Assembly: GCA_947487205.1 (NCBI GenBank)
Contig: CANKVU010000014.1
Coordinates: forward strand, 1-64,000
Length of the DNA: 64,000 nt
Source of the DNA: an uncultured Paracoccaceae bacterium
GTDB lineage: Bacteria > Pseudomonadota > Alphaproteobacteria > Rhodobacterales > Rhodobacteraceae
Reading direction: 5' to 3'
This document shows positions 1 through 64,000 of the stretch, in pieces (position 1 is the first letter of the stretch; each line of letters starts with the position of its first letter). Both the position numbers and the translations under genes were made by a program. The notes beneath the pieces are model-generated. The model searched no databases. It had not been told where the DNA came from and saw only the letters and a program-made list of their open reading frames with translations.

Positions 1-75
1 TTCTGTCCCATTCCTCGTCCTCCATACGGCTCGAAAGCCTACTTCAGGGAGGACCACTTTTCAGGGGGCAGGCCA
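1..75 (-). mobile_element. Terminus of an IS3-family-like element (partial)
   Basis: Read on the minus strand, the lysR remnant stops matching at about base 75, and what follows begins TGGCCTGCCCCCTGAAAAGT. This resembles the TGACCTGCCCCC end of the IS3-family element at 1493-2828. About 50 bp further in there is a GGAGGACGAGG ribosome-binding site and an ATG at base 11 (MGQ...), which fits the start of an IS3-type orfA running off the left edge. The element truncated the C-terminal part of lysR. The assignment rests on end similarity and position only. Confidence 0.45.
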
Positions 76-407
76 GCCGGGACCTCCCGACCCGCCGTGG
101 CGAAGGTGTTGATGCGCAGGGTGCCCGCGGGTGCCTCCTGCTGCGACCGAACCGTATCGAGCGCGCTGTGAAGGTCCTTGAGCGCCGGGCTGACCTGTTC
201 GACGAAGCGTTGCCCCGCCTCGGTCAGCGATACGCTGCGGGTCGTGCGGTTGAAGAGCCGTACGCCCAGTTGCGCCTCGAGCTTGGAGACCGCGTTGCTG
301 AGCGCGCTCGTCGACATTCCCACATCGAGCGCTGCCGCCCGGAACGATCCCCGGCGGACGATCGCCAGGACCGCGTCGAAATCTGCCAGCTTGTATGTCT
401 CCGTTAT
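76..407 (-). pseudogene. LysR-family regulator remnant, truncated at both ends
   Basis: About 110 codons encode a recognisable LysR N-terminal winged helix-turn-helix ([20 protein letters not shown], then [18 protein letters not shown]) and the beginning of the linker (GTLRIN). LysR proteins are normally about 300 residues; here the effector domain is gone, replaced by the IS-like end at base 75. The expected start position (before [12 protein letters not shown]) reads ATA, and an in-frame TGA lies a few codons upstream, so no intact start is visible. The IS5-family element begins about 30 bp upstream of the remnant. It is almost certainly non-functional as a regulator. Confidence 0.8.
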
Positions 408-437
408 CCCGAAAGTCCAAACTCAACGTCCGGATTG

Positions 438-453
438 GGGTCAGGCCCCATTG
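438..453 (+). repeat. Left terminal inverted repeat of the IS5-family element
   Basis: GGGTCAGGCCCCATTG, matching 14 of 16 bases of the reverse complement of 1283-1298. Confidence 0.7.
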
Positions 454-508
454 ATCGGCTTGAGGCTGGCTTGGTCGCGTGATCCTAGCTTTCGACTTGG
501 GGAGCGTG

Positions 509-1277
509 ATGAGCAATCCTTCTTGTCTGACAGACGCGCAGATGGCGCGGCTGCGGCCGTTCTTTCCGAAGAGCCATGGCAGGCCGCGGGTCGACGAGTA
601 TCGTGTTTTGAGCGGCATAATCTTCATCAATCGCAATGGTTTGAGGTGGCGCGACGCACCCGGGGAGTTTGGGCCGCCGAAGAGTCTCTACAACCGATGG
701 AAGCGAGGGAGCGCCCTGGGTGTCTTCGCCCGGATGATGGAGGGGCTGGCCTCCGCAGGTACCGGGCAGAGGACGGTGATGATCGATGCAACCTGTCTGA
801 AGGCCCATCGCACGGCGTCGCGCCTGCGGGGCAAAAAGGGGGGTCTGACGACAAGCGGGGCCGCCTGATCGGGCGCACCAAGGGTGGCTTGAACACCAAG
901 CTGCATGCCGCCCCGGACGCGGACGGTCGTCCGCTCCGGTTCGTCATGACCGCGGGCCATGTCAGCGACGACACGGCGCGGCCGCCTTGCTGGGCAGTCT
1001 CACCGCCGCCGACTGGCTGATCGCCGACCGCGGCCACGATGCCGACTGGTTCAGAGAAGCCTTGAAGGACAAGGGGATACGCGCCTGTATCCCCGGCCGG
1101 ACGTCACGCGGCAAGACCATCCGCTCCGACAAGCGCCGCTGCAAGCGCCGCAACCGCATCGAGATCATGTTCGGCCGCCTCAAGGACTGGCGCCGCATCG
1201 CCACCCGATACGACCGATGCCCGATAGCCTTCCTCTCCGCCATCGCGCTCGACGCAGCCGTCATCTTCCGGCTATGA
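509..1277 (+). pseudogene. IS5-family DDE transposase, frameshifted
   Basis: orfA starts at 509 ([20 protein letters not shown]) and carries the first catalytic Asp in [12 protein letters not shown]. Near 829-840 the run CAAAAAGGGGGGT lets the frame slip by -1, the normal expression mechanism of IS427-group transposases; the -1 frame continues [18 protein letters not shown] second break lies at about 970-980, after [10 protein letters not shown]. From there the protein continues in another frame ([18 protein letters not shown], with the second Asp) to RNRIEIMFGRLKDW, with the catalytic Glu. The first shift is likely programmed; the second looks like a 1-base deletion that kills the gene. Confidence 0.8.
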
Positions 1278-1282
1278 CGCGC

Positions 1283-1298
1283 AATGAGGCCTCACCCT
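1283..1298 (-). repeat. Right terminal inverted repeat of the IS5-family element
   Basis: Reads inward as GGGTGAGGCCTCATTG. Partner of 438-453. Confidence 0.7.
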
Positions 1299-1492
1299 AG
1301 GGTGGTCTGTGAGTTTTCGCTCGGGCATAGGGGTGCGTCCGGCCGAGATCACGTCGCAGTCCCCCGGTGCCATGCTCCTTGAGGGACTCGCGGACCGTCA
1401 TCTTCCTCGGCATGGGTATTCCTGAATACGCCCCGTGGTTCATGCGAACCTCGTAGAAGGGTACAGACATCCGGGTACTCGTGTTCGCCAAG
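1299..1492. other. Spacer between two insertion sequences
   Basis: A 194 bp stretch between the IS5- and IS3-family elements. A 64-codon open frame exists on the minus strand (MANTSTRMSVPFYEV...), but it resembles no family I recognise and has no clear ribosome-binding site. It may be the remains of another mobile element or of whatever the elements landed in. Confidence 0.4.
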
Positions 1493-1520
1493 TGACCTGC
1501 CCCCCGTGGGCTCCCTCATT
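1493..1520 (+). repeat. Left inverted repeat of the IS3-family element
   Basis: Begins TGACCTGCCCCCCGTGGG; pairs with 2801-2828. Confidence 0.88.
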
Positions 1521-1557
1521 GTAATGTAGGTCTGCTCGCCCGCGAAGGAGCAGACGG

Positions 1558-2799
1558 ATGCGGACGAGCCGTTTCAGCGGGCGCAGATCATCGGGATGAT
1601 CGAGGAGCGGGGTCGACGCACTGCGTGGACGGGATGGCCGCGGGGGAAATGTGCCGCAGGCATGGCCTGAGCCCGGCGACGTTCTACGAGCTCAAAGCCA
1701 AGTATGTTTTGGCATGGAGGTCTCCGAGGCTGCTCGCCTGAAGGCTCTGGAGGACGAGACCGCCAAGCTCACGCGCCTGCTGGCCGCCACCATGCTCGAC
1801 AACGTCGTTCTGGAGGATCTGCCGGGAAGGAACGGACGCTGGGCCATCGCGCGCCATTCCTCCGAGCGACACTGGCGAACGACCGAGCGGCGAGAGGCGG
1901 CGCCCAGGGCGATGGGGGGTCACGACATCTCGCAGCGCCGGGCCTGCCGGCTTGCCGGCGTCGATCCCGGGACGGTCCGGCGAGAAGGCCCGCCGGACGG
2001 CCCGGATGTCCGCGAGGAGAGGAGGGAGATCGCCGGCAGAGGGCGGCGGTTCGGCTATCGCCGGATCGGCATTCTGCTCGAGCGGAAGGGCATGATTATG
2101 AACCACGAGACGCCCTATCGGCTCTGTCGGGAGGAAGGGCTGTCGGTGACGCGGCGGCGCGGGCGCAAGCGGGGCCCCGGGCCCGCGCATGCCGATGCCC
2201 GGGGCGCCGCAGCCCAACGCGCGCGGGGCGCTCGACTTCCCGTCCGACAGCTTCGGCGCTTTGCGCGAGTTCGCTCGCCATTGTGCTTGAACCAATGGCG
2301 CACAAGGCGCGCCCTGGCCGTGATCGACGGCCGCACGCGCGAGACCCCGCGCCTGATGGCCGATACCAGCATCTCGCGCGCCCGCGTGGCCCGCGAACTC
2401 GACGCGCTGGTGCGGGTTTGCGGAAAGCCCGATTGCGTCGTCAGCGGCAACGGGACCGAGTTCACCGGCCGGGCCATCCTGGAATGGGCCGACAGGACCG
2501 GAGTTCCCTGCCACTGCATCGACCCAGGCAAGCCGCGGCAGAACGCCTTCATCGAGGCATTCGGCGGCAGTCTGCGCGATGAGCTGTCGAACGAGGAGAT
2601 CTTCGACACTCCGGATGACGCCCGGCGCAAGCTCGCCATCTGGCGCCACGACGACGCCATGAGGCCGCATTCATCGCCCGGAAACCAGAGGCCCCTCGAA
2701 GCGCGCTGGTCGCACGGGCAATTCGAGGGCTCCGTGCCCGGCGCGCTTGCCCGAAAGGACCAACCCGACCACCAATCTCAGACCCGCAGACCCTCGTGA
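1558..2799 (+). pseudogene. IS3-family transposase orfA/orfB, inactivated
   Basis: orfA motifs ([29 protein letters not shown], then [16 protein letters not shown]) fall in three different frames, so orfA is broken. orfB keeps HTH_21 and integrase-core homology ([50 protein letters not shown]). The first catalytic Asp ([11 protein letters not shown], about 2230-2262) lies out of frame between two compensating shifts. The second is mutated: the family motif SDNGTEF reads SGNGTEF near 2445-2463. The Glu in NAFIEAF is present. The C-terminus (QTRRPS) is full length. The enzyme is dead. Confidence 0.88.
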
Positions 2800-2800
2800 T

Positions 2801-2828
2801 GAACGAGGGACCCACGGGGGGCAGGTCA
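2801..2828 (-). repeat. Right inverted repeat of the IS3-family element
   Basis: Reads inward TGACCTGCCCCCCGTGGG; partner of 1493-1520. Confidence 0.88.
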
Positions 2829-3158
2829 AACCTTCAAAGTTTTGTGCCTCGCAATACGACTTGAGATTTCCTGAAAAGGAGCAGAGACGCCCTCTCAGGG
2901 CACCAAGAAACCGACAGATCATTCGGATATCAGAAACCAGAGTGTCCGCCCCTGGGGGTCTGTCTGCCCGGCGGTGCAGACGCATTGGCGCAGGGCGTCG
3001 GCATTGCCGATGGCTTTCCATCTTGATCTCGGAGCGAGACCACAGAATTCGGCAGCCGAGAAGGCGGTGGAGTACCTTCGGGGTCGCCGCCGCAGCGCCG
3101 TGGGGGAAACCGCCTTACCCGGCTCGCCGTTGCGGGAAACCCTATGCCGGGGAACGTG
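2829..3158. other. Non-coding stretch between the IS3 element and the LytTR gene
   Basis: 330 bp with no credible gene. Open frames here have no family resemblance and no good ribosome-binding sites. I see no terminator-like hairpin followed by T residues. It may contain the 3' end of the LytTR transcript and degraded IS flanks. Confidence 0.4.
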
Positions 3159-4121
3159 TCAGGATCCGGGGCCACCGCTCTCAGAGGCGCATTCCGACCT
3201 GCGCCGCGTGCGATTCCGGGCGTCACCCGCATCCGGCACGCCGTTCGGGAACGACCGCCGCGACGCGCAGATGTCCCGGATCGCGCGGCGATAGGAGCGG
3301 CTGAGCGGAAGGCGGAGTGCGGTATCGGTGCGACAGAAATAGCGGTCGCCGTCCCGCTCGACGCAGTCCAGGTGCCCCGACGCGATCCAGTGAGAACGGT
3401 GAATCCGATATCCCCGGTCGCCCAGTTCCTCGACGGCGCGGCCGAAGGGATAGAGGATCAGCGCATCGCCCCTGGTGGTTCGGACCCGCAGGTAGTGCAG
3501 CTCGGCCGTCAGGGCGACGAGATCGCGGCCGAGAGGCCCGGGGACCTTGCTCCAGAAATCTTCCATCGGGTCCGGCGGAGCCGATCGGTCGGACGCGGCA
3601 GGTTCCGGAAGGCGCAGCAGACGCGTGGCGTTGAGGGAGAACCACACGAGGACGGAGCCCGGCAGCAGCGCGCCGAACTCGGCAGCGAGCGCGAAAGCGA
3701 TCGGCTCGGCCGTGTCATCGAGTGCCGCATCCACGCCGAACAGATGCTCGAGCATGAGCGCCACGGGCGTGAAGAGGACCGCCCCCGCGACGCCCGACAG
3801 GAAGACCTGCGCCCAGGCGTGGAGCCGGGTGAACGCCGGCATCCGCTGCAACCCGATCTGCACGACGTGCAGGAGCACCAGGAAGATCAGGATATGGGCG
3901 AGCCAGAAGACGAACCGTGGCAGCACCGGCAAACCCTGGGAGGGTTCGGGATTGAGCGTGGTGAACACCAACGCCAGGAAGATCCCGGCCACGGCCAGAA
4001 AGTCCGTCCAGCGTTCCCGCGGGTTCCAGTCGCGCGGCCAGGTCTTCAAGCGCGTCATGCCCTCCATGGCGCCGTTCCGCAGCATTCGCAGCCTCCCCTT
4101 GGTGGCGGGATCCGCGATCAT
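3159..4121 (-). CDS. Membrane-anchored LytTR-domain transcription regulator
   Basis: 320 residues. The N-terminal half has four probable membrane segments (around residues 40-56, 70-92, 105-125 and 145-168, e.g. FLAVAGIFLALVFTTL and FWLAHILIFLVLLHVVQ). The C-terminal half (about 205-290) fits a LytTR DNA-binding domain: DLVALTAELHYLRVRTTRG, the GDRGYRIHRSHW core and LPLSRSYRRAI. Such proteins regulate transcription from the membrane without a receiver domain. The last 30 residues are Arg/Ser-rich and unconserved-looking. The gene is divergent from crtY across a 450 bp gap, which makes it a candidate regulator of the carotenoid genes (inference). Upstream in-frame ATGs leave the exact start uncertain. 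Confidence 0.8.
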   Translation of the reverse strand: MIADPATKGRLRMLRNGAMEGMTRLKTWPRDWNPRERWTDFLAVAGIFLALVFTTLNPEPSQGLPVLPRFVFWLAHILIFLVLLHVVQIGLQRMPAFTRLHAWAQVFLSGVAGAVLFTPVALMLEHLFGVDAALDDTAEPIAFALAAEFGALLPGSVLVWFSLNATRLLRLPEPAASDRSAPPDPMEDFWSKVPGPLGRDLVALTAELHYLRVRTTRGDALILYPFGRAVEELGDRGYRIHRSHWIASGHLDCVERDGDRYFCRTDTALRLPLSRSYRRAIRDICASRRSFPNGVPDAGDARNRTRRRSECASESGGPGS

Positions 4122-4574
4122 GCTAGATCTTCCGGGCAGGTGGGAAAACGCGGTTCGCCCGATCTGGGCCGGGGCGCAGTGTCGCGGCGGCGGGTCATGT
4201 TCCGATCGATCGAGGCGGCTTTCGCGGGTGCGCGGGTGCGACGTCCGGTCGGGCGCGTCTAACCCGGCGCAGGCGGGATCGTCCCGGGGAATGCTGGCAG
4301 TGGCGTGCGCGACCGGGCCAGGCGGGGCGGCCCACGGGTTGGCCTCCGCATCACGGGCGGGCTCCGCTCGATTCGATCAGGTGCGCGCTGCCCGTGGGCC
4401 GCGCCGCGGATCTGCCGGCATGCAGGGACGGATGCACGGGTGACAGGGATGTCTGCACGAACGGACGTGGTGCCCGCGGGTCGTCCGTGCCACCCCGTCA
4501 GTCATTCGTGCAGGCGGCATTGCCGGCCACGCCGTTCAGACGGCAATGTCACCGAAATCGGGGAGAACGAGATC
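4122..4574. other. Divergent intergenic region between lytTR gene and crtY
   Basis: 453 bp that should hold the promoters of both the LytTR gene and the crtYIB operon. No confident -35/-10 pair could be assigned by eye. The clearest element is the 8 bp inverted repeat at 4518-4548. The TGT-N12-ACA pattern used by PpsR/CrtJ regulators was looked for and no perfect copy was noticed. Confidence 0.5.
4518..4548. promoter_or_regulatory. Inverted repeat in the crtY leader
   Basis: Perfect 8 bp arms CATTGCCG and CGGCAATG separated by 15 bp, ending 26 bp before the crtY start. It could be an operator or an mRNA leader hairpin. A shorter dyad with the same core (ACATTG-N7-CAATGT) lies upstream of crtE at 12350-12368. 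Confidence 0.4.
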
Positions 4575-5765
4575 ATGCGCCACGAGGGAGCCATCTTGCC
4601 CGAGGACCCGGACGTGATCGTCGCGGGGGCAGGACTTGCGGCGGGGCTACTGGCGCTGCGTCTCTCGGCGCTGCCGCGGCCCCCGCGCATCGTCATCCTC
4701 GAGGCAGGCGATACGGCGTTCGGCGACAAGACGTGGTCGCACCAGGCGACGGATGTCGACGCGGCGGACCGGGCCTGGCTCGATCCGGCGATCGCGAGGC
4801 GCTGGACCGGTCAGAGCGTCCGCTTCGCCAGCCTCACCCGTCACCTCACGACCGGTTATGCGTCGATGACGTCGGCCAGCCTGCGGAAAGCGGTCGGCAG
4901 GCTGCCCGGCGTGACGATCCGCACCAATGCGCGGGTCCGCGCCGTCCGACCCGACAACGTGGTGATGGACGACGGCACGCAAATTGCCGCGCCCTGCGTC
5001 ATCGACGCGCGCGGTCACCGGACCGCGCCGGGCCTGGCGCTCGCCTATCAGAAGTTCGTGGGCCTCGTCGTCGAGACAGAGGTACCGCACGGTATCGACC
5101 TGCCCGTCATCATGGACGCGACGGTCGCCCAGATCGACGGCTTCCGCTTCGTCTACCTGCTGCCATTCTCGCCCACGCGGCTCCTGATCGAGGATACGCG
5201 CTACGCCGATGGTTGCGCTCTGGACGAAGCCGGGATCGAGGCCTGCATCCGGGACTACGCCACCGCGCAGGGCTGGAAGATCGGAACCGTCGCGCACCGG
5301 GAGGCGGGGGTGCTGCCCATCGCGCTCGACTTCGACCGCCGGCTTTTCTGGTCGCACGCCCGGGACGTGCCATGGCTGGGGATGCGCGGGGCGTTCTTTC
5401 ACGCGACGACCGGCTACTCCTTTCCCGACGCGGTCCGGAACGCCAACCTGGTGGCCGAGGCATGGCCGATCCGCAGCGCCGCGCTGGCCGACCTGGTCCA
5501 TGACCATGCCCGCGCGCGCGAGCCGAGGCAGGGCTTCTACCGCTTTCTCAACCGCATGCTGTTCCGCGCCGCCCGGCCCGAGCGCCGGCACCTGGTCATG
5601 CAGAAATTCTATCGCCTGCCGCAGCCGGTGATCGAGCGGTTCTACGCCGGCCGCACCGGGTTGGGCGATGTGGCGCGGATCCTGTCGGGCAAGCCGCCCG
5701 TCCCCATCCACAGGGCGCTGCGCTCGCTCCCGACGGGGCGGCTCATGGCGGAGGCGGAGCAATGA
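4575..5765 (+). CDS. crtY: Lycopene beta-cyclase
   Basis: CrtY closes beta rings on both ends of lycopene to give beta-carotene, using an FAD-type fold in or at the inner membrane. The start at 4575 is preceded by GGGGAGAACGAG and gives 396 residues, the usual CrtY size. The N-terminal dinucleotide-binding motif is VIVAGAGLAAGLLALRL (about 14-30). Other CrtY signatures are GDKTWSH, YQKFVGLVVE, YLLPFSPTRLLIEDTRY, FFHATTGYSFP and the C-terminal IERFYAGR. The stop overlaps the crtI start (ATGA). First gene of a crtYIB operon. Confidence 0.95.
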   Translation: MRHEGAILPEDPDVIVAGAGLAAGLLALRLSALPRPPRIVILEAGDTAFGDKTWSHQATDVDAADRAWLDPAIARRWTGQSVRFASLTRHLTTGYASMTSASLRKAVGRLPGVTIRTNARVRAVRPDNVVMDDGTQIAAPCVIDARGHRTAPGLALAYQKFVGLVVETEVPHGIDLPVIMDATVAQIDGFRFVYLLPFSPTRLLIEDTRYADGCALDEAGIEACIRDYATAQGWKIGTVAHREAGVLPIALDFDRRLFWSHARDVPWLGMRGAFFHATTGYSFPDAVRNANLVAEAWPIRSAALADLVHDHARAREPRQGFYRFLNRMLFRAARPERRHLVMQKFYRLPQPVIERFYAGRTGLGDVARILSGKPPVPIHRALRSLPTGRLMAEAEQ

Positions 5766-7261
5766 AGACCTTCGACCGCCCCGCCACCGCGGCCGTCATC
5801 GGGTCCGGATTCGGCGGGCTGGCCCTGGCCATCAGGCTGCAGAGCGCCGGTATCGCCACCACGCTGTTCGAGGCGCGCGACCAGCCCGGCGGCCGCGCCT
5901 ATGTCTATCGCGACCAGGGCTTCACCTTCGATGCGGGGCCCACCGTCATCACCGATCCGGACTGCCTCGAGCAGCTCTGGGCCTTGTCGGGGCGGCGCAT
6001 GGCCGACGACGTGGACCTGATCCCCATCGACCCCTTCTACCGCCTGTGCTGGGAGGACGGGCGCCGCTTCGACCTCGTCGCCGACCAGGATGCGATGGAA
6101 GCGCAGATCGCCGCCTTCGCGCCCGCCGACGTGGCCGGGTACCGCCGCCTGCTGTCCTATAGCGAGGATCTCTATCGCGAGGGGTACGAGCGGCTGGGCA
6201 CCGTGCCGTTCCAGAGCTTCTGGTCGATGGTCAAGGTCGCGCCCACGCTGATCCGCCTGCGGTCGCACGAAAGCGTCTATACCGCCGTCTCGCGGTTCAT
6301 CCAGGACGAGAAGCTGCGCCAGGCGTTCAGCTTCCATACCCTTCTGGTCGGCGGCAATCCGTTCTCGACCTCGTCGATCTACGCCCTGATCCACGCGCTC
6401 GAGCGCAAGGGCCGGGTCTGGTTCGCCCGCGGCGGAACGGGGGCCCTGATCGACGCGATGGTGCGCCTTTTCGAGGATCTCGGCGGGATCGTGCACCTGA
6501 ACGCGCCCGTCGACCGCATCGTGGTGGCCGATGGCCGTGCCACCGGCGTGGTCGTGAACGGGACGCAGCTGGCCTTCGACAGCGTCGCGTCGAACGCCGA
6601 CATCGTCCACACCTATCGCCACATGCTGCGCGGGACGGCCCGTGGGGCGGCCAAGGCGCGGGCGCTGGAGCGAAAGACCTTCTCCATGTCGCTGTTCGTC
6701 GTCTATTTCGGGCTGAAGGCACCGCATCCGCAGCTGCAGCACCACATGGTCCTGTTCGGCCCCCGCTACCGCGCACTGCTCGCCGAGATCTTCGGGACCG
6801 ACGGGCTGGCCGAGGATTTCTCGCTCTACCTCCATGCGCCGTCGGTGACCGATGACAGCATGGCGCCCCCCGGGCAGTCGGCCTTCTACGCGCTGTCGCC
6901 GGTGCCGCATCTGGGAACGGCGTCGATCGACTGGGAGAGAATGGGGCCGCTCTACCGCGATCGCATCCTGCGTTATCTCGAGGCGCGGTATATCCCGAAC
7001 CTGGCCCGCGACCTGGTGACGGTGCGCCATTTCACGCCCTCCGACTTCTCGAGCGAGCTCAATGCCCATCTGGGCAGCGCCTTTTCGGTCGAGCCGCTCC
7101 TCACCCAGAGCGCCTGGTTCCGGCCCCACAACCGCGATGACACGATCGACAACCTGTTCATCGTCGGCGCGGGTACCCATCCCGGGGCCGGAATACCGGG
7201 CGTGGTCGGATCGGCGAAGGCGACGGCCGGCCTGATGATCGACGGGGTGGCGGCACGATGA
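5762..7261 (+). CDS. crtI: Phytoene desaturase (lycopene-forming)
   Basis: CrtI introduces the double bonds that convert colourless phytoene to lycopene. The 499-residue protein has the N-terminal FAD-binding motif VIGSGFGGLALAIRLQ (about 12-27), the GGRAYVYRDQGFTFDAGPT segment, and the C-terminal bacterial-type phytoene dehydrogenase signature NLFIVGAGTHPGAGIPGV. It overlaps crtY by 4 bp (ATGA) and crtB by 4 bp, so the three are translationally coupled. Length and context exclude the shorter amine-oxidase relatives. Confidence 0.96.
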   Translation: MKTFDRPATAAVIGSGFGGLALAIRLQSAGIATTLFEARDQPGGRAYVYRDQGFTFDAGPTVITDPDCLEQLWALSGRRMADDVDLIPIDPFYRLCWEDGRRFDLVADQDAMEAQIAAFAPADVAGYRRLLSYSEDLYREGYERLGTVPFQSFWSMVKVAPTLIRLRSHESVYTAVSRFIQDEKLRQAFSFHTLLVGGNPFSTSSIYALIHALERKGRVWFARGGTGALIDAMVRLFEDLGGIVHLNAPVDRIVVADGRATGVVVNGTQLAFDSVASNADIVHTYRHMLRGTARGAAKARALERKTFSMSLFVVYFGLKAPHPQLQHHMVLFGPRYRALLAEIFGTDGLAEDFSLYLHAPSVTDDSMAPPGQSAFYALSPVPHLGTASIDWERMGPLYRDRILRYLEARYIPNLARDLVTVRHFTPSDFSSELNAHLGSAFSVEPLLTQSAWFRPHNRDDTIDNLFIVGAGTHPGAGIPGVVGSAKATAGLMIDGVAAR

Positions 7262-8196
7262 CGGACACGATCCTGGCCGAGGCGCGCCGATCCCTTGCGA
7301 GAGGATCGCAAAGCTTCTCGGCGGCGACCCGGCTGATGCGGTCCGATCTGCGCGACGACGCCACGCTTCTCTATGCCTGGTGCCGCCATTGCGACGATGC
7401 CGTGGACGGGCAGAGCCTTGGCCATGACCGGCATCCGGTGGCCGATGCCGCGGGACGGTTGCGCGGCCTGCGAAGGGAGACCGACGCGGCCCTGGCCGGG
7501 GCGTCCGTGGCCCCGCCCTTCGCGGCGCTGGCCCGGGTCTGCGACCGCCACGCCATTCCGCGCACCCATCCGCACGAATTGCTCGACGGCCTCGCCATGG
7601 ATGTGGAGGGGCGCCGCTACGATACGCTGAGCGACACGCTCGATTACTGCTACCATGCCGCCGGGGTGGTGGGCGTGATGATGGCGCGGATCATGGGCGT
7701 GACCGACCCCGAGGCGCTGCACCGCGCATCAGATCTGGGGATCGCCTTCCAGCTGACCAACATCGCCCGCGACGTGGTCGAGGATGCGCGGGTGGGGCGT
7801 TGCTACATACCGGGCGAGATCCTGGCGGCCGAAGGCCTCACCGCGGGCGACCTCTGCGCGCCGCGCGCCTGGCCCCGCGCCCGGCGGATCGCGGTGCAGC
7901 TGCTGGACGTGGCCGAGCTCTATTACGCGTCGGGCTTTCGCGGCCTGTCCGCGCTGCCGGGCGATGCGGTCTGGGGCGTCGCCGCGGCCCGGCGGGTCTA
8001 TGGCGCGATCGGGGGACGAATCCGGTACGCGACGCCCCGGGACTGGGCCAACCGCGTCGCGACATCGCGCATGCACAAGGTCGGGGCGCTCGCCCTCGCA
8101 GCCTTCGACGGCCCGCGCGCGCGGCGCATGGCCGCCGCGCCGCGCGACGGGCTCTGGACCCGCGACGATCAGGTGTCCGGACGCTCCGTGTCCTGA
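7258..8196 (+). CDS. crtB: Phytoene synthase
   Basis: CrtB condenses two geranylgeranyl diphosphates to phytoene, the first committed carotenoid step. 312 residues. The two Asp-rich Mg-binding motifs are DDAVD at 46-50 and DVVED at about 172, inside QLTNIARDVVEDARVGRCY. It begins inside crtI (ATGA). Its last 28 bp overlap the 3' end of crtZ on the opposite strand, so the two carotenoid operons converge without a gap and without a visible terminator between them. Confidence 0.96.
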   Translation: MTDTILAEARRSLARGSQSFSAATRLMRSDLRDDATLLYAWCRHCDDAVDGQSLGHDRHPVADAAGRLRGLRRETDAALAGASVAPPFAALARVCDRHAIPRTHPHELLDGLAMDVEGRRYDTLSDTLDYCYHAAGVVGVMMARIMGVTDPEALHRASDLGIAFQLTNIARDVVEDARVGRCYIPGEILAAEGLTAGDLCAPRAWPRARRIAVQLLDVAELYYASGFRGLSALPGDAVWGVAAARRVYGAIGGRIRYATPRDWANRVATSRMHKVGALALAAFDGPRARRMAAAPRDGLWTRDDQVSGRSVS

Positions 8197-8666
8197 CCGC
8201 GCATATTGGCCTGCAGCTCGGTCCGGAGCTTCTCGACCGGCCGGACCAGCACGAAGCCGAACGACACGCAGCCTTCGCGGCCCTGCACCGCGTGGTGCAG
8301 GCGATGCGCCTGATAGATGCGGCGCAGATAGCCCCGGCGCGGCACGTGACGGAACGGCCAGCGCTGATGGACGAGGCCGTCGTGAACGCAGAAATAGATG
8401 ACGCCGTATACGCACAATCCCACCGCCACCCACCAGAGCGGCGCGAACAGCGTCGCGCCGATCCAGAACAGCCCCATGGAGAGACCGGCGAAGACCAGCG
8501 AATAGAGGTCGTTGCGCTCGACCAGGCCGCTCTGCGGCTCGTGGTGGGAGCGGTGCCAGCGCCAGCCCGGCCCGTGCATGACGACGCGGTGAACCCAGGC
8601 GGCGAACAGCTCGGTGGCCACGACCGTTGCGATGACGATGGCGGCGGGGATCAGGATGGCGGACAT
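8169..8666 (-). CDS. crtZ: Beta-carotene 3-hydroxylase
   Basis: A 165-residue membrane di-iron hydroxylase that adds 3-OH groups to beta rings (zeaxanthin, and astaxanthin together with CrtW). Histidine clusters typical of the fatty-acid hydroxylase superfamily are visible: WHRSHHEP near residue 37, HDGLVHQ, and HRLHHAV. There are hydrophobic segments at about 5-25 and 55-90. The start ATG at 8666 lies inside crtW (16 bp overlap). The C-terminal 28 bp overlap crtB antisense. Last gene of the crtE-ABC-crtW-crtZ operon. Confidence 0.95.
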   Translation of the reverse strand: MSAILIPAAIVIATVVATELFAAWVHRVVMHGPGWRWHRSHHEPQSGLVERNDLYSLVFAGLSMGLFWIGATLFAPLWWVAVGLCVYGVIYFCVHDGLVHQRWPFRHVPRRGYLRRIYQAHRLHHAVQGREGCVSFGFVLVRPVEKLRTELQANMRGQDTERPDT

Positions 8667-9382
8667 GCGGTGTCTCCTCGGGCGGCATCGGGCAGGCGCC
8701 ACCAGGGCAGCCAGGGCTTGGCGTGATGGGTATGGTGATGGCCGAAATGGAAGCAGGTCAGCAGCGAGGGCAGCCATGACAGGCCGCTCCCCCGGGCCCG
8801 GTGGCCATCGACGAAAGGCGCGGCCTCGTGCCGGTGGGGAAGATAGGTGCCGAAATAGAAGAGCTGGACCGCCGACAGGATCGCCGGAAGCGCCCAGAAG
8901 GGCAGCATGAGCGGCGCTCGCCCCCCGAGTGCCAGAGCAAGCACCAGGGATGCGGCGGCGAGGATCGCCCATTGCCTGAGCCCGAAATATTGCCGGAAGA
9001 AGGTCACGAACCAGGGGAGGAAGGCGCTCGGATGCGCGGCGTCGAAATCCGGATCGTGTTCCGTGCCCGAATGGCGGTGATGGGCGTGGTGCGATCGGGT
9101 CAGGCGATCGAAGTCGAACCCGGCATAGAGCAGCACGAAGAGGCGGCCGACCGCGCGGTTCAGCGCCGGCCATTCGGGGGCGAGCGTCCCGTGGATGGCA
9201 TCGTGCGCGACGATGAAGAGGCCGACATAGAGCCAGCACTGCACCGCGATGACGGCCGGCGCCGCCGGCCACCAGACCGCCCACGGCACGAGGAAGAGCG
9301 CGGCGAAGGCCAGGCCGGCCCAGGCGACGAGGATGAGCCCGGCGAGCACAAGTCCGATGGCGGTGGTGCGAGAGACGTTCAT
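8651..9382 (-). CDS. crtW: Beta-carotene 4-ketolase
   Basis: CrtW adds 4-keto groups to beta-ionone rings (canthaxanthin, astaxanthin). 243 residues. Histidine motifs of the CrtW family are HDAIHG (60-65), SHHAHHRHSGTEHDPDF (about 96-112) and CFHFGHHHTHH near residue 215, with membrane stretches between them. The start at 9382 overlaps the permease stop by 4 bp (ATGA), so expression is coupled to the upstream ABC genes. With CrtZ encoded next to it, the expected end product is astaxanthin or a related ketocarotenoid. Confidence 0.94.
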   Translation of the reverse strand: MNVSRTTAIGLVLAGLILVAWAGLAFAALFLVPWAVWWPAAPAVIAVQCWLYVGLFIVAHDAIHGTLAPEWPALNRAVGRLFVLLYAGFDFDRLTRSHHAHHRHSGTEHDPDFDAAHPSAFLPWFVTFFRQYFGLRQWAILAAASLVLALALGGRAPLMLPFWALPAILSAVQLFYFGTYLPHRHEAAPFVDGHRARGSGLSWLPSLLTCFHFGHHHTHHAKPWLPWWRLPDAARGDTACPPS

Positions 9383-10548
9383 AGCAGCATCCTTCGGCGA
9401 GATAGGGCCAGCGCCGCCAGCGTACCGCCGAGCGCCAGGGCGGCCAGCGCGGCGAGCGGGACGGGCTGCGACCAGATCGGTTCGGCGCGGGTCAACAGGC
9501 CGTAATAGAGATCGATGGCCCAGGCGTTGGGGGTGACAGACCCCAGATCGCGCAACCAGCCGGGCATGAGGAACCGCGGCACCATCGACCCGCCGATCGC
9601 CGATGCGACCAGCACGGCGAAGGTGGCGAGGGTCTGCGCCTGCGCGCGCGTGGTGACGGCTGCGGCGAGCGCCAGGCTGAAGCCCGCCGCCGCCGCCGCC
9701 ACCAGAAGCGTCACGGACCCCCATTGCAGCGGATGCGCCAGCACGGGCACCCCGTGGACCAGGCTTGCCGCCGCGAAGACGATGGCCGCCTGGACGCAGC
9801 CTTGCGCGGTCAGGAACAGCGCCTTGCTCATCACCACCACGTCGATGCCGCCCGGCCCGGCGGCGAAGCGGTCCAGAATGCCCGAGTTTCGCTCGTCGAT
9901 CAGGCTCGCCGCGGTCGAGGCGCCCGAGAAGAGCAGGAACATCACCGCAATGGCGCCAGCGTAATAGATGACGGCCGGATCCGTTCGCCCCTCCCCGCCC
10001 ACCGCCCGTGTGACGGTGAGGCCATCGCCACCGCGCGACGCCATGTCGCTCGCCGCGTCGAGGCGGATCTGTTGGGCGGGGCTGAGCGGTCCGATGATCG
10101 CCCGCAGCGCGTCCACCTGCCGGGCCAGCATCGCCTCGGGCGCGGCCGTCGCCAAAGCCGTGCGGACCTGCCCTTCGAGCACCGCGGCCGCCATGCCCTT
10201 GCCCGGGTCGACGAGGATGGCGAGGGGTGGCGTGGCCGTGTCGGTCAGGGTGCCCCGCAGAACGAGGCCGGCATCCAGACTGCCTTCGGTCACGGCGATC
10301 CGCAGCGCCTCCACGTCGTCGAACCGGCGGACGTCGCCGGTCAGCGCGGCGGCCAGGGCGGCCTCCACCGCGGGCGCCGGCGGGTGCGCGGCGAGGCCCA
10401 GCCGCAACTCCACCTCCCCGCCGCTCGTGGTCGAGAAGATCGCCGCGAAAAGCAGATAGATCGTCGCGGGCAGCACCAGCATGAGGACGAGTGCGCCACG
10501 GTCGCGCAGAAGGGTCAACGCCATCACCCGAACCAGCATCAGCGTCAC
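9379..10548 (-). CDS. ABC-2 type transporter permease in the carotenoid operon
   Basis: About 389 residues if started at the GTG at 10548, which overlaps the ATPase stop (GTGA); an ATG at 10539 is the alternative. One N-terminal membrane segment (about 20-38, LVLMLVLPATIYLLFAAIF) is followed by a roughly 150-residue extracytoplasmic domain. A C-terminal block of about five segments follows (AVMFLLFSGASTAASLIDERN; MVPRFLMPGWLRDLGSVTPN). This is the layout of ABC-2 exporter permeases of the YhhJ/YbhR type. Substrate is unknown. Its place between crtE and crtW, with overlaps on both sides, suggests a carotenoid-related cargo (inference). Confidence 0.88.
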   Translation of the reverse strand: MTLMLVRVMALTLLRDRGALVLMLVLPATIYLLFAAIFSTTSGGEVELRLGLAAHPPAPAVEAALAAALTGDVRRFDDVEALRIAVTEGSLDAGLVLRGTLTDTATPPLAILVDPGKGMAAAVLEGQVRTALATAAPEAMLARQVDALRAIIGPLSPAQQIRLDAASDMASRGGDGLTVTRAVGGEGRTDPAVIYYAGAIAVMFLLFSGASTAASLIDERNSGILDRFAAGPGGIDVVVMSKALFLTAQGCVQAAIVFAAASLVHGVPVLAHPLQWGSVTLLVAAAAAGFSLALAAAVTTRAQAQTLATFAVLVASAIGGSMVPRFLMPGWLRDLGSVTPNAWAIDLYYGLLTRAEPIWSQPVPLAALAALALGGTLAALALSRRRMLL

Positions 10549-11435
10549 GCCGCGACCTCCCTGGCGTAGAGCGCGGCGATGCCGGGCCGCTCCATGGCGA
10601 TGCGGCGCGGGGTGACGCCATGGGCGCGCGCGCGCGCCACGGCCGCCAGGCCGTCGTTCTCGTCGGCGATCAGAAGGGCCGGCGCGTCGGGTGCCCCGGT
10701 GAACCCGATCTCGCGCAGGCTCCGGGCCTGCCGCTCGTCCAGCCGCGCCGCGGGGGTGAGCGTCAGCAGCAGCGAGGCGCCGAAGCGCGCCGAGATGAGG
10801 TCCGCCACCGGGCCCTGGACGGCGATATGCCCCCCGGCGAGGATGGCAAGATGGGTCGCCAGCGCCTCGGCCTCGGCGAAATCGTGGGTCGTCAGCAGAA
10901 CGCCGATCCCATCGGCGACCATCCGGCGGATCAGGTCGTGCAGAACCGCCCGCGCATCGCGATCGATGCCCGCCGTCGGTTCGTCGAGGATGAGAAGCGC
11001 GGGGCGATGCAGGATTGCGGCGGCGACGTTCGCCCGGCGTTGCCACCCCCCCGACAGCGCGGCCACGACCTGGCGGCGACGCGGGCCGAGACCCGTGGTT
11101 TCGATCACGTCCGCGACGCGGCGCGCCACGTCCCTGCGCGGGACGCCGGACAGCCTGGCGAAGACGGACAGGTTCTCGGTCACGGTGAGACGGGGAAACA
11201 GGGCAATCTCCTGCGGGACCAGCCCGACGCCGCCCGCGGCAAGCATTACCCGACCGGATGTGGGCTTGATACGCCCCAGGATCGCGCGGATCATCGTCGT
11301 CTTGCCCGCGCCGTTGACACCCAGAAGGGCGCAGACCGTGCCGGCTTCGATCCTGAGATCGACATTGCTCAACACGGGCTCCGCGCCATACCCAACGGTC
11401 AGATCCGCCAGGTGAAGGGCCGCCGGCGATGTCAT
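10545..11435 (-). CDS. ABC-2 type transporter ATP-binding protein
   Basis: 296 residues with Walker A GVNGAGKTT (39-47), the Q-loop region VGLVPQEIALFPRLT, signature LSGGWQRR, Walker B LLILDEPTAGID and the switch His in LLTTHDFAEAE. After about residue 215 comes a short C-terminal domain, as in DrrA-like exporters. It pairs with the permease encoded immediately downstream (GTGA overlap) and itself overlaps the crtE stop by 4 bp. The signature is LSGGW rather than the more common LSGGQ. Confidence 0.93.
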   Translation of the reverse strand: MTSPAALHLADLTVGYGAEPVLSNVDLRIEAGTVCALLGVNGAGKTTMIRAILGRIKPTSGRVMLAAGGVGLVPQEIALFPRLTVTENLSVFARLSGVPRRDVARRVADVIETTGLGPRRRQVVAALSGGWQRRANVAAAILHRPALLILDEPTAGIDRDARAVLHDLIRRMVADGIGVLLTTHDFAEAEALATHLAILAGGHIAVQGPVADLISARFGASLLLTLTPAARLDERQARSLREIGFTGAPDAPALLIADENDGLAAVARARAHGVTPRRIAMERPGIAALYAREVAA

Positions 11436-12298
11436 CGGCAAGCCGCGGGGTCGTATTGGGAGGCGAGGAAGCCGCGCAGCGCGACCGGATCGATGCCCGC
11501 GCGGACCAGCGCCGCATCGGCACGCAGCATGTGCTGCACCCGGCGCGACCAGGCAGGGCGTGAGCCGAGCGCGGCCGCAAGGGTCGGTTTTCCGTGATCC
11601 CGACCGACATCCTTTCCCGTCTCGGCCGAGCTGGCGGCGCCGTCGAGCGCGTCGTCGTCGATCTGGAAGCCGAGGCCGAAATGACAGGCGAAGGCGTCGA
11701 TCTCGGCCTCGGTGTTCGGCGGGTGCCCGGCAATGACCGAGCCGATCCGGGCCGAGGCCCGAAACAGTTCGGCGGTCTTCAGCGCGTTGAGAAGCTCGAC
11801 ATCTTCTCCAGAGGCAGCGCTGCCGTCCACATCCATCTGCTGGCCCGCCGCCATGCCGTCCGCGCCGATGGCCCGGGCCAGGATCGCGCAAAGCCGGGCG
11901 CGCCGGTCCGTGTCGATCCGCACCTCGCTCAGCACTTCGAAGGCCTTCGCGATCAGGGAGACGGCCGCCAGGATCGCCGACGCCTCACCGAAGGTCCGAT
12001 GCGTGGCCGGGCGGCCCCGCCGCAGTGCCGCGTCGTCCATGGCGGGCAGATCGTCGAGGATGAGCGACGCCGCATGGATCATCTCGACGGCGCAGCCGGA
12101 ATCGAGCGTGGCCGGATCGTCGCCCCCGATCAGTTGGACGATCATCGGTCGCAAGCGCTTTCCGGGCGCCAGGACGGCGGCGCGCATGGCTTTCTGGGTC
12201 GCAAGCGGCCCGTTCGGGCACAGCAAGGCCAGCCGGGTATCGATCGCCTGACGCATGGTCTCGGTATCGGGATGGGTTCGGCGCGGGGAATTCGACAT
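11432..12298 (-). CDS. crtE: Geranylgeranyl diphosphate synthase
   Basis: CrtE makes the C20 precursor GGPP used by CrtB. 288 residues of the all-alpha prenyltransferase family. The first Asp-rich motif is LDDLPAMDDAALRRGRPATH (DDxxxxD at 82-89); the second is GFQIDDDALD in the last third. KRLRPMIVQ is the usual isoprenoid-binding segment. First gene of the minus-strand operon; the 950 bp gap upstream should contain its promoter. Confidence 0.94.
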   Translation of the reverse strand: MSNSPRRTHPDTETMRQAIDTRLALLCPNGPLATQKAMRAAVLAPGKRLRPMIVQLIGGDDPATLDSGCAVEMIHAASLILDDLPAMDDAALRRGRPATHRTFGEASAILAAVSLIAKAFEVLSEVRIDTDRRARLCAILARAIGADGMAAGQQMDVDGSAASGEDVELLNALKTAELFRASARIGSVIAGHPPNTEAEIDAFACHFGLGFQIDDDALDGAASSAETGKDVGRDHGKPTLAAALGSRPAWSRRVQHMLRADAALVRAGIDPVALRGFLASQYDPAACR

Positions 12299-13250
12299 GA
12301 CGATGGGTCCTAGGCGAGGCCGAGCACGGGCCTGGAGCCAGATGTCTCGACATTGGGCGTGGCAATGTTCTTCGCCTCCGACCTACGGTTCGCAGTCTTG
12401 CAGGCGCGCGGCACGCTCGGCGGCGCCAGATCGCAAGCCGCGCCGAGGTCCAGCGCCGCTGCCGGGATCACGCAGGAGGCAGGGACGGCATTGGGTGCCT
12501 TTCCAAGGTCGTTCAATTTCCGCTCCGCTCCCCTGACGCCGGTTCGTGGCAGATCCGCCAAGGATCATTAGAGGCCAAAGAGCGGCGAAGGTCACCCGGA
12601 CATGCACGAAAACCACTTTTCCCTGCACCGGCGACACGCGGGAGCCGCCGTCTATTCGACCTTCAGGATCGGTCAGACGGTGATGAAGACCTCCGCTGCG
12701 CTGATCGAATTGCTCCGGCGATCTGGCCGGTGGGCGGTTGACCGGCCGGCCCCTGTGGGGTGGTCCGGTTTCGGTCCCGATACATGGCGAATCCTTGCGC
12801 CGAGGCGGATGCCTGGAGCGGTAGGGATTCCCGGCCACGATACGCGCAAAGAGCGACCAGCGGTGCGGGTGGTCAGTGCCCGGCGATGGGTGACGCCGTG
12901 CGGTTTCGCAAGGGACACGCCATGCCGCGACCACAACGCGGGCCTGGGCGAGGGAAAAGAAGATCTCCCGGTCCAGCCGTTCGTGACGGAGCGTCGGGGC
13001 GAAGTTTTCGCGGCGGCCCCGGGAGAATGGTCCACCGGACCGTTTTCCGTGCCCCCGACAGTCCCGGGGATGGGTCTTCCGCGCGAAGATGCCGGCACAC
13101 CGTACGAGACGCACCCCCCCCCGGCTCCCCGGGGAGATGCGGGTCGCGGAGCGATCGCGTGCGCCCCAACATTCCGTAGCGTCAATCAGGTGGTGGTGAT
13201 ACTTTTACCGAGTTGCCATGCAGCAGCCATCCAGAAGGGATCATTTACCC
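12299..13250. other. Long intergenic region between crtE and the VPLPA-CTERM gene
   Basis: About 950 bp. Open frames exist on both strands (for example 12310-12561 and 12673-13185 on the minus strand), but none has a recognisable domain or good initiation signals, so I call none of them. The part next to crtE holds a CATTG/CAATG dyad. The rest shows no clear element. Confidence 0.5.
12350..12368. promoter_or_regulatory. Inverted repeat upstream of crtE
   Basis: ACATTG-N7-CAATGT, about 50 bp upstream of the crtE start. It shares the CATTG...CAATG core with the dyad in front of crtY, so a common regulator of the two carotenoid operons is possible. Confidence 0.35.
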
Positions 13251-13979
13251 ATGAGTTATTTCATTCCAGCCGCACTTGCTGTCGCCACCGCCATTGCCGT
13301 CTCCGCCCCTGCCAAAGCCGCGACCGTTCCGTTCGTCGTTCCGGGCACGGCGAATCCTTATCTCGCCGGCCTTCCGGCGGGAACACCGGCAAGCTCTGGG
13401 GACACCGCGCCGGCCAACTCCCCGGTCCTTGTGACGGGCCTCGACGTATCGGGCGGCGCGACCTTCACCTTTTCGGCGACGGGGCAAGTCTCCCTCGGGT
13501 TGGGACTCGGGCCGGACGCGGATGGGACGTCCCCGATCAATCATTACGGGACCCCCGAGAACGGCTTGTCCGATGTGACCATGCCGCGCGTCTCGCTGCT
13601 CGGCGTATTCCTGAGCGACATGCTTCCGACCGCAACCCCTGCCCCCGACGCGCTGGATTTCTCGTCGGATGCCAGCCAGAATTACACGACGCTCTCTCCG
13701 CTCCTGAAACAGATCTTCTTCATCGGGGATGGGGTGAGCGATGCGGGCGACACACAGGAGATCGTCGCACCGGACGGCGCGACGCGACTTTTCCTCGGGG
13801 CCATGGATGGATTCGGTTGGTACAACAATTCCGGTGCCTTCAATGTCTCGGTGACCGGACCTGACCGCGACGATACCGACCCTGCGACACCCGCACCCGT
13901 CCCGGTCCCTGCGGGCGCCCCGCTGCTCCTCGCGGGCTTGGCGGCGCTGGGCGCGGTGCGCCTGCGTAAGCGCCGATAA
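13251..13979 (+). CDS. VPLPA-CTERM sorting domain protein, exported
   Basis: 242 residues from the ATG at 13251 (AGAAGGGA 12 bp upstream). An N-terminal signal peptide, MSYFIPAALAVATAIAVSAP, is cut probably after AKA. The middle is an acidic, Gly/Ser/Thr-rich beta-type ectodomain without a known catalytic motif. The C-terminus has the tripartite sorting signal of the VPLPA-CTERM group: VPVPAG, the hydrophobic APLLLAGLAALGAV, and a basic tail RLRKRR. Such proteins are processed by exosortase-like systems and linked to the cell surface or exopolysaccharide. The exact role is unknown. An alternative start lies at 13218. Confidence 0.85.
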   Translation: MSYFIPAALAVATAIAVSAPAKAATVPFVVPGTANPYLAGLPAGTPASSGDTAPANSPVLVTGLDVSGGATFTFSATGQVSLGLGLGPDADGTSPINHYGTPENGLSDVTMPRVSLLGVFLSDMLPTATPAPDALDFSSDASQNYTTLSPLLKQIFFIGDGVSDAGDTQEIVAPDGATRLFLGAMDGFGWYNNSGAFNVSVTGPDRDDTDPATPAPVPVPAGAPLLLAGLAALGAVRLRKRR

Positions 13980-14006
13980 TCGGCCGAATGGGCCGGGTAA
14001 GGTGAG

Positions 14007-14036
14007 AAGGGCCCTTGAGGGGCCCTTTTCTTTTCT
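14007..14036 (+). terminator. Rho-independent terminator after the VPLPA-CTERM gene
   Basis: Stem AAGGGCCC / GGGCCCTT with a 5-base loop, followed by TTCTTTTC, 28 bp after the stop codon. Confidence 0.85.
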
Positions 14037-14173
14037 CCGAACCTTTCTCCGTCATCGCGCATCCGGGGAACCGCCCGTGCCGATCCTGATCCGCTGGAGT
14101 GGCGAATGACCGGGCCGGCAAACCTGCGGCGGCGTCTGCGGGCAGTGGGACTGTCCGCGATTAGCCGCTCCCG

Positions 14174-15502
14174 CTACTCCCGCGGGGCGTCTCGGGCGAG
14201 GAGATCGCCGGTGTCCTGCCGCTCGGCCGCCACGAGGGGGATCAGCGCCTGCTCCTCGGAATGGCGCGGCGGCTGCGGCGCCGGTTCGGCCCGTGGAGCT
14301 GTCGGCATCTCGCCCGGGGGTGATCGCGGGGCCGCATCGGGGAGATTTCCCGACCCTTCGAGGCGGATGCGATAGGTCGTGTCGGGGATGGAGACGCCGG
14401 CGGCTTCGATGGCGGCCTTCACCAGGCGAATGGCGTCGCCCCGGGCGGAGACGAACCCGGTCTCGTTCTGGTCGATCCAGCCGGTCACGCGCAGGATCGC
14501 GCCGGATTCGGTGATGTTCTCGATCCAGACCAGTTCCTCCGGGTCGTCCAGAACGAAGGGCAGCGCGCCGAGCGCATCTTGCGCCAGCACGCGCGTCGCC
14601 TCGAGGTCCGCGTCGGGATCGATGCCGATGTCGAAGGTGAATCGCCGGGCGGGGTTCTGGGTGTAGTTCACGATCCGGCCCTTGAAGACCGTGGCGTTCG
14701 GGATGCGGACATGGTTTCCGTCCAGCGACAGCAGGATCGTCGCCCGCGAGGTCAGGCGGATCACGCGCCCCACGTCGCCCTCGATCTCGACCAGGTCGTT
14801 GGGCCGGAACGGCTGGCGCAGGCTCAGCATGATCGAGGCGACGAAATTCTCCACCGTGTCGCGGACCGCGAAGCCGATCGCGAGGCCAACGATGCCCGCC
14901 GCGCCGAGGATGGTCCCGAGGAGCGCCGCCGCGCCGAGGAGATCGAGCGCGACCACGATCCCCGCGATGCCGCAGGCGACGCGAAAGGCCTGGCGATAGA
15001 TGCCCGCGATGAAGGCGTTCGGCGCGATGCGATCCCAGAACCGACGCCGCGCCAGGACCACCCCGAGCGCGGTGATCGCGGCGAAGGCCGCGGCGGCCAG
15101 AAAGAACAGGGGAAGCCGCGCGATGAACTGATCGGCGCGGGTCCGGAAGCGCTCGAATGCCGGGTCGATCTGCTGCGAGATATCGTCCGTCGCCGCCAGG
15201 TCGTTGTTCACGGCGACGACGCCGTCCAGGCGCTGGGCGATCCCGGCCACCTCTGCGCTGACGGCCGGGTCCGCGATGTCGCCGGCCAGAGTGACCACGC
15301 CGGCCTGCACGGAGACCGTGATCCCGCCGTGGTCGAGCGCGGTGACGATGGCGCGAAGGCGGTCGGCGATCGCCTCGTCCGACGGAGCATCATCGACGGC
15401 GACAAGAGGTGGAACGCCAGATCCCGCCTCTCCCTCCTGCGCGGGAGCCTGAATTCCCCAGGTGGCCAGAAGGCAGAAGAGAAGGAGGAAACGGCGCGTC
15501 AT
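14174..15502 (-). CDS. BON-domain MscS-family mechanosensitive channel
   Basis: 442 residues. A signal-like hydrophobic N-terminus (FLLLFCLLATWGIQAPAQ) leads to a periplasmic BON domain (about 43-105, VSVQAGVVTLAGDIADPAV). MscS membrane segments follow, including the pore-lining Gly/Ala-rich helix (LGTILGAAGIVGLAIGFAVR). The MscS beta domain comes next (FRPNDLVEIEGDVGRV; LDGNHVRIPNATVFKGRIVNY). These channels open on membrane tension during osmotic downshock. The BON fusion probably contacts envelope or membrane lipid. The last 50 residues are Pro/Arg-rich and probably disordered. Confidence 0.9.
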   Translation of the reverse strand: MTRRFLLLFCLLATWGIQAPAQEGEAGSGVPPLVAVDDAPSDEAIADRLRAIVTALDHGGITVSVQAGVVTLAGDIADPAVSAEVAGIAQRLDGVVAVNNDLAATDDISQQIDPAFERFRTRADQFIARLPLFFLAAAAFAAITALGVVLARRRFWDRIAPNAFIAGIYRQAFRVACGIAGIVVALDLLGAAALLGTILGAAGIVGLAIGFAVRDTVENFVASIMLSLRQPFRPNDLVEIEGDVGRVIRLTSRATILLSLDGNHVRIPNATVFKGRIVNYTQNPARRFTFDIGIDPDADLEATRVLAQDALGALPFVLDDPEELVWIENITESGAILRVTGWIDQNETGFVSARGDAIRLVKAAIEAAGVSIPDTTYRIRLEGSGNLPDAAPRSPPGEMPTAPRAEPAPQPPRHSEEQALIPLVAAERQDTGDLLARDAPRE

Positions 15503-15997
15503 GACGGATCGTTAGCGGAAGGATCGAGGATCATCCATCCACCGCCGCGAACGACCGCTGTCGAGACCCGGATCATGACCTAGCGTTCCCGAGCGAATAC
15601 CCGTGAGGGTCCGGGTTCGGCGGCTTCTCACCCGGAGCCACTCCTGAAAGGTGCCTCTGGTGGAGGTATTTCGGATTGGGGCCGTTAAGCTTGGGAGTCC
15701 GGACGTTACCGCGTCCGGCGTCGGAAAAATCCACATCGGGAGCGTCACGGGTCCGGTTCGGGGGTGAAACGCGAGGGGCCCGGCGATCCGGCCCGCAAGT
15801 TCGCGGCTGTAGGCCGGGGATGCGCGCGGCGCCATGAGGAGATAGGATCCGGTCGAGGATCGGTCGCGCCGATCGCCTCGGGTTCATGGCGACGATCCGG
15901 CAGGGCCCGTCGACGGCGCGGTGTTCCGGGTGCGGCGGATCTCGTGCGGAATTGCCTTCGCAGGACCCACCCGAATGCGGGGGAAGGAAGCCCAACC
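15503..15997. other. Intergenic region upstream of the LysR gene
   Basis: About 495 bp between divergent genes (mechanosensitive channel on the minus strand, LysR on the plus). Open frames on both strands show no family resemblance. It should contain the promoters of both genes; no clear promoter hexamers or hairpin could be assigned. Confidence 0.45.
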
Positions 15998-16912
15998 TTG
16001 TTCGGAAGCGATCTCAGGTTCCTGAGGATCTTTGCCGCGGTTGCCCGACACGAAAGCCTGCGGAAGGCCGCGTGCGAGGTCGGGACGTCCACGTCGAACG
16101 TGAGCAGGGCGCTCTCGGCGGCCGAGCGATATCTGGACGTGCAACTTGTCGAAAGACGGCCCTCCGGAATCTCGCTGACGGATGCCGGCCGCATATTGCG
16201 CGACCATGCGCTGCGTCAGATCGAGGAGGATCAACGCCTGCGCGCCCGTCTCGGGCGGGTGGCCAGGCGCGGTGGGGAAATTGTCCGCATTCGATGCGGG
16301 GAGGGGTTTCTGGCCGACCTCGTGGAGCGGGGGGTCGCCGAAATCATCCGATCCCGGCCGGATATCGGCCTCAACCTGGAGATCGGCGCCACCCGGGAAA
16401 TCGTCGAGGCCGTCACGGCCGGCGAGGCGGATATTGGCATCGCCTATGCGCTTCCGGGAACGGCTCCGGTGCGGCGGGTGGGGACGAGCCGGCAGCCGCT
16501 CTGCGCCATCGTGCCGTCCAGCCACGATCCGCTCGGGAAAGCCGGGGCGACCCTCGCCGATTTCCGGCGGTCGGAGCTTGCCCTGTTGCCGAAGACTCAT
16601 GGCGTCCGGCAGCTTCTGGAGCAGTCGGCCGAACGCCATGGCGTCGTCTTGCGACCGGCGCTGACGACGAGCTCGATCGCGGCGCTGCTCCACTTCGTGC
16701 GCGCCGGCCACGGGGTCACGTTTCTCCCGAGGTTCTCGGCCGAGGTTCAGCGCCATCAGGGCGCCGCGCGGATCGTCGAACTGGACAACCCGACGCTCAG
16801 GACGGCGACAACGAGCCTGTTCGTCCGGGCCCAGCGGCGCCTCCCGGCCGCTGTCGAGACCGTCCTGGAGGGTCTCGCCCGTGACATGCACAGCTTCACG
16901 GCCTCGGATTGA
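15998..16912 (+). CDS. LysR-family transcription regulator
   Basis: 304 residues from a TTG start at 15998, chosen because GGGGGAAGGAAG lies 7 bp upstream and the family domain begins at once (LRFLRIFAAVARHESLRKAA). The winged helix-turn-helix spans about 5-62 (TSTSNVSRALSAAERYLDVQ). The periplasmic-binding-like effector domain spans about 90-295 (EADIGIAYALPG; HGVTFLPRF). It precedes a co-directional dehydrogenase/DUF3100 cluster by 111 bp and most likely controls it. The effector is unknown. In-frame codons further upstream extend the frame, but without supporting signals. Confidence 0.85.
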   Translation: MFGSDLRFLRIFAAVARHESLRKAACEVGTSTSNVSRALSAAERYLDVQLVERRPSGISLTDAGRILRDHALRQIEEDQRLRARLGRVARRGGEIVRIRCGEGFLADLVERGVAEIIRSRPDIGLNLEIGATREIVEAVTAGEADIGIAYALPGTAPVRRVGTSRQPLCAIVPSSHDPLGKAGATLADFRRSELALLPKTHGVRQLLEQSAERHGVVLRPALTTSSIAALLHFVRAGHGVTFLPRFSAEVQRHQGAARIVELDNPTLRTATTSLFVRAQRRLPAAVETVLEGLARDMHSFTASD

Positions 16913-17023
16913 GCGAGGGCGCGTGTTGCGTGATCTGCAACGCCGTGTGCGGCGCCCGGCGACTATGCCGCGCCCATGACCGAACGTCATCCTGTCGCCG
17001 AACGCAACGATCTGGGAGCTTCC

Positions 17024-17926
17024 ATGTCACTTCAACTGGATCGCGGGATCGCCGTCATCGGGCTTGGAAAGATGGGTCTGCCGATGGCGCGGGTGCTTCA
17101 GGCGGCCGGCGCCGACCCCCTCTGCCACGATATCGACGACGGGGCGCGGGCGGCCGCCGCGGATCAGGGCCTGCGTATATGTACGTCGGTGACGGACGCC
17201 TTCGCGACCTGCGGCATCGTGCTTCTCAGCCTTCCGAACGCCGACATCGTCGAGGCGACGATCTCGGAGGGATTGACGGGCATCGACGGCAGCCGGTCGC
17301 CACTCGTCATCGACGCATCGACCTCGACCGCCGAGACGAGCCGCAGAATGGCCCTGGCCATGAACGAGGCAGGCGGCGCGTTCGTCGACGCGCCGGTCAG
17401 CGGCGGTCCGGCGGGGGCCGCGAATGCCGCGCTGACATTCATGGTCGGCGGCCCGGCCGATGTCGTCGATACCTGCCGGCCCGTCTTCGAGGCCTTGGGC
17501 AAGAAGGTCCTTCACGCGGGGGACGTGGGCGCGGGGAACATCGCGAAGATCGCCAACAACATGATGGTGGCGGCGCATTTCGTCGTCGCCCGGGAATGCC
17601 TGGCGCTGGCGGAATCGGCCGGCCTGGCGGCGAAGGACGCCCTCGACGTGGTCAACGCCGCGACGGGCGGGTCCACGGTGACCCAGGTCCACTTTCCCGC
17701 CTGGGTCATTCCGGAGACCTTCGACAGCGGCTTCTCCATGGCGCTCATGCGAAAGGATGTCGGTCTCGCCATGGCGCTCGCGGACGACGCCGGGATGGAC
17801 GTGCCGCTGATCCGCCTCGCATCGCGCCTCTGGACCGCTCCGGACGCGCCCGGCGACCGGGCGGATTTCACCGAAATGGGCAACCCCGCGATCGCCCGGA
17901 CCCTGCCCGAGACCAAGGAGGCTTGA
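17024..17926 (+). CDS. 3-hydroxyisobutyrate dehydrogenase-family oxidoreductase
   Basis: 300 residues from the ATG at 17024 (TGGGAG upstream). N-terminal Rossmann motif VIGLGKMGLPMA (about 10-21), beta-hydroxyacid signature FVDAPVSGGPAGAA (about 123-136), and the catalytic Lys in GAGNIAKIANNM (about 170-181). Family members oxidise 3-hydroxyisobutyrate, tartronate semialdehyde or related beta-hydroxy acids with NAD(P). The adjacent aldehyde dehydrogenase suggests a two-step oxidation of an alcohol/hydroxy acid to an acid, but the substrate cannot be read from the sequence. Confidence 0.88.
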   Translation: MSLQLDRGIAVIGLGKMGLPMARVLQAAGADPLCHDIDDGARAAAADQGLRICTSVTDAFATCGIVLLSLPNADIVEATISEGLTGIDGSRSPLVIDASTSTAETSRRMALAMNEAGGAFVDAPVSGGPAGAANAALTFMVGGPADVVDTCRPVFEALGKKVLHAGDVGAGNIAKIANNMMVAAHFVVARECLALAESAGLAAKDALDVVNAATGGSTVTQVHFPAWVIPETFDSGFSMALMRKDVGLAMALADDAGMDVPLIRLASRLWTAPDAPGDRADFTEMGNPAIARTLPETKEA

Positions 17927-17931
17927 ACCGC

Positions 17932-19425
17932 ATGAAAGACGCGTCAGACAGCAAAGCGACCCTGACACAGATCCTGGAATCGTTCACCGGCACCGAGGAT
18001 GTCGGTTCGTGGTCCACCGGAAGGATCCATGTCGGCACCGGCGACGCAATCACGCTCTTCAACCCGTCGGACGGAACGCGGCTTCTGGATTACGCGGATG
18101 CCGACGCGGATGTGGTCGACGGCCTCATGACCCGCGCGTCCGAGGCACAGGCGGCCTGGATGTCGATGACCGCACCGGATCGCGGCCGCGTCATGTGGCG
18201 CATCGGCGCGCTGGTGCGCGACAACCTCGACGCCCTGGCCCGTATCGAGACGCTGGTGGCGGGAAAGACCGCGACGGATGCGAGGGTCGAGGTCACCAAG
18301 GTCGCCGAGATGTTCGAATACTACGCCGGCTGGTGCGACAAGATCCACGGCGAGGTCATTCCCCTGCCCACGAGCCATCTCAACTATACCCTGCGCGAGC
18401 CGCATGGCGTGGCCGTGCAGATCACGCCCTGGAACGCGCCGATCTTCACCGCCGGGTGGCAGATCGCGCCCGCGATCTGCGCCGGCAACGCCGCCGTCCT
18501 GAAACCGTCCGAACTGACGCCGATCTCCTCCCTCGCGCTGGGCGCGTTGTGCGAGAAGGCCGGCACGCCCGAGGGGCTCGTCGGCATCATCGCGGGGCAG
18601 GGGCACACGGCGGGCCAGGCGGCCCTCGATCACCCCGCGGCCGCGATCGCCGTGTTCGTCGGATCGGCCGAGATCGGCCGCAAGATCGCCGAGACGGCGG
18701 CCCGCCGGGTCATGCCGACGATCCTGGAACTGGGCGGGAAATCCGCCAACATCGTCTTCGACGACGCCGATCTGGACAAGGCGGCGCTGGGGGCCAAGGC
18801 CGCGATCTTCTCCGGCGCGGGGCAAAGCTGCGTCGCCGGTTCGCGCCTGCTCGTCCATGCGCGGGCGAAGGATGACCTCGTGGACCGCCTGAAGGGCATC
18901 TGTTCGGCCATCCATGTCGGTCCCGCCGACCTGGAGGAGACGCAGATGGGGCCGATCCAGAACCGGAAGCAATGGACGAAGATCGGCGAGATGGTCGCCG
19001 AGGCCGAGGCGCAGGGCGCCCGGATCGTTTGCGGCGGAAAGCGGCCCGACGGCCTGGACAGCGGCTATTTCTACGGGCCGACGATCCTCGACGACGTGAC
19101 CGAAACGATGAGCGTCGCGACCGAAGAGATCTTCGGCCCCGTCGTGTCCGTCCTGACGTTCGAGACCGAGGAAGATGCCGTGCGGATCGCGAACGCGACC
19201 CCCTACGGCCTCGCCGGCGCCGTCTGGACGAATGACGTGGCCCGCGCGCACCGCATGGCGGCCAGGGTCCGCGCCGGCACCTTCTGGATCAACAGCTACA
19301 AGGCGATCAGCGTGATGAGCCCCTTCGGCGGTTCGGGAATGAGCGGGCACGGCCGATCGTCCGGGCATGACGCCTTGCTGTCCTATACACGGCCGAAATC
19401 GGTCTGGGTCGAGACCGCGTCCTGA
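17932..19425 (+). CDS. NAD(P)-dependent aldehyde dehydrogenase
   Basis: 497 residues, the usual length of the ALDH superfamily. Visible landmarks are ITPWNAP (catalytic Asn), KPSELTP, the general-base Glu in LELGGKSANIVF, the nucleophilic Cys in GAGQSCVAGSRL, and EEIFGPVVSV. It lies 5 bp after the preceding dehydrogenase and is co-transcribed with it. The closest named relatives by motif are betaine-aldehyde/phenylacetaldehyde-type ALDHs, but specificity is not decided. The methylmalonate-semialdehyde type is unlikely, because no CoA-type active-site context was recognised. Confidence 0.9.
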   Translation: MKDASDSKATLTQILESFTGTEDVGSWSTGRIHVGTGDAITLFNPSDGTRLLDYADADADVVDGLMTRASEAQAAWMSMTAPDRGRVMWRIGALVRDNLDALARIETLVAGKTATDARVEVTKVAEMFEYYAGWCDKIHGEVIPLPTSHLNYTLREPHGVAVQITPWNAPIFTAGWQIAPAICAGNAAVLKPSELTPISSLALGALCEKAGTPEGLVGIIAGQGHTAGQAALDHPAAAIAVFVGSAEIGRKIAETAARRVMPTILELGGKSANIVFDDADLDKAALGAKAAIFSGAGQSCVAGSRLLVHARAKDDLVDRLKGICSAIHVGPADLEETQMGPIQNRKQWTKIGEMVAEAEAQGARIVCGGKRPDGLDSGYFYGPTILDDVTETMSVATEEIFGPVVSVLTFETEEDAVRIANATPYGLAGAVWTNDVARAHRMAARVRAGTFWINSYKAISVMSPFGGSGMSGHGRSSGHDALLSYTRPKSVWVETAS

Positions 19426-19481
19426 AAAAAGGCCATCCGGCGGCCCGCCGGCGCGGGCGACCCCAACAGGAAGGGAAAACA

Positions 19482-20312
19482 ATGGAAAAGATCAAGGAAA
19501 CCGTGATGGACTGGCGTCTGCACGTCACGGTGCTGGCCATCACCATCGTCTCCGAGCTGATCGGCGTGATCCAGATCCCGATCGGGATCGGGGCGATCCT
19601 GCTGCTTCCCCTGCTCTATGCGTTCGTGTTCGGGCTGATCCTCAATCCGCACGTGTTCAACGTCGCGAAGGGCTGGGTGCGCGAGCGCGAGGTGCAGAAC
19701 GCCTCGCCGCTCATCATCATCGCGATCATGCCGTTCATCGCGAAGTTCGGAACGATCATCGGTCCGTCGATGAACCAGATCATCGAGGCCGGCCCCGCGC
19801 TCCTCCTGCAGGAGCTCGGCAACCTCGGCACCATCGTGCTCGCCTTCCCCGTCGCGATCCTGGTGTTCCGGATGGGCCGGGAGGCCATCGGGGCCTGTTT
19901 CTCGGTCGCCCGGGAGCCCAACATCGCGATCATCGCCGACAGGTACGGGCTGAAATCCCAGGAGGGCGCCGGCGTGATGGGCGTCTATGTCGTGGGAACA
20001 CTCTTCGGCACGTTCACCTTTGCGGTCCTGGCCTCGATCCTCTCGACGACGGGCGCCTTCAGCATCGAGGCGCTGGCCATGGCCTGCGGGATCGGCTCCG
20101 GCTCGATGATGGCGGCCTGTTCCGGGGCGCTGGTGAACGCCGTTCCGGAAATGGAGGAGCAGATCCTCGCCCTCGCCGGGGCGTCGAACGTCCTGACCTA
20201 CGCGACGGGCCTCTATCTCGGGATCTTCGTCGCCCTGCCCCTGACCGAGAAGCTCTATGACCTGCTCGGCGGCAAGCCCGCCGAGAAATCCGTGCCCGGA
20301 GAAAAGCCATGA
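19482..20312 (+). CDS. DUF3100-like multi-pass membrane protein
   Basis: 276 residues, eight or so hydrophobic segments (IGAILLLPLLYAFVFGLIL; PLIIIAIMPFIAKFGTIIG; VYVVGTLFGTFTFAVLASIL). A Gly/Ser-rich loop, IGSGSMMAACSGALVNAVP, may form part of a substrate path. I recognise it as DUF3100-like, a family of uncharacterised inner-membrane proteins often next to M20 amidohydrolases, as is the case here. The stop overlaps the next gene by 4 bp. Transport of a small acid or amide for this catabolic cluster is inference. A clear ribosome-binding site (GGAAGGG) precedes the start. Confidence 0.7.
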   Translation: MEKIKETVMDWRLHVTVLAITIVSELIGVIQIPIGIGAILLLPLLYAFVFGLILNPHVFNVAKGWVREREVQNASPLIIIAIMPFIAKFGTIIGPSMNQIIEAGPALLLQELGNLGTIVLAFPVAILVFRMGREAIGACFSVAREPNIAIIADRYGLKSQEGAGVMGVYVVGTLFGTFTFAVLASILSTTGAFSIEALAMACGIGSGSMMAACSGALVNAVPEMEEQILALAGASNVLTYATGLYLGIFVALPLTEKLYDLLGGKPAEKSVPGEKP

Positions 20313-20782
20313 CCGACATCACCCCCGAGAACCGCTCCGACGGCCGGTCCGTCGATCTGGGCTATCACGCCATCGTTCTGGCCATCGTGTCCCTGCTGGT
20401 CTGGGTCGGTCAGACCGTGGGGCCCGCCAAGCCGCTGGTGCCCGGCCTGATCGGGCTGTTCGTCCTGTACCTGATGACCATGGCGGGTCTGCTCATCACG
20501 AAATACGCGCCCGTGCGGCTGCCCAGCGTCGCGTGGATCTCGCTCGTCGGCATCGTGCTCACGCTGCCTTGGACCCCGGGCAGCGAGTGGCTGGTCGCCC
20601 AAGTCGCCAACGCGGACTTCCTGGCCCTCGCGACGCCGTGCCTCGCCTATGCGGGCCTTGCGATCGCGAAGCGGGAGATGGAGGTGGCGCGCACCTCGGG
20701 CTGGAAGATCGCCGTCATCGCGATCCTCGTCATGACCGGAACCTATGTCGGGTCCGCGATCATCGCCGAGATCTTCCTCTGA
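20309..20782 (+). CDS. Small membrane protein, partner of the DUF3100-like protein
   Basis: 157 residues with about five membrane segments (AIVLAIVSLLVWVGQTV; GLIGLFVLYLMTMAGLLIT; WISLVGIVLTLPW; IAVIAILVMTGTYVGSAI). Its start overlaps the preceding membrane gene (ATGA), so the two products are probably made in fixed ratio and form one complex. No characterised homologue comes to mind. A short acidic N-terminus faces the cytoplasm by the positive-inside rule. Confidence 0.65.
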   Translation: MTDITPENRSDGRSVDLGYHAIVLAIVSLLVWVGQTVGPAKPLVPGLIGLFVLYLMTMAGLLITKYAPVRLPSVAWISLVGIVLTLPWTPGSEWLVAQVANADFLALATPCLAYAGLAIAKREMEVARTSGWKIAVIAILVMTGTYVGSAIIAEIFL

Positions 20783-20858
20783 AACCCCGCATGCCCCTGC
20801 AATTCCCGGGCGGGGCATTCCCGCTGCGCCCGGGCCCGTACATGGCGGGGTTCTCGCC

Positions 20859-21397
20859 ATGACGATCGAGTTCGACGGCGAGCATGCCGAGGACGCCATC
20901 GCCTGGCGCCATTACCTACCTCGAAATTCCGAACGCGCGTTCGAGGACCACCGGACGAGCGCGTTCATCGCCGGGCTGCTCTCGGGCTGGGGCTACGAGG
21001 CGAAGACCGGCCTCCTGACCACCCGCGGAGACGGCAGGAACCCGGGCATCGGCATCCGGGCGGATCTCGCCGCCCTGCCCGGCGAGGAGATCACCGGGGC
21101 CGACCACGCCTCGCGGGTCGCAGGATGCACGCCTGCGGCCCCGGCGAACTCCGAGTGAGAGGCGGACGCCGTGGCATCGATTGCAGGGCCCGCGGGACTC
21201 GCGCTCAGGAGCCCCGCGCCGAGCCGGGCGTCGGAGGACGCCCCGTTCTGCCGCGTGCTTGCCGCGGCGCGGATTTCCGGCTGGGTGCCGCCGAGGGGTC
21301 AGATCCACCGGGGCCCCACTCCCCGTATCTCGACTTCGACGACAACCCGATCTCGAAGGGTGCCGAACCTCAGGTCAGGCTATGCCGCCAGCGACCG
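20859..21397 (+). pseudogene. M20-family amidohydrolase, frameshifted and internally deleted
   Basis: The first 90 codons match the N-terminus of M20 amidohydrolases (WRHYLPRNSERAFEDH; GIRADLAALPGEE). At about 21118-21125 the frame shifts, and the metal-binding motif MHACG follows in the new frame, reading MHACGP where MHACGHD is expected. Roughly 230 codons are then missing. The same frame resumes with the family C-terminus (GADF...; HSPYLDFDDNPISKGAEPQV, about 21317-21380). The gene is dead. It probably once hydrolysed an amide taken up through the neighbouring membrane proteins. Confidence 0.75.
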
Positions 21398-21711
21398 GGG
21401 TCGTCGGCCGGCCCCGATCGGGCGGTCCGGAACGGCGGCATCGCGGGGGGATCCCTGTCGGGGAAGGGGACGTCTCGGCGTCAGCGGCCTTGCGTCCTCT
21501 AAAGCGCTTTCTGCGGCGAATTGCGGCTGGACCAAGCCGCGATGCGATGTCCGACACGAAGTGACGGCTCCGTCAGCGCATCTGACGGCATGGCTCCGCG
21601 AGGTGGGCTCGGCGCGCGCCCCGCATCGTGCGGCAATGCCTGGTGTATCGCAGAGGTCGCCCGTTAGCCTTTGGTTAACGAAGAGACAATTTTTTTGCTT
21701 CCACGGGAGCG
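21398..21711. other. Region upstream of the polysaccharide operon
   Basis: About 310 bp with no gene. The last 50 bp are AT-rich compared with the surroundings and carry a CtrA-like box (21664-21679) and a run of T residues (around 21690-21697), just ahead of the ribosome-binding site CACGGGAG. This is the probable promoter region. Confidence 0.5.
21664..21679 (+). promoter_or_regulatory. Candidate CtrA-binding site
   Basis: TTAG-CCTTTGG-TTAAC fits the alphaproteobacterial CtrA consensus TTAA-N7-TTAAC with one mismatch, 33 bp before the start of the HlyD-like gene. It also forms a CGTTA/TAACG inverted repeat. Confidence 0.4.
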
Positions 21712-22893
21712 ATGATTTCACGGTTGCACCCGGAGGTCGTTCCAAACCCGGATGAGAGCGGAATGCGTGTGTCTCGGCTGGTTCTCGGCGCGGTGATCGT
21801 GGCCGTTGCCTTGTGGATTATCGTCACCGAGCAGATGGCCGGCGCGAGCGCCAATGCCGTGGTCAACGCGCGGCTCTCGACGGTGCGGACCCCGATCGCG
21901 GGCGAGATCAGCATGGCCGACCGGACGTTCGGCGGGGCCGTCGAGCGGGGCGAGGTGCTGGCTTCGTCGGTGGATCGGCGCCCGAACGCGATCCGCCTGA
22001 ATGACCTGCAGATGGAGCGCGCCTTCGCGACCGCCGAGCTGAAGCGGCTCGAGGCGCTGGCGACGGAGACGCGGCGTGTCTACACCGCGTTGCAGCGGCG
22101 CAGCGCGCGGTTCACGGAACGGCAGATCGCCGCGCTGGAGCTGCGACTGGCCCATGCCCGCGACCGGCTCCGCCTTCTGGGGATCGAGGCCGCGGCCGGG
22201 AATCCCGCCTCCGCGATGGCGGGCGATGCCGGGACGGCACGGCAAAGCCGCGCTCTGGAAGAGGTCGATCTTCTGGAGAATGCGCTGGCCGCCGCCGAGG
22301 ACGGGGTCTTCATAGGCGAGGGATACAACGATGCGCCGAACGCCGAACAACGGCGCGTGGAGCTTCGGACCGTGCTCGACGGGTTGCAGGCCGATCTCCA
22401 GGCGGCCGGGGCGCGGCTCGAGGCGCTCGCCGGGCGTGTCACGGCCGAGCAGGTGGCCGTGAACCGCGTGTCGGCGGCGGACATCCGATCGACCGTGGAT
22501 GGCCAGATCTGGGAGGTGCTGGCCGCAGACGGCGAGCGGCTCCAGCAAGGGGAGGCGGTGCTGCGCCTGCTCGATTGCGAAAGCCTCGTCGTGACCCTGT
22601 CGGTGACGGAGAACGTCTATAATCGTCTGAGCGTCCGCGATACCGGCACGTTCCGCCTCGCCGGCGGCGGCGAGACGTATCCGGGCACCATTGGCCGCCT
22701 GGCGGGATCGGGCGCCGCGACGATCTACCGTCACCTCGCCATCGCGCCCAGCCAGCGTCACCTGGAACGCTATGACGTCACACTCAACGTTCCCGGGTTG
22801 TCCAACGATCCGGACCTGGATTGCCCGGTCGGCCGGACGGGCCGCGTGTTCTTCGAGGCGCGGCCGCTGGACTGGATCCGGGACCTCTTCTGA
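21712..22893 (+). CDS. HlyD/membrane-fusion-like protein of a glucan synthase pair (BgsB-like)
   Basis: 393 residues: a short cytoplasmic N-terminus, one membrane segment (about 21-38, LVLGAVIVAVALWIIV), then a periplasmic adaptor region. A barrel/lipoyl-like piece (VRTPIAGEISMADRTFGG) is followed by a long coiled coil (about 95-250, rich in Leu, Ala, Glu, Arg) and a second beta half (STVDGQIWEVLAADGERLQQ). Its stop overlaps the synthase start (TGATG), so it is probably a partner of the synthase rather than of a drug pump. HlyD-type partners are known for the Alg44 and BgsB systems. No outer-membrane TolC or ABC gene is adjacent. Confidence 0.8.
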   Translation: MISRLHPEVVPNPDESGMRVSRLVLGAVIVAVALWIIVTEQMAGASANAVVNARLSTVRTPIAGEISMADRTFGGAVERGEVLASSVDRRPNAIRLNDLQMERAFATAELKRLEALATETRRVYTALQRRSARFTERQIAALELRLAHARDRLRLLGIEAAAGNPASAMAGDAGTARQSRALEEVDLLENALAAAEDGVFIGEGYNDAPNAEQRRVELRTVLDGLQADLQAAGARLEALAGRVTAEQVAVNRVSAADIRSTVDGQIWEVLAADGERLQQGEAVLRLLDCESLVVTLSVTENVYNRLSVRDTGTFRLAGGGETYPGTIGRLAGSGAATIYRHLAIAPSQRHLERYDVTLNVPGLSNDPDLDCPVGRTGRVFFEARPLDWIRDLF

Positions 22894-24875
22894 TGGGGCC
22901 GCCGGTCTGGCTGGGCGATCTGCACTCCGCCGCCGTCCAGATGCTGCTGGTGGCGGGCCTTGCCCTGGTCTTGCCGGGGATCGTCGACCGCTTCGACAAC
23001 CGCCACCGGATCGCCCTGATGGCGATCAGCATCCTCCTGGCCCTGCGCTATGCGTGGTGGCGGGCGACGGAGACGCTGGCCCCCTTCGGCTTCGATGTCG
23101 ATTGCCTTGCAAGCTGGTCGCTCTTCGCGATCGAGATCGGCGCCCTCGCCAGTTCGCTCAGCGCCAGCGTGCTGATGTCCCGTATCCGCGAACGGGGGGC
23201 CGAGGCCACGGAGCACGCCGATTGGTGGGAGCCGGGTCCGGCCCCGCGGGTCGCCGTGCTGGTCGCGACCTACAACGAGGATCGCGAGGTTCTGGAGCGA
23301 TCGATCCTGGGGGCGCTCGCGCTCGACTGGCCGGCGGTCGAGGTCTGCGTGCTCGATGACGGCCGGCGCGACTGGCTCCGCGCCTTCTGCGAGGGGCACG
23401 GCGCCCGGTACATCGTCCGGCCCGACAGCGCGGGGGCGAAGGCGGGAAACATCAATCACGCGCTCGGTGTCCTGACGGCCGACGGCCCGCCCGATTTCTT
23501 CGCGGTCCTGGATGCGGATTTCGTCCCGCATCGCAACTTTCTGCGCCGGACGCTGGCCCTGTTCCACGACCCCAGGACGGGGCTGGTGCAGACGCCGCAG
23601 CACTTCTTCAACCCGGACCCGATCCAGCACAATCTGGGCCTCAGCCGATCCTATCCGGACGAGCAGCGCTTCTTCTTCGACCACATGCAGCCGGCCCGGG
23701 ATGCCTGGGGCCTGGCGATCTGCTGCGGGACGTCCTCGGTCGCGCGGATGCGGGCGGTGGCCGAGCTGGGCGGCCTGCCCACGGACAGCGTCACCGAGGA
23801 TTTCATGCTGACGCTGGCCCTGCAGGAACGCGGGTGGGAGACGCATTACCTCAACGAGCCGCTGACCGAGGGTCTCGCGCCCGAGGGCCTGAAGGAGTAC
23901 ATCACCCAGCGGGCGCGGTGGTGCCTGGGGCTGATGCAGATCGCCCGCAGCCGGATCGGGCCCTTCGCCAGGAACGGGCTGAGATTGCGGGACCGATGGA
24001 GCGTGCTGGATTCGGTCCTCTATTGGCTGACGACCTTTCCGTTCCGCGTGGCGGGGTTGGTGTATCCGCTGCTCTACTGGTATTTCAACGTGACCGTGGT
24101 CGATGCCAGGGTGCCGGAGGTGCTGAGCTATTTCGGCGTCTACTTCCTGTGGACGATCGTCGCCTTCAACCTGCTCTCGCCGGGCATGCTGATCCCGCTG
24201 CTCAAGGACGTGAGCCAGCATCTGGGCGCCTACCAGATCAGCCGCGCCGCGATCACGGGGATCATCTGGCCCCACGGACATCCGTTCAGCGTGACGGCCA
24301 AGGGCGGCGACCGCAGCCGATTGCAGATCCAATGGCGTCTGATGACGCCCTTCCTCGGGCTGTTCGTGCTGACGTTCGTCGGATTGTGCCTCGGTATCGT
24401 CTCGGACCGTTTCGCGTATTACGATGCGGGGGTCGGAAAATCCGTGATCCTCTTCTGGACGATCTACAATCTCTTCGTGCTGGCGCTCGCCGTCCTCGCC
24501 TGCGTCGAGCTTCCCCGCCGCGAGCAGCACGTCGCCGACGAGCCGGAACGCGCCATCTTCGCAGCCGAGGGGGAGGCGCCGCGCCGGGTGTGGATCGCCG
24601 ACCTTTCGATCGACACCGCCCGGATACGGGGCCGGTCGTGGGGCGACGGGACGCGGGGCGTTCTGCGCATTCCCGGCGTGGCCGATATCGCGGCGACCGT
24701 CATGGAGCAGGCGCTCGACGGGGTGCGCCTGCAGCTGGTCCCGGACGACGCGGCCAATTCCGCGCTCTTGCGAAGATTGTATGCCGAAGGGGACGCGCCG
24801 GGCATCATCGCCTCTAGATTGTCGTCCGTCGCGCGGGACCTGGCGCGCCACCTGAGCTTCGACCGATCGACGTGA
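22893..24875 (+). CDS. Processive GT2 beta-glucan synthase, BcsA/BgsA-like
   Basis: 660 residues. Membrane segments flank a family-2 glycosyltransferase domain with UDP-sugar and catalytic motifs VATYNED, VLDDG, LDADFVP, the general base in VTEDF and the product-gripping QRARW. This is the full D,D,D,QxxRW set of processive synthases such as cellulose synthase. After the last helices comes a cytoplasmic tail where BcsA has PilZ. Here RREQH and DLSIDTA are only a degenerate RxxxR...DxSxxG, so c-di-GMP binding may be altered. There is no bcsB next to it; the coupled partner is an HlyD-like protein, as for mixed-linkage glucan synthase BgsA. Product could be cellulose or a mixed-linkage beta-glucan. 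Confidence 0.85.
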   Translation: MGPPVWLGDLHSAAVQMLLVAGLALVLPGIVDRFDNRHRIALMAISILLALRYAWWRATETLAPFGFDVDCLASWSLFAIEIGALASSLSASVLMSRIRERGAEATEHADWWEPGPAPRVAVLVATYNEDREVLERSILGALALDWPAVEVCVLDDGRRDWLRAFCEGHGARYIVRPDSAGAKAGNINHALGVLTADGPPDFFAVLDADFVPHRNFLRRTLALFHDPRTGLVQTPQHFFNPDPIQHNLGLSRSYPDEQRFFFDHMQPARDAWGLAICCGTSSVARMRAVAELGGLPTDSVTEDFMLTLALQERGWETHYLNEPLTEGLAPEGLKEYITQRARWCLGLMQIARSRIGPFARNGLRLRDRWSVLDSVLYWLTTFPFRVAGLVYPLLYWYFNVTVVDARVPEVLSYFGVYFLWTIVAFNLLSPGMLIPLLKDVSQHLGAYQISRAAITGIIWPHGHPFSVTAKGGDRSRLQIQWRLMTPFLGLFVLTFVGLCLGIVSDRFAYYDAGVGKSVILFWTIYNLFVLALAVLACVELPRREQHVADEPERAIFAAEGEAPRRVWIADLSIDTARIRGRSWGDGTRGVLRIPGVADIAATVMEQALDGVRLQLVPDDAANSALLRRLYAEGDAPGIIASRLSSVARDLARHLSFDRST

Positions 24876-24880
24876 CGCGG

Positions 24881-25972
24881 CTAGCCCCTCTGCCCCTCCA
24901 GTCGGGCGAGCGAGGCGGAAAGCCGGTAGATCTCGGCGCTCGAGCGGATTTCGAGGGGGTAATCCCCGTGGCCCTCGGCGATCCGCTCGGCATTCCGCGC
25001 CAGGCTGCCGATCGGCCGCAGGTAGAGCCGGTTGAAGAGCACCCCCGCCAGCAGGAACAGCGATCCCGCGAAGAGGCTGGCGATGGCGGAGCGCCGGACG
25101 AGATTGCCGCCCGCCGTGGAGGAGAAGCTCTGCGGATCGATCCGGCCCACCAGGCGCCAGCCGAAGGACGGCAGCTCTCCGTAGGTGACCGAAGGGGTGA
25201 CCGCGGTAAAGTAGCGGATGCCGTCCGGCCAGACCTCGTATCCCGACCCCGCCACGCCCGACGACGCGGCGCCCAGGCTGGGCAGGCCGAGCCGGGCCGT
25301 CATGGCGGGAAAGGTCCCGATCACCACCTCGCCGGACGAGTTCACGAGCGCCAGGTCGATCCCGAGCGTATCGGCCATGTCGGACAGGTAATTTTCGGCC
25401 CAGCTCGCGTTGATGTGGAAGCCCAGCACGCCCGCCAGCCGTCCCGTCGGTCCATCGACGGAAGTGGACAGGTCGAGGAACCGCGGCGGGGCCGCGTCCC
25501 TGTCGCTCATGAGGTCGGCGAGCAGGACGGCTTCGTGCAGGTCGCCGGCGAAATCGCCCTGCAGCCCCCGCTGGAACCATGGCCGGGCCGAGACGTCCGC
25601 GCCTTGCAGCATGTCGCCCGAAGCCACGACGACGCTCCCGTCGGGGCGCGCGAACCCGGCCCACGAGATACGCTGATCGGGCCCGGCCGTGGCGTCCAGC
25701 ACCGCGCCGAGCGCCTCCGCATCCAACCGGGCGATATCGGACGCGATCGCCTCCAGGTTCTGCCAATCCTGTTCCAGAGCCCGCGCGAAGGCGAGCGACG
25801 CGCCCGCCGTGCGCTGGGCGACCGCCTCCCGCAGGGCGGATTCCTGGAACGTGCCGCCGTAGTTCCGCACCACCACGTAGGTCGCCCCCCCGAAGATGAG
25901 GATACCGATCAGAACGAGGCCCAGCAGCGCGCCGGGGAGGGTGACGGGCGGTGTTTGACGTCCTCGGGGCAT
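24881..25972 (-). CDS. dCache-HAMP membrane sensor without output domain
   Basis: 363 residues. Membrane segment 1 at about 13-32 (LLGLVLIGILIFGGATYVV), a roughly 250-residue periplasmic double-Cache ligand-binding domain (PWFQRGLQGDFAGDLHEAV; LGFHINASWAENYLSD), membrane segment 2 (AIASLFAGSLFLLAGVLF) and a HAMP domain (YLRPIGSLARNAERIAEG). The protein then ends (LARLEGQRG). No kinase, GGDEF, EAL or methyl-accepting domain follows. It is convergent with the glucan synthase, 5 bp apart. It may act on a separate partner or be a truncated diguanylate cyclase or chemoreceptor. No obvious downstream remnant of an output domain is visible. Confidence 0.75.
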   Translation of the reverse strand: MPRGRQTPPVTLPGALLGLVLIGILIFGGATYVVVRNYGGTFQESALREAVAQRTAGASLAFARALEQDWQNLEAIASDIARLDAEALGAVLDATAGPDQRISWAGFARPDGSVVVASGDMLQGADVSARPWFQRGLQGDFAGDLHEAVLLADLMSDRDAAPPRFLDLSTSVDGPTGRLAGVLGFHINASWAENYLSDMADTLGIDLALVNSSGEVVIGTFPAMTARLGLPSLGAASSGVAGSGYEVWPDGIRYFTAVTPSVTYGELPSFGWRLVGRIDPQSFSSTAGGNLVRRSAIASLFAGSLFLLAGVLFNRLYLRPIGSLARNAERIAEGHGDYPLEIRSSAEIYRLSASLARLEGQRG

Positions 25973-26059
25973 GACGGATCCGTTGCTTTGAGGTCGGGAG
26001 GAACCATGCGAACTTGCTACCCACAATCTAAAGTAGATTATACATAGCAAAAAACTCCG

Positions 26060-27115
26060 ATGAAGAGATTCAATTTGAACCGCAGGGGCTTTCTGAACAC
26101 GATGTCCGCAAGCGCCATGACAGCAGCATTGCCCGGACGCGCGCCCGCGCTGCCGCGAGGCTGGAACGACGCCTGGCAGGCGTGGAAATCGGCGTTCCTG
26201 ACCGACGAGGGGCGCGTGGTGGACACGCTTCAGGACCGGGCCAGCCATTCCGAGGGGCAGGGCTGGGGCATGCTGCTCGCGGTCGCCTTCGACGACGCCC
26301 CGACCTTCTCGCGGATGGTCGGCTGGAGCGAAACGCACCTGTCCGTGCGCCGGGATCCGTTGCTCGCATGGCGCTGGCGGCCCGACGGCGGCGTCACGGA
26401 TTACAACAACGCCACCGACGGGGATGTCTTCTACGGCTGGTCGTTGCTGCTCGGATCGAGACGGTTCGGCGACCCGCGCCATGCCGAGCGTGCCGCGGCA
26501 ATGGCGGGCGCGATCGACCGGATCCTCGTGCGGGAGGGGCCGCAGGGGCGTCTCCTTCTGCGCCCCGCGGCCGAGCGGTTCTCGGCGCCGGGGGCCGAGA
26601 CGATCAATCCGTCCTACTACATGCCTTTGGCCATGCACGCCCTCGCCGCGGCCTTCGACCTTCCGAGGCTCGCGCGCGCGTCCGACGAGGGCGAGGCGCT
26701 GATCGCGGGGCTGGCCCGGGACGGCCTCGTTCCCGATTGGGTGACGATCACCGCCGACGGGCCGGCGCCGCCCCCGGATCTGTCCGCCACCTACAGCTAC
26801 GACGCGTTGCGGGTCCCGCTCTATCTGGTGTGGTCGGGGCGTTTCGCGCATCCCGCCGTCCTGCGCGTCCGGGACCTGCTGGATGCCGGGGTTGTCGGCG
26901 GCGTCCCGGTCGCGGTCGACCGGGCCGGTAATGTCGTCGAGCGGAGCGATGCCGCGGGGTACCGCGCTCTGGCCCGGTTGGTGACCTGCACCGGGCGTCC
27001 CGCGCCCCGGGGCCCATTTCCGCCTTTCGACCCCGATCAGCCGTATTATCCCGCCACCCTTCACCTGCTCGCGGCGGTCGCGGCGGGCGAAGCCGCACCA
27101 CAATGCCTTCCCTGA
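26060..27115 (+). CDS. GH8 family beta-glucanase, Tat-exported
   Basis: 351 residues. The N-terminus has a twin-arginine signal (NLNRRGFLNTMSASA), so the folded enzyme goes to the periplasm. GH8 landmarks: the acid catalyst in HSEGQGWGMLLAV (Glu at about 69) and the general-base region NATDGDVFYGWSLL, plus YYMPLAMHALA. GH8 includes cellulases (BcsZ) and lichenases that cut mixed-linkage glucan, so the enzyme probably trims or releases the polymer made by the neighbouring synthase. An AT-rich stretch with a weak ribosome-binding site precedes the start. Confidence 0.88.
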   Translation: MKRFNLNRRGFLNTMSASAMTAALPGRAPALPRGWNDAWQAWKSAFLTDEGRVVDTLQDRASHSEGQGWGMLLAVAFDDAPTFSRMVGWSETHLSVRRDPLLAWRWRPDGGVTDYNNATDGDVFYGWSLLLGSRRFGDPRHAERAAAMAGAIDRILVREGPQGRLLLRPAAERFSAPGAETINPSYYMPLAMHALAAAFDLPRLARASDEGEALIAGLARDGLVPDWVTITADGPAPPPDLSATYSYDALRVPLYLVWSGRFAHPAVLRVRDLLDAGVVGGVPVAVDRAGNVVERSDAAGYRALARLVTCTGRPAPRGPFPPFDPDQPYYPATLHLLAAVAAGEAAPQCLP

Positions 27116-27135
27116 GGCGGAAATGTCCCGAAATG

Positions 27136-27731
27136 TCAGAACCGGCTGATGGAGAGGCCGACGAAGGTTTCCCCGGATTCCAGCTTTTGCCCCAACCGCA
27201 GGGTCACCGGCGTTCCCGCGATGCGGTAGGTCAGGACCGCGCTGCTTTCGTGCCAATCCTCGCTGCCTTGCGTATCCACCGCGACGCCGAACGGGGTCCG
27301 CCCGAAACCGCCCTGGACCCCGAGGTAATATCCGCTCCCCGGCCGTCGATCTGGGCGAGCCAGAAGAGACTGCCCCAATCGCCGTCCCGGTAGGATTCCG
27401 CCGTCACGCGCGTCGTCGGCGTCAGATCGTCCGCGTCGTCGAGTTTCGCGACCAGCCCCGCCTTGATGGTGGCGGTCGCGCCGAGGATGCGGGGCCGCGC
27501 CACGCGATAGGTCGTGGCGAGGCTCCATTCGCGGCCCTCTTCGTATCCCGCGCGCACGAGGCCGAACGTCAACGCCCCGCGCTCGACAGCCGCCACCGTC
27601 GTCAGGGTCTCCGTGCCCAGGTCGATCTGGACGAATTCGCCGTCGGCCCGGGCGGCGCCGGCGAACGCCGCGGCGGACAAGGGCAGGGCGAAGATCGCTC
27701 GACGCAAGCGTGAGGGGACACCGGACAGCAT
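27136..27731 (-). pseudogene. BcsS-like outer-membrane beta-barrel, single frameshift
   Basis: The N-terminal frame gives a signal peptide (RRAIFALPLSAAAFAGAARA) and alternating-strand sequence up to FWLAQIDGRG. The rest continues in another frame (SGYYLGVQGGFGRTPFGVAV to GETFVGLSISRF). Joined, they make about 198 residues that end in Phe, the signal for insertion by the BAM machinery. One missing base near 27345 accounts for the break. It is either a real mutation or an assembly error. The family is like the small BcsS-type barrels found with polysaccharide synthases. Convergent with the GH8 gene, 20 bp apart. Confidence 0.65.
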
Positions 27732-27881
27732 TGCGCCACGCTAGGGAAATATCGGCCCGACCTCCAAACCAAGGCGAAGGCGATCGGTATTTTCCCGGGC
27801 GTGTGTAGAAATTTTACAACCGGAGGGCGTATCGACCGATCCGGTGACCGTCGGCACGATGCGGTCTTCGCCATCCGGCCC

Positions 27882-28577
27882 CTAGCGAAGCACGCGCAGG
27901 TCGAGGAATGCCGGCGCCTCGTCACCCTGGGCGGAGATCGAGGCCACGAAGTCGGCGAAGCGTTCTCCCTGGATCGTCACGTGGTCGCGCAGCCGGTCCG
28001 CCGCCGCGATCTCATCCCCGTCCGAGATCGCGGCGAAGATCTCTCGATGTTCGGCCAGCGATTGCGCGATGCGTTTCGGCACATGCAGTTGGAGGCGGCG
28101 ATAGGCGGTCAGGCGCTGGTGCAGGCGCCGCGCCTCGGCCGCGAGGTGGTCGTTGCCGCTGGCGGCATAGATCGCATCGTGGAAGCTCGAATTCTCCAGG
28201 TAGTAGCGGTTCGGGTCGCCGCCCTCGGCCGCGGCGCGGCATCCGTCCAGCGCGGCGGCGATCTCGTCCAGCGCGGGGCGGTTGGCCCGCCGCGCCGCCA
28301 GCCGTCCGGCGGCGGCCTCGATCTCGGCCATCACTTCGAACATCTGCACCAGATCGGCGACCGAGACGCGTCGGACGAAGGCGCCGCGGTTGGGAATCAT
28401 GTCCACCAGCCCGGCCGAGGTCAGCCTGTTCAACGCCTCCCGCACGGGCGTGCGCGACACGCCGAACCGGCGCGCGAGGGCCTGTTCGTCGAGCCGGCTG
28501 CCGAAGGCCGCGCGTCCCATCAGGATATCGTTTTCCAGCGATTCCCGGATGATGTCCGCCCGTCTGACCGCTGCCAT
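27882..28577 (-). CDS. GntR-family (FCD) transcription regulator
   Basis: 231 residues from the ATG at 28577. The winged helix-turn-helix (LARRFGVSRTPVREALNRLT, about 34-53) is followed by an all-alpha FCD ligand-binding domain with metal-binding-type residues (FHDAIYAASGNDHLA; LRDHVTIQGERF). It diverges from the TRAP/malonate operon over a 112 bp gap with repeated TCGTATA motifs, so it is the likely repressor of that operon, responding to malonate or a derivative (inference). The frame extends upstream to 28691 but without support. Confidence 0.88.
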   Translation of the reverse strand: MAAVRRADIIRESLENDILMGRAAFGSRLDEQALARRFGVSRTPVREALNRLTSAGLVDMIPNRGAFVRRVSVADLVQMFEVMAEIEAAAGRLAARRANRPALDEIAAALDGCRAAAEGGDPNRYYLENSSFHDAIYAASGNDHLAAEARRLHQRLTAYRRLQLHVPKRIAQSLAEHREIFAAISDGDEIAAADRLRDHVTIQGERFADFVASISAQGDEAPAFLDLRVLR

Positions 28578-28602
28578 GAGTGCCTCCAACGCCGCTCCCG
28601 GA

Positions 28603-28633
28603 TCGTATACAAAATAATTGACTTCGTATAAAT
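28603..28633. promoter_or_regulatory. Candidate GntR operator, repeated TCGTATA
   Basis: Two copies of TCGTATA (28603 and 28624), 21 bp apart, that is two helical turns. The first contains the palindrome GTATAC. They lie in an AT-rich 50 bp between the divergent GntR and dctP genes, overlapping a TTGACT hexamer at 28618. FadR/FCD-type regulators often bind GTATAC-like cores. Confidence 0.5.
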
Positions 28634-28689
28634 AAAAATGGTTCCGTTGGGTCGCCGGGTGAGGAGCCGGTGCCAAGGGAGGAAAAATC

Positions 28690-29679
28690 ATGAGAACGGC
28701 ATTCTACACGGCCGTCTGCACGGCCGCACTGACCGCGCCGGCCTTTGCTCAGGACGTGACGCTCCGGGCGTCGCACCAATGGCCCGGCGGCTCGGGGGAC
28801 GTGCGCGACGAGATGGTCCAGATGATCGGCGAGGAGGTCGCCAAGGCGGATGTCGGCCTGGCGGTCCAGGTCTTTCCGGGCGAATCGCTGTTCAAGGCGA
28901 AGGACCAGTGGGGCGCGGTGACCAAGGGGCTCGTGGACATCACCGCGTTGCCGCTCGATTACGCGTCGGGACGGCACCCGGAATTCTCGGCCACGCTGAT
29001 GCCCGGCCTCGTCGGCAGCCACGAGCGCGCGCAGCGGCTGAACGATTCCGAGTTCATGGACATGATCAAGGAAACGATCAACGAGGCCGGCGCGATCGTC
29101 CTGGCCGATGCCTGGCTGGCGGGGGGCTTCGTCTCCTCCGAGCAGTGCATCACCAGCCCCGAGAGCGCGGCGGGACAGACGTTGCGTGCGGCGGGACCGG
29201 CCTTCGAGGAGATGCTGGTGGGCGCGGGCGCGTCGATCTCCTCCATGCCCTCGTCGGAGATCTACACGGGGATGCAGCAGAACGTGCTGGACGGCGCGAA
29301 CACCTCGTCGGGGTCGCTCGTCTCCTACCGGATCTACGAGGTGTCCCAGTGCCTCACCGAGCCCGGGGAGAACGCCTTGTGGTTCATGTACGAGCCGATC
29401 CTGATGTCGAAGATGTCTTTCGACCGGCTCAGCGAGGAGCAGCAGCAGGCGTTGATGGACGCGGGCGACAAGGCGGAGGAATTCTTCGCCGCCGAGGCCG
29501 CCAAGCTCGACGAGATGCTGGTGGAGACCTACCGCGACGCCGGCGTCGAGGTCGTGGAGATGAGCCAGGAGAACTACGACGCCTGGCTGGAGATCGCGCA
29601 GGAGACCTCCTATGCGAACTTCGCCGAGCAGGTGCCGAACGGGCAGGCGCTGATCGACGCGGCGCGTGCCGTCGAGTGA
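28690..29679 (+). CDS. dctP: TRAP transporter substrate-binding protein
   Basis: 329 residues. A short signal peptide (FYTAVCTAALTAPAFAQ, cut near residue 20) precedes a DctP-type fold (LRASHQWPGGSG; VQVFPGESLFKAKDQWGAV; SSEIYTGMQQNVLDGANTS). It catches the substrate in the periplasm and hands it to the DctQM permease encoded next. Operon context points to malonate or a malonate precursor. The ribosome-binding site GGGAGG lies 5-10 bp before the ATG. Confidence 0.92.
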   Translation: MRTAFYTAVCTAALTAPAFAQDVTLRASHQWPGGSGDVRDEMVQMIGEEVAKADVGLAVQVFPGESLFKAKDQWGAVTKGLVDITALPLDYASGRHPEFSATLMPGLVGSHERAQRLNDSEFMDMIKETINEAGAIVLADAWLAGGFVSSEQCITSPESAAGQTLRAAGPAFEEMLVGAGASISSMPSSEIYTGMQQNVLDGANTSSGSLVSYRIYEVSQCLTEPGENALWFMYEPILMSKMSFDRLSEEQQQALMDAGDKAEEFFAAEAAKLDEMLVETYRDAGVEVVEMSQENYDAWLEIAQETSYANFAEQVPNGQALIDAARAVE

Positions 29680-29737
29680 GGCTGCAGGCCGGCGGGAGGA
29701 TTCCGCCGGCCGCCCCCTTCGTGTCCAGGGAGGCACC

Positions 29738-30307
29738 ATGCGTGCATTCGTCGATTCCGTCTCCTTCGTCTCGCGGGCGCTCGGCGTGCTCGCGGCGCTG
29801 CTTCTGTTCTCGGCCGTGCTGTCGGTCACGCACATGGTGTTCGTGCGCTACGCGCTGAATCAGTCCACGGTCTGGCAGACCGAGTACACCGCCTATGCGG
29901 TGGTCGCGGCGACCTTCCTCGGCGCGCCCTGGACGCTGATCGTGCGCGGCCACGTCAACGTGGACCTGCTTCAGATCTCAGTGCCGCGGGGGCCGCGGAT
30001 CGTGCTGGAAATGCTGGCCGGGCTCGCCTCGCTCGCCTTCGTGCTGCTGCTGACCTATGCCGCCTGGCTTTACATCGAGGAGGCCTGGGTCAATTCCTGG
30101 CAATCGGAAACGGTCTGGGGCATCCCGCTCTGGCGGCCGATCCTGCCGATGCTGGTCGGGTCCGGCTGGCTCGCCGTCCAGTACGTGGCCGAGATGGTGC
30201 GCCTGATCCTGGACGGCCCGCCCGACGCCGACGAGGGCGACGCCCTGTCGCGCCAGAACCAGCAATTCCACGACACAGCCCATAGCGGAGAGGCGCGCCA
30301 GCCATGA
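29738..30307 (+). CDS. dctQ: TRAP transporter small permease
   Basis: 189 residues with four membrane segments (LGVLAALLLFSAVLSVTHMV; YAVVAATFLGAPWTLIV; MLAGLASLAFVLLLTYAAWL; ILPMLVGSGWLAVQYVAEM), the DctQ layout. The start at 29738 follows AGGGAGG. It overlaps the large permease gene by 4 bp (ATGA), as expected for subunits that assemble one-to-one. Confidence 0.92.
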   Translation: MRAFVDSVSFVSRALGVLAALLLFSAVLSVTHMVFVRYALNQSTVWQTEYTAYAVVAATFLGAPWTLIVRGHVNVDLLQISVPRGPRIVLEMLAGLASLAFVLLLTYAAWLYIEEAWVNSWQSETVWGIPLWRPILPMLVGSGWLAVQYVAEMVRLILDGPPDADEGDALSRQNQQFHDTAHSGEARQP

Positions 30308-31629
30308 GCCCCACGACCTCCGGCCTATTGATGATGGGGGCGCTCTTCGTCCTCCTGGCCATCGGAACGCCCATCGCCTTCGCGCTCGGCCTCGTCGCCC
30401 TCGGCGGGTTGTTCACGGTCTACGGGCCCGCCTTCCTAGGGACATTGGGCGAGCAGCTCTTCACCGCGATCTCGTCCTTCAGCCTCGTGGCGATCCCGAT
30501 GTTCATCCTGATGGGCGCCGCGGTGGCCTCGTCTCCGGCCGGGCGCGACCTCTATGCCGCGCTCGACCGCTGGCTGAACCGGGTGCCGGGGGGGCTGGTC
30601 CTGTCCAACCTCGGAGCCTGCTCGATCTTCGCGGCGCTGTCGGGCTCCTCGCCGGCGACCTGCGCGGCGATCGGCAAGATGGGCATCCCCGAGATGCGCG
30701 CGCGCGGCTACCCGGCCGAGATCGCGGCCGGCTCCATCGCCGCGGGCGGCACGCTCGGCATCCTGATCCCGCCCTCGGTGACGATGATCGTCTACGGCAT
30801 CGCCACCGAGACCTCGATCGGGCGGCTGTTCCTGGCCGGGCTGGTGCCGGGCTTCATGCTGACCGTGTTCTTCATGGTCTGGACGGTCATCGCCTGCAAG
30901 CGGCGCGGGCTGGGCCTGTCGGACCTCACCGAGCGGTTCACCATGCGCCAGCGGTTCGAGGTATTGCCGCGGGTGCTGCCGTTCCTGCTGATCGTGGTCG
31001 GCGTGCTGTTCGTGCTCTATGGCGGCGTGGCCACGCCGTCGGAGGCGGCGGGCGTCGGGGCGCTGTTCTGCATCCTGCTGGTGGTCGTGATCTACGGCAT
31101 CTTCGGGCGCAACTGGTCGTTCCGGGAGACGCCGGTGATCTTCCGCGACACGCTGAAGGAGAGCGTCATGATCATGCTGATCATCGGCGCCTCGGAAATC
31201 TTCGCCTTCGCGCTGTCGGCTCTGTTCATCACCCAGTCCATCGCCGGCGGCATCGCCGCGATGGAGGTGAACCCCTATGTGCTGCTTCTGGTGGTGAACC
31301 TCTTCCTGCTGGTGGCGGGCTTCTTCCTGCCGCCGGTCGGCGTGATCCTGATGACCGCGCCGATCCTGATCCCGATCATCACCCAGGCGGGCTTCGATCC
31401 CTACTGGTTCGCGGTGATCCTGACGATCAACATGGAGATCGGGCTGATCACGCCGCCCGTGGGGCTGAACCTCTACGTCATCAACGGGATCGCGCCGGAC
31501 ATCTCGCTGGGCAAGATCCTGCGCGGATCGCTGCCCTACGTGCTCTGCATGGTGCTGGCGATCATCGTGCTGACGATCTTTCCGCAGATCGCGCTGTTCC
31601 TGCCAAACATGATCATGGGGCCGGCGTGA
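30304..31629 (+). CDS. dctM: TRAP transporter large permease
   Basis: 441 residues, about 12 membrane segments. Typical DctM loops: GSSPATCAAIGKMGIPEM, GGTLGILIPPSVTMIVYGI, and near the C-terminus GLITPPVGLNLYVINGIA. It forms the Na+-coupled translocation unit with DctQ. Its stop overlaps the start of the following oxidoreductase gene. Confidence 0.95.
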   Translation: MSPTTSGLLMMGALFVLLAIGTPIAFALGLVALGGLFTVYGPAFLGTLGEQLFTAISSFSLVAIPMFILMGAAVASSPAGRDLYAALDRWLNRVPGGLVLSNLGACSIFAALSGSSPATCAAIGKMGIPEMRARGYPAEIAAGSIAAGGTLGILIPPSVTMIVYGIATETSIGRLFLAGLVPGFMLTVFFMVWTVIACKRRGLGLSDLTERFTMRQRFEVLPRVLPFLLIVVGVLFVLYGGVATPSEAAGVGALFCILLVVVIYGIFGRNWSFRETPVIFRDTLKESVMIMLIIGASEIFAFALSALFITQSIAGGIAAMEVNPYVLLLVVNLFLLVAGFFLPPVGVILMTAPILIPIITQAGFDPYWFAVILTINMEIGLITPPVGLNLYVINGIAPDISLGKILRGSLPYVLCMVLAIIVLTIFPQIALFLPNMIMGPA

Positions 31630-32762
31630 TGGATGCGGGCAGAACCTCTCCGGCGCTGTTCCGGCCGCTCGACCTGGGCTCGCTGCGGCTCGGGAACCGG
31701 ATCGTCGTGGCGCCGATGTGCCAGTATTCCGCCGAGGACGGGTCGGCCACGGACTGGCACATGATGCATCTCGGCGCGCTCTCGCTGTCGGGGGCGGGGA
31801 TGCTGATCATCGAGGCAACGGCGGTGGAATCCGCCGGCCGCATCACGGCCCGCGACCTCGGCCTTTATTCCGACGGGAACGAGGCGGCGCTGGCCCGCGT
31901 GGTGAATGCGATCCGGGTCCATTCGCGGATCCCGGTCGCGGTGCAGCTGGGCCATGCGGGGCGCAAGGCGTCGAGCGACCTGCCCTGGAACGGCGGCGCG
32001 CAGATCGCGCCCGAGGATCCGGCGGGCTGGCGCGCGGTCGCGCCCTCGGCCCTGTCCCACGGGCCGGACGAGGTCGAACCCCGTGCGTTGGACGAGGCCG
32101 GCCTTGCGCGGGTGCGGGACGCCTTCGTGGCCGCCGCGCGCCGCGCGGTGCGGATCGGGATCGACGGGATCGAGCTGCACGGGGCGCATGGCTATCTGCT
32201 GCACGAGTTCCTCTCGCCGATCTCCAACCGGCGCCGCGATGCCTATGGCGGCGATCTCGAAGGGCGGATGCGCTTCCCGCTCGAGGTGTTCGAGGCGGTG
32301 CGCGCGGCGGTGCCGGCGGAGGTGCCGGTCTGGATGCGCCTCTCGGCCAGCGACTGGGTCGAGGGCGGCTGGGACATCGACGGCACCGTGGCCCTGTCGA
32401 AGGCGCTGGAGGCGCGGGGCGCGGCGGCGATCCACGTCTCCTCGGGCGGCGTGTCGCCGGATCAGAAGATCGAGGTCGGCCCCGGATACCAGGTCCATTT
32501 CGCCGAGGCCGTGACCGCCGCGGTGGACATCCCGGTGATCGCGGTGGGCATGATCACCGAGGCGCAGCAGGCGGAGGAGATCGTGGCCTCGGGCAAGGCC
32601 GACGCGATCGCGCTGGCGCGCGCCATCCTCTACGACCCGCGTTGGCCGTGGCACGCGGCGGCGACGCTCGGGGCGACCGTGGCGGCGCCGCCGCAATACT
32701 GGCGCTGCCAGCCGCACGGGTTGAAGCATCTCTTCGACCAGGCGGAGCACGGGCAGAGATGA
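31629..32762 (+). CDS. Old yellow enzyme family NADH:flavin oxidoreductase
   Basis: 377 residues of an FMN TIM barrel of the YqjM/OYE group: PMCQYSAEDGSATDWH near the N-terminus (the Cys that tunes FMN redox in this class), VQLGHAGRK, HGAHGYLLHEFLSPISNRR, and the phosphate-binding VIAVGMITEAQQAEEIV. Such enzymes reduce activated C=C bonds with NAD(P)H. The start at 31629 overlaps dctM (TGATG; a GTG at 31626 is possible), and the stop overlaps mdcA (ATGA). It is thus firmly within a malonate operon, where no such enzyme is required. Function there is unknown. Confidence 0.93.
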   Translation: MDAGRTSPALFRPLDLGSLRLGNRIVVAPMCQYSAEDGSATDWHMMHLGALSLSGAGMLIIEATAVESAGRITARDLGLYSDGNEAALARVVNAIRVHSRIPVAVQLGHAGRKASSDLPWNGGAQIAPEDPAGWRAVAPSALSHGPDEVEPRALDEAGLARVRDAFVAAARRAVRIGIDGIELHGAHGYLLHEFLSPISNRRRDAYGGDLEGRMRFPLEVFEAVRAAVPAEVPVWMRLSASDWVEGGWDIDGTVALSKALEARGAAAIHVSSGGVSPDQKIEVGPGYQVHFAEAVTAAVDIPVIAVGMITEAQQAEEIVASGKADAIALARAILYDPRWPWHAAATLGATVAAPPQYWRCQPHGLKHLFDQAEHGQR

Positions 32763-34393
32763 GCGCGGCCGACATCCTGACCGCCCGCCGTGAGGCCGGG
32801 GCCAAGATCGCCAGTGGCAAGATGGTCGCGGCCGGGGACGCGACGCGGCTTCTGGAGGCGGTGCTGCGCCCAGGCGACCGGGTCTGCATCGAGGGCGACA
32901 ACCAGAAGCAGGCCGATTGCCTGGCCCGCGCGCTGGCCGGCTGCGACCCCGACCGTGTGAACGGCCTGCACATGGTCCAGTCGGGCGTCGTCCTGCCCGA
33001 ACATCTGGACATCTTCGAGATCGGGATCGCCGAGCGGCTCGACTATTCCTATTCGGGTCCGCAGGGGGCGCGGATCGCGCGGATGATGGGGCAGGGCGCG
33101 CTCAAGGTCGGCGCCGTCCATACCTATCTGGAACTCTTCGCCCGGTATTTCGTGGACCTCACCCCCCAGGTCGCGCTGGTCGTGGCGGTCAGCGCGGATC
33201 GCGACGGCAACCTCTATACCGGGCCCAACACCGAGGACACGCCGACCGTGGTCGAGGCCACGGCGTTCAAGCAGGGGCTGGTCATCGCGCAGGTCAACGA
33301 GGTGGTCGACAGGGTGCCGCGCGTCGACATACCGGGCGACTGGGTGGATTTCATCGTGGAGGCGGACCGGCCGTTCCATGTCGAGCCGCTCTTCACCCGC
33401 GATCCCGGCGCGGTGACCGAGACGCAGATCCTGATGGCGATGATGGCGCTCAAGGGCATCTATGCCGAATACGGCGTGCGGCGGCTCAACCATGGCATCG
33501 GGTTCGGCACGGCGGCGATCGAACTGATCCTGCCCACCTACGGAGAGCGGCTGGGGCTGAAGGGCAAGGTCGCCACGCATTGGGCACTGAACCCGCACCC
33601 TTCCCTGATCCCCGCGATCGAGGCGGGCTGGGTCGAACAGGTCCATTGCTTCGGCTCCGAGGTCGGGATGGAGGGATACCTGGCGGCGCGGCCGGACATC
33701 TTCTTCATCGGGCCAGACGGATCGCTGCGCTCGAACCGGGCCTTCTGCCAGACGGCGGGGCTCTATGCCTGCGACATGTTCATCGGATCGACCCTGCAGA
33801 TCGATCTGGCCGGCAATTCCTCCACCGTGACCACGAGCCGGGTGGCGGGCTTCGGCGGCGCGCCCAACATGGGGTCCGATCCGCATGGGCGCCGTCACCC
33901 CTCCGAGCCGTGGCTCAAGGGCGCGGCCGAGGCGGGCGGAGCCACGGACCCGCTCTTGCGTCGGGGCCGCAAGCTGGTCGTCCAGCTGGTCGAGACCTTC
34001 GGGGACAAGATGGTGCCCACCTTCGTCGAGGAACTGGACGCGGTGCGGCTGGCGCGCGAGACCGGTCTCGATCTGGCGCCGGTGATGATCTACGGCGACG
34101 ACGTGACCCATATCGTCACCGAGGAGGGGATCGCGAACCTGCTCCTCTGCCGCGACGCGGAGGAACGCGAGCAGGCGATCCGGGGCGTCGCCGGCTATAC
34201 CGAGATCGGGCGGGGGCGCGACCGCGGCATGGTCGCGAAACTGCGCGAACGCGGCGTGATCCGCCGGCCCGAGGATCTGGAGATCGACCCGCTCGACGCG
34301 ACGCGCTCGCTGCTGGCGGCGCGGTCGATGCGCGATCTCGTGCGGATGTCGGGCGGTCTCTACGATCCGCCGGCGCGGTTCCGGAACTGGTGA
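32759..34393 (+). CDS. mdcA: Malonate decarboxylase subunit alpha
   Basis: 544 residues. MdcA is the acetyl-/malonyl-ACP:malonate transferase: it moves malonate onto the carrier protein in exchange for acetate. CoA-transferase-like sequence throughout (CIEGDNQKQADCLARALAG; DGNLYTGPNTEDTPTVVEA; GRRHPSEPWLKGA; MVPTFVEELDAVRLARETG). Start ATG at 32759 overlaps the preceding gene. The order mdcA-C-D-E-G-B-H then follows without gaps. Confidence 0.95.
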   Translation: MSAADILTARREAGAKIASGKMVAAGDATRLLEAVLRPGDRVCIEGDNQKQADCLARALAGCDPDRVNGLHMVQSGVVLPEHLDIFEIGIAERLDYSYSGPQGARIARMMGQGALKVGAVHTYLELFARYFVDLTPQVALVVAVSADRDGNLYTGPNTEDTPTVVEATAFKQGLVIAQVNEVVDRVPRVDIPGDWVDFIVEADRPFHVEPLFTRDPGAVTETQILMAMMALKGIYAEYGVRRLNHGIGFGTAAIELILPTYGERLGLKGKVATHWALNPHPSLIPAIEAGWVEQVHCFGSEVGMEGYLAARPDIFFIGPDGSLRSNRAFCQTAGLYACDMFIGSTLQIDLAGNSSTVTTSRVAGFGGAPNMGSDPHGRRHPSEPWLKGAAEAGGATDPLLRRGRKLVVQLVETFGDKMVPTFVEELDAVRLARETGLDLAPVMIYGDDVTHIVTEEGIANLLLCRDAEEREQAIRGVAGYTEIGRGRDRGMVAKLRERGVIRRPEDLEIDPLDATRSLLAARSMRDLVRMSGGLYDPPARFRNW

Positions 34394-34400
34394 GGGCGAG

Positions 34401-34715
34401 ATGGAGCGACTGAGCTACGGCCACGACACGGACGCCCCGTTGGGCGGCGACCGCGCGGACGCGATCCACGGCGTGGTCGCGTCCGGCAACCTCGAGGTCC
34501 TGATGGAGCGGGTCCTGCCCGCAGGGCGCTGCGAGGTGGAGATCGCGACGCCGCTCTCCGGTTACGAGGAGGTCTGGGCGGCGGTGGTGTCCGATTTCGT
34601 CGAGCGCGTCCAGCCCGGCGGCGTCCGGGTGTCGATCAACGATGGCGGGGCCCAGCCCGACACGGTGATGCTGCGCCTGCTGCAGGCCGCCCGCCTGATG
34701 GAGGGGGGGCGATGA
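34401..34715 (+). CDS. mdcC: Malonate decarboxylase acyl-carrier subunit
   Basis: 104 residues, the usual size of MdcC (delta subunit). The Ser in VVASGNLEVLMER (about residue 28) is the expected attachment site for the triphosphoribosyl-dephospho-CoA prosthetic group made by MdcB and attached by MdcG. It carries malonyl and acetyl thioesters between MdcA and the MdcDE decarboxylase. Overlaps mdcD by 4 bp. Confidence 0.93.
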   Translation: MERLSYGHDTDAPLGGDRADAIHGVVASGNLEVLMERVLPAGRCEVEIATPLSGYEEVWAAVVSDFVERVQPGGVRVSINDGGAQPDTVMLRLLQAARLMEGGR

Positions 34716-35608
34716 GCCGGGACGCGGCAAGCTGGTACGAATCCACGGCACGCGCGCGCATCGGCGACCTCCTCGACGACGGCGCGTTCACCGAATTCCT
34801 GCCGCCGGGCGAGCGTGCGACCAGCCCGCACCTGGCGCTGTTCGACCTGCCCGAGGCCTTCGACGACGGGATCGTGGTGGGACGGGGGCGGCTCGACGGG
34901 CGGGACGTGTTCGTGGCCGCCCAGGAGGGGCGGTTCATGGGCGGCGCCTTCGGCGAGGTCCACGGGGCCAAGCTGGTGGGGCTCTTGCGCGCGGCGTTCG
35001 AGATCCGGCCGGCGGCGGTGCTGATCCTGTTCGACACCGGCGGCGTCCGCCTGCAGGAGGCCAATGCCGGCGAAACCGCCATCGCCGAAATCATGAGGGC
35101 GATCTGCGAGGCGCGGATCGCGGGCGTTCCGGTGATCGGCGTCGTCGGCGGCCGCGCCGGGGCCTTCGGCGGCGGCGGCCTGATCGCGGGCACCTGTTCG
35201 GGACTCGTCGCGACGGAGCAGGGGCGCATCGGCGTCTCCGGCCCCGAGGTGATCGAGACCAATCACGGGGTGGAGGAGTTCGACGCCCGCGACCGGGCGC
35301 TCGTCTGGCGGACGACGGGCGGCAAGCACCGGGCGCTGACCGGGGGCGCCGATGCCTTTGCCGAAGATGCAGCGGCCGAATTGCGGAGCGCCGCGCTGGG
35401 CCTGATGGATGCGGCTGCGCCCTTCGACGCCGGGACCCTGCGGGCCGAGCACGACCGCTTGGCCGGGCGGCTGGAGCGGTTCGGGTCCGCGCAGGACGCG
35501 CCAGAGATCTGGCGCGATCTCGGGGTGACGGAGGACGTGCCGGCGCTCGACACGGCGGAATTCGGCGCGGTTCTGGACCGGATCGGGGGGCGCCATGGCG
35601 CAAGATGA
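34712..35608 (+). CDS. mdcD: Malonate decarboxylase subunit beta
   Basis: 298 residues of a carboxyltransferase/crotonase-type fold: FVAAQEGRFMGGAFGEVHGAK (split here by description, about 66-86), FDTGGVRLQEANAGE, and the Gly-rich GRAGAFGGGGLIAGT that forms the oxyanion hole. With MdcE it decarboxylates malonyl-S-ACP to acetyl-S-ACP. Overlaps mdcE by 14 bp. Confidence 0.94.
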   Translation: MSRDAASWYESTARARIGDLLDDGAFTEFLPPGERATSPHLALFDLPEAFDDGIVVGRGRLDGRDVFVAAQEGRFMGGAFGEVHGAKLVGLLRAAFEIRPAAVLILFDTGGVRLQEANAGETAIAEIMRAICEARIAGVPVIGVVGGRAGAFGGGGLIAGTCSGLVATEQGRIGVSGPEVIETNHGVEEFDARDRALVWRTTGGKHRALTGGADAFAEDAAAELRSAALGLMDAAAPFDAGTLRAEHDRLAGRLERFGSAQDAPEIWRDLGVTEDVPALDTAEFGAVLDRIGGRHGAR

Positions 35609-36311
35609 CATCCTCGCGCGTCTGTTCCCCGAGGGACACGACGTGCGGGTGGCGGACGGGATCGCCACCGGCACCGCGCCGCTCGGCGACGCGACGGCAA
35701 CGGTGATCGGGATCGCCGATGCCACGCCGCTCGGCGTCGAGGGGGCGCTGTCCCTCGCCGGCGCGGTGCTGGCGGCGGTCGAGCGCGGCGACGCCGCCCC
35801 GATCCTCGTCGTGATCGATTCCGGCAGCCAGCGGATGCGGCGGCGGGACGAGTTGCTGGGCCTGAACGAATACCTCGCCCACCTGGCAAAGTCCCTGCGT
35901 CTCGCCGAGGCGCGGGGACACCCGACGATCGGGGTGATCCACGGGCATTCGGCCGCCGGCGCCTTCATCGCCACCGCGCTGGCCACACGGATGCTGGTCG
36001 GGGTGCCGGGGGCGAACCCGACCGTCATGGACCTGCCCTCGGTCGCGCGCGTGACGACCCTGCCGCTCGACCGGCTGGAGGCTCTGGCCAGGGATACGGC
36101 CGTCTTCGCGCCGGGGCTCGACAACATGGTGGCCGTGGGGGCGGTGCATCGGGTGCTCGACGCCGAGGCGCCGCTCGGAGCGCAGCTCGCCGGCCTTCTG
36201 GCGGAGATGCCGGACCGCGACGACCGCGACCGGCTCGGCGCCGAACGCGGCGGGCGTCCGAAGGCGGCGGAGATCGCGGCCCGTGTGGTCGAGGCCGCGC
36301 GTGACGCTTGA
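35595..36311 (+). CDS. mdcE: Malonate decarboxylase subunit gamma
   Basis: 238 residues, partner of MdcD in the decarboxylase. Landmarks: MRRRDELLGLNEYLAHLA, IGVIHGHSAAGAFIATAL, DLPSVARVTTLPLDRLE. Start lies within mdcD; its end overlaps mdcG by 11 bp. Confidence 0.93.
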   Translation: MAQDDILARLFPEGHDVRVADGIATGTAPLGDATATVIGIADATPLGVEGALSLAGAVLAAVERGDAAPILVVIDSGSQRMRRRDELLGLNEYLAHLAKSLRLAEARGHPTIGVIHGHSAAGAFIATALATRMLVGVPGANPTVMDLPSVARVTTLPLDRLEALARDTAVFAPGLDNMVAVGAVHRVLDAEAPLGAQLAGLLAEMPDRDDRDRLGAERGGRPKAAEIAARVVEAARDA

Positions 36312-36939
36312 GGCGCTCGATCGGCACGACCTCGTCACCGTGCGCCCCGGCGGACCGGATCCGTTTCCGCACCCGCTGCCCCCGGCGGCGCGATCGGCGT
36401 GGGACGCGGCCGGACGGCCCCTGATCCTGCGGCGCGGATCGGCCGAGGGAGGATTGCCCCTGGGCCTGCCGTTGCCGATCTCTATGGGAAAGCGCCGGAT
36501 CGGGCTCGTCCTCGCGCCGGACCGGGTTTGTCCGCGCCCCACGCCCGCCCCGTCCGCGGTCGCATGCCGCGCCCCGGAATGCTGGCGGAGCACGCTTCAC
36601 GCGGCAGCGGCGCTGGGCCGGACGTTCGGCGTGACGGTCACGCCTTACGGGGCCCTCCTGTGGCAGGCGCTCCTGGGGCTCGACTACCTTCACGCGGGAT
36701 CGGACCTGGACCTTCTGTGGCGATGCCCGGGCCCGGTTCCGGCCGGCCTCCTGGCCGCGCTGTCCGATCTCGCCGCGCGCGCGCCCATGCGGATCGACGG
36801 CGAGATCGTCGTGGGCGGGCAGGGGGTGCAATGGCGCGAGCTTGCCCTTGCGTGGCCCGGGGATCGGCTCCTCTGCCGCAGCCGCGCGGGCGTCGGCTGG
36901 CGCCCCGCCGGGGAGTTCCTCGCCCCATGTCCGGCCTGA
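36301..36939 (+). CDS. mdcG: Phosphoribosyl-dephospho-CoA transferase
   Basis: 212 residues from a GTG at 36301. MdcG transfers the 2'-(5''-triphosphoribosyl)-3'-dephospho-CoA group to the carrier Ser of MdcC. It is a nucleotidyltransferase-like protein; the metal-binding motif GSDLDLLW (about 145) is conserved, and LTLEALDRHDLV-like sequence begins the protein, as usual in the family. Overlaps both neighbours (11 bp with mdcE, 13 bp with mdcB). Confidence 0.88.
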   Translation: MTLEALDRHDLVTVRPGGPDPFPHPLPPAARSAWDAAGRPLILRRGSAEGGLPLGLPLPISMGKRRIGLVLAPDRVCPRPTPAPSAVACRAPECWRSTLHAAAALGRTFGVTVTPYGALLWQALLGLDYLHAGSDLDLLWRCPGPVPAGLLAALSDLAARAPMRIDGEIVVGGQGVQWRELALAWPGDRLLCRSRAGVGWRPAGEFLAPCPA

Positions 36940-37760
36940 TCCCGGCCCGCGGCGCGCCCGGCCCCGAACGGGCGGCGTGGATCGTCGAGGCCGCGCGCCG
37001 GGCGCTCTTGGAGGAGCTGGCCGCCTATCCCAAGCCGGGCCTCGTCAGCCCGGTCGATCCGGGCAGCCACGACGACATGGATGCCGACACGTTCCGCGCC
37101 GCGATCGGCGCGATCGCACCGTTCTTCGGCGATCTCGCCCGGGCGGGCGGGGACGGGGCCGCGATGGGGGAATTGCGCCGGATCGGGCTTCGGGCCGAGG
37201 CGGCGATGCGGCGGGCGACCGGCGGGGTGAACACCCATCGCGGGGCGATCTTCGGCCTGGGCCTGCTGGCCGCCGCCGCCGGGAGCGGCGATGCCGGGGC
37301 GCTGGGGGACGTGGTCCGCCACCGATGGGGCGCGGCGATCCTGGCAGGGCCCCAGCGGACCGATTATCCCGGTGCGCGGGTCCGCCGCCGTTACGGGGCG
37401 GGCGGGGCACCGGCCGAGGCGGCCTCGGGATTTCCGACCTTGTACCGCGTGGGCCTGCCGACGCTGCGGCGGGTGCGGGCCGGCCGGCGCGGCGATCCGC
37501 ATGTGGAAACCTGCATGGCCCTGATCGCCGCGGGCGGGGACACCAACCTGCTGCATCGCGGCGGCCTCGGCGGCGCCAGCTTCGCCCGGTCCGCCGCGTG
37601 CGATTTCCTGGCCCGTGGCGGTACGGAACGGCCCGGCTGGCAGCACGCGGCCGGCGCGCTGCACCATGCCTTCGTCTCCAGGCGGCTGAGCCCCGGCGGG
37701 GCGGCCGACCTGCTGTCGATGACGCTGTTCGTCGAATCCTGGGAAGGGGGCGCGTCGTGA
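36927..37760 (+). CDS. mdcB: Triphosphoribosyl-dephospho-CoA synthase
   Basis: 277 residues of the CitG/MdcB family, which builds the prosthetic group precursor from ATP and dephospho-CoA. Family motifs: AYPKPGLVSPVDPGSHDDMD (about 31-50), GGVNTHRGAIFGLGLLAAA, and AGGDTNLLHRGGL near residue 200. Start ATG at 36927 lies inside mdcG; the stop overlaps the mdcH GTG start (GTGA). Confidence 0.93.
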   Translation: MSGLIPARGAPGPERAAWIVEAARRALLEELAAYPKPGLVSPVDPGSHDDMDADTFRAAIGAIAPFFGDLARAGGDGAAMGELRRIGLRAEAAMRRATGGVNTHRGAIFGLGLLAAAAGSGDAGALGDVVRHRWGAAILAGPQRTDYPGARVRRRYGAGGAPAEAASGFPTLYRVGLPTLRRVRAGRRGDPHVETCMALIAAGGDTNLLHRGGLGGASFARSAACDFLARGGTERPGWQHAAGALHHAFVSRRLSPGGAADLLSMTLFVESWEGGAS

Positions 37761-38686
37761 CGCTCGCCATCCTGCTGTCGGGTCAGGGCGCGCAACACCC
37801 GGCGATGTTCGACCTGACGGCGGACCGGCCCGAGGCCCGGCCCGTCTTCGCGGCCGCGGCCGACCGGCTCGGAGACGATCCGCGGGAGCTCGTCCGGCGC
37901 CCCGGCGCGGACCTGCACGGCAACCGGACCGGACAGATCCTGTGCGTCACGGCCGCTCTGGCCGGATGGGCGGTGATCGGGGGCGCCGTCCCGCCCCGGT
38001 CCATCGTCGCCGGCTACAGCGTCGGCGACCTGGCGGCCTGGGGCCCGGCGGGCCGGATGGAGCCCCGGACCGTGATCGCGCTTGCCGCGCGCCGCGCCGA
38101 GGAGATGGACCGTGCCGCCGGGGCGGACCAGGGGCTGGCGGGCATCCGGGGCCTGCCCCTTTCCCGGATAGCGGCCCTGGCCGAGCGGCACGGCCTCCAC
38201 CTGGCGATCCGCAACGCCGCGGACAGCGCGGTGGTCGGGGGGGCGGGGTCATCGCTCGATGAGGTCTGCGCGGAAGCCCTGGGCATGGGCGCGCTCCGGG
38301 CCCGGCGCCTCGATGTGCGCGTCCCCTCCCATACTCCGGCCCTCGCGCCGGCGACCGAGGCGCTGCGCGCGATCCTGCGGGAGGCGCCGGCGACCGCGCC
38401 GCCGACGGGGGCGCCCCGATTGATCTCCGGCCTCGACGGCAGCCCTGTCCTGGCGCCGCGGGTCGGGCTTGAGAAGCTTGCCCGCCAGGTCTCGGAAACG
38501 ATCGACTGGGCCGCCTGCCTCGCCGCCTGCGAGGAGCACGGGGCGACGACCTGGCTGGAACTGGGGCCGGGCCGGGCCCTGGTCCGGATGGTGGAAAGCC
38601 GCGCGCCGGGAGGGCGGGTCCGTTCGGCCGAGGATTTCTCGACCCCCGAGGGATTGCTGGACTGGCTCGCCCGGGACGCCGCCTGA
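37757..38686 (+). CDS. mdcH: Malonyl-CoA:ACP transacylase of malonate decarboxylase
   Basis: 309 residues from a GTG at 37757. FabD-like fold: LLSGQGAQHPAMFDL at the N-terminus, nucleophile Ser in AGYSVGDLAAW (GYSVG in place of the common GHSLG), and active-site His in VPSHTPAL. It charges the MdcC carrier with malonyl from malonyl-CoA to start the cycle. Last gene of the malonate operon; no terminator-like hairpin was seen behind it. Confidence 0.92.
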   Translation: MTLAILLSGQGAQHPAMFDLTADRPEARPVFAAAADRLGDDPRELVRRPGADLHGNRTGQILCVTAALAGWAVIGGAVPPRSIVAGYSVGDLAAWGPAGRMEPRTVIALAARRAEEMDRAAGADQGLAGIRGLPLSRIAALAERHGLHLAIRNAADSAVVGGAGSSLDEVCAEALGMGALRARRLDVRVPSHTPALAPATEALRAILREAPATAPPTGAPRLISGLDGSPVLAPRVGLEKLARQVSETIDWAACLAACEEHGATTWLELGPGRALVRMVESRAPGGRVRSAEDFSTPEGLLDWLARDAA

Positions 38687-38802
38687 GAACCTCCCGGCGC
38701 CTCCCGTGTGATCCGCGGACCGGGCCCGCCCCCGCCACGCAGGTTGGAACGCGGATGCAATCGCGCGTGTTCAGGGACGGCAGCAGGAGAGAGGACAGCA
38801 GA

Positions 38803-40221
38803 TTGAGCGATACCGACCTCGGAACCATGACCGCCGCGCAGCTGAGCGGGCTGTTTCACCGCAAGGACGCCTCCCCGCTCGAAGCCACGCGCGCGGCCCT
38901 GTCGCGCATCGATCGGTTCAACGACGCGGTCAACGCCTATGTCCATGTCGACGCCGAAGGGGCCGAGAGGGCCGCCCATGCCTCCGCCGTGCGGTGGGGC
39001 AAGGGCGAGCCGCTCAGCCCGATCGACGGCGTGCCCGTCTCAATGAAGGATCTGACCGAAGTGGCGGGCATGCCCGCCCGCGAGGGCTCGCTCCTGAGCT
39101 CACAGGAACCGCGCGACACCGACGCGCCCCCGGCCGCGCGGCTGCGTGAGGCGGGCGCCGTCATCCTGGGCAAGACCAACACCCCGGAACATGGCTGGAA
39201 GGGGGTGACCGACAACCGCGTCTTCGGCGCGACGCGGAACCCGTGGGACACGGCGCTGACGCCCGGCGGGTCGTCCGGCGGGGCCGGGGTCGCGGCGGCA
39301 TTGAACATGGGCGTCCTCCACCAGGGCGGCGATTCCGGCGGCTCCATCCGCATCCCCGCCTCCTTCACGGGGACCTTCGGCTTCAAGCCGACCTTCGGGT
39401 GGACGCCGCAATGGCCACCCGCCAAGGCGCCGAGCCTGTCGCATATCGGCCCCATGACGCGCACGGTCGAGGATGCCGCCTTGATGCTGAACGCGATCGG
39501 ACGCTATGATCATCGCGATCCCTACGCGACCCGCGGCCAGCCGGAGGATTGGGGCGCGGGCCTCTCTGACGGGATCTCCGACCTCCGCATCGCCTATTCC
39601 CCCGATCTCGGATGTGCCGAGGTCGATCCCCAGATCGCGGCGCGGGTGCGGGAGGCCGCCGAGGCGCTGGCGGAACTCGGGGCCGAGATCGTCGAGGTCT
39701 CGCCGCGGATCGACCACCCGATCGAGCCGTTCCAGCGCATCTGGTTCACCGCCTCGTGCGACTTCTACGAGGGCCTCTCGTCCTCGGACCGGCAGAAGCT
39801 CGATCCGGGGCTTGTCGACAATGCCAGGCGGGCGGAGACATGGCGCTCGGCCGATTTCTTCCGCGCCCTGACCAAGCGGGCCGCCCTCACCCAGGCGCTG
39901 GAGGAGTTCAACCAGGACTATCACCTCCTGATGACCCCCACGGTCCCGATCTCCCCGTTCGAGGTCGAGCACGACGTGCCGCCGGGATCGGGGATGACGG
40001 ACTGGACCGAATGGTCGCCCTTCACCTACCCGTTCAACCTCAGCCAGCAGCCGGCCGCGTCGATACCCTGCGGTTTCACCTCCCGGGGCCTGCCGGTGGG
40101 CTTCCAGCTGGCGGGCGGCAAGTTCGACGACCTGCGCGTGCTGCGCGCGTCCCATGCCTACCTCGCGGCGCATCCGCCACGGTTCCCCGCCATCCCCGAC
40201 CCCTCCGAGACGGCAAGGTGA
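38803..40221 (+). CDS. Amidase-signature family hydrolase
   Basis: 472 residues from a TTG at 38803, chosen because GAGAGGA lies 8 bp upstream and the family domain begins there (LSDTDLGTMTAAQLSGLF); an ATG at 38755 would add 16 residues. The Ser-cisSer-Lys triad is visible: Lys in PVSMKDLTEVAG, cis-Ser in TPGGSSGGAGV and nucleophile Ser in GGDSGGSIRIPASF. It hydrolyses an amide to an acid plus ammonia. Position right after the malonate operon suggests a malonamate-type substrate, as for malonamidase E2, but that is inference. Confidence 0.9.
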   Translation: MSDTDLGTMTAAQLSGLFHRKDASPLEATRAALSRIDRFNDAVNAYVHVDAEGAERAAHASAVRWGKGEPLSPIDGVPVSMKDLTEVAGMPAREGSLLSSQEPRDTDAPPAARLREAGAVILGKTNTPEHGWKGVTDNRVFGATRNPWDTALTPGGSSGGAGVAAALNMGVLHQGGDSGGSIRIPASFTGTFGFKPTFGWTPQWPPAKAPSLSHIGPMTRTVEDAALMLNAIGRYDHRDPYATRGQPEDWGAGLSDGISDLRIAYSPDLGCAEVDPQIAARVREAAEALAELGAEIVEVSPRIDHPIEPFQRIWFTASCDFYEGLSSSDRQKLDPGLVDNARRAETWRSADFFRALTKRAALTQALEEFNQDYHLLMTPTVPISPFEVEHDVPPGSGMTDWTEWSPFTYPFNLSQQPAASIPCGFTSRGLPVGFQLAGGKFDDLRVLRASHAYLAAHPPRFPAIPDPSETAR

Positions 40222-40360
40222 CACTGGGCCGGGGGGCGCTGCGCGCTCGTGAGACCCGGGGGCCGGAGCCCGCGCCGCAGCGTCCGAAGGCCCTTTGCCG
40301 TGTTCCTCGCCCCGGCGCGCGCTACACTTGCCCCGGACATGCAAGCAGGAGACAGTTCGA

Positions 40361-41335
40361 ATGAGCGGATTGGTCGCGCTACTCGACGACGTGGCGGCCA
40401 TCGCCAAGGTTGCCTCGGCCTCTGTGGACGACGTGATGGGACAGGCGGTCAAGGCGTCGTCCAAGGCCGCCGGGGCGGTGATCGACGACGCCGCCGTGAC
40501 CCCGAAATACATCACCGGCTTCTCCGCCGATCGCGAATTGCCGATCGTGTGGAAGATTGCCCGGGGGTCGTTGTTCAACAAGCTGGTGATCCTGTTGCCG
40601 ATCGCCCTTGTCCTGGCGGCCTTCGCGCCGTGGGCGATCCCGCCGCTCCTGATGCTCGGCGGGCTCTATCTCTGTTTCGAAGGGGCCGAGAAGATCCTTC
40701 ACGCGATCAACCCCTCGGACCACCACTCCGAGGATCTGGTGCGCGAGAAGATGTCCGCGGCCAAGCTGGAGGAAAAGAAGGTGAAGGGCGCGGTCAAGAC
40801 CGACTTCATCCTCTCGGCCGAGATCATGACCATCGTGCTGAACGCGATGCCCGATGACCGCTCCTTCGTGATGACCGCGATCAGCCTCGCATTGGCCGGC
40901 ATCATCATCACCATCGCCGTCTACGGCACGGTGGCCCTGATCGTGAAGGCCGACGACGTGGGGCTGCATCTTGCCGCCCGCGGCCCGGGCGGCTTCGTCC
41001 CCGCGCTGGGGCGCGGGATCGTCAAGGGCATGCCCGTGGTCATGAAGCTGCTGGTGATCGTGGGCACCGCGGCCATGGTCTGGGTCGGCGGCTCCATCAT
41101 CGTCCATGGGTTGAACGAGCTCGGGTGGCACGCGCCCTACGACATCATCCACGCCGCGGCGCTGGCCGTGGCTCATGCGGTCCCGGCCTTCGCGGGCACC
41201 GTGGAATGGATCGTCACGGCCTTCCTCGACGGCATCGTCGGGCTGGTCTGCGGCTTCGCGACGATCCCCGTCGCAACCCGCGTGATCGGTCCCGCGGTCG
41301 CGGCCCTTCGCCCGGAATCCTCGGGCAATGCCTGA
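40361..41335 (+). CDS. DUF808 (YedI-like) membrane protein
   Basis: 324 residues. An N-terminal segment typical of the family, MSGLVALLDDVAAIAKVASA, and the conserved DDAAVTPKYITGFSADRELP are followed by about seven membrane helices (VILLPIALVLAAFAPWAIPP; AISLALAGIIITIAVYGTVA; LLVIVGTAAMVWVGGSIIV). The family is widespread but uncharacterised; in some bacteria it is called YedI. AGGAGA precedes the ATG. No functional link to neighbours is apparent. Confidence 0.9.
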   Translation: MSGLVALLDDVAAIAKVASASVDDVMGQAVKASSKAAGAVIDDAAVTPKYITGFSADRELPIVWKIARGSLFNKLVILLPIALVLAAFAPWAIPPLLMLGGLYLCFEGAEKILHAINPSDHHSEDLVREKMSAAKLEEKKVKGAVKTDFILSAEIMTIVLNAMPDDRSFVMTAISLALAGIIITIAVYGTVALIVKADDVGLHLAARGPGGFVPALGRGIVKGMPVVMKLLVIVGTAAMVWVGGSIIVHGLNELGWHAPYDIIHAAALAVAHAVPAFAGTVEWIVTAFLDGIVGLVCGFATIPVATRVIGPAVAALRPESSGNA

Positions 41336-41353
41336 TCGGGGCCGAGTGGCCCG

Positions 41354-42832
41354 TCAGCCCTGGAACAGCGGAAAGCTCACGCCAAGCGTCCAGGCCAGGA
41401 CGAGGCCCAGCGCAAGGCCCGGTGCGACGGGCCCCGACCTGCGGCCGGCGGCCTGGCCCATGGTGCCGAAGACGAGGTAGAAGAGGACGATCACCGGGGC
41501 GATCATGATCAGGAAGAACAGCTCCTCGAAGTCGAGCGCCACCGCGATGCCGAGCGAGCAGAGGAACCCGGCCCGCAGAGCCAAGCGCCGGACAAGCGGC
41601 GCGCGGTGGGTCAGGATCGCATCGGCCAGCATGAACGGCACCGCTCCCAGCCCGATGGCGACCATTATCCAGATCCGGCCGCCCGTGGGCCAGAAATTGG
41701 CGGCATACCGGTCCAGCGCCACGCCGAAGAGCACGCACCACGCGAGCAGAAGCCCGAGGGTCGCGATTGCCGGGCGGCCGATCGGCAGCCCCCAGTAGCG
41801 GATCAGCGCCAGCTGCACCGCGCCGAAGATCGCAAGATGGAGGGAGAGGTAGTCGGCGACGAGGACCGGCAGGATTTCGGGGTCGATCGGCACGGCCAAT
41901 AGGGGCGCCGCGACGGCCGGCAGGAGGGCGGCGACGGCGGTCTTCGCCGGGCCGAGCGGGGCACCGGGGACGGGGCGGCCCGGGATCAGCCGCACCACGG
42001 GGCCGAAGAGCAGGACGAGCCCGCCGAGGAGGCCCAGGATCGCCCACCCGGTCTGCAGGATCCGGGTCTCCGACACGCGTCCATAGGCCCGGTCGAGCCA
42101 GTCGAGCGCGGCGCGCCGCCCCACTTCGCTGTGCAGGATCGAGACGTGGTCCGCATAGGGCGCGATCACCGCCCGGCGGCTGACCGGCCCCGCTATCGCC
42201 GTCTCGCCCTCGACGGTGCCGGGCGCAACCATCCGCGCCGCATCGAGCGCGAAGTCGCGCAGGCCGGGCTCCCACGCGCCGGTCACGAGCAGCAGCGTGG
42301 CCGGAACCGTGGCGTCGATCGCGCGGGAATAGGCGGAAAGGAGGATCACCGGGCCGATATCCCCCCGGTCAGCCGCGACCCGGGCCAGGATATCGGTGGC
42401 CATGGAATGCCCCAGAAGCGCCGTCCGCGCCGGCCCCTCCGCCACCGCGTCGATCACCGCGTTCGCCTGCTCCACCAGAAGCCGCGTGGTGCCCTCGGGC
42501 GCGGTCACGTCGCCCGACATCGGCACGGGGTTCCGGCCGTGGCCCAGGAAATCGAAGGCGAAGACCCGGTAGCCCGCGCGGGCGAGCGCCAGGGCATAGC
42601 CCTGCATCATCTGCCGCGACCCGGCGAAGCCGTGGGCCACCACGACCGTCGGCCCCTCCGCCCCGGCGGTGGCGAAGGCGGTCACGGGAGTGGCGCCGAC
42701 GGTGAACGACCGCACCGACACCCCGGATCGCGCGCGCTCGAGCACCGCCACTGCCCCGAGGATCAGAAGCAGGGCGGCGGCCGTCCGCACCCATGTCCAC
42801 CAGGAGGCGGAATTGCCGTCTTTCCGTGTCAC
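41354..42832 (-). CDS. Alpha/beta hydrolase fused to a polytopic membrane domain
   Basis: 492 residues. After an N-terminal anchor (AAALLLILGAVAVLE) comes an alpha/beta hydrolase domain: VVVAHGFAGSRQMMQGYA (oxyanion region), FDFLGHGRNPVP, the nucleophile elbow ALLGHSMATDIL, and a probable catalytic His in YADHVSIL (about 227). From about residue 260 to the end there are seven or eight hydrophobic segments. Substrate unknown; a membrane esterase/lipase-like role is possible. Convergent with the DUF808 gene across 18 bp. Confidence 0.82.
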   Translation of the reverse strand: MTRKDGNSASWWTWVRTAAALLLILGAVAVLERARSGVSVRSFTVGATPVTAFATAGAEGPTVVVAHGFAGSRQMMQGYALALARAGYRVFAFDFLGHGRNPVPMSGDVTAPEGTTRLLVEQANAVIDAVAEGPARTALLGHSMATDILARVAADRGDIGPVILLSAYSRAIDATVPATLLLVTGAWEPGLRDFALDAARMVAPGTVEGETAIAGPVSRRAVIAPYADHVSILHSEVGRRAALDWLDRAYGRVSETRILQTGWAILGLLGGLVLLFGPVVRLIPGRPVPGAPLGPAKTAVAALLPAVAAPLLAVPIDPEILPVLVADYLSLHLAIFGAVQLALIRYWGLPIGRPAIATLGLLLAWCVLFGVALDRYAANFWPTGGRIWIMVAIGLGAVPFMLADAILTHRAPLVRRLALRAGFLCSLGIAVALDFEELFFLIMIAPVIVLFYLVFGTMGQAAGRRSGPVAPGLALGLVLAWTLGVSFPLFQG

Positions 42833-42942
42833 GTCGGGTGCGATCTCCGGACAGGAAGCGGAGGGTCCGGCCGGGTTGCGCGGCGTGCCGTCCGCGCGAA
42901 CCGGTGGTCAGAACCTGTCAACGCCGCACGCCGCCCGGCCGT

Positions 42943-44286
42943 TTAGCCGAGAACGAGGCTCAGGAGCCAGATCGCGACGATGCCGGTGATCCCGGCCACC
43001 GCCGAGGCGACCGTCTGCAGCCGGTAGGCCTGCGGCGTGGACATGCCGGAAAACTGGCTGACCACCCAGAAGAAGCTGTCATTGGCATGCGAGACGGTCA
43101 TCGCCCCGGCGCCGATCGCCAGCGTCGTCAGCGCCAGCCCGGCGGCATGGTCGAGCCCGATGCTGCCCACCAGCGGGGCGATGATCGCCGCGCTCGTCAC
43201 GATGGCGACGGTGGAGGAGCCCTGCGCCGTCTTGAGCGCCGCGGCGAGCAGGAATGGCAGGAAGATCCCGAGGCTCGCCAGCGCCAGGCTGTCGCCCAGA
43301 AAGTCGGTGATGGGCGTCGCGCGCAGCACGGCGCCGAGAGCGCCGCCCGCCCCGGTGATCAGGATGATCGGGCCCGCGACCGCCAGCGCCCGCATCACCG
43401 CGTCCTGCGTCAGGCCCGGACCGCGGCTCCGGGCGGTGACGAGGAAGGCCGCCGCCACCCCGAGGAGCAGCGCGGTATTCGGATCGCCCAGGAACTGGAA
43501 GAACCCGGCGACGGCCCCGTCGCCCAGCACGGCGGTGGCGAGGGAGTTCAGGGCGATGAGCACGATCGGCAGGAGGATCGGGAAGAAGGCCTTCCAGACC
43601 TGCGGGCGATCCTCGGCGGCGGTCTTGTCCTTCCCTGCCGCCGGGTCGTCGATCGACACCCCGTCGGGGTCGATGAACACGCGCTCTCCCACCAGGATCG
43701 CGAAGAGATAGGTGGTGACGAGGACCGGCAGCGTCACGAGCAGCCCCAGGACGATCACCAGCCCCACATCGGCGTCGAGTTCCCCCGCCGCCGCGATCGG
43801 GCCGGGCGTGGGGGGCACGAAGACGTGGGTCGCATAGAGCCCCATGCTGAGCGCGACGGCATAGGTCGCCATCGAACGGCCCGACCGACTCGCCAGCGAG
43901 CGCGCCAGCGGGGAGAGGATGACGAAGCCCGAATCGCAGAACACCGGCACGGATACCACCGCGCCGGTCAGGCTCATGGCCATGACCGACCGGGCCTTGC
44001 CGACGACACCGATGATCGCGTCGGCCATCACCTGCGCGCCGCCCGAGCGTTCCAGCACCACGCCGATGATCGTCCCGGCCGCGATGATGATCCCGATCCC
44101 CCCGACCGTTCCGCCGAACCCGTCGGTGATGGCGCCGAGCACGTCGGAGGGCGGCAGCCCCGCCAGAAGGCCCAGGCCGTAGGCGGCCGCCAGCAGGACC
44201 AGGAACGGGTGCAGCGAAAACCGGGCCGTCGCCACGACGATGAAGACGATCGCGGCGATCAGCAGAATGACCAGGAACCAGCCCAT
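42943..44286 (-). CDS. GntP-family permease
   Basis: 447 residues, about 12 membrane helices, starting at 44286 after GGAGGAGACGC. GntP-family features: FGGTVGGIGIIIAAGTIIGV, VPVFCDSGFVILSPLARSLA, THVFVPPTPGPIAAAGEL, and AIGAGAMTVSHANDSFFWVV. Such permeases import gluconate or related sugar acids, or other small hydroxy acids, with protons. No sugar-acid kinase or dehydratase is adjacent, so the substrate is open. The neighbouring signalling operon on the same strand is 162 bp upstream. Confidence 0.9.
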   Translation of the reverse strand: MGWFLVILLIAAIVFIVVATARFSLHPFLVLLAAAYGLGLLAGLPPSDVLGAITDGFGGTVGGIGIIIAAGTIIGVVLERSGGAQVMADAIIGVVGKARSVMAMSLTGAVVSVPVFCDSGFVILSPLARSLASRSGRSMATYAVALSMGLYATHVFVPPTPGPIAAAGELDADVGLVIVLGLLVTLPVLVTTYLFAILVGERVFIDPDGVSIDDPAAGKDKTAAEDRPQVWKAFFPILLPIVLIALNSLATAVLGDGAVAGFFQFLGDPNTALLLGVAAAFLVTARSRGPGLTQDAVMRALAVAGPIILITGAGGALGAVLRATPITDFLGDSLALASLGIFLPFLLAAALKTAQGSSTVAIVTSAAIIAPLVGSIGLDHAAGLALTTLAIGAGAMTVSHANDSFFWVVSQFSGMSTPQAYRLQTVASAVAGITGIVAIWLLSLVLG

Positions 44287-44448
44287 CGAAGCGTCTCCTC
44301 CCACGCATGGCACGGGGCCGACCCTGCCGGGTCGGGCCGGGTCATTCAATCCTGAAAGGGAAGATTCACCCCCGGGCAGGGCGCTGGGCATCCTGCGCGC
44401 CGCGCCGGCGGCGTTCGGGGCCCCATATCCGGCGCGGACGGAAACGTC

Positions 44449-44838
44449 CTACGCGTTCGGGAGGGCGCATTCCCTGAGCGCCGCGCCGATCATCTTGTCG
44501 TCGATGGGCTTCGGGCAATACCGCGATCCGGGATAGCGGGAGGCGATGTCGTCCTCGATGATGTGGGCCGAGTGGAAGATCAGCGGCACCCCGCGACGGG
44601 CCAGTTCCTCGGCCACGGGGAACACCTCTCCGTCCCGCAGACGCACGTCGAGGATCGCCGCGACGAGGGGTGTCCCCACCTGTTCGAGGGCGGCGGACAC
44701 GCGCGAGAACGGACCCGCAACGCCGTATCCGGCATCTTCGATGATGAGCTTCATGTCGAGCGCGACGATCGGCTCGTCCTCGCACAGGAGTACGATCCCC
44801 CGGTTCGCCGGTTCCGCCCCGCTAGACATCTTGTCCAT
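44449..44838 (-). CDS. Single-domain response regulator
   Basis: 129 residues, a receiver domain only. Acidic pocket CEDEPIV, phospho-acceptor Asp in AAILDVRLRDGE (about 64), switch Thr/Ser position in FHSAHI and the conserved Lys in CPKPIDD. The gene overlaps the end of the histidine kinase gene by 17 bp, so it is the direct output of that kinase. With no DNA-binding domain it must act by protein contact or as a phosphate sink, as is common for HWE-kinase partners. Confidence 0.92.
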   Translation of the reverse strand: MDKMSSGAEPANRGIVLLCEDEPIVALDMKLIIEDAGYGVAGPFSRVSAALEQVGTPLVAAILDVRLRDGEVFPVAEELARRGVPLIFHSAHIIEDDIASRYPGSRYCPKPIDDKMIGAALRECALPNA

Positions 44839-47800
44839 ATATCAGCCGTGTCCTGCGCATGTTTGTCGTTCGCTCGACTTCGATGCGCCCGTCGATCTGG
44901 GCGGCCGACATCTGCATGAGCGTCGAACCGAAACCGCTCGGCTCGTCCGGCGGGGCAACGTTCGGCGTGTCATAGCGTTCCAGCCAATCGAGCTGAATCT
45001 CGTCCGTCTCCGTGGCGGTCCAGACGATGGACAGGGTCCCGTCCTTGGGCCCGAGGACGCCGTATTTCGCGGTGTTCGTGGCCAGTTCGTGAAATAGCAG
45101 CGACAGCGTCGTCAACGCCTCGGAGGCGACCTCGACCCGCGGCCCCTCGATCCGGATCGCGGCATGTCCCTGGTAGGGGTCGACCGCGCTCTGCACCGCG
45201 TCCTTCAGGGTCAGCGACCGGTCCGAGGGCAGTTGATGGGTCAGGTTGTGCGACCGGGCCAGGGCGCCGATCCGCGCGGTGACGCCCGAGACGAGGTCCG
45301 GCACCGTTGCCGCCGACATGCCGGCGATCCGCACGATCCCCGAGATGATCGAAAACTGGTTCTTCACCCGGTGATTCATCTCGTGCAGCATGATCTCGCG
45401 CACGCGCCGCGCCTCCTCGGCCTCGGTCACGTCGTAGAGGATGCCGAGCGTCCGCGGCCCGCGCGGCCCCCGGGTCCGCCGGCCGACCATCTGCACGAAG
45501 CGCCGGCTGCCCCCCGCCACCACGAAATCGAAGGTGAGCGCGAAGGGCAGCGTCGTCTCCTCCTGGTGGCGCAATGCCGTCTCGGCCTCCGCCCGGGACG
45601 CGTCGGGCACCCGGACGAGGAATTCCTCGAACGGCAGCTCCTGATCGTCGAGTTCCAGAAGTCCCGCGACCGTGCGGTCGAACAGGATGCGGCGGCCGTC
45701 CGCCCCGACCTCCCACACCCCCATCCGCGCCACGTCGAGCGCAAGGCGCAACCGGTCGCCCTCGGCCTTCAATTCCCCTTCGAGGCGCAGGGCGTCGGTC
45801 AGCTCGCTGAAGACGAGCGTCACCCCCTCGATGCGGTCGTCGCGGGTCCGGTAGGGGGTTGCGATCAGGTTCCAGATCCGCTCCGCGTCCGGATCCTCGA
45901 CGCGCTCCTCGCGGCGCTCGCCCGTGCGCCGCACCGCGTCGATGGCCGCGAGCACCGCATCGTCCTGCGCGATGCGGCTCGTCATCTCGGCCAGGGGCCG
46001 TCCGCGATCGCCCGAGCGCAGCGGATAGATCGCCTGGATCGCCTTGGTGAAATTGCGGACCCGCCCCTCCATGTCCAGCACGACGAGGGGAAGCGTCGTG
46101 GTGGCGAAGAAGTTCGACAGGTCGGAATTGGCGACCGAGAGGTCCTCGACCTTGTCCTTCAGCTCGTCGTTGACGGTGGCCAGCTCCTCGTTCGTGGACT
46201 GGAGCTCCTCGTTCATCGACATCATCTCTTCGTTCGAGCTCTTGAGCTCCTCGTTCGCGGTCTCGAGTTCCTCGACCGCGGTGTGAAGCCGGGCACGGGT
46301 CGCGCGCAATTCCTCCTCGAGGCTCTGCATGTGGCTGTCGGAACTCTCGACATCCTCGAAATCGTCCTCGTCCATCGGGTCGAACCGGTTCCGCTCGCGA
46401 AAGACGAGCAGGATCGTGCGGTCGGACAGGGGCTCGGCGATCAGGTCGAAGACCTGCCGGCCGAATTCCGATGTCGCGACCAGGTCGCGGCTGATGGCGC
46501 GGCGCGTGGACCTGCCCGCCTTGTGCACGACGGACGAGATCGCCTCGCGCACGCCCGGGCGCGCGATGGCCGCGGCGTAATGGGCGCCGTGTTCGCCCGG
46601 CGTGATCTCCAGGTAGCGGCCGAGCTTTCCGGTGGAGCCGATGATCTCCCCCTGCGCGGTGACGAGGAGCGTGGCCGGCCCGTAGGCTTCGAGGATGCGC
46701 CCCGTCGCCTCGTTGTTGGACCAGCCCACCCGCGTGGCCGGTCCGTCCACCCGTTCGGGCGGGCGGCGCCGCGCCCGGCGGTCGTCGAGCGGGCCGCCCA
46801 GCTGCAGCGGGTATTCGGGACGGCTGTCGTTGCGCTCGAAGATCCGGGCCTGCTGGTCGAGGGGGTGGAACAGGTGGTCGCTCCGGCCCAGGGATTCCGA
46901 CGGCCCCAGGAACAGCATGCCCCCCGGCCGCACCGAGTAGTGGAAGATCGGCAGGACCGTCGATTGCAGCTTGTCGTCGAAATAGATGAGCACGTTGCGG
47001 CACGACAGCAGGTCGATGTTCGAGAATGGCGGATCGCGCACGAGGCTGTGCACCGAAAAGCGGATCATGTCGCGGATCCGGGCCGAGACCTGGAAACTCG
47101 CATTGTCGCGCGCCACGGTGTAGACGTCCCGCATCCCCTCCGGAATGTCGGCCAGCGCCGAATGCGGATAGACCCCGTTCCGTGCCACCCGGAGCATCCG
47201 TTCGTCGATATCGGTGGCAAAGACCTGGATGTCGATGCTGCGCTTCTGCTGCCGCACCTCCTCGGCAAAGAGCATGGCCAGCGAATAGGCTTCCTCGCCG
47301 CTGGAGCAGCCGGGAACCCAGACGCGGATCTCCTCGCTGTTGGCGTCGTGCACCAGGGGGCGCACCACGTCGCGGCGCAGGGTGCGGAAATGCTCGGGGT
47401 CGCGGAAGAACCGCGTTACGTGGATCAGAAGCTCGCGGAACAGGATCTCGCATTCGTCGGGCCGGCTGCGGATATGGCGGAGATACGCCTTCGCGTCCGG
47501 CAGGTCGAGGACCTGGATCCGCCGTTGGACCCGGCGCCCGAGCGTCGATTTCTTGTAGCCCGAGAAATCGTGCCCGGCCGTGGTCCGCACCACCGCGCAG
47601 ATGTCGTCCAGGGTTTCCTCGACCGTCCGGGCGAGCGCCTGTCCGCCGCTCCCGGGGGCCGATTTCTCGAAGAACTGGCGCACGCTCTCGATGATCTCCT
47701 GGGGTGGCAGGACGAAATCGACGAGCCCCGTGGCCTGCGCGGATGTCGGCATGCCGTCGTATTTCGCCGTCTCCGGTTCCTGGATGACGGCGAGGCCCCC

Positions 47801-48280
47801 GTGTTCCTTGATCGCCCGCAGCCCGGCGCTTCCGTCGGCACCGGTGCCCGACAGGATCACGCAGGCCGCGTTCCGCCCCTGGTCGATGGCGAGGCTCTCG
47901 AAGAAGTCGTCGATCGGCCGGCGCAGCCCCCGCGGCTGGGCGAAATCCGTGAGGTTGAGGCGCCCGTCGCGGATCGACAGGCCCCGGCCGGGGGGGATGA
48001 TATGGACCGCGCCGCGTTCCACCCGTTCGCCGTCGACGGCCTGCCGCACACTGAGCGAGGTGTGACGCCCCAGAAGTTCGGCCAGAAGGCTCTCGTGATG
48101 CGGGTCGAGGTGCTGGACCACCACGAAGGCCAGCGCGCAATCCGACCCGGCGCTGCCCAGCATGTCGCGCAGCGCCTCGAGCCCCCCGGCGGACGCCCCG
48201 ACCCCCACCACGAAGGTCGAGGCCTCGGCCCCGTCGGCGGCCTCGACCGGGTCCCCGCTCCGGCTCACCTGATCATTCAT
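44822..48280 (-). CDS. CheB-CheR-PAS-HWE hybrid sensor histidine kinase
   Basis: 1152 residues. In order: CheB methylesterase domain (about 20-205: GVGASAGGLEALRDML, VQHLDPHHESLL, LSGTGADGSAGL); CheR methyltransferase domain (about 215-480: SAM motif VWVPGCSSGEEAYSLAMLF, SCRNVLIYF); a long coiled coil (about 640-720: LETANEELKSSNEEMMSMNE); two PAS domains (about 725-840 and 845-960). The C-terminal HWE-type kinase has the phospho-acceptor His in LHEMNHRVKNQFSI, N-box HELATNTAKYGVL and WLE. It overlaps the LOV gene upstream (8 bp) and the response-regulator gene downstream (17 bp). It may not act in chemotaxis; methyl chemistry could tune the sensor itself. Confidence 0.93.
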   Translation of the reverse strand: MNDQVSRSGDPVEAADGAEASTFVVGVGASAGGLEALRDMLGSAGSDCALAFVVVQHLDPHHESLLAELLGRHTSLSVRQAVDGERVERGAVHIIPPGRGLSIRDGRLNLTDFAQPRGLRRPIDDFFESLAIDQGRNAACVILSGTGADGSAGLRAIKEHGGLAVIQEPETAKYDGMPTSAQATGLVDFVLPPQEIIESVRQFFEKSAPGSGGQALARTVEETLDDICAVVRTTAGHDFSGYKKSTLGRRVQRRIQVLDLPDAKAYLRHIRSRPDECEILFRELLIHVTRFFRDPEHFRTLRRDVVRPLVHDANSEEIRVWVPGCSSGEEAYSLAMLFAEEVRQQKRSIDIQVFATDIDERMLRVARNGVYPHSALADIPEGMRDVYTVARDNASFQVSARIRDMIRFSVHSLVRDPPFSNIDLLSCRNVLIYFDDKLQSTVLPIFHYSVRPGGMLFLGPSESLGRSDHLFHPLDQQARIFERNDSRPEYPLQLGGPLDDRRARRRPPERVDGPATRVGWSNNEATGRILEAYGPATLLVTAQGEIIGSTGKLGRYLEITPGEHGAHYAAAIARPGVREAISSVVHKAGRSTRRAISRDLVATSEFGRQVFDLIAEPLSDRTILLVFRERNRFDPMDEDDFEDVESSDSHMQSLEEELRATRARLHTAVEELETANEELKSSNEEMMSMNEELQSTNEELATVNDELKDKVEDLSVANSDLSNFFATTTLPLVVLDMEGRVRNFTKAIQAIYPLRSGDRGRPLAEMTSRIAQDDAVLAAIDAVRRTGERREERVEDPDAERIWNLIATPYRTRDDRIEGVTLVFSELTDALRLEGELKAEGDRLRLALDVARMGVWEVGADGRRILFDRTVAGLLELDDQELPFEEFLVRVPDASRAEAETALRHQEETTLPFALTFDFVVAGGSRRFVQMVGRRTRGPRGPRTLGILYDVTEAEEARRVREIMLHEMNHRVKNQFSIISGIVRIAGMSAATVPDLVSGVTARIGALARSHNLTHQLPSDRSLTLKDAVQSAVDPYQGHAAIRIEGPRVEVASEALTTLSLLFHELATNTAKYGVLGPKDGTLSIVWTATETDEIQLDWLERYDTPNVAPPDEPSGFGSTLMQMSAAQIDGRIEVERTTNMRRTRLIYGQDV

Positions 48281-48806
48281 CGAGGTGCAGCTTCGCGAGC
48301 ATGGCCACGGATTGGGAGATGGCCGCGGCGGACCCCTCCATCGCCAGCCCGAACTGCCGTCCCATCGTCTGGATTTCCGACAATTCGTGAGTCAGGCGGG
48401 AATCGTTGGCCGGCCGCGCCCGGCGCTGCTCTGCAGACGTCATGTCGAACTGGGAGGCGAGCATGAAACGCGGCGCGCCGCCCGCGTCTCGAAGCCGCGA
48501 CATGAAGACGAGGTTGTCGAAGGTCGATCCGTCCTTGCGGTAGTTCAGGACCCTGAAGCGTCCGCTCTCCCGTTCGGGATCGTGCACGAAGGCGTGCAAT
48601 TCGGCGCGGTCGGCGTCGGGCGTGTCGGGACCCTGGAGAAGGCGGCAGTTCCGGCCCTCCACGTCCTGCGGGTCGTAGCCGGTCAGGTCGCAGAATTTCC
48701 GGTTGACGAGGATCAGTGGAACATCGCCCGTCATGGTCGAGACGGCGAGCGCGATCCGGGATCTGCGGATATAGTCGGCCAGGGCCTCGGGAAGGTCATG
48801 GGTCAT
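48273..48806 (-). CDS. Short LOV-domain blue-light sensor
   Basis: 177 residues, a PAS/LOV core and short helical extensions. The flavin-adduct motif GRNCRLLQGPDT is intact, with the photoactive Cys at residue 54; NYRKDGSTF and the flipping Gln in LASQFDMT are also present. There is an N-terminal cap helix (LPEALADYIRRSRIAL) and a C-terminal helix (about 135-177) but no output domain. Length and layout match the short LOV protein of Rhodobacter. It overlaps the HWE kinase gene by 8 bp, so light sensing probably feeds that kinase through protein contact (inference). Confidence 0.88.
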   Translation of the reverse strand: MTHDLPEALADYIRRSRIALAVSTMTGDVPLILVNRKFCDLTGYDPQDVEGRNCRLLQGPDTPDADRAELHAFVHDPERESGRFRVLNYRKDGSTFDNLVFMSRLRDAGGAPRFMLASQFDMTSAEQRRARPANDSRLTHELSEIQTMGRQFGLAMEGSAAAISQSVAMLAKLHLDE

Positions 48807-49024
48807 GGACAGCGGCGTCTTTCCTCGTGGGCCCTCGGTCGGTCGTGTTATCTATCCGCCCATGGGCGCCGATCAAACCCTGCGGGCAAGAGGTTGTCAG
48901 AAGATGACCGTTCCGTATGCCGGGTGGGGCCCCCTCGCCACGGCGGCAAACCGTCGCTCCCGCGCCCGGGAACGGCGGCGGTCGCATCTCGCCGCCGCGG
49001 GGATCGCGGTTTTCCTTGCCAGAA

Positions 49025-49042
49025 TATGAATGATCGTTCATA
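49025..49042. promoter_or_regulatory. Operator for the TetR regulator of the liu operon
   Basis: Near-perfect 18 bp palindrome TATGAATGA-TCGTTCATA (one mismatched pair) lying just upstream of the TetR start at 49051, in the gap that also serves the divergent LOV operon. Autoregulation is likely. Confidence 0.6.
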
Positions 49043-49050
49043 CACATTTC

Positions 49051-49671
49051 ATGGCCGTTGCGCTCGATAACAGGACGACCGACACCCGGTCGCGGATCAG
49101 GGAGGCGGCATTGCCGCTGATCGCCGAACGGGGCTACGAGGCGGTCTCGATGCGCGACATCGCCGGGCGCGTCGGCGTGCGGCCCAGCGCCCTTTACAAC
49201 CATTTCGACGGCAAGCAGGCGCTCCTCGCCGAGCTGATGCTGTCGCATATGGGCCGGACGCTCGAGCAGCTGGCCCTGGCGGTCCCGCCCGACGACTCGC
49301 CGGCCCGGCGGCTTGCCACCTTCGTGCGCTTCCATGTCGGCTACCACCTGGACGAGCCGCGGGACGTCTTCGTGGCCTATATGGAGCTTCGCAGCCTGTC
49401 GCCCGAGAACCGCGCGGCGCTGAACGCGATGCGGGACCGCTACGAGCGCACCCTGCGCGGGATCCTCGAGGAGGGGGCGGCGAGCGGCGTGTTCCGGATC
49501 GGCGACCCGCGTGTGCATGGCCGCGCGCTCATCGCCATGATGACCGGCGTGACGGTGTGGTTCTCGGATGCCGGTCCGCTCGACCGGTCCGAGGTGGTGG
49601 AGGAATACGTGGCCATCGTCATGCGGAGTGTCGGCGCGGCCGCGTCGGGGGAGGAGACCGAGAATGTTTGA
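49051..49671 (+). CDS. TetR-family regulator of the isovalerate/leucine operon
   Basis: 206 residues from the ATG at 49051; an ATG at 49030 would start inside the palindrome at 49025-49042, so I prefer 49051. N-terminal helix-turn-helix ([20 protein letters not shown], about 36-55), then an all-alpha ligand domain ([20 protein letters not shown]). It overlaps the acyl-CoA dehydrogenase gene by 8 bp and is thus the first gene of the liu operon. It probably represses the operon until an acyl-CoA binds. No good ribosome-binding site precedes it, so it may be leaderless. Confidence 0.85.
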
Positions 49672-50827
49672 CCAGACCATGCATTTCGCGCTCGGGGACG
49701 AGATCGACCCCCTGCGCGACACCGTGCGCCGCTTCGCCCGCGAGGAGATCGCGCCGCGCGCCGAGGAGATCGACCGGACGAACGCGTTCCCGCCGGACCT
49801 GTGGCGCAAGATGGGCGATCTGGGCGTCCTCGGGATCACAGTGGACGAGGAGCATGGCGGCGCCGGCATGGGCTATCTCGCCCATTGCGTCGCCATGGAG
49901 GAGATCAGCCGCGCCTCCGCCTCGGTGGGCCTGTCCTACGGGGCGCATTCGAACCTCTGCGTGAACCAGATCCGCCGCAACGCCACCCCCGCGCAGAAGG
50001 AGCGGTATCTCGGCAAGCTCGTGACCGGCGAGAACGTGGGTGCGCTCGCCATGAGCGAGCCCGGCGCGGGATCGGATGTCGTGGGCATGAAGCTCAGGGC
50101 CGAGAAGCGCAACGACCGCTTCGTGCTGAACGGCAACAAGATGTGGATCACGAACGGCCCCGACGCCGACACGCTGATCGTCTATGCCAAGTCCGATCCG
50201 GACGCGGGACCCCGCGGCATCACCGCCTTCCTGATCGAGAAGGGGATGGCCGGCTTTTCCACCGCGCAGAAGCTCGACAAGCTGGGGATGCGCGGCTCCA
50301 ACACCTGCGAACTGGTCTTCGAGGATTGCGAGGTCCCCTTCGACAACGTGCTGGGCGAGGAGGGGCGCGGCGTGAACGTCCTGATGTCGGGGCTCGACTA
50401 CGAACGGGTGGTCCTGGCCGGGGGGCCGGTCGGCATCATGGCGGCCTGCCTCGACGTGGTCGTGCCCTATTCCCACGAGCGCGAGCAGTTCGGACAGGCG
50501 ATCGGCACGTTCCAGCTGATGCAGGGCAAGATCGCCGACATGTACGTCACGATGAATGCCTGCCGCGCCTACGTCTATGCCGTCGCCGCCGCCTGCGACC
50601 GCGGAGAGACCTCGCGCAAGGACGCCGCCGGCTGCATCCTCTATGCCGCCGAGAAGGCGACGCAGGTGGCGCTCGAATCGATCCAGGCGCTGGGCGGCAA
50701 CGGCTACATCAACGAATATCCCACCGGCCGCCTGCTGCGCGACGCCAAGCTCTACGAGATCGGCGCCGGCACGTCCGAGATCCGGCGCATGCTGATCGGG
50801 CGCGAGATCTTCGAGGGATCCGCCTGA
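49664..50827 (+). CDS. liuA: Isovaleryl-CoA dehydrogenase
   Basis: 387 residues of the acyl-CoA dehydrogenase family. FAD/substrate motifs [16 protein letters not shown] and [23 protein letters not shown] carries the catalytic Glu in the place typical for isovaleryl-CoA dehydrogenase rather than the usual C-terminal position; [20 protein letters not shown] near the end. It oxidises isovaleryl-CoA to 3-methylcrotonyl-CoA, the substrate of the MCC subunits encoded next. Confidence 0.93.
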
Positions 50828-52434
50828 TGGCGATCCTGCACAGCCAGGTCTCCCCCAGGTCCGAGGCCTTCGCGGCGAACCGCACGGCCATGGCGGCGGC
50901 GCTCGACGAGGTCCGCGAGGCGGCGAACGCCGCGCTTGCCGGCGGGGGAGAGCGCGCGCGCGAGCGGCATCTGTCCCGCGGCAAGATGCTGCCCCGCGAC
51001 CGCGTGCAATCGCTGCTCGATCCCGGCTCGCCCTTCCTCGAGATCGGCCTCCTGGCGGCGCATGGCCTCTATGGCGGCGAGGTCCCCTCCGCCGGGGCCA
51101 TCGCCGGGATCGGCCGGGTCCGCGGGCGCGAGGTCATGGTGCTGGCCAACGACGCCACGGTGAAGGGCGGCACCTATTTCCCCCTGACGGTGAAAAAGCA
51201 TCTCCGCGCCCAGGAGATCGCGGCCGAGAACCGGCTGCCCTGCGTCTATCTCGTCGATTCCGGCGGCGCGAACCTGCCCAACCAGGACGAGGTCTTCCCC
51301 GACCGCGACCATTTCGGGCGCATTTTCTACAACCAGGCGCGGATGAGCGCCGAGGGGATCGCCCAGATCGCCGTCGTCATGGGCTCCTGCACCGCCGGGG
51401 GCGCCTATGTCCCCGCGATGAGCGACGAGACGGTGATCGTGCGCGGCCAGGGGACGATCTTCCTGGCCGGGCCGCCGCTGGTGAAGGCCGCCACCGGCGA
51501 GGAGGTGACGGCCGAGGAACTGGGCGGGGGCGATCTGCATACCGGCCGGTCCGGCGTGGCCGACCACCTGGCCGAAACCGACGCCCACGCGCTGGAGATC
51601 GCGCGGCGCATCGTCGGAAACCTCGGCGCCGCGACCCCCGCCCGCCCCGCGATGGCCCGGCCCGAGCCGCCGCTCTTCGACCCCGAGGAAATCATGGGCG
51701 TCGTCCCCGCCGACCCGCGCACGCCCTACGACGTGCGCGAGGTCCTCGCACGGGTCGTCGACGGGTCGGTCTTCGACGAGTTCAAGTCCCGCTTCGGGGA
51801 AACGCTGGTCTGCGGCTTCGCCCATGTCTGGGGCATGCCCGTCGGGATCGTCGCGAATAACGGCGTCCTCGTGTCGGACGCCGCCCAGAAGGGCGCCCAT
51901 TTCATCGAGCTCTGCGCGCAGCGCCGCGTGCCGCTCGTCTTCCTGCAGAACATCACCGGCTTCATGGTCGGCGCCCGCGCCGAGGCGGGGGGCATCGCCC
52001 GCCACGGCGCGAAGCTCGTGACTGCCGTGTCGACCGTCGCGGTGCCGAAGGTCACCATCCTGATCGGGGGCTCCTACGGGGCGGGCAATTACGGCATGGC
52101 CGGCCGGGCCTATTCGCCCCGCTTCCTGTGGACCTGGCCCAACAGCCGCGTCGCCGTCATGGGCGGCGAGCAGGCGGCGCGGACGCTCGCCATCGTGAAG
52201 CGCCAGGCCATGGAGAAGCGCGGCGAGGCCTGGTCCGACGCCGAGGAGGCCGAGTTCCGCAAACCCACCGAAGAGATGTTCGCCCGCCAGAGTCACCCGC
52301 TCTATGCCACCGCGCGGCTCTGGGACGACGGGATCGTCGCGCCCGCCCGTACCCGCGAGGTGCTGGCCCTGTCCCTGGCCGCGGCGCTGAACGCGCCGGT
52401 CCCCGAAACGCGCTTCGGCGTCTTCCGGATGTGA
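50827..52434 (+). CDS. liuB: Methylcrotonyl-CoA carboxylase, carboxyltransferase subunit
   Basis: 535 residues. Carboxyltransferase domains N and [69 protein letters not shown] and [20 protein letters not shown]. These match the MCC beta type rather than propionyl- or acetyl-CoA carboxylases, and the operon agrees. Starts at a TGATG overlap with the dehydrogenase gene; the following biotin subunit also starts at a TGATG overlap. Confidence 0.95.
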
Positions 52435-54431
52435 TGGCGATGATCGGGAAACTCCTCATCGCCAATCGCGGAGAGATCGCGGTCCGCGTCATCCGCACCG
52501 CCCGGCGGATGGGGCTCGCCACGGTCGCGGTGTATTCCGACGCGGACGCGACGGCGCTCCACGTGGCCATGGCCGACGAGGCGGTCCGCATCGGACCGCC
52601 CGCGCCGGCCGACAGTTACCTCGACCCCGAGGCGATCCTCGCGGCGGCGCGGCTCACGGGGGCGGATGCCATCCACCCGGGCTACGGCTTCCTGTCCGAG
52701 AACCCCGATTTCGTCGACAGCGTGGCGCGGGCCGGGCTGATCTTCGTCGGACCCCCGGCCGACGCGATCCGGGCGATGGGGCTGAAGGACCGCGCCAAGG
52801 CCCTGATGGAAGAGGCGGGGGTGCCCGTCGTGCCGGGCTATCACGGCGCGGATCAGGATCCCGGCTTCCTGCGCAGGACGGCCGTCGAGATCGGCTTTCC
52901 GGTGCTCATCAAGGCCCGCGCGGGCGGCGGCGGCAAGGGGATGCGCCGGGTCGATTCGGAATCCGGTTTCGATGAAGCGCTGGAGAGCGCCCAGGCGGAG
53001 GCCCGCACCGCCTTCGGAGATTCCGCCTGCCTGATCGAGAAATACGTGGCCACGCCCCGCCATATCGAGGTGCAGGTCTTCGCCGACGCGCACGGCAATT
53101 GCGTCCACCTCTTCGAGCGGGATTGCTCGCTCCAGCGCCGCCACCAGAAGGTGATCGAGGAGGCCCCGGCGCCCGGCATGACGCCCGACATGCGCGCCGC
53201 GATGGGCGCGGCGGCCGTGCGCGCCGCGCAGGCCGTGGGCTATGTCGGCGCCGGCACGGTGGAGTTCATCGCCGATGCCTCCGGCGGGCTCGACCCGGAC
53301 GGGTTCTTCTTCATGGAGATGAACACCCGCCTGCAGGTCGAGCATCCCGTGACCGAGGCCATCACCGGCCTCGATCTGGTGGAATGGCAATTGCGCGTGG
53401 CCGCGGGCCATCCGCTTCCCCTCGCCCAGGACGACCTCGCCATCGCCGGACACGCGGTGGAGGCCCGGCTCTATGCCGAGGACCCGGCCCGGGATTTCCT
53501 GCCCGCCACGGGCCGGCTCGCCGTCCTGCGGTTCCCCCCCGCGGGCCCGTCCCTGCGGATCGACAGCGGCGTGCGCGAGGGCGACGCGATCACGCCCCAT
53601 TACGACCCGATGATCGCGAAGGTGATCGCGCACGGGCCCGACCGCGCGACTGCCCTTGCCCGCCTGGCCCGGGCGCTGGGCGACACGGTGATCGCCGGCA
53701 CGACCACCAACCGCGCCTTCCTGTGCCGCCTGCTCGTCGACCCGGAGGTGGCGGCCGGGCGCGTCGAAACCGGGCTGATCGCCCGCCACCAGGACGAGCT
53801 GGCAACGCCGCCCGCGCCGGACGCCGAGGCGATGGCGCTGGCGGCGCTCGCCGTCGCGGTGCCGCCGCCGGCCCCGGGGGCCGGGCCCTTCGACGCCCTG
53901 CGCGACTTCCGCCTGCACGGCGCGGCGCGGCACACGGTGCGGTTCGACGACGGCGCGGGGGCGGCGCAGGTCGTCACCGTGACGACCGGGGCGGAGGGCG
54001 GGCGCGATGTCGCCACCCCCCTCGGCAGCGTCTCGTTCACCCGGGCGGCCCGCCCCGCGCCCGGCATGCTGGAAGTGGTATCGGACGGCCGGCGGTTCGG
54101 TGTTGCGGTGGCGACGACGGGGCGCACGGTCCATGTCCAGTTCGGAGCGGCCGCGTTCGCGTTCCTGCTCCACGACGCGGTGGCGGCTGGACAGGACGTC
54201 GGCGGCGACCGCGTGACCGCCCCCATGACCGGGACCGTGCGCCGCGTCGCGGCGGCGACCGGCGACAGGGTGGCGCGGGGGCAGGCGCTGCTGATGCTCG
54301 AGGCGATGAAGATGGAGCACATGCTCGTCGCGCCGCGCGACGGCATCGTCGCCGAGGTTCTGGTCGGCGCCGGCGATCAGGTCGAGGAGGGCGCCCTCCT
54401 CCTCGCGCTCGAAGAGGAGGAGGAGGCGTGA
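52434..54431 (+). CDS. liuD: Methylcrotonyl-CoA carboxylase, biotin subunit
   Basis: 665 residues: biotin carboxylase N-terminal lobe (KLLIANRGEIAVRVIRTARR), ATP-grasp (KARAGGGGKGMRRVD; ERDCSLQRRHQKVIEEAPAP; FMEMNTRLQVEHPVTE), a linker domain, and a C-terminal biotinyl domain with the attachment Lys in LMLEAMKMEHML (about 622). It carboxylates biotin for transfer to 3-methylcrotonyl-CoA. The start may be 52434 or the ATG at 52440. It ends in a Glu run and overlaps the lyase gene by 4 bp. Confidence 0.95.
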   Translation: MAMIGKLLIANRGEIAVRVIRTARRMGLATVAVYSDADATALHVAMADEAVRIGPPAPADSYLDPEAILAAARLTGADAIHPGYGFLSENPDFVDSVARAGLIFVGPPADAIRAMGLKDRAKALMEEAGVPVVPGYHGADQDPGFLRRTAVEIGFPVLIKARAGGGGKGMRRVDSESGFDEALESAQAEARTAFGDSACLIEKYVATPRHIEVQVFADAHGNCVHLFERDCSLQRRHQKVIEEAPAPGMTPDMRAAMGAAAVRAAQAVGYVGAGTVEFIADASGGLDPDGFFFMEMNTRLQVEHPVTEAITGLDLVEWQLRVAAGHPLPLAQDDLAIAGHAVEARLYAEDPARDFLPATGRLAVLRFPPAGPSLRIDSGVREGDAITPHYDPMIAKVIAHGPDRATALARLARALGDTVIAGTTTNRAFLCRLLVDPEVAAGRVETGLIARHQDELATPPAPDAEAMALAALAVAVPPPAPGAGPFDALRDFRLHGAARHTVRFDDGAGAAQVVTVTTGAEGGRDVATPLGSVSFTRAARPAPGMLEVVSDGRRFGVAVATTGRTVHVQFGAAAFAFLLHDAVAAGQDVGGDRVTAPMTGTVRRVAAATGDRVARGQALLMLEAMKMEHMLVAPRDGIVAEVLVGAGDQVEEGALLLALEEEEEA

Positions 54432-55297
54432 GCGACACGGTCCTCGTCTTCGAGATGGCGCCCCGCGACGGGTTGCAGAACGAGCCCGCGGCGATCGCCA
54501 CGTCGCAGAAGATCCGCCTGGTCGACCTCCTGACGGCGGCCGGCCTGGCGAAGATCGAGGTGGCGAGCTTCGTCTCGCCCAGGTGGGTGCCGCAGATGGC
54601 CGACGGGGCCGAGGTGCTGGCCGGGATCTCCCGGTCCCCCGGCACCCGCTACACGGCGCTGACGCCGAACGCGAAGGGGCTCGACCGTGCCCGCGCCGCC
54701 GGCGCGGACGAGGTCGCGATCTTCGGCTCCGCCTCCGAGGGGTTCAGCCGGCACAACATCAATTGCAGCATCGCCGAAAGCCTCGAGCGTTTCGCGCCGG
54801 TGGCGGACGCGGCCACGGCGGCGGGGCTGCCGGTCAGGGGCTACGTCTCCTGCGCTATCGAATGCCCCTATGACGGCCCCACCGCGCCGGATCGGGTCGC
54901 GGACGTGGCGGCCGCGCTCGTCGCGATGGGCTGCTACGAGGTTTCGCTCGGGGACACGATCGGGCGGGGCACGCCCGAGGCGATGGCGGCGATGCTCGAC
55001 GCGGTGCTGGAGCGGGTGCCCGCCGGACGGCTGGCCGGGCATTTCCACGATACCGGCGGTCGCGCCATCGACAATGTCCGCGTCGCCCTGAAGCGGGGAG
55101 TGTCGACCTTCGACGCGGCCGCGGGGGGGCTCGGCGGCTGCCCCTACGCGCCCGGCGCCCAGGGCAACGTCGCGACCGAGGCCGTCGTCGAGATGCTGGA
55201 GGCCGAGGGCCTGACCACCGGCATCGACCGGGAGGCGCTGGCCCGCGCGGCCCGGTTCGCCCGCACCCTCCGCCCCGCGCGCGAGGTCCGGCCATGA
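54428..55297 (+). CDS. liuE: Hydroxymethylglutaryl-CoA lyase
   Basis: 289 residues from a GTG start (GTGA overlap). TIM-barrel lyase with VFEMAPRDGLQNE at the N-terminus, VSCAIECPYDG, LGDTIGRGTPEAM, GHFHDTGGRAIDN, and the active-site loop AGGLGGCPYAPGAQGN with its catalytic Cys. It cleaves HMG-CoA to acetyl-CoA and acetoacetate, the last step of leucine breakdown. Confidence 0.95.
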   Translation: MSDTVLVFEMAPRDGLQNEPAAIATSQKIRLVDLLTAAGLAKIEVASFVSPRWVPQMADGAEVLAGISRSPGTRYTALTPNAKGLDRARAAGADEVAIFGSASEGFSRHNINCSIAESLERFAPVADAATAAGLPVRGYVSCAIECPYDGPTAPDRVADVAAALVAMGCYEVSLGDTIGRGTPEAMAAMLDAVLERVPAGRLAGHFHDTGGRAIDNVRVALKRGVSTFDAAAGGLGGCPYAPGAQGNVATEAVVEMLEAEGLTTGIDREALARAARFARTLRPAREVRP

Positions 55298-56070
55298 CCC
55301 GGTACGAGACCCTGCGGGTGGAGACCGACGCGCGCGGCGTGGCGCGCCTGATCCTCGACCGCCCCGGGAAGAAGAACGCCCTGTCGGCCCGCATGATGGA
55401 CGAACTGGCGGATTTCGCCGATCGCGCCGCGGGCGACGGCATCCGCGCGGTGGTCCTCTCCGGCGCGGGGGGCACCTTCTGCGCGGGGGGCGACCTGAAC
55501 TGGATGATGGTCCAGATCGAGGCCGATCGCGCGACCCGCATCCGGGAGGCGCGGCGCCTCGCGACCATGCTGAAGGTCCTGAACGAGATGCCCGTGCCGA
55601 TGATCGGCCGGGTCGAGGGCGCGGCGCTCGGGGGCGGGGTCGGGCTGGCCTGCATCTGCGATGTCGCCGTCGCCGCCACGGAATGCCGGTTCGGCTTCAC
55701 CGAAACGCGGCTGGGGATCATCCCGGCCACGATCGGCCCCTACGTCATCGCCCGGATGGGCGAGGGGCCGGCGCGGCGCGTCTTCATGAGCGGGCGGATC
55801 TTCGGCGCGGCGGAGGCGGCGCGGCTCGGCATCGTCGCGCGCCACGTCGCCGCCCCGGACCTGGACGCGGCCGTGGAGGAGGAGGTCGCGCCCTACCTGG
55901 AGGTTTCGACGGAGGCGGCGGGCCGCGCCAAGGCGCTGGCCCGCGCGCTCGGCCCCGGGATCGACGACGCGGTGATCGACGCGACGATGGAGCGGCTGGC
56001 CGACGCCTGGGAGACGGAGAGCGCGCGCGCACGCATTGCGGCGTTCCTGGATCGGGGGCGTCGCGGCTAG
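55294..56070 (+). CDS. liuC: Methylglutaconyl-CoA hydratase (enoyl-CoA hydratase family)
   Basis: 258 residues of the crotonase family: LILDRPGKKNALSARMMDEL, the oxyanion loop VLSGAGGTFCAGGDLNWM, and GRVEGAALGGGVGLACICD; ETRLGIIPATIGPYV includes a position where catalytic Glu usually sits. In this operon it most likely hydrates 3-methylglutaconyl-CoA to HMG-CoA, between MCC and the lyase. Starts in the lyase stop (ATGA). Confidence 0.9.
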   Translation: MTRYETLRVETDARGVARLILDRPGKKNALSARMMDELADFADRAAGDGIRAVVLSGAGGTFCAGGDLNWMMVQIEADRATRIREARRLATMLKVLNEMPVPMIGRVEGAALGGGVGLACICDVAVAATECRFGFTETRLGIIPATIGPYVIARMGEGPARRVFMSGRIFGAAEAARLGIVARHVAAPDLDAAVEEEVAPYLEVSTEAAGRAKALARALGPGIDDAVIDATMERLADAWETESARARIAAFLDRGRRG

Positions 56071-56120
56071 GATCTGGGGGAATCACGGGGCGGATCGGCG
56101 CCCCGGGAAGGGAGGAGCAC

Positions 56121-56906
56121 ATGACGGAGACCGACACCGTGTTGCGGTGCGAGAACGTGAATCGCTGGTTCGGCGGCATCCACGCCCTCAAGGGCGTGAC
56201 GCTCGACATCGCGCAGGGAGAGATCTTCGGCCTCGTCGGGCCGAACGGGTCCGGCAAGACCACGCTGGTCAATTGCGTGACCGGCTTCTACCCCCCGCAG
56301 GAGGGCCGGATCGCGTTCGAGGGCCGGGACATCACCGGGCGCAAGCCGCACCGGATCGCCGCCGACGGGATCGCCCGGACGTTCCAGAACGTCGCCCTCT
56401 TCCGGGGCATGACGGTCCTCGAGAACATCCTGATGGGCCGGCACAACCTTATGAACCCCAATCCCGTCTCGTCCCTCTTCTATCCCTTCATGGCCCGCAA
56501 GGAAGAGGTCGCCCACCGCCGCAAGGTCGAGGCGATCATCGACCTTCTCCAGCTCGAAAGCGTGCGCGACGAGGGCGTCGACGTCATCCCCCTCGGCCTT
56601 CAGAAACGGGTGGAGCTGGCCCGCGCCCTCTCGGCCGAGCCGCGGATGCTGGTCCTCGACGAGCCGATGGCCGGGATGAACCAGGAGGAGAAGGAGTACA
56701 TGGTGCGCTTCATCCTCGACGCCCACGAGGCGCTCGGCCTGACCGTCCTGATGATCGAGCACCACATGGACGTGGTGACGGCCATCTGCGGCCGCGTCCT
56801 GGTGCTCAACGACGGCACGCCGCTGGCGCTCGGCCCCGCGAAGGAGGCGATCGCCGATCCGGATGTCGTGGCCGCCTATATCGGGGGACGCTCGGATGCG
56901 GCATGA
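56121..56906 (+). CDS. livG: Liv-type ABC transporter ATP-binding protein
   Basis: 261 residues: Walker A GPNGSGKTTLVN, GIARTFQNVALFRGMT (LivG Q-loop), a signature region PLGLQKRVELARALS in place of LSGGQ, Walker B MLVLDEPMAGMN and switch MIEHHMDVV. It energises the LivHM permease encoded below. Only 50 bp separate it from the liu operon, so read-through is likely. Its 3' end overlaps the synthetase gene by 11 bp. Confidence 0.93.
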   Translation: MTETDTVLRCENVNRWFGGIHALKGVTLDIAQGEIFGLVGPNGSGKTTLVNCVTGFYPPQEGRIAFEGRDITGRKPHRIAADGIARTFQNVALFRGMTVLENILMGRHNLMNPNPVSSLFYPFMARKEEVAHRRKVEAIIDLLQLESVRDEGVDVIPLGLQKRVELARALSAEPRMLVLDEPMAGMNQEEKEYMVRFILDAHEALGLTVLMIEHHMDVVTAICGRVLVLNDGTPLALGPAKEAIADPDVVAAYIGGRSDAA

Positions 56907-58854
56907 TCCCGGCACCGCGCAGGACCCCCGCGCCCTTCACCCCGACTGGCGCGAGGACGACCACCTGATCGCGATCCTGGCGCGGAACGCCCGCGACCAT
57001 CCGCAGGGCATCGCCATGCGAGAGCGCGATCACGGGATCTGGCACGAGACGACCTGGCCCGCCTATCTCGACCGCGTGCTCGCGCTCGCCGCGGGGCTCG
57101 AGGCGCGCGGCGTGGGCGCGGGCGATGTCGTCCTGATCACCGGCGACAACCGCCCCGCGCTCTACGTCGCCCTCCTGTCGCTCGCCTGCCTGCGCGCGAT
57201 CCCCTCGCCCGCCTTCTCCGACAGCCGCCCCGAGGAGCTGCTCGGCCAGATGGAGCGCGAGGGCATCGCGAGCGCCATCGTCGAGGACCAGGAGCAGGTG
57301 GACAAGCTGCAATCCATCCGCGCCCGGCGCCCCGAACTCGCGACGATCCTCTACGACGATCCGCGCGGGCTCGACGGCAAGGCGCCCGAGGGGGCATGTT
57401 CCATCGCCGACGTGGCCGCCCAGGGCCGCCGCCGGCTGGAGGAGGAGGCGGGGTTGCGCGCCGACCTCCTCTCCCGGCCGAGCGTCTTCGATATCGCGGT
57501 CCTCATGCATTCCTCGGGCACCACCGGTGCGCCGAAGGGCATCCCGCTCCGTCACGGCCACCTGCTGTCGGGGGTGCGGAACGCCGCCGCGGCGGGATAT
57601 TTCCACGAGGGCGAGGAGCACATGGCCTATCTGCCGATGGCCTGGATCGGCGATTACAGCTTCTCGGTCGCCGCGGCGCTGGACCTGCGCTTTACCGTCA
57701 ACGTCCCCGAGAACCAGGAGACGGCGCTCCACGACCTGCGCGAGATCGCGCCCACGCTTTACTTCGCCTCGCCCCGCGCCTGGTCGGCGATGCTGACCCG
57801 CATCCAGGTGGGCATCGCCGAGACGAAGGGCCTCAAGCGGCGTCTCTACGACCATTTCATTCCCTTCGCCATCGAGCGGGAGCGGCGCCGCCTGCGCGGC
57901 GAGGCACCCGGGCTCGCGGCGCGGATCTGGTACGGCATCGGCAACGCCGCGATCTACGGCCCGATCCGCGACCAGCTGGGCCTGAGGCGGGTGAAACGGC
58001 CCTATACCGCCGGCGAGGCGATCGGCGAGGATGTCTTCCTCTATTTCCGCGCGCTCGGCCTCAACCTCCGCCAGTTCTACGGCCAGACCGAGAATTGCGC
58101 CCTCGCGGTGGCCCAGTCGAAGGAGGATATCAGCCTGACGACCGTCGGGCGCCCCTTCCCGGGCGTCGAGGCCAAGATCGACCCGGCCGGCGAGATCCTC
58201 CTGAAATCCGAGAACATCTTCGACGGCTATTGGCAGAACGACGAGGCGACGGCGGAATCGCTGCGAGACGGCTGGCTCCATACCGGCGATGCGGGCGAGT
58301 TCGCCGATGACGGCCAGCTGGTCGTCCTCGGCCGCCTGTCCGAGGTCCAGCACAAGGCCGACGGATCCCGGTTCATCCCCACCTACCTCGAGAACCGGCT
58401 GAAATTCGCCCCCGCGGTGCGGGACGTGTGCATCGTGGGCGCCGGGCGGCCGTTCCTGGCGGCGATCGTCTGCATCGATTTCGACGCCGTCGGGCAATGG
58501 GCGCAGGAACGGGGCCTGGCCTACACCTCCTATGCCGAACTGTCCCAGCGGGACGAGGTCGTGGACCTCGTCCGGGGCCAGATCGCGGACCTGAACCGCG
58601 CCACGCCGGACAGCCTCTTCATCCGCCGGTTCGTCAACCTCCACAAGGAATTCGATCCCGACGACGGCGAGGTGACGCGGACGCGAAAGCTTCGCCGCAA
58701 GGTCATCGACGACCATTATTCCGACATCATCGCCGCGATCTACGACGATGCGGAGGCCGTGGACTACGAGGCGCGCATCACCTACGAGGACGGCCGCACC
58801 GGGTCCCTGAACCGGCGGCTCCAGATCGGCGACCTCGCGCCGACGGAGGTCTGA
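56896..58854 (+). CDS. AMP-binding long-chain acyl-CoA synthetase-like protein
   Basis: 652 residues of the adenylate-forming family, type with an inserted segment as in long-chain acyl-CoA synthetases. P-loop-like HSSGTTGAPKGIPLRHGHLL (about 210-229), QFYGQTENCALAVAQ, motif GWLHTGDAGEFADDGQLVVL and the C-terminal VTRTRKLRRKVI with the probable catalytic Lys. It activates a carboxylic acid to its CoA thioester. Sitting between livG and livH, it implies that the importer brings in an acid that is immediately activated. The chain length is not decided by the sequence. Confidence 0.9.
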   Translation: MRHDPGTAQDPRALHPDWREDDHLIAILARNARDHPQGIAMRERDHGIWHETTWPAYLDRVLALAAGLEARGVGAGDVVLITGDNRPALYVALLSLACLRAIPSPAFSDSRPEELLGQMEREGIASAIVEDQEQVDKLQSIRARRPELATILYDDPRGLDGKAPEGACSIADVAAQGRRRLEEEAGLRADLLSRPSVFDIAVLMHSSGTTGAPKGIPLRHGHLLSGVRNAAAAGYFHEGEEHMAYLPMAWIGDYSFSVAAALDLRFTVNVPENQETALHDLREIAPTLYFASPRAWSAMLTRIQVGIAETKGLKRRLYDHFIPFAIERERRRLRGEAPGLAARIWYGIGNAAIYGPIRDQLGLRRVKRPYTAGEAIGEDVFLYFRALGLNLRQFYGQTENCALAVAQSKEDISLTTVGRPFPGVEAKIDPAGEILLKSENIFDGYWQNDEATAESLRDGWLHTGDAGEFADDGQLVVLGRLSEVQHKADGSRFIPTYLENRLKFAPAVRDVCIVGAGRPFLAAIVCIDFDAVGQWAQERGLAYTSYAELSQRDEVVDLVRGQIADLNRATPDSLFIRRFVNLHKEFDPDDGEVTRTRKLRRKVIDDHYSDIIAAIYDDAEAVDYEARITYEDGRTGSLNRRLQIGDLAPTEV

Positions 58855-58857
58855 GCG

Positions 58858-59736
58858 ATGGCGTATTTCCTGGAATTGCTGGCCAACGGCGCGCTGGTGG
58901 GGCTGATGTATTCCCTCGCCGCGCTGGGCTTCGTGCTGATCTACAAGTCGTCGGGCGTGCCGAACCTGGCGCAGGGCGCGCTGATCATGGCGGCGGCCTA
59001 CGCGGCCTGGCTGATGGTGTCGTGGGGCCTTCCCATATGGGCCGCGGTGATCGCGGCGGCGGGGGTGATGTTCCTCTTCGGCCTTCTGGTGGAGCGGTTG
59101 CTGCTGCGGCCGATGGTCGGGCAGCCGGTGATCATGGTGGTCATGCTGACGCTGGGGCTGGAGATCCTGCTGCGCGGGCTGGTGCCGGGGCTGCTCGGCG
59201 CGGCGCCCAAGCCGCTCGACCTCGGGATCGGACTCGCCCCGGTCATCGTCGGCGACGTGTTCATGAACCGCGCCTACCTGATCGGCGGCGTGGTGGCGGT
59301 GATCCTGATCGCCGCCTCGATGCTGTTCTTCCGCACCCGCCTCGGCACCAAGCTGCGCGCGGTGTCGGACGACCACGTGGCCAGCTGGGCCGTCGGCCTG
59401 TCGGTGGAACGCGCCATCGCGGTGTCGTGGGGGATCGCGGGCATCGCCGCGGTCGGCGCGGGCGTGCTCTGGGGCTCCGTGCAGGGCGTCGACTGGACGT
59501 TGTCGAGCCTGCTCTTCCCCGCCGTGGCGGTGGTGATCCTGGGCGGCGTCGACTCGATCAAGGGCGTCTTCGTTGGCGGGCTCGCCGTCGGCATCCTGGG
59601 ATCGGTCATCCCGGGATATCTCGATGCCTATGCCGGCGGCTCGACCCGCGACGTTGTCACCTCGCTCATCATCCTGCTGACCATCATGATCCGGCCCTAC
59701 GGCATATTCGGCCGCGAAGACATCGAGAGGATCTGA
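58858..59736 (+). CDS. livH: Liv-type ABC transporter permease
   Basis: 292 residues, about eight membrane segments, LivH type: ANGALVGLMYSLAALGFVLI at the N-terminus, AQGALIMAAAYAAWLM, VGLSVERAIAVSWGIAGIAA and LGGVDSIKGVFVGGLAVGIL. Begins 4 bp after the synthetase stop and is followed closely by livM. Confidence 0.93.
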   Translation: MAYFLELLANGALVGLMYSLAALGFVLIYKSSGVPNLAQGALIMAAAYAAWLMVSWGLPIWAAVIAAAGVMFLFGLLVERLLLRPMVGQPVIMVVMLTLGLEILLRGLVPGLLGAAPKPLDLGIGLAPVIVGDVFMNRAYLIGGVVAVILIAASMLFFRTRLGTKLRAVSDDHVASWAVGLSVERAIAVSWGIAGIAAVGAGVLWGSVQGVDWTLSSLLFPAVAVVILGGVDSIKGVFVGGLAVGILGSVIPGYLDAYAGGSTRDVVTSLIILLTIMIRPYGIFGREDIERI

Positions 59737-59740
59737 TCGC

Positions 59741-60814
59741 ATGTTCTACCGCCTGTCCGGCATCCACCATACCGGGTACGAGAGCGCCCGGCGCCTCTGG
59801 CCGGTGCCCGCCGACCGCTGGCAGGTGGGGGCGGTGCTCGTCCTCGCCCTCGCCGCGCCGTTCCTCGTCTCGAACCTCTATCTGGGCTCCTACATCCTGC
59901 CCTGGCTCATCTGGTCGGCCGCGGCGCTGTCGCTGTCGCTCCTCATGGGCCTCGCCGGGCAGCTCCATTTCGGCTACGCGGCGGTGATGGCGATCGGGGC
60001 CTATACCTCGATCCACCTGTCGCAGGCGGGCGTGCCCTTCGCGCTGTCGCTGCTGGGCGCCGGCGTCGTCTCGGCCCTGATCGGGACGGTGTTCGGGGCC
60101 GCCGCGCTGCGGGTGAAGGGGCTCTACCTCGTCATGGCGACGCTCGCGATGCAGTACCTCGTCGACTGGGTGATCGTGAACGTCCCCGCCATCTCGGGCG
60201 GGGCGCAGGCGACCCTCAGGACGCCGACGGTCACCTTCCTGGGCCTGCCGGTCGAGACGCTGACCCAGCGCTACTACCTCGCCCTGGCCTGGGCGGTCCT
60301 GCTGACGCTGTTCTTCATGAACGTGAAGCGGACGAGTTTCGGGCGCGCGCTGATCGCGATCCGCGACAAGGATTTCGCCGCCGCGGTGATCGGGGTGGAC
60401 CCGTTCCGCTACAAGCTGATGGCGTTCCTGACCTCGTCCTTCGTGGGCGGCGTCACCGGCGCGATCCTGGCCTTCTGCTACTACCGCGCGGTCACGCCGG
60501 AACAGTTCAGCTTCAACGTCTCGATCCAGCTCGTCGCGATGGTCCTGGTGGGCGGTCTCGGCAGCGCGATCGGCGGGTTCCTCGGGGCGGGCTTCGTGCT
60601 GTTGCTGCCGATCATCCTGACGAACGTGATCGCCGATCTGGGATCCTCGGGGTGGATCGACATCTCCCGGAACCTGATGTCCCACCTGCCGCTCATCTTC
60701 TACGGCGCGATGATCATCGGGTTCCTGCTGTTCGAGCCCCTCGGCCTGGCCAAGATCTACGACAACATCCGCAAGTATTTCCTGGTCTGGCCGTTCCGCC
60801 ATTCCAGAAGCTGA
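59741..60814 (+). CDS. livM: Liv-type ABC transporter permease
   Basis: 357 residues, LivM type with about nine membrane segments: LLMGLAGQLHFGYAAVMAIG, GAAALRVKGLYLVMATLAM, ALIAIRDKDFAAAVIGVDPF (the cytoplasmic EAA-like loop), VGGLGSAIGGFLGAGFVLLL. Partner of LivH. Confidence 0.93.
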   Translation: MFYRLSGIHHTGYESARRLWPVPADRWQVGAVLVLALAAPFLVSNLYLGSYILPWLIWSAAALSLSLLMGLAGQLHFGYAAVMAIGAYTSIHLSQAGVPFALSLLGAGVVSALIGTVFGAAALRVKGLYLVMATLAMQYLVDWVIVNVPAISGGAQATLRTPTVTFLGLPVETLTQRYYLALAWAVLLTLFFMNVKRTSFGRALIAIRDKDFAAAVIGVDPFRYKLMAFLTSSFVGGVTGAILAFCYYRAVTPEQFSFNVSIQLVAMVLVGGLGSAIGGFLGAGFVLLLPIILTNVIADLGSSGWIDISRNLMSHLPLIFYGAMIIGFLLFEPLGLAKIYDNIRKYFLVWPFRHSRS

Positions 60815-60837
60815 ACGACCATCAAGGGAGGAAGACC

Positions 60838-62076
60838 ATGAAATTTCTTGCCAAACTGGGCATCACCGCGGCGCTGGCGTTCGGCCCCGCCGCCGCGTCC
60901 GCGCAGGAGGAGCCGATCAAGTTCGGCCTCCTGCAGGACTTCACCGCCGTCTACACGTTCGTCTCCGGCGAGTACAATCAGGGCCAGCAGGATTACCTGA
61001 CGCTCGTGAACGAGGAAGGCGGGATCGACGGCCGCATGTTCGAGGCCATCGTCCGCGACACCGGCAACGAACCGCAACGGGGGATCGAGGCTTATAACCG
61101 GGCGCGCGAAGAGGGGGCGATCCTGTTCGACTTCCTGTCCACGCCGGTATCACGGGCCGTTGTCGATCGGGCGATGCAGGACGAGGTCGTGCTGATCACG
61201 CCGCTCCACGGCCGCGGCGACGCCGCCGCCGGGCAGACCTTCCCCTACGTGTTCCCGGTCATGGCGACCTACTGGTCGCAGGCCGCGATCCTCGCGGACT
61301 ACATCAACCAGAACCAGGGCGGGCTCGAGGGCAAGAAGATCGCGCTCGTGCATATCGACAGCCCATTCGGCCGCGAACCGACCCCGATCCTGGAGGATCT
61401 GGCCGAGCAGGAGGGGTTCGAGTTCCGCGCCTTCGGCTATGCGAGCCCGGGCAACGAGCAATCCGCCGTCTGGTCCGAGGTCCGGCGCTATCGCCCCGAC
61501 GCGGTCTTCATCTGGGGCGCCGGCGGCGGCCAGTCCGTCTCGGTGCGGGAGGCGATCCGCAACGGGATTTCGGCCGAGAACATCTATTCCGTCGTCTGGC
61601 TGGCCGAGACCGACGCCCAGAATGTCGGCGCCGAGGCCATGACGGGCGTGAAGCGGTACGAGGCCGTGGCCACCGGCACCGACACGCCCATCGTGAGCCG
61701 CATCATGGACACGGTGATCGAGCCCGGCCTGGGGGCCGGCGACAGGGCCAATGTCGGGTCGAGCTATTACAATATCGGCGTCGCCACGATGGCCGTCGCG
61801 GTCGAGGCGGCGCGCCTCGCGCTGGAGAACGGTGACGGCCCGCTCGACGGAACCGCCCTCAAGGAAGGCTTCGAGAGCATCGAGAACTTCGACGCCGAGG
61901 GTCTGATGCCCCCGATCACGATCACGCCCGAGGATCACCAGGGCGGCGGCTACGGCCGCGTCGCGCAATGGAACGGCGAGGAATGGGAGCCGGTCAGCGA
62001 CTGGACCACCGCGTATCAGGACGTCGTCCAATCCGAGATCGATGCCGGCGCCGCCGAGTATTCGGGGGGCAACTGA
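60838..62076 (+). CDS. livK: Liv-type periplasmic substrate-binding protein
   Basis: 412 residues. A signal peptide (KLGITAALAFGPAAASAQ) and then a Leu/Ile/Val-binding-protein-like fold (IKFGLLQDFTAVYTFVSGEY; QDYLTLVNEEGGIDGRMFEA; RPDAVFIWGAGGGQSVSVRE). Good ribosome-binding site GGGAGGAAG. The ligand pocket cannot be read by eye; the synthetase in the operon suggests an organic acid as much as an amino acid. Confidence 0.92.
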   Translation: MKFLAKLGITAALAFGPAAASAQEEPIKFGLLQDFTAVYTFVSGEYNQGQQDYLTLVNEEGGIDGRMFEAIVRDTGNEPQRGIEAYNRAREEGAILFDFLSTPVSRAVVDRAMQDEVVLITPLHGRGDAAAGQTFPYVFPVMATYWSQAAILADYINQNQGGLEGKKIALVHIDSPFGREPTPILEDLAEQEGFEFRAFGYASPGNEQSAVWSEVRRYRPDAVFIWGAGGGQSVSVREAIRNGISAENIYSVVWLAETDAQNVGAEAMTGVKRYEAVATGTDTPIVSRIMDTVIEPGLGAGDRANVGSSYYNIGVATMAVAVEAARLALENGDGPLDGTALKEGFESIENFDAEGLMPPITITPEDHQGGGYGRVAQWNGEEWEPVSDWTTAYQDVVQSEIDAGAAEYSGGN

Positions 62077-62077
62077 G

Positions 62078-62869
62078 ATGTCGGGACTCGCCCTGTCGAG
62101 CGTCGAGGTGATCTACGACAAGGTGTTCCTCGCCATCAAGGGCGTGTCCCTGGAGGTCGGGGAGGGCGAGATGGTCGCCCTCCTCGGATCGAACGGCGCC
62201 GGCAAGAGCACCACATTGAAGGCGGTGAGCGGGCTTCTGGGCCCCGAACGCGGGGAGGTCACGCGCGGTACCATCACCTGGGACGGGACCGACCTGCGCC
62301 GCATGGGCGCCCCCGATCGCGTGGGCCGCGGGATCGTCCACGTCCTGGAGGGGCGCCGCGTCTTCGGCCACCTGACCCCGGACGAGAACCTGGTGGCCGC
62401 CTACCGGGGCGGCCGGGGGAGCACGTCCTTCGACGCGCTCCGCGACCAGGTCTACGAGTATTTCCCCCGGTTGAAGGAGCGCGGCCGGTCCAAGGCCGGC
62501 TACCTCTCCGGCGGGGAGCAGCAGATGCTGGCCATCGGCCGCGCGCTCATGACCGAGCCGCGCCTCATCATGCTGGACGAGCCGAGCCTGGGCCTCGCCC
62601 CCGTACTGGTGGAGGAGATCTTCGGCATCATCCGCCACATCAACGCGGAACGGAAGCTGACCGTCCTCCTGGTGGAACAGAACGCCGCCGCGACGCTCCG
62701 GATCGTCGACCGGGCCTACCTGATCGAGAACGGGCAGATCGTCATGTCGGGGCAGGCCGCCACCCTGGCCGAGAACCCCGACGTGCAGGAATTCTACCTC
62801 GGTGGCGCGGGCAAGGTCGATTACCACGCGGTGAAGCATTATCGCCGCCGCAAGCGCTGGCTGGCCTGA
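62078..62869 (+). CDS. livF: Liv-type ABC transporter ATP-binding protein
   Basis: 263 residues: Walker A GSNGAGKSTTLKA, LivF-type HVLEGRRVFGHLTPDENL, signature LSGGEQQMLAIGRAL, Walker B LIMLDEPSLGLAP and switch LLVEQNAAATLR. The C-terminal tail is basic (HYRRRKRWLA). It completes the transporter and ends the operon; a GC hairpin follows. Confidence 0.94.
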   Translation: MSGLALSSVEVIYDKVFLAIKGVSLEVGEGEMVALLGSNGAGKSTTLKAVSGLLGPERGEVTRGTITWDGTDLRRMGAPDRVGRGIVHVLEGRRVFGHLTPDENLVAAYRGGRGSTSFDALRDQVYEYFPRLKERGRSKAGYLSGGEQQMLAIGRALMTEPRLIMLDEPSLGLAPVLVEEIFGIIRHINAERKLTVLLVEQNAAATLRIVDRAYLIENGQIVMSGQAATLAENPDVQEFYLGGAGKVDYHAVKHYRRRKRWLA

Positions 62870-62875
62870 CGGTAA

Positions 62876-62890
62876 GGGGCGGCGCGCCCC
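62876..62890 (+). terminator. Weak hairpin after livF
   Basis: GGGGCG-GCG-CGCCCC just after the stop. No T tract follows, so it may be a mere stabilising hairpin. Confidence 0.3.
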
Positions 62891-63094
62891 CGGCTGGCCG
62901 TCCATCCCCGTGATCACATCGCTCGGCACGGGGCGTCGGCAGACCGGCAGGGATGCTTGATGCCGCATATATGGGCGGGATCGTTCAAATTGTTGCCACT
63001 TTCTGAATTTCCACGCAACTTTCGCTCCCCCCGAGGGGTTGGCCGGTCATGCCGGAATCGGATGGTTCGGGCCCACTGCCAAGGAGTGAATGGT

Positions 63095-63667
63095 ATGAAA
63101 CGGATATTTCTCGGATCCCTGAGCGCCGCGGCGCTGGCTCTCGGCACCCAAGGGGCCGTCGCGCAGGATGGCGGCTCCGGCTCCGAAGAGATGACCGGCG
63201 TGACCTGCGAGCAGTTCCTCGCACTTCCCGCCCAGGACCAGGAGATGCACGCGACGGCGCTGACCACGGCGAACATGGGCAGCTCGGGCTCCATGGGGTC
63301 GGAAAGCAGCGGATCGGGGTCCGGCTCGGACAGCGGCTCCGGCTCGATGGCCTCGGGCTCGGACGGTTCGGCCGACACCGGCTCCGGCTCGATGGCGTCG
63401 GATACCGGCAGTTCCTCCTCCATGAGCTCCGAAAGCGGTGCCTCGTCCGAGGGCAGCACGTCATCCACCTCCTCGGCCTCGTCCGAAGGCGGGATGTCCA
63501 CGGATGCGGGCGGCTCCTCGGCCTCGAGCGACACCGAAACGACCGGTTCGATGATGCAGCAATCGCCCACGGTCGTCGCGCTCGTGACGATCTGCGAGAA
63601 CACCTCCGGGTCGGGCAGCGGCTCGAGCGACGGCTCGATGGACAGCGAGAGCGGTTCGTCGAACTGA
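63095..63667 (+). CDS. Exported HdeA/HdeB-like protein with a Ser/Gly-rich insert
   Basis: 190 residues after a strong ribosome-binding site (AAGGAGTGA). The signal peptide is MKRIFLGSLSAAALALG with a cut near VAQ-DG. The mature protein starts with TCEQFLALPAQDQEM, ends with VVALVTICENTSG, and has about 100 residues of Ser/Gly/Asp/Met low-complexity sequence between them. The two Cys-containing segments look like the two halves of the small acid-stress chaperones HdeA/HdeB, which form one disulfide. The insert is very unusual for that family. Periplasmic. Function inferred only from these two segments. Confidence 0.65.
   Translation: MKRIFLGSLSAAALALGTQGAVAQDGGSGSEEMTGVTCEQFLALPAQDQEMHATALTTANMGSSGSMGSESSGSGSGSDSGSGSMASGSDGSADTGSGSMASDTGSSSSMSSESGASSEGSTSSTSSASSEGGMSTDAGGSSASSDTETTGSMMQQSPTVVALVTICENTSGSGSGSSDGSMDSESGSSN
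63277..63537 (+). repeat. Low-complexity Ser/Gly-coding repeats
   Basis: Imperfect repeats of the GGCTCCGGCTCGATGG kind (coding GSGSM-A-S twice and variants) inside the HdeA-like gene; likely to vary in length between strains. Confidence 0.6.
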
Positions 63668-63686
63668 CGACCCACCCCGAGCGGAC

Positions 63687-63717
63687 AGGGGCGCAGGTTC
63701 GGGCCTGCGCCCCTTTT
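63687..63717 (+). terminator. Rho-independent terminator after the HdeA-like gene
   Basis: Stem AGGGGCGCAGG / CCTGCGCCCCT with a 6-base loop, followed by TTTCG, about 20 bp behind the stop. Confidence 0.85.
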
Positions 63718-63813
63718 CGTGTCCGCCGCCGGGGTGGAGCCGGGGCGGTTATCGGTTAACCTCCCCCCGACATGGCCTGACCGACCGCGTCGGGTCCAGA
63801 CCGGGAGGATGAG

Positions 63814-64000
63814 AATGACCGACGGCACCGATCCCGAAACCCGCAGCCCCGCCGACCGGGCCGCCGCTCTGGCCGGGATTCTGCCCGAGCAGATCGCCCG
63901 TGCCGCGGCGCTCCCGGGCTATCGCGCGCTGGCCGGGATCGAGCCGTCGCGGATCTGCACCCCGGACGATCTGGCCGGGCTGCCGGTGCTGCGGAAATCC
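63814..64000 (+). CDS. Start of a phenylacetate-CoA-ligase-like protein (partial)
   Basis: The first 62 codons are visible, after GGGAGGATGAG. LPGYRALAGIEPSRICTPDD and LAGLPVLRKS resemble the N-terminal region of phenylacetate-CoA ligase-type adenylating enzymes, where a 'pyr' segment is followed by 'edLa.LPvl.Ks'. The catalytic part lies outside the window. A second acyl-activating enzyme would fit the nearby Liv transporter and synthetase, but the call is tentative. Confidence 0.45.

Follow-up and report, generated by a model that had tools for sequence, protein, structure and literature searches.

Why should the genes of an ABC transporter lie among carotenoid biosynthesis genes, and what could such a transporter carry? 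This question is raised by a 64,000-nucleotide stretch of DNA from an uncultured Paracoccaceae bacterium (the whole stretch is hereafter called the window), in which a crtY-crtI-crtB cluster on the plus strand faces a minus-strand run of crtE, ATPase, ABC-2 permease, crtW and crtZ, in this order. The features of the locus are:

3159–4121, minus strand: LytTR-type regulator gene, adjoining crtY (Pfam LytTR, 8.4e-08)
4575–5765, plus strand: crtY, lycopene beta-cyclase (TIGR01789, 404.6 bits, above the cut-off of 215.2)
5762–7261, plus strand: crtI, phytoene desaturase family (TIGR02734, 682.8 bits, above the cut-off of 238.1)
7258–8196, plus strand: crtB, phytoene synthase (SQS_PSY, 1e-66; NF042419, 309.9 bits, under the cut-off of 480)
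8169–8666, minus strand: crtZ, probable beta-carotene hydroxylase (Pfam FA_hydroxylase, 3.3e-13; His boxes)
8651–9382, minus strand: crtW, probable beta-carotene ketolase (Pfam FA_desaturase; best NCBIfam match BCarotKetCrtW, 208.9 bits, cut-off 350)
9379–9382, minus strand: ATGA overlap of the permease stop and the crtW start (the same in loci L011, L091 and L092)
9379–10548, minus strand: ABC-2 permease, 389 aa, GTG start (Pfam ABC2_membrane_3, 1.7e-25, 90.3 bits)
10545–10548, minus strand: GTGA overlap of the ATPase stop and the permease start
10545–11435, minus strand: ATPase (NBD) of an ABC exporter, 296 aa (Pfam ABC_tran, 7.5e-29, 101.5 bits)
11432–11435, minus strand: ATGA overlap of the crtE stop and the ATPase start
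11432–12298, minus strand: crtE, prenyl diphosphate synthase (Pfam polyprenyl_synt, 1.2e-42; both Asp-rich motifs, at 82 and 215)

An earlier note on this DNA had placed an ATPase and an ABC-2 permease between crtE and crtW, with a 4-base overlap at each of the three junctions; the coordinates and Pfam matches agree with this arrangement, and all three overlaps are present in the sequence. The crtW and crtZ genes overlap by 16 bases, while crtB and crtZ are convergent, with 3' ends overlapping by 28 bases. Since CrtW (208.9 of 350 bits), CrtE (159.9 of 460) and CrtB (309.9 of 480) all score under their NCBIfam cut-offs, the exact specificity of these enzymes rests on family, motifs and context. 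The crtZ product shares 59% identity with the protein encoded after crtW in locus L025. A counterpart of the LytTR-type gene (72% identical) occupies the same place in L011, and this gene is a possible regulator of the carotenoid cluster. The host's own bacteriochlorophyll-linked crtI and crtD loci are without the ATPase-permease pair.

The predicted proteins resemble those of an ABC exporter. The ATPase contains the motifs expected of this class (Walker A at 39, the LSGG signature at 127, Walker B at 147 and the H-loop at 183), and the permease is classed as an ABC-2 exporter permease by its ABC2_membrane_3 score (90.3 bits, cut-off 31.6). A simple hydropathy scan, judged by eye, fits six transmembrane helices with a non-membrane stretch of about 150 residues between the first and the second; an AlphaFold2 model of the permease, built from a three-sequence alignment (window, L011 and L012), had a pLDDT of 34 and was left unused. 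Among the same three loci, dN/dS values are 0.21–0.25 for the ATPase and 0.19–0.21 for the permease; in the near relatives L011 and L012 the pair is intact and under purifying selection, while crtE decays.

Of the known systems, the DrrAB-type (PF12698) drug and lipid exporters resemble the window pair in having the ATPase and permease encoded by separate genes, in the ABC2_membrane_3 domain and distant drrB similarity of the permease, and in drrA being the best NCBIfam match of the ATPase. In contrast to them, the window pair belongs to a carotenoid-linked clade and lies far below both cut-offs of the DrrAB daunorubicin exporter subfamily (168.3 of 312.45 bits for drrA and 38.2 of 223.05 bits for drrB). 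The top solved chains for the window ATPase are those of the eukaryotic ABCA lipid exporters (ABCA1, ABCA3, ABCA4 and ABCA7), of which ABCA4 carries a retinoid-lipid. This ranking was set aside as a sign of special kinship, because each ABCA chain has two ATPase domains, and this can inflate a whole-chain score; the window permease gave no match to ABCA.

Sequence-only searches placed the window permease in a single clade of 58 members from at least four alphaproteobacterial families, separated with a support of 97 from six distant ABC-2 homologues in a quick tree with long outgroup branches. The earlier note had proposed a search for co-occurrence with carotenoid genes, in which homologues lying mostly away from them would speak against its idea; the outcome was the opposite: crt genes are present in the fetched stretches of 54 of the 58 clade members vs one of the six distant homologues (L094, which adjoins a crtI-family gene). 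Three members (L134–L136) lie away from crt genes. The note had also said that crt clusters of the crtWZYIBE kind are not known to include an ABC exporter, which was not borne out, as the pair was found in 36 of 199 genomes of one alphaproteobacterial family.

The coupling of these genes is conserved as well. The 4-base overlap of ATPase and permease recurs in 56 of 58 loci (window counted), and the distance between crtE and the ATPase ranges from -17 to +10 bases over 39 measured junctions, 26 of which have a distance of exactly -4. Short distances were favoured by the script, which used the start codon closest to the junction and considered only crtE frames whose end lay no more than a few hundred bases away. 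The reading-frame relation is free of this selection. These counts indicate that the overlaps did not arise by chance.

At the level of whole genomes, crtI was found in all 11 pair-bearing members of family f5 vs 13 of the 69 others (80 genomes; Fisher 2.4e-7), and in all 8 pair-bearing members of family f2 vs 24 of the 69 others (77 genomes; Fisher 5e-4), both values ignoring shared ancestry. In 5 of the 11 pair-bearing f5 genomes, crtI lies on another contig or 0.1–1.4 Mb away, and the pair is still accompanied by crtE and crtZ. Taken together, these comparisons support a tie between the pair and carotenoid genes. An assignment of f5 to the Sphingomonadaceae was considered and dropped, since in the Sphingomonadales set crtE never lies beside other crt ORFs (PMC5989583).

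The reverse relation is looser. In one block 13 of the 24 genomes with crtI are without the pair, as are 24 of the 32 in another; it is also missing from genome G023, which has CrtW, and from two of the three plasmid records with a CrtW-like gene; the permease is also absent from G1229 (74% complete) and G1324, in which C30-type crt gene pairs are present. As many carotenoid producers are without the pair, such pigments can be made in its absence.

The clade spans two kinds of carotenoid pathway. Forty-four members occupy C40 loci, with crtZ or crtW in 43 of them (the exception, L012, ends with its contig). The remaining 14 form a subclade (support 99) whose genomes carry C30 carotenoid genes; 11 members adjoin C30-type crt genes, and three are encoded elsewhere in a genome holding such genes. 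GGPP is the starting point of the C40 route. The C30 route begins from squalene, according to PMC10448405, and the factor common to both is therefore the carotenoid product. A further feature of the C30 branch is a DUF2141 gene, located close to the pair in 13 of its 14 loci vs none of the 44 C40 loci, and not found in the host genome. Its product in L027 has, by eye, a signal-peptide-like N-terminus, which suggests a periplasmic step in this branch. A DUF2141 gene is also present in the control locus L032, roughly 7 kb from the distantly related ABC genes there.

Since nearly all close relatives lie beside carotenoid genes, the probable function of the pair is to carry finished carotenoids through the cell membrane, and since little besides the product class is common to the C40 and C30 pathways, carotenoid export or flipping is the best explanation. 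Judging from gene content and neighbourhood, we consider it fairly likely that polar-ended carotenoids are exported or flipped across the inner membrane by the pair, acting as a dedicated ABC-2 transporter of the type V fold class. Two ATPases and two permeases would assemble into a 2+2 transporter. Its cargo, the finished pigment, would in this host probably be astaxanthin or a different keto/hydroxy carotenoid; it would be produced by membrane-bound Crt enzymes at the inner leaflet, picked up there and flipped or extruded to the periplasmic face of the inner membrane. The pigment might then settle in the outer leaflet or pass on to the outer membrane, with the DUF2141 protein as a possible periplasmic carrier in the C30 branch. 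Export rather than import is suggested by the family, and the cargo, its destination and the role of DUF2141 are likewise presumptive. More tentatively, one conserved ABC-2 clade might deliver both xanthophylls (C40) and carotenoid glycolipids (C30, with DUF2141 as the carrier) to both the outer leaflet and the outer membrane, with the bacteriochlorophyll-linked carotenoids, destined for inner-membrane pigment-proteins, not among its users.

ABC-2 exporters are established carriers of many lipids and drugs, and the pair could move a different lipid or a stress compound, its neighbourhood then reflecting a common light/oxidative-stress regulon. The LytTR regulator in the window, the phytochrome kinase adjoining the cluster in L025 and the three clade members away from crt genes are compatible with this. 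However, the pair is coupled through start and stop codons to crtE (at some loci also to crtW or crtZ); it keeps the company of crtE and crtZ even where crtYIB is elsewhere; and every f5 and f2 genome bearing it also has crtI. All this makes a different cargo an unlikely reading. We rate as marginally less likely still a flippase confined to the inner membrane, which would turn or spread carotenoids to span the bilayer or relieve inhibition of Crt enzymes, with no onward transport. The membrane pool is the established substrate of these enzymes, and no outer-membrane partner was seen among the few recurring neighbour genes scanned, but the DUF2141 gene near the pair in the C30 branch points to a periplasmic step there. 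Export of a by-product (apocarotenoids, prenyl alcohols or excess prenyl diphosphate derivatives) would agree with crtE lying directly upstream at the 39 measured junctions, but is very improbable, and a prenyl-precursor cargo was largely rejected, given that no crtE match was found in the stretches fetched for the C30 branch and that L011 and L012 kept the pair despite their decaying crtE.

A search for additional conserved partner genes in 57 of the 58 loci (all but L012) yielded many unmatched clusters resembling antisense shadows of crt genes at high G+C, and these were discarded. Among ten recurring neighbour candidates, four have Pfam matches (FMN_dh, NUDIX, aldehyde dehydrogenase and GST) and six have none; three further candidates are a NAD kinase, a carboxyl transferase and one without a match. 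A hand-picked set of 29 from the 54 whole genomes bearing the pair holds 52 other ABC2_membrane_3 permeases; only three are encoded within 20 kb of it, a count in favour of the carotenoid reading.

We know of no proven bacterial carotenoid transporter. For the step that would bring carotenoids from the inner-membrane enzymes to the outer leaflet or the outer membrane, a gene pair, its family and a possible partner, DUF2141, can now be named as candidates. If correct, the proposed function would offer a means of having cell factories secrete astaxanthin, zeaxanthin and C30 glycocarotenoids. The pair was not found described in the carotenoid literature searched by term, a search outside which key Brevundimonas papers fell.

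A transporter gene directly after crtE is also present in the crt operon of Corynebacterium glutamicum, where cg0722 encodes an MmpL/RND transporter of unknown function (PMC5401885); in contrast to the window pair, this unrelated protein belongs to the RND superfamily, in a Gram-positive host producing C50 carotenoids. Another parallel is the C30 cluster of Methylobacterium extorquens AM1 (META1p3663-3670), whose product is a glycosylated C30 carotenoid, in contrast to the C40 type, and whose main-text description makes no mention of ABC, transport or permease. Its glycosyltransferase (GT, 3663), acyltransferase (3664), crtP (3665) and crtN (3670) genes fit the order of the genus g400 loci, such as L027, in which the permease, ATPase and DUF2141 genes lie between crtP and crtN; by analogy, tags 3666-3669 would be filled by the pair.

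The ATPase and ABC-2 permease genes of the window lie inside a carotenoid operon, between crtE and crtW, and the three 4-base overlaps described in the earlier note were confirmed in the sequence. The identity of the ABC pair and of the enzyme families was confirmed with Pfam. The genes of the cluster are as follows.

Carotenoid cluster of the window (coordinates, strand, feature)
11432-12298, minus strand, crtE (Pfam enzyme family; below the NCBIfam cut-off)
10545-11435, minus strand, ATPase of the ABC pair (Pfam; expected catalytic motifs present)
9379-10548, minus strand, permease of the ABC pair (Pfam; GTG start)
8651-9382, minus strand, crtW (Pfam enzyme family; below the NCBIfam cut-off)
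8169-8666, minus strand, crtZ (Pfam enzyme family)
7258-8196, convergent with the crtE-crtZ operon, crtB (below the NCBIfam cut-off)
5762-7261, convergent with the crtE-crtZ operon, crtI (NCBIfam cut-off for the CrtI family reached)
4575-5765, convergent with the crtE-crtZ operon, crtY (NCBIfam cut-off reached)

The hydropathy profile of the permease is compatible with six helices, the first of them followed by a non-membrane stretch of 150 residues. Because CrtW, CrtE and CrtB miss the NCBIfam cut-offs, we infer the exact product of the cluster, which is probably astaxanthin-like. A LytTR regulator gene (3159-4121) adjoins crtY and occupies the same place in the related locus L011 (72%). An integrase-core transposase frame (1651-2799) is located beside the cluster and suggests that the latter is mobile. 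A secreted-looking protein without a Pfam match, whose C-terminal hydrophobic and basic tail resembles a sorting signal, is encoded at 13218-13979.

Homologues were collected with permease sequences alone, and neighbouring genes were never used. The window permease (query P0002) had matches in 9 of the 394 same-family genomes at E≤1e-10, the window's own included (the other eight at 26-28% identity), and in 12 of the 398 from the phylum sample, 5 of which matched strongly. Two matches were plasmid-borne (Neorhizobium sp. SOG26, 44%, and Microvirga ossetica, 37%), while the phage records searched with the permease gave none. Two contigs of uncultured Rhodobacteraceae (loci L011 and L012) encode permeases 87-90% identical to that of the window. 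Profile A1, built from nine permease sequences and used for the class, f2 and f5 searches, matched 7 of the 385 genomes sampled from the class at E≤1e-20 (four strongly) and, at E≤1e-30, 15 of 199 genomes of family f2 (at a guess from gene order, Beijerinckiaceae with Methylobacterium) and 36 of 199 of family f5. The resulting 58 loci, window counted, comprise 36 from f5, 15 from f2, 2 from family f192, 3 from Rhodobacteraceae (window, L011 and L012) and those of Neorhizobium and Microvirga. A quick maximum-likelihood tree of 64 permeases (these 58 and six distant homologues, the outgroup branches being long) split the 58 from the distant six with support of 97. Fourteen permeases, labelled C30 from neighbouring genes (11) or from the rest of the genome (3, L134-L136), formed one subclade (support 99). 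The tree does not settle how the C40 groups branch at depth.

The earlier note was checked against the possibility that homologues lie mostly away from carotenoid genes. At least one crt gene (match of at least 100 bits) was found in 54 of the 58 loci within the fetched stretch, i.e. about 9 kb on either side or up to the contig end. The exceptions are L012, in which crtE is decayed and the contig stops just past the permease, and L134-L136. Among the six distant controls (a seventh weak genome, G1096, was left out), one had a crt gene, and the weaker matches L003-L010, with flanks of only 1.5 kb, showed no crt match. The association of the pair with carotenoid genes is strongly supported and is wider than the earlier note had supposed. 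In f5 the order is crtE-ATPase-permease, with crtZ in 36/36 loci and crtE in 35/36 (the remaining locus begins at a contig end). The f192 loci repeat the window order, crtE-ATPase-permease-crtW-crtZ opposite crtYIB, and Neorhizobium has ATPase-permease-crtW-crtZ followed by a UDP-glycosyltransferase gene. In Microvirga and most f2 loci the pair and a DUF2141 gene accompany C30-type crt genes, an acyltransferase and a glycosyltransferase; two f2 loci (L137 and L141) carry crtY and crtW.

Several of these neighbourhoods hold further genes. In Neorhizobium sp. SOG26 (L025), a phytochrome histidine kinase (5828-7963) is encoded directly upstream of the ABC-crtW-crtZ genes and the UDP-glycosyltransferase (11540-12823) directly after them. 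Regulation by light is possible there, as is a glycosylated xanthophyll. At L137 (about 3500-7300, genome G1248), two more ABC-2 permeases with adjoining ATPase matches lie less than 4 kb from the carotenoid pair. The control with a crt gene, L094 (G846), has a distant ABC-2 pair from outside the clade beside a crtI-family gene (92-1714, 2651-4958), perhaps a second, independent ABC-2/carotenoid link.

Co-occurrence was also seen genome-wide. In the f5 block (80 genomes out of the 199 searched, G1304-G1383), a crtI-family gene (E≤1e-60) was present in 24, including all 11 pair-bearing genomes (Fisher 2.4e-7, ignoring shared ancestry). In five of these 11 (G1332, G1343, G1351, G1358 and G1376) it lies on a different contig or at a distance of 0.1-1.4 Mb, and crtE and crtZ remain beside the pair. 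In the f2 block (77 genomes out of the 199 searched, G1227-G1303), 32 were crtI-positive, among them all 8 pair-bearing genomes (Fisher 5e-4, ignoring shared ancestry). A C30-type crt gene pair, defined post hoc by scores (485-521 and 401-420 bits), occurred in 8 of the 77, and 7 of these 8 had the ABC pair (2.6e-8, ignoring shared ancestry). The crt pair without the ABC pair was found in G1229 (f2, 74% complete), and a similar one (495 and 394 bits) in G1324 of the f5 block. In 29 genomes chosen by us among the 54 pair-bearing whole genomes, 81 ABC2_membrane_3 places were found at E≤1e-12; 29 were the family member, and 3 of the other 52 lay within 20 kb of it.

Across the window, L011 and L012, dN/dS of the permease is 0.19-0.21 and that of the ATPase 0.21-0.25 (window vs L011: crtW 0.145, crtI 0.14). 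In L011 (7692-8117) and L012 (about 7821-8114) crtE is a decayed remnant, which in L011 lacks, by eye, the part around the first Asp-rich motif; in both, the ATPase gene still begins inside the end of the decayed frame. The ABC pair beside it is intact, so the pair has apparently been retained for a reason other than CrtE.

Among the papers listed, no title or visible opening of an abstract describes a bacterial carotenoid ABC exporter or this pair; the Brevundimonas papers (Nishida 2005, Tao 2006) may annotate these ORFs. In the accessible text, ABC, transport and permease are unmentioned in PMC5989583 and PMC10448405 and, accession numbers apart, in PMC3324416; PMC3380023 has transport only as 'electron transport', with two ORFs without predicted function in a figure legend. 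Likewise, the accessible parts mention neither transport nor ORF in PMC3111180, no ABC transporter in PMC9241875, and no ABC in PMC13023446 ('transporter' once). PMC5401885 describes a crt operon containing cg0722, which encodes an RND transporter whose function is unknown.

What, then, might be transported? The two branches of the family differ in their pathways. C40 clusters use GGPP as their starting point and finish with rings bearing hydroxy or keto groups. The C30 pathway passes through squalene, finishing with acids, sugars and acyl chains (PMC10448405). What both share is a long polyene whose ends are polar. As any cargo from before the carotenoid step would not be the same in the two branches, the finished pigment is proposed, and the cargo is probably a carotenoid. 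The pair would export or flip it, a 2+2 ABC-2 exporter being the usual architecture of the class.

DUF2141 (PF09912) genes were found adjoining the pair or close to it in 13 of 14 C30-branch loci (L026, L027, L029, L030, L130-L136, L138 and L139) and in 0 of 44 C40 loci; the control L032 has one about 7 kb from its ABC genes, and the host genome search gave no DUF2141 match. The N-terminus of the L027 protein resembles, by eye, a signal peptide. DUF2141, of unknown function, also adjoins crtG in Sphingomonadales (PMC5989583, PMC9241875, in the parts seen), and therefore accompanies carotenoid genes in two settings; it is possibly a carotenoid-handling periplasmic protein.

Two more crtI-family genes are located elsewhere in the host genome.

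Further carotenoid loci of the host
L183, contig C1, 386000-399000, bch-linked crtI-family gene, beside BchI
L184, contig C10, 62000-76000, crtD, near BchY and a prenyl synthase gene

At the thresholds used, no ABC-2 permease was found at these Bch-linked places. Because the host has both the window cluster and the BchI/BchY-linked crt genes, it can apparently produce carotenoids of two kinds, with the pair accompanying only the keto/hydroxy cluster. The host is possibly an anoxygenic phototroph that has two carotenoid systems.
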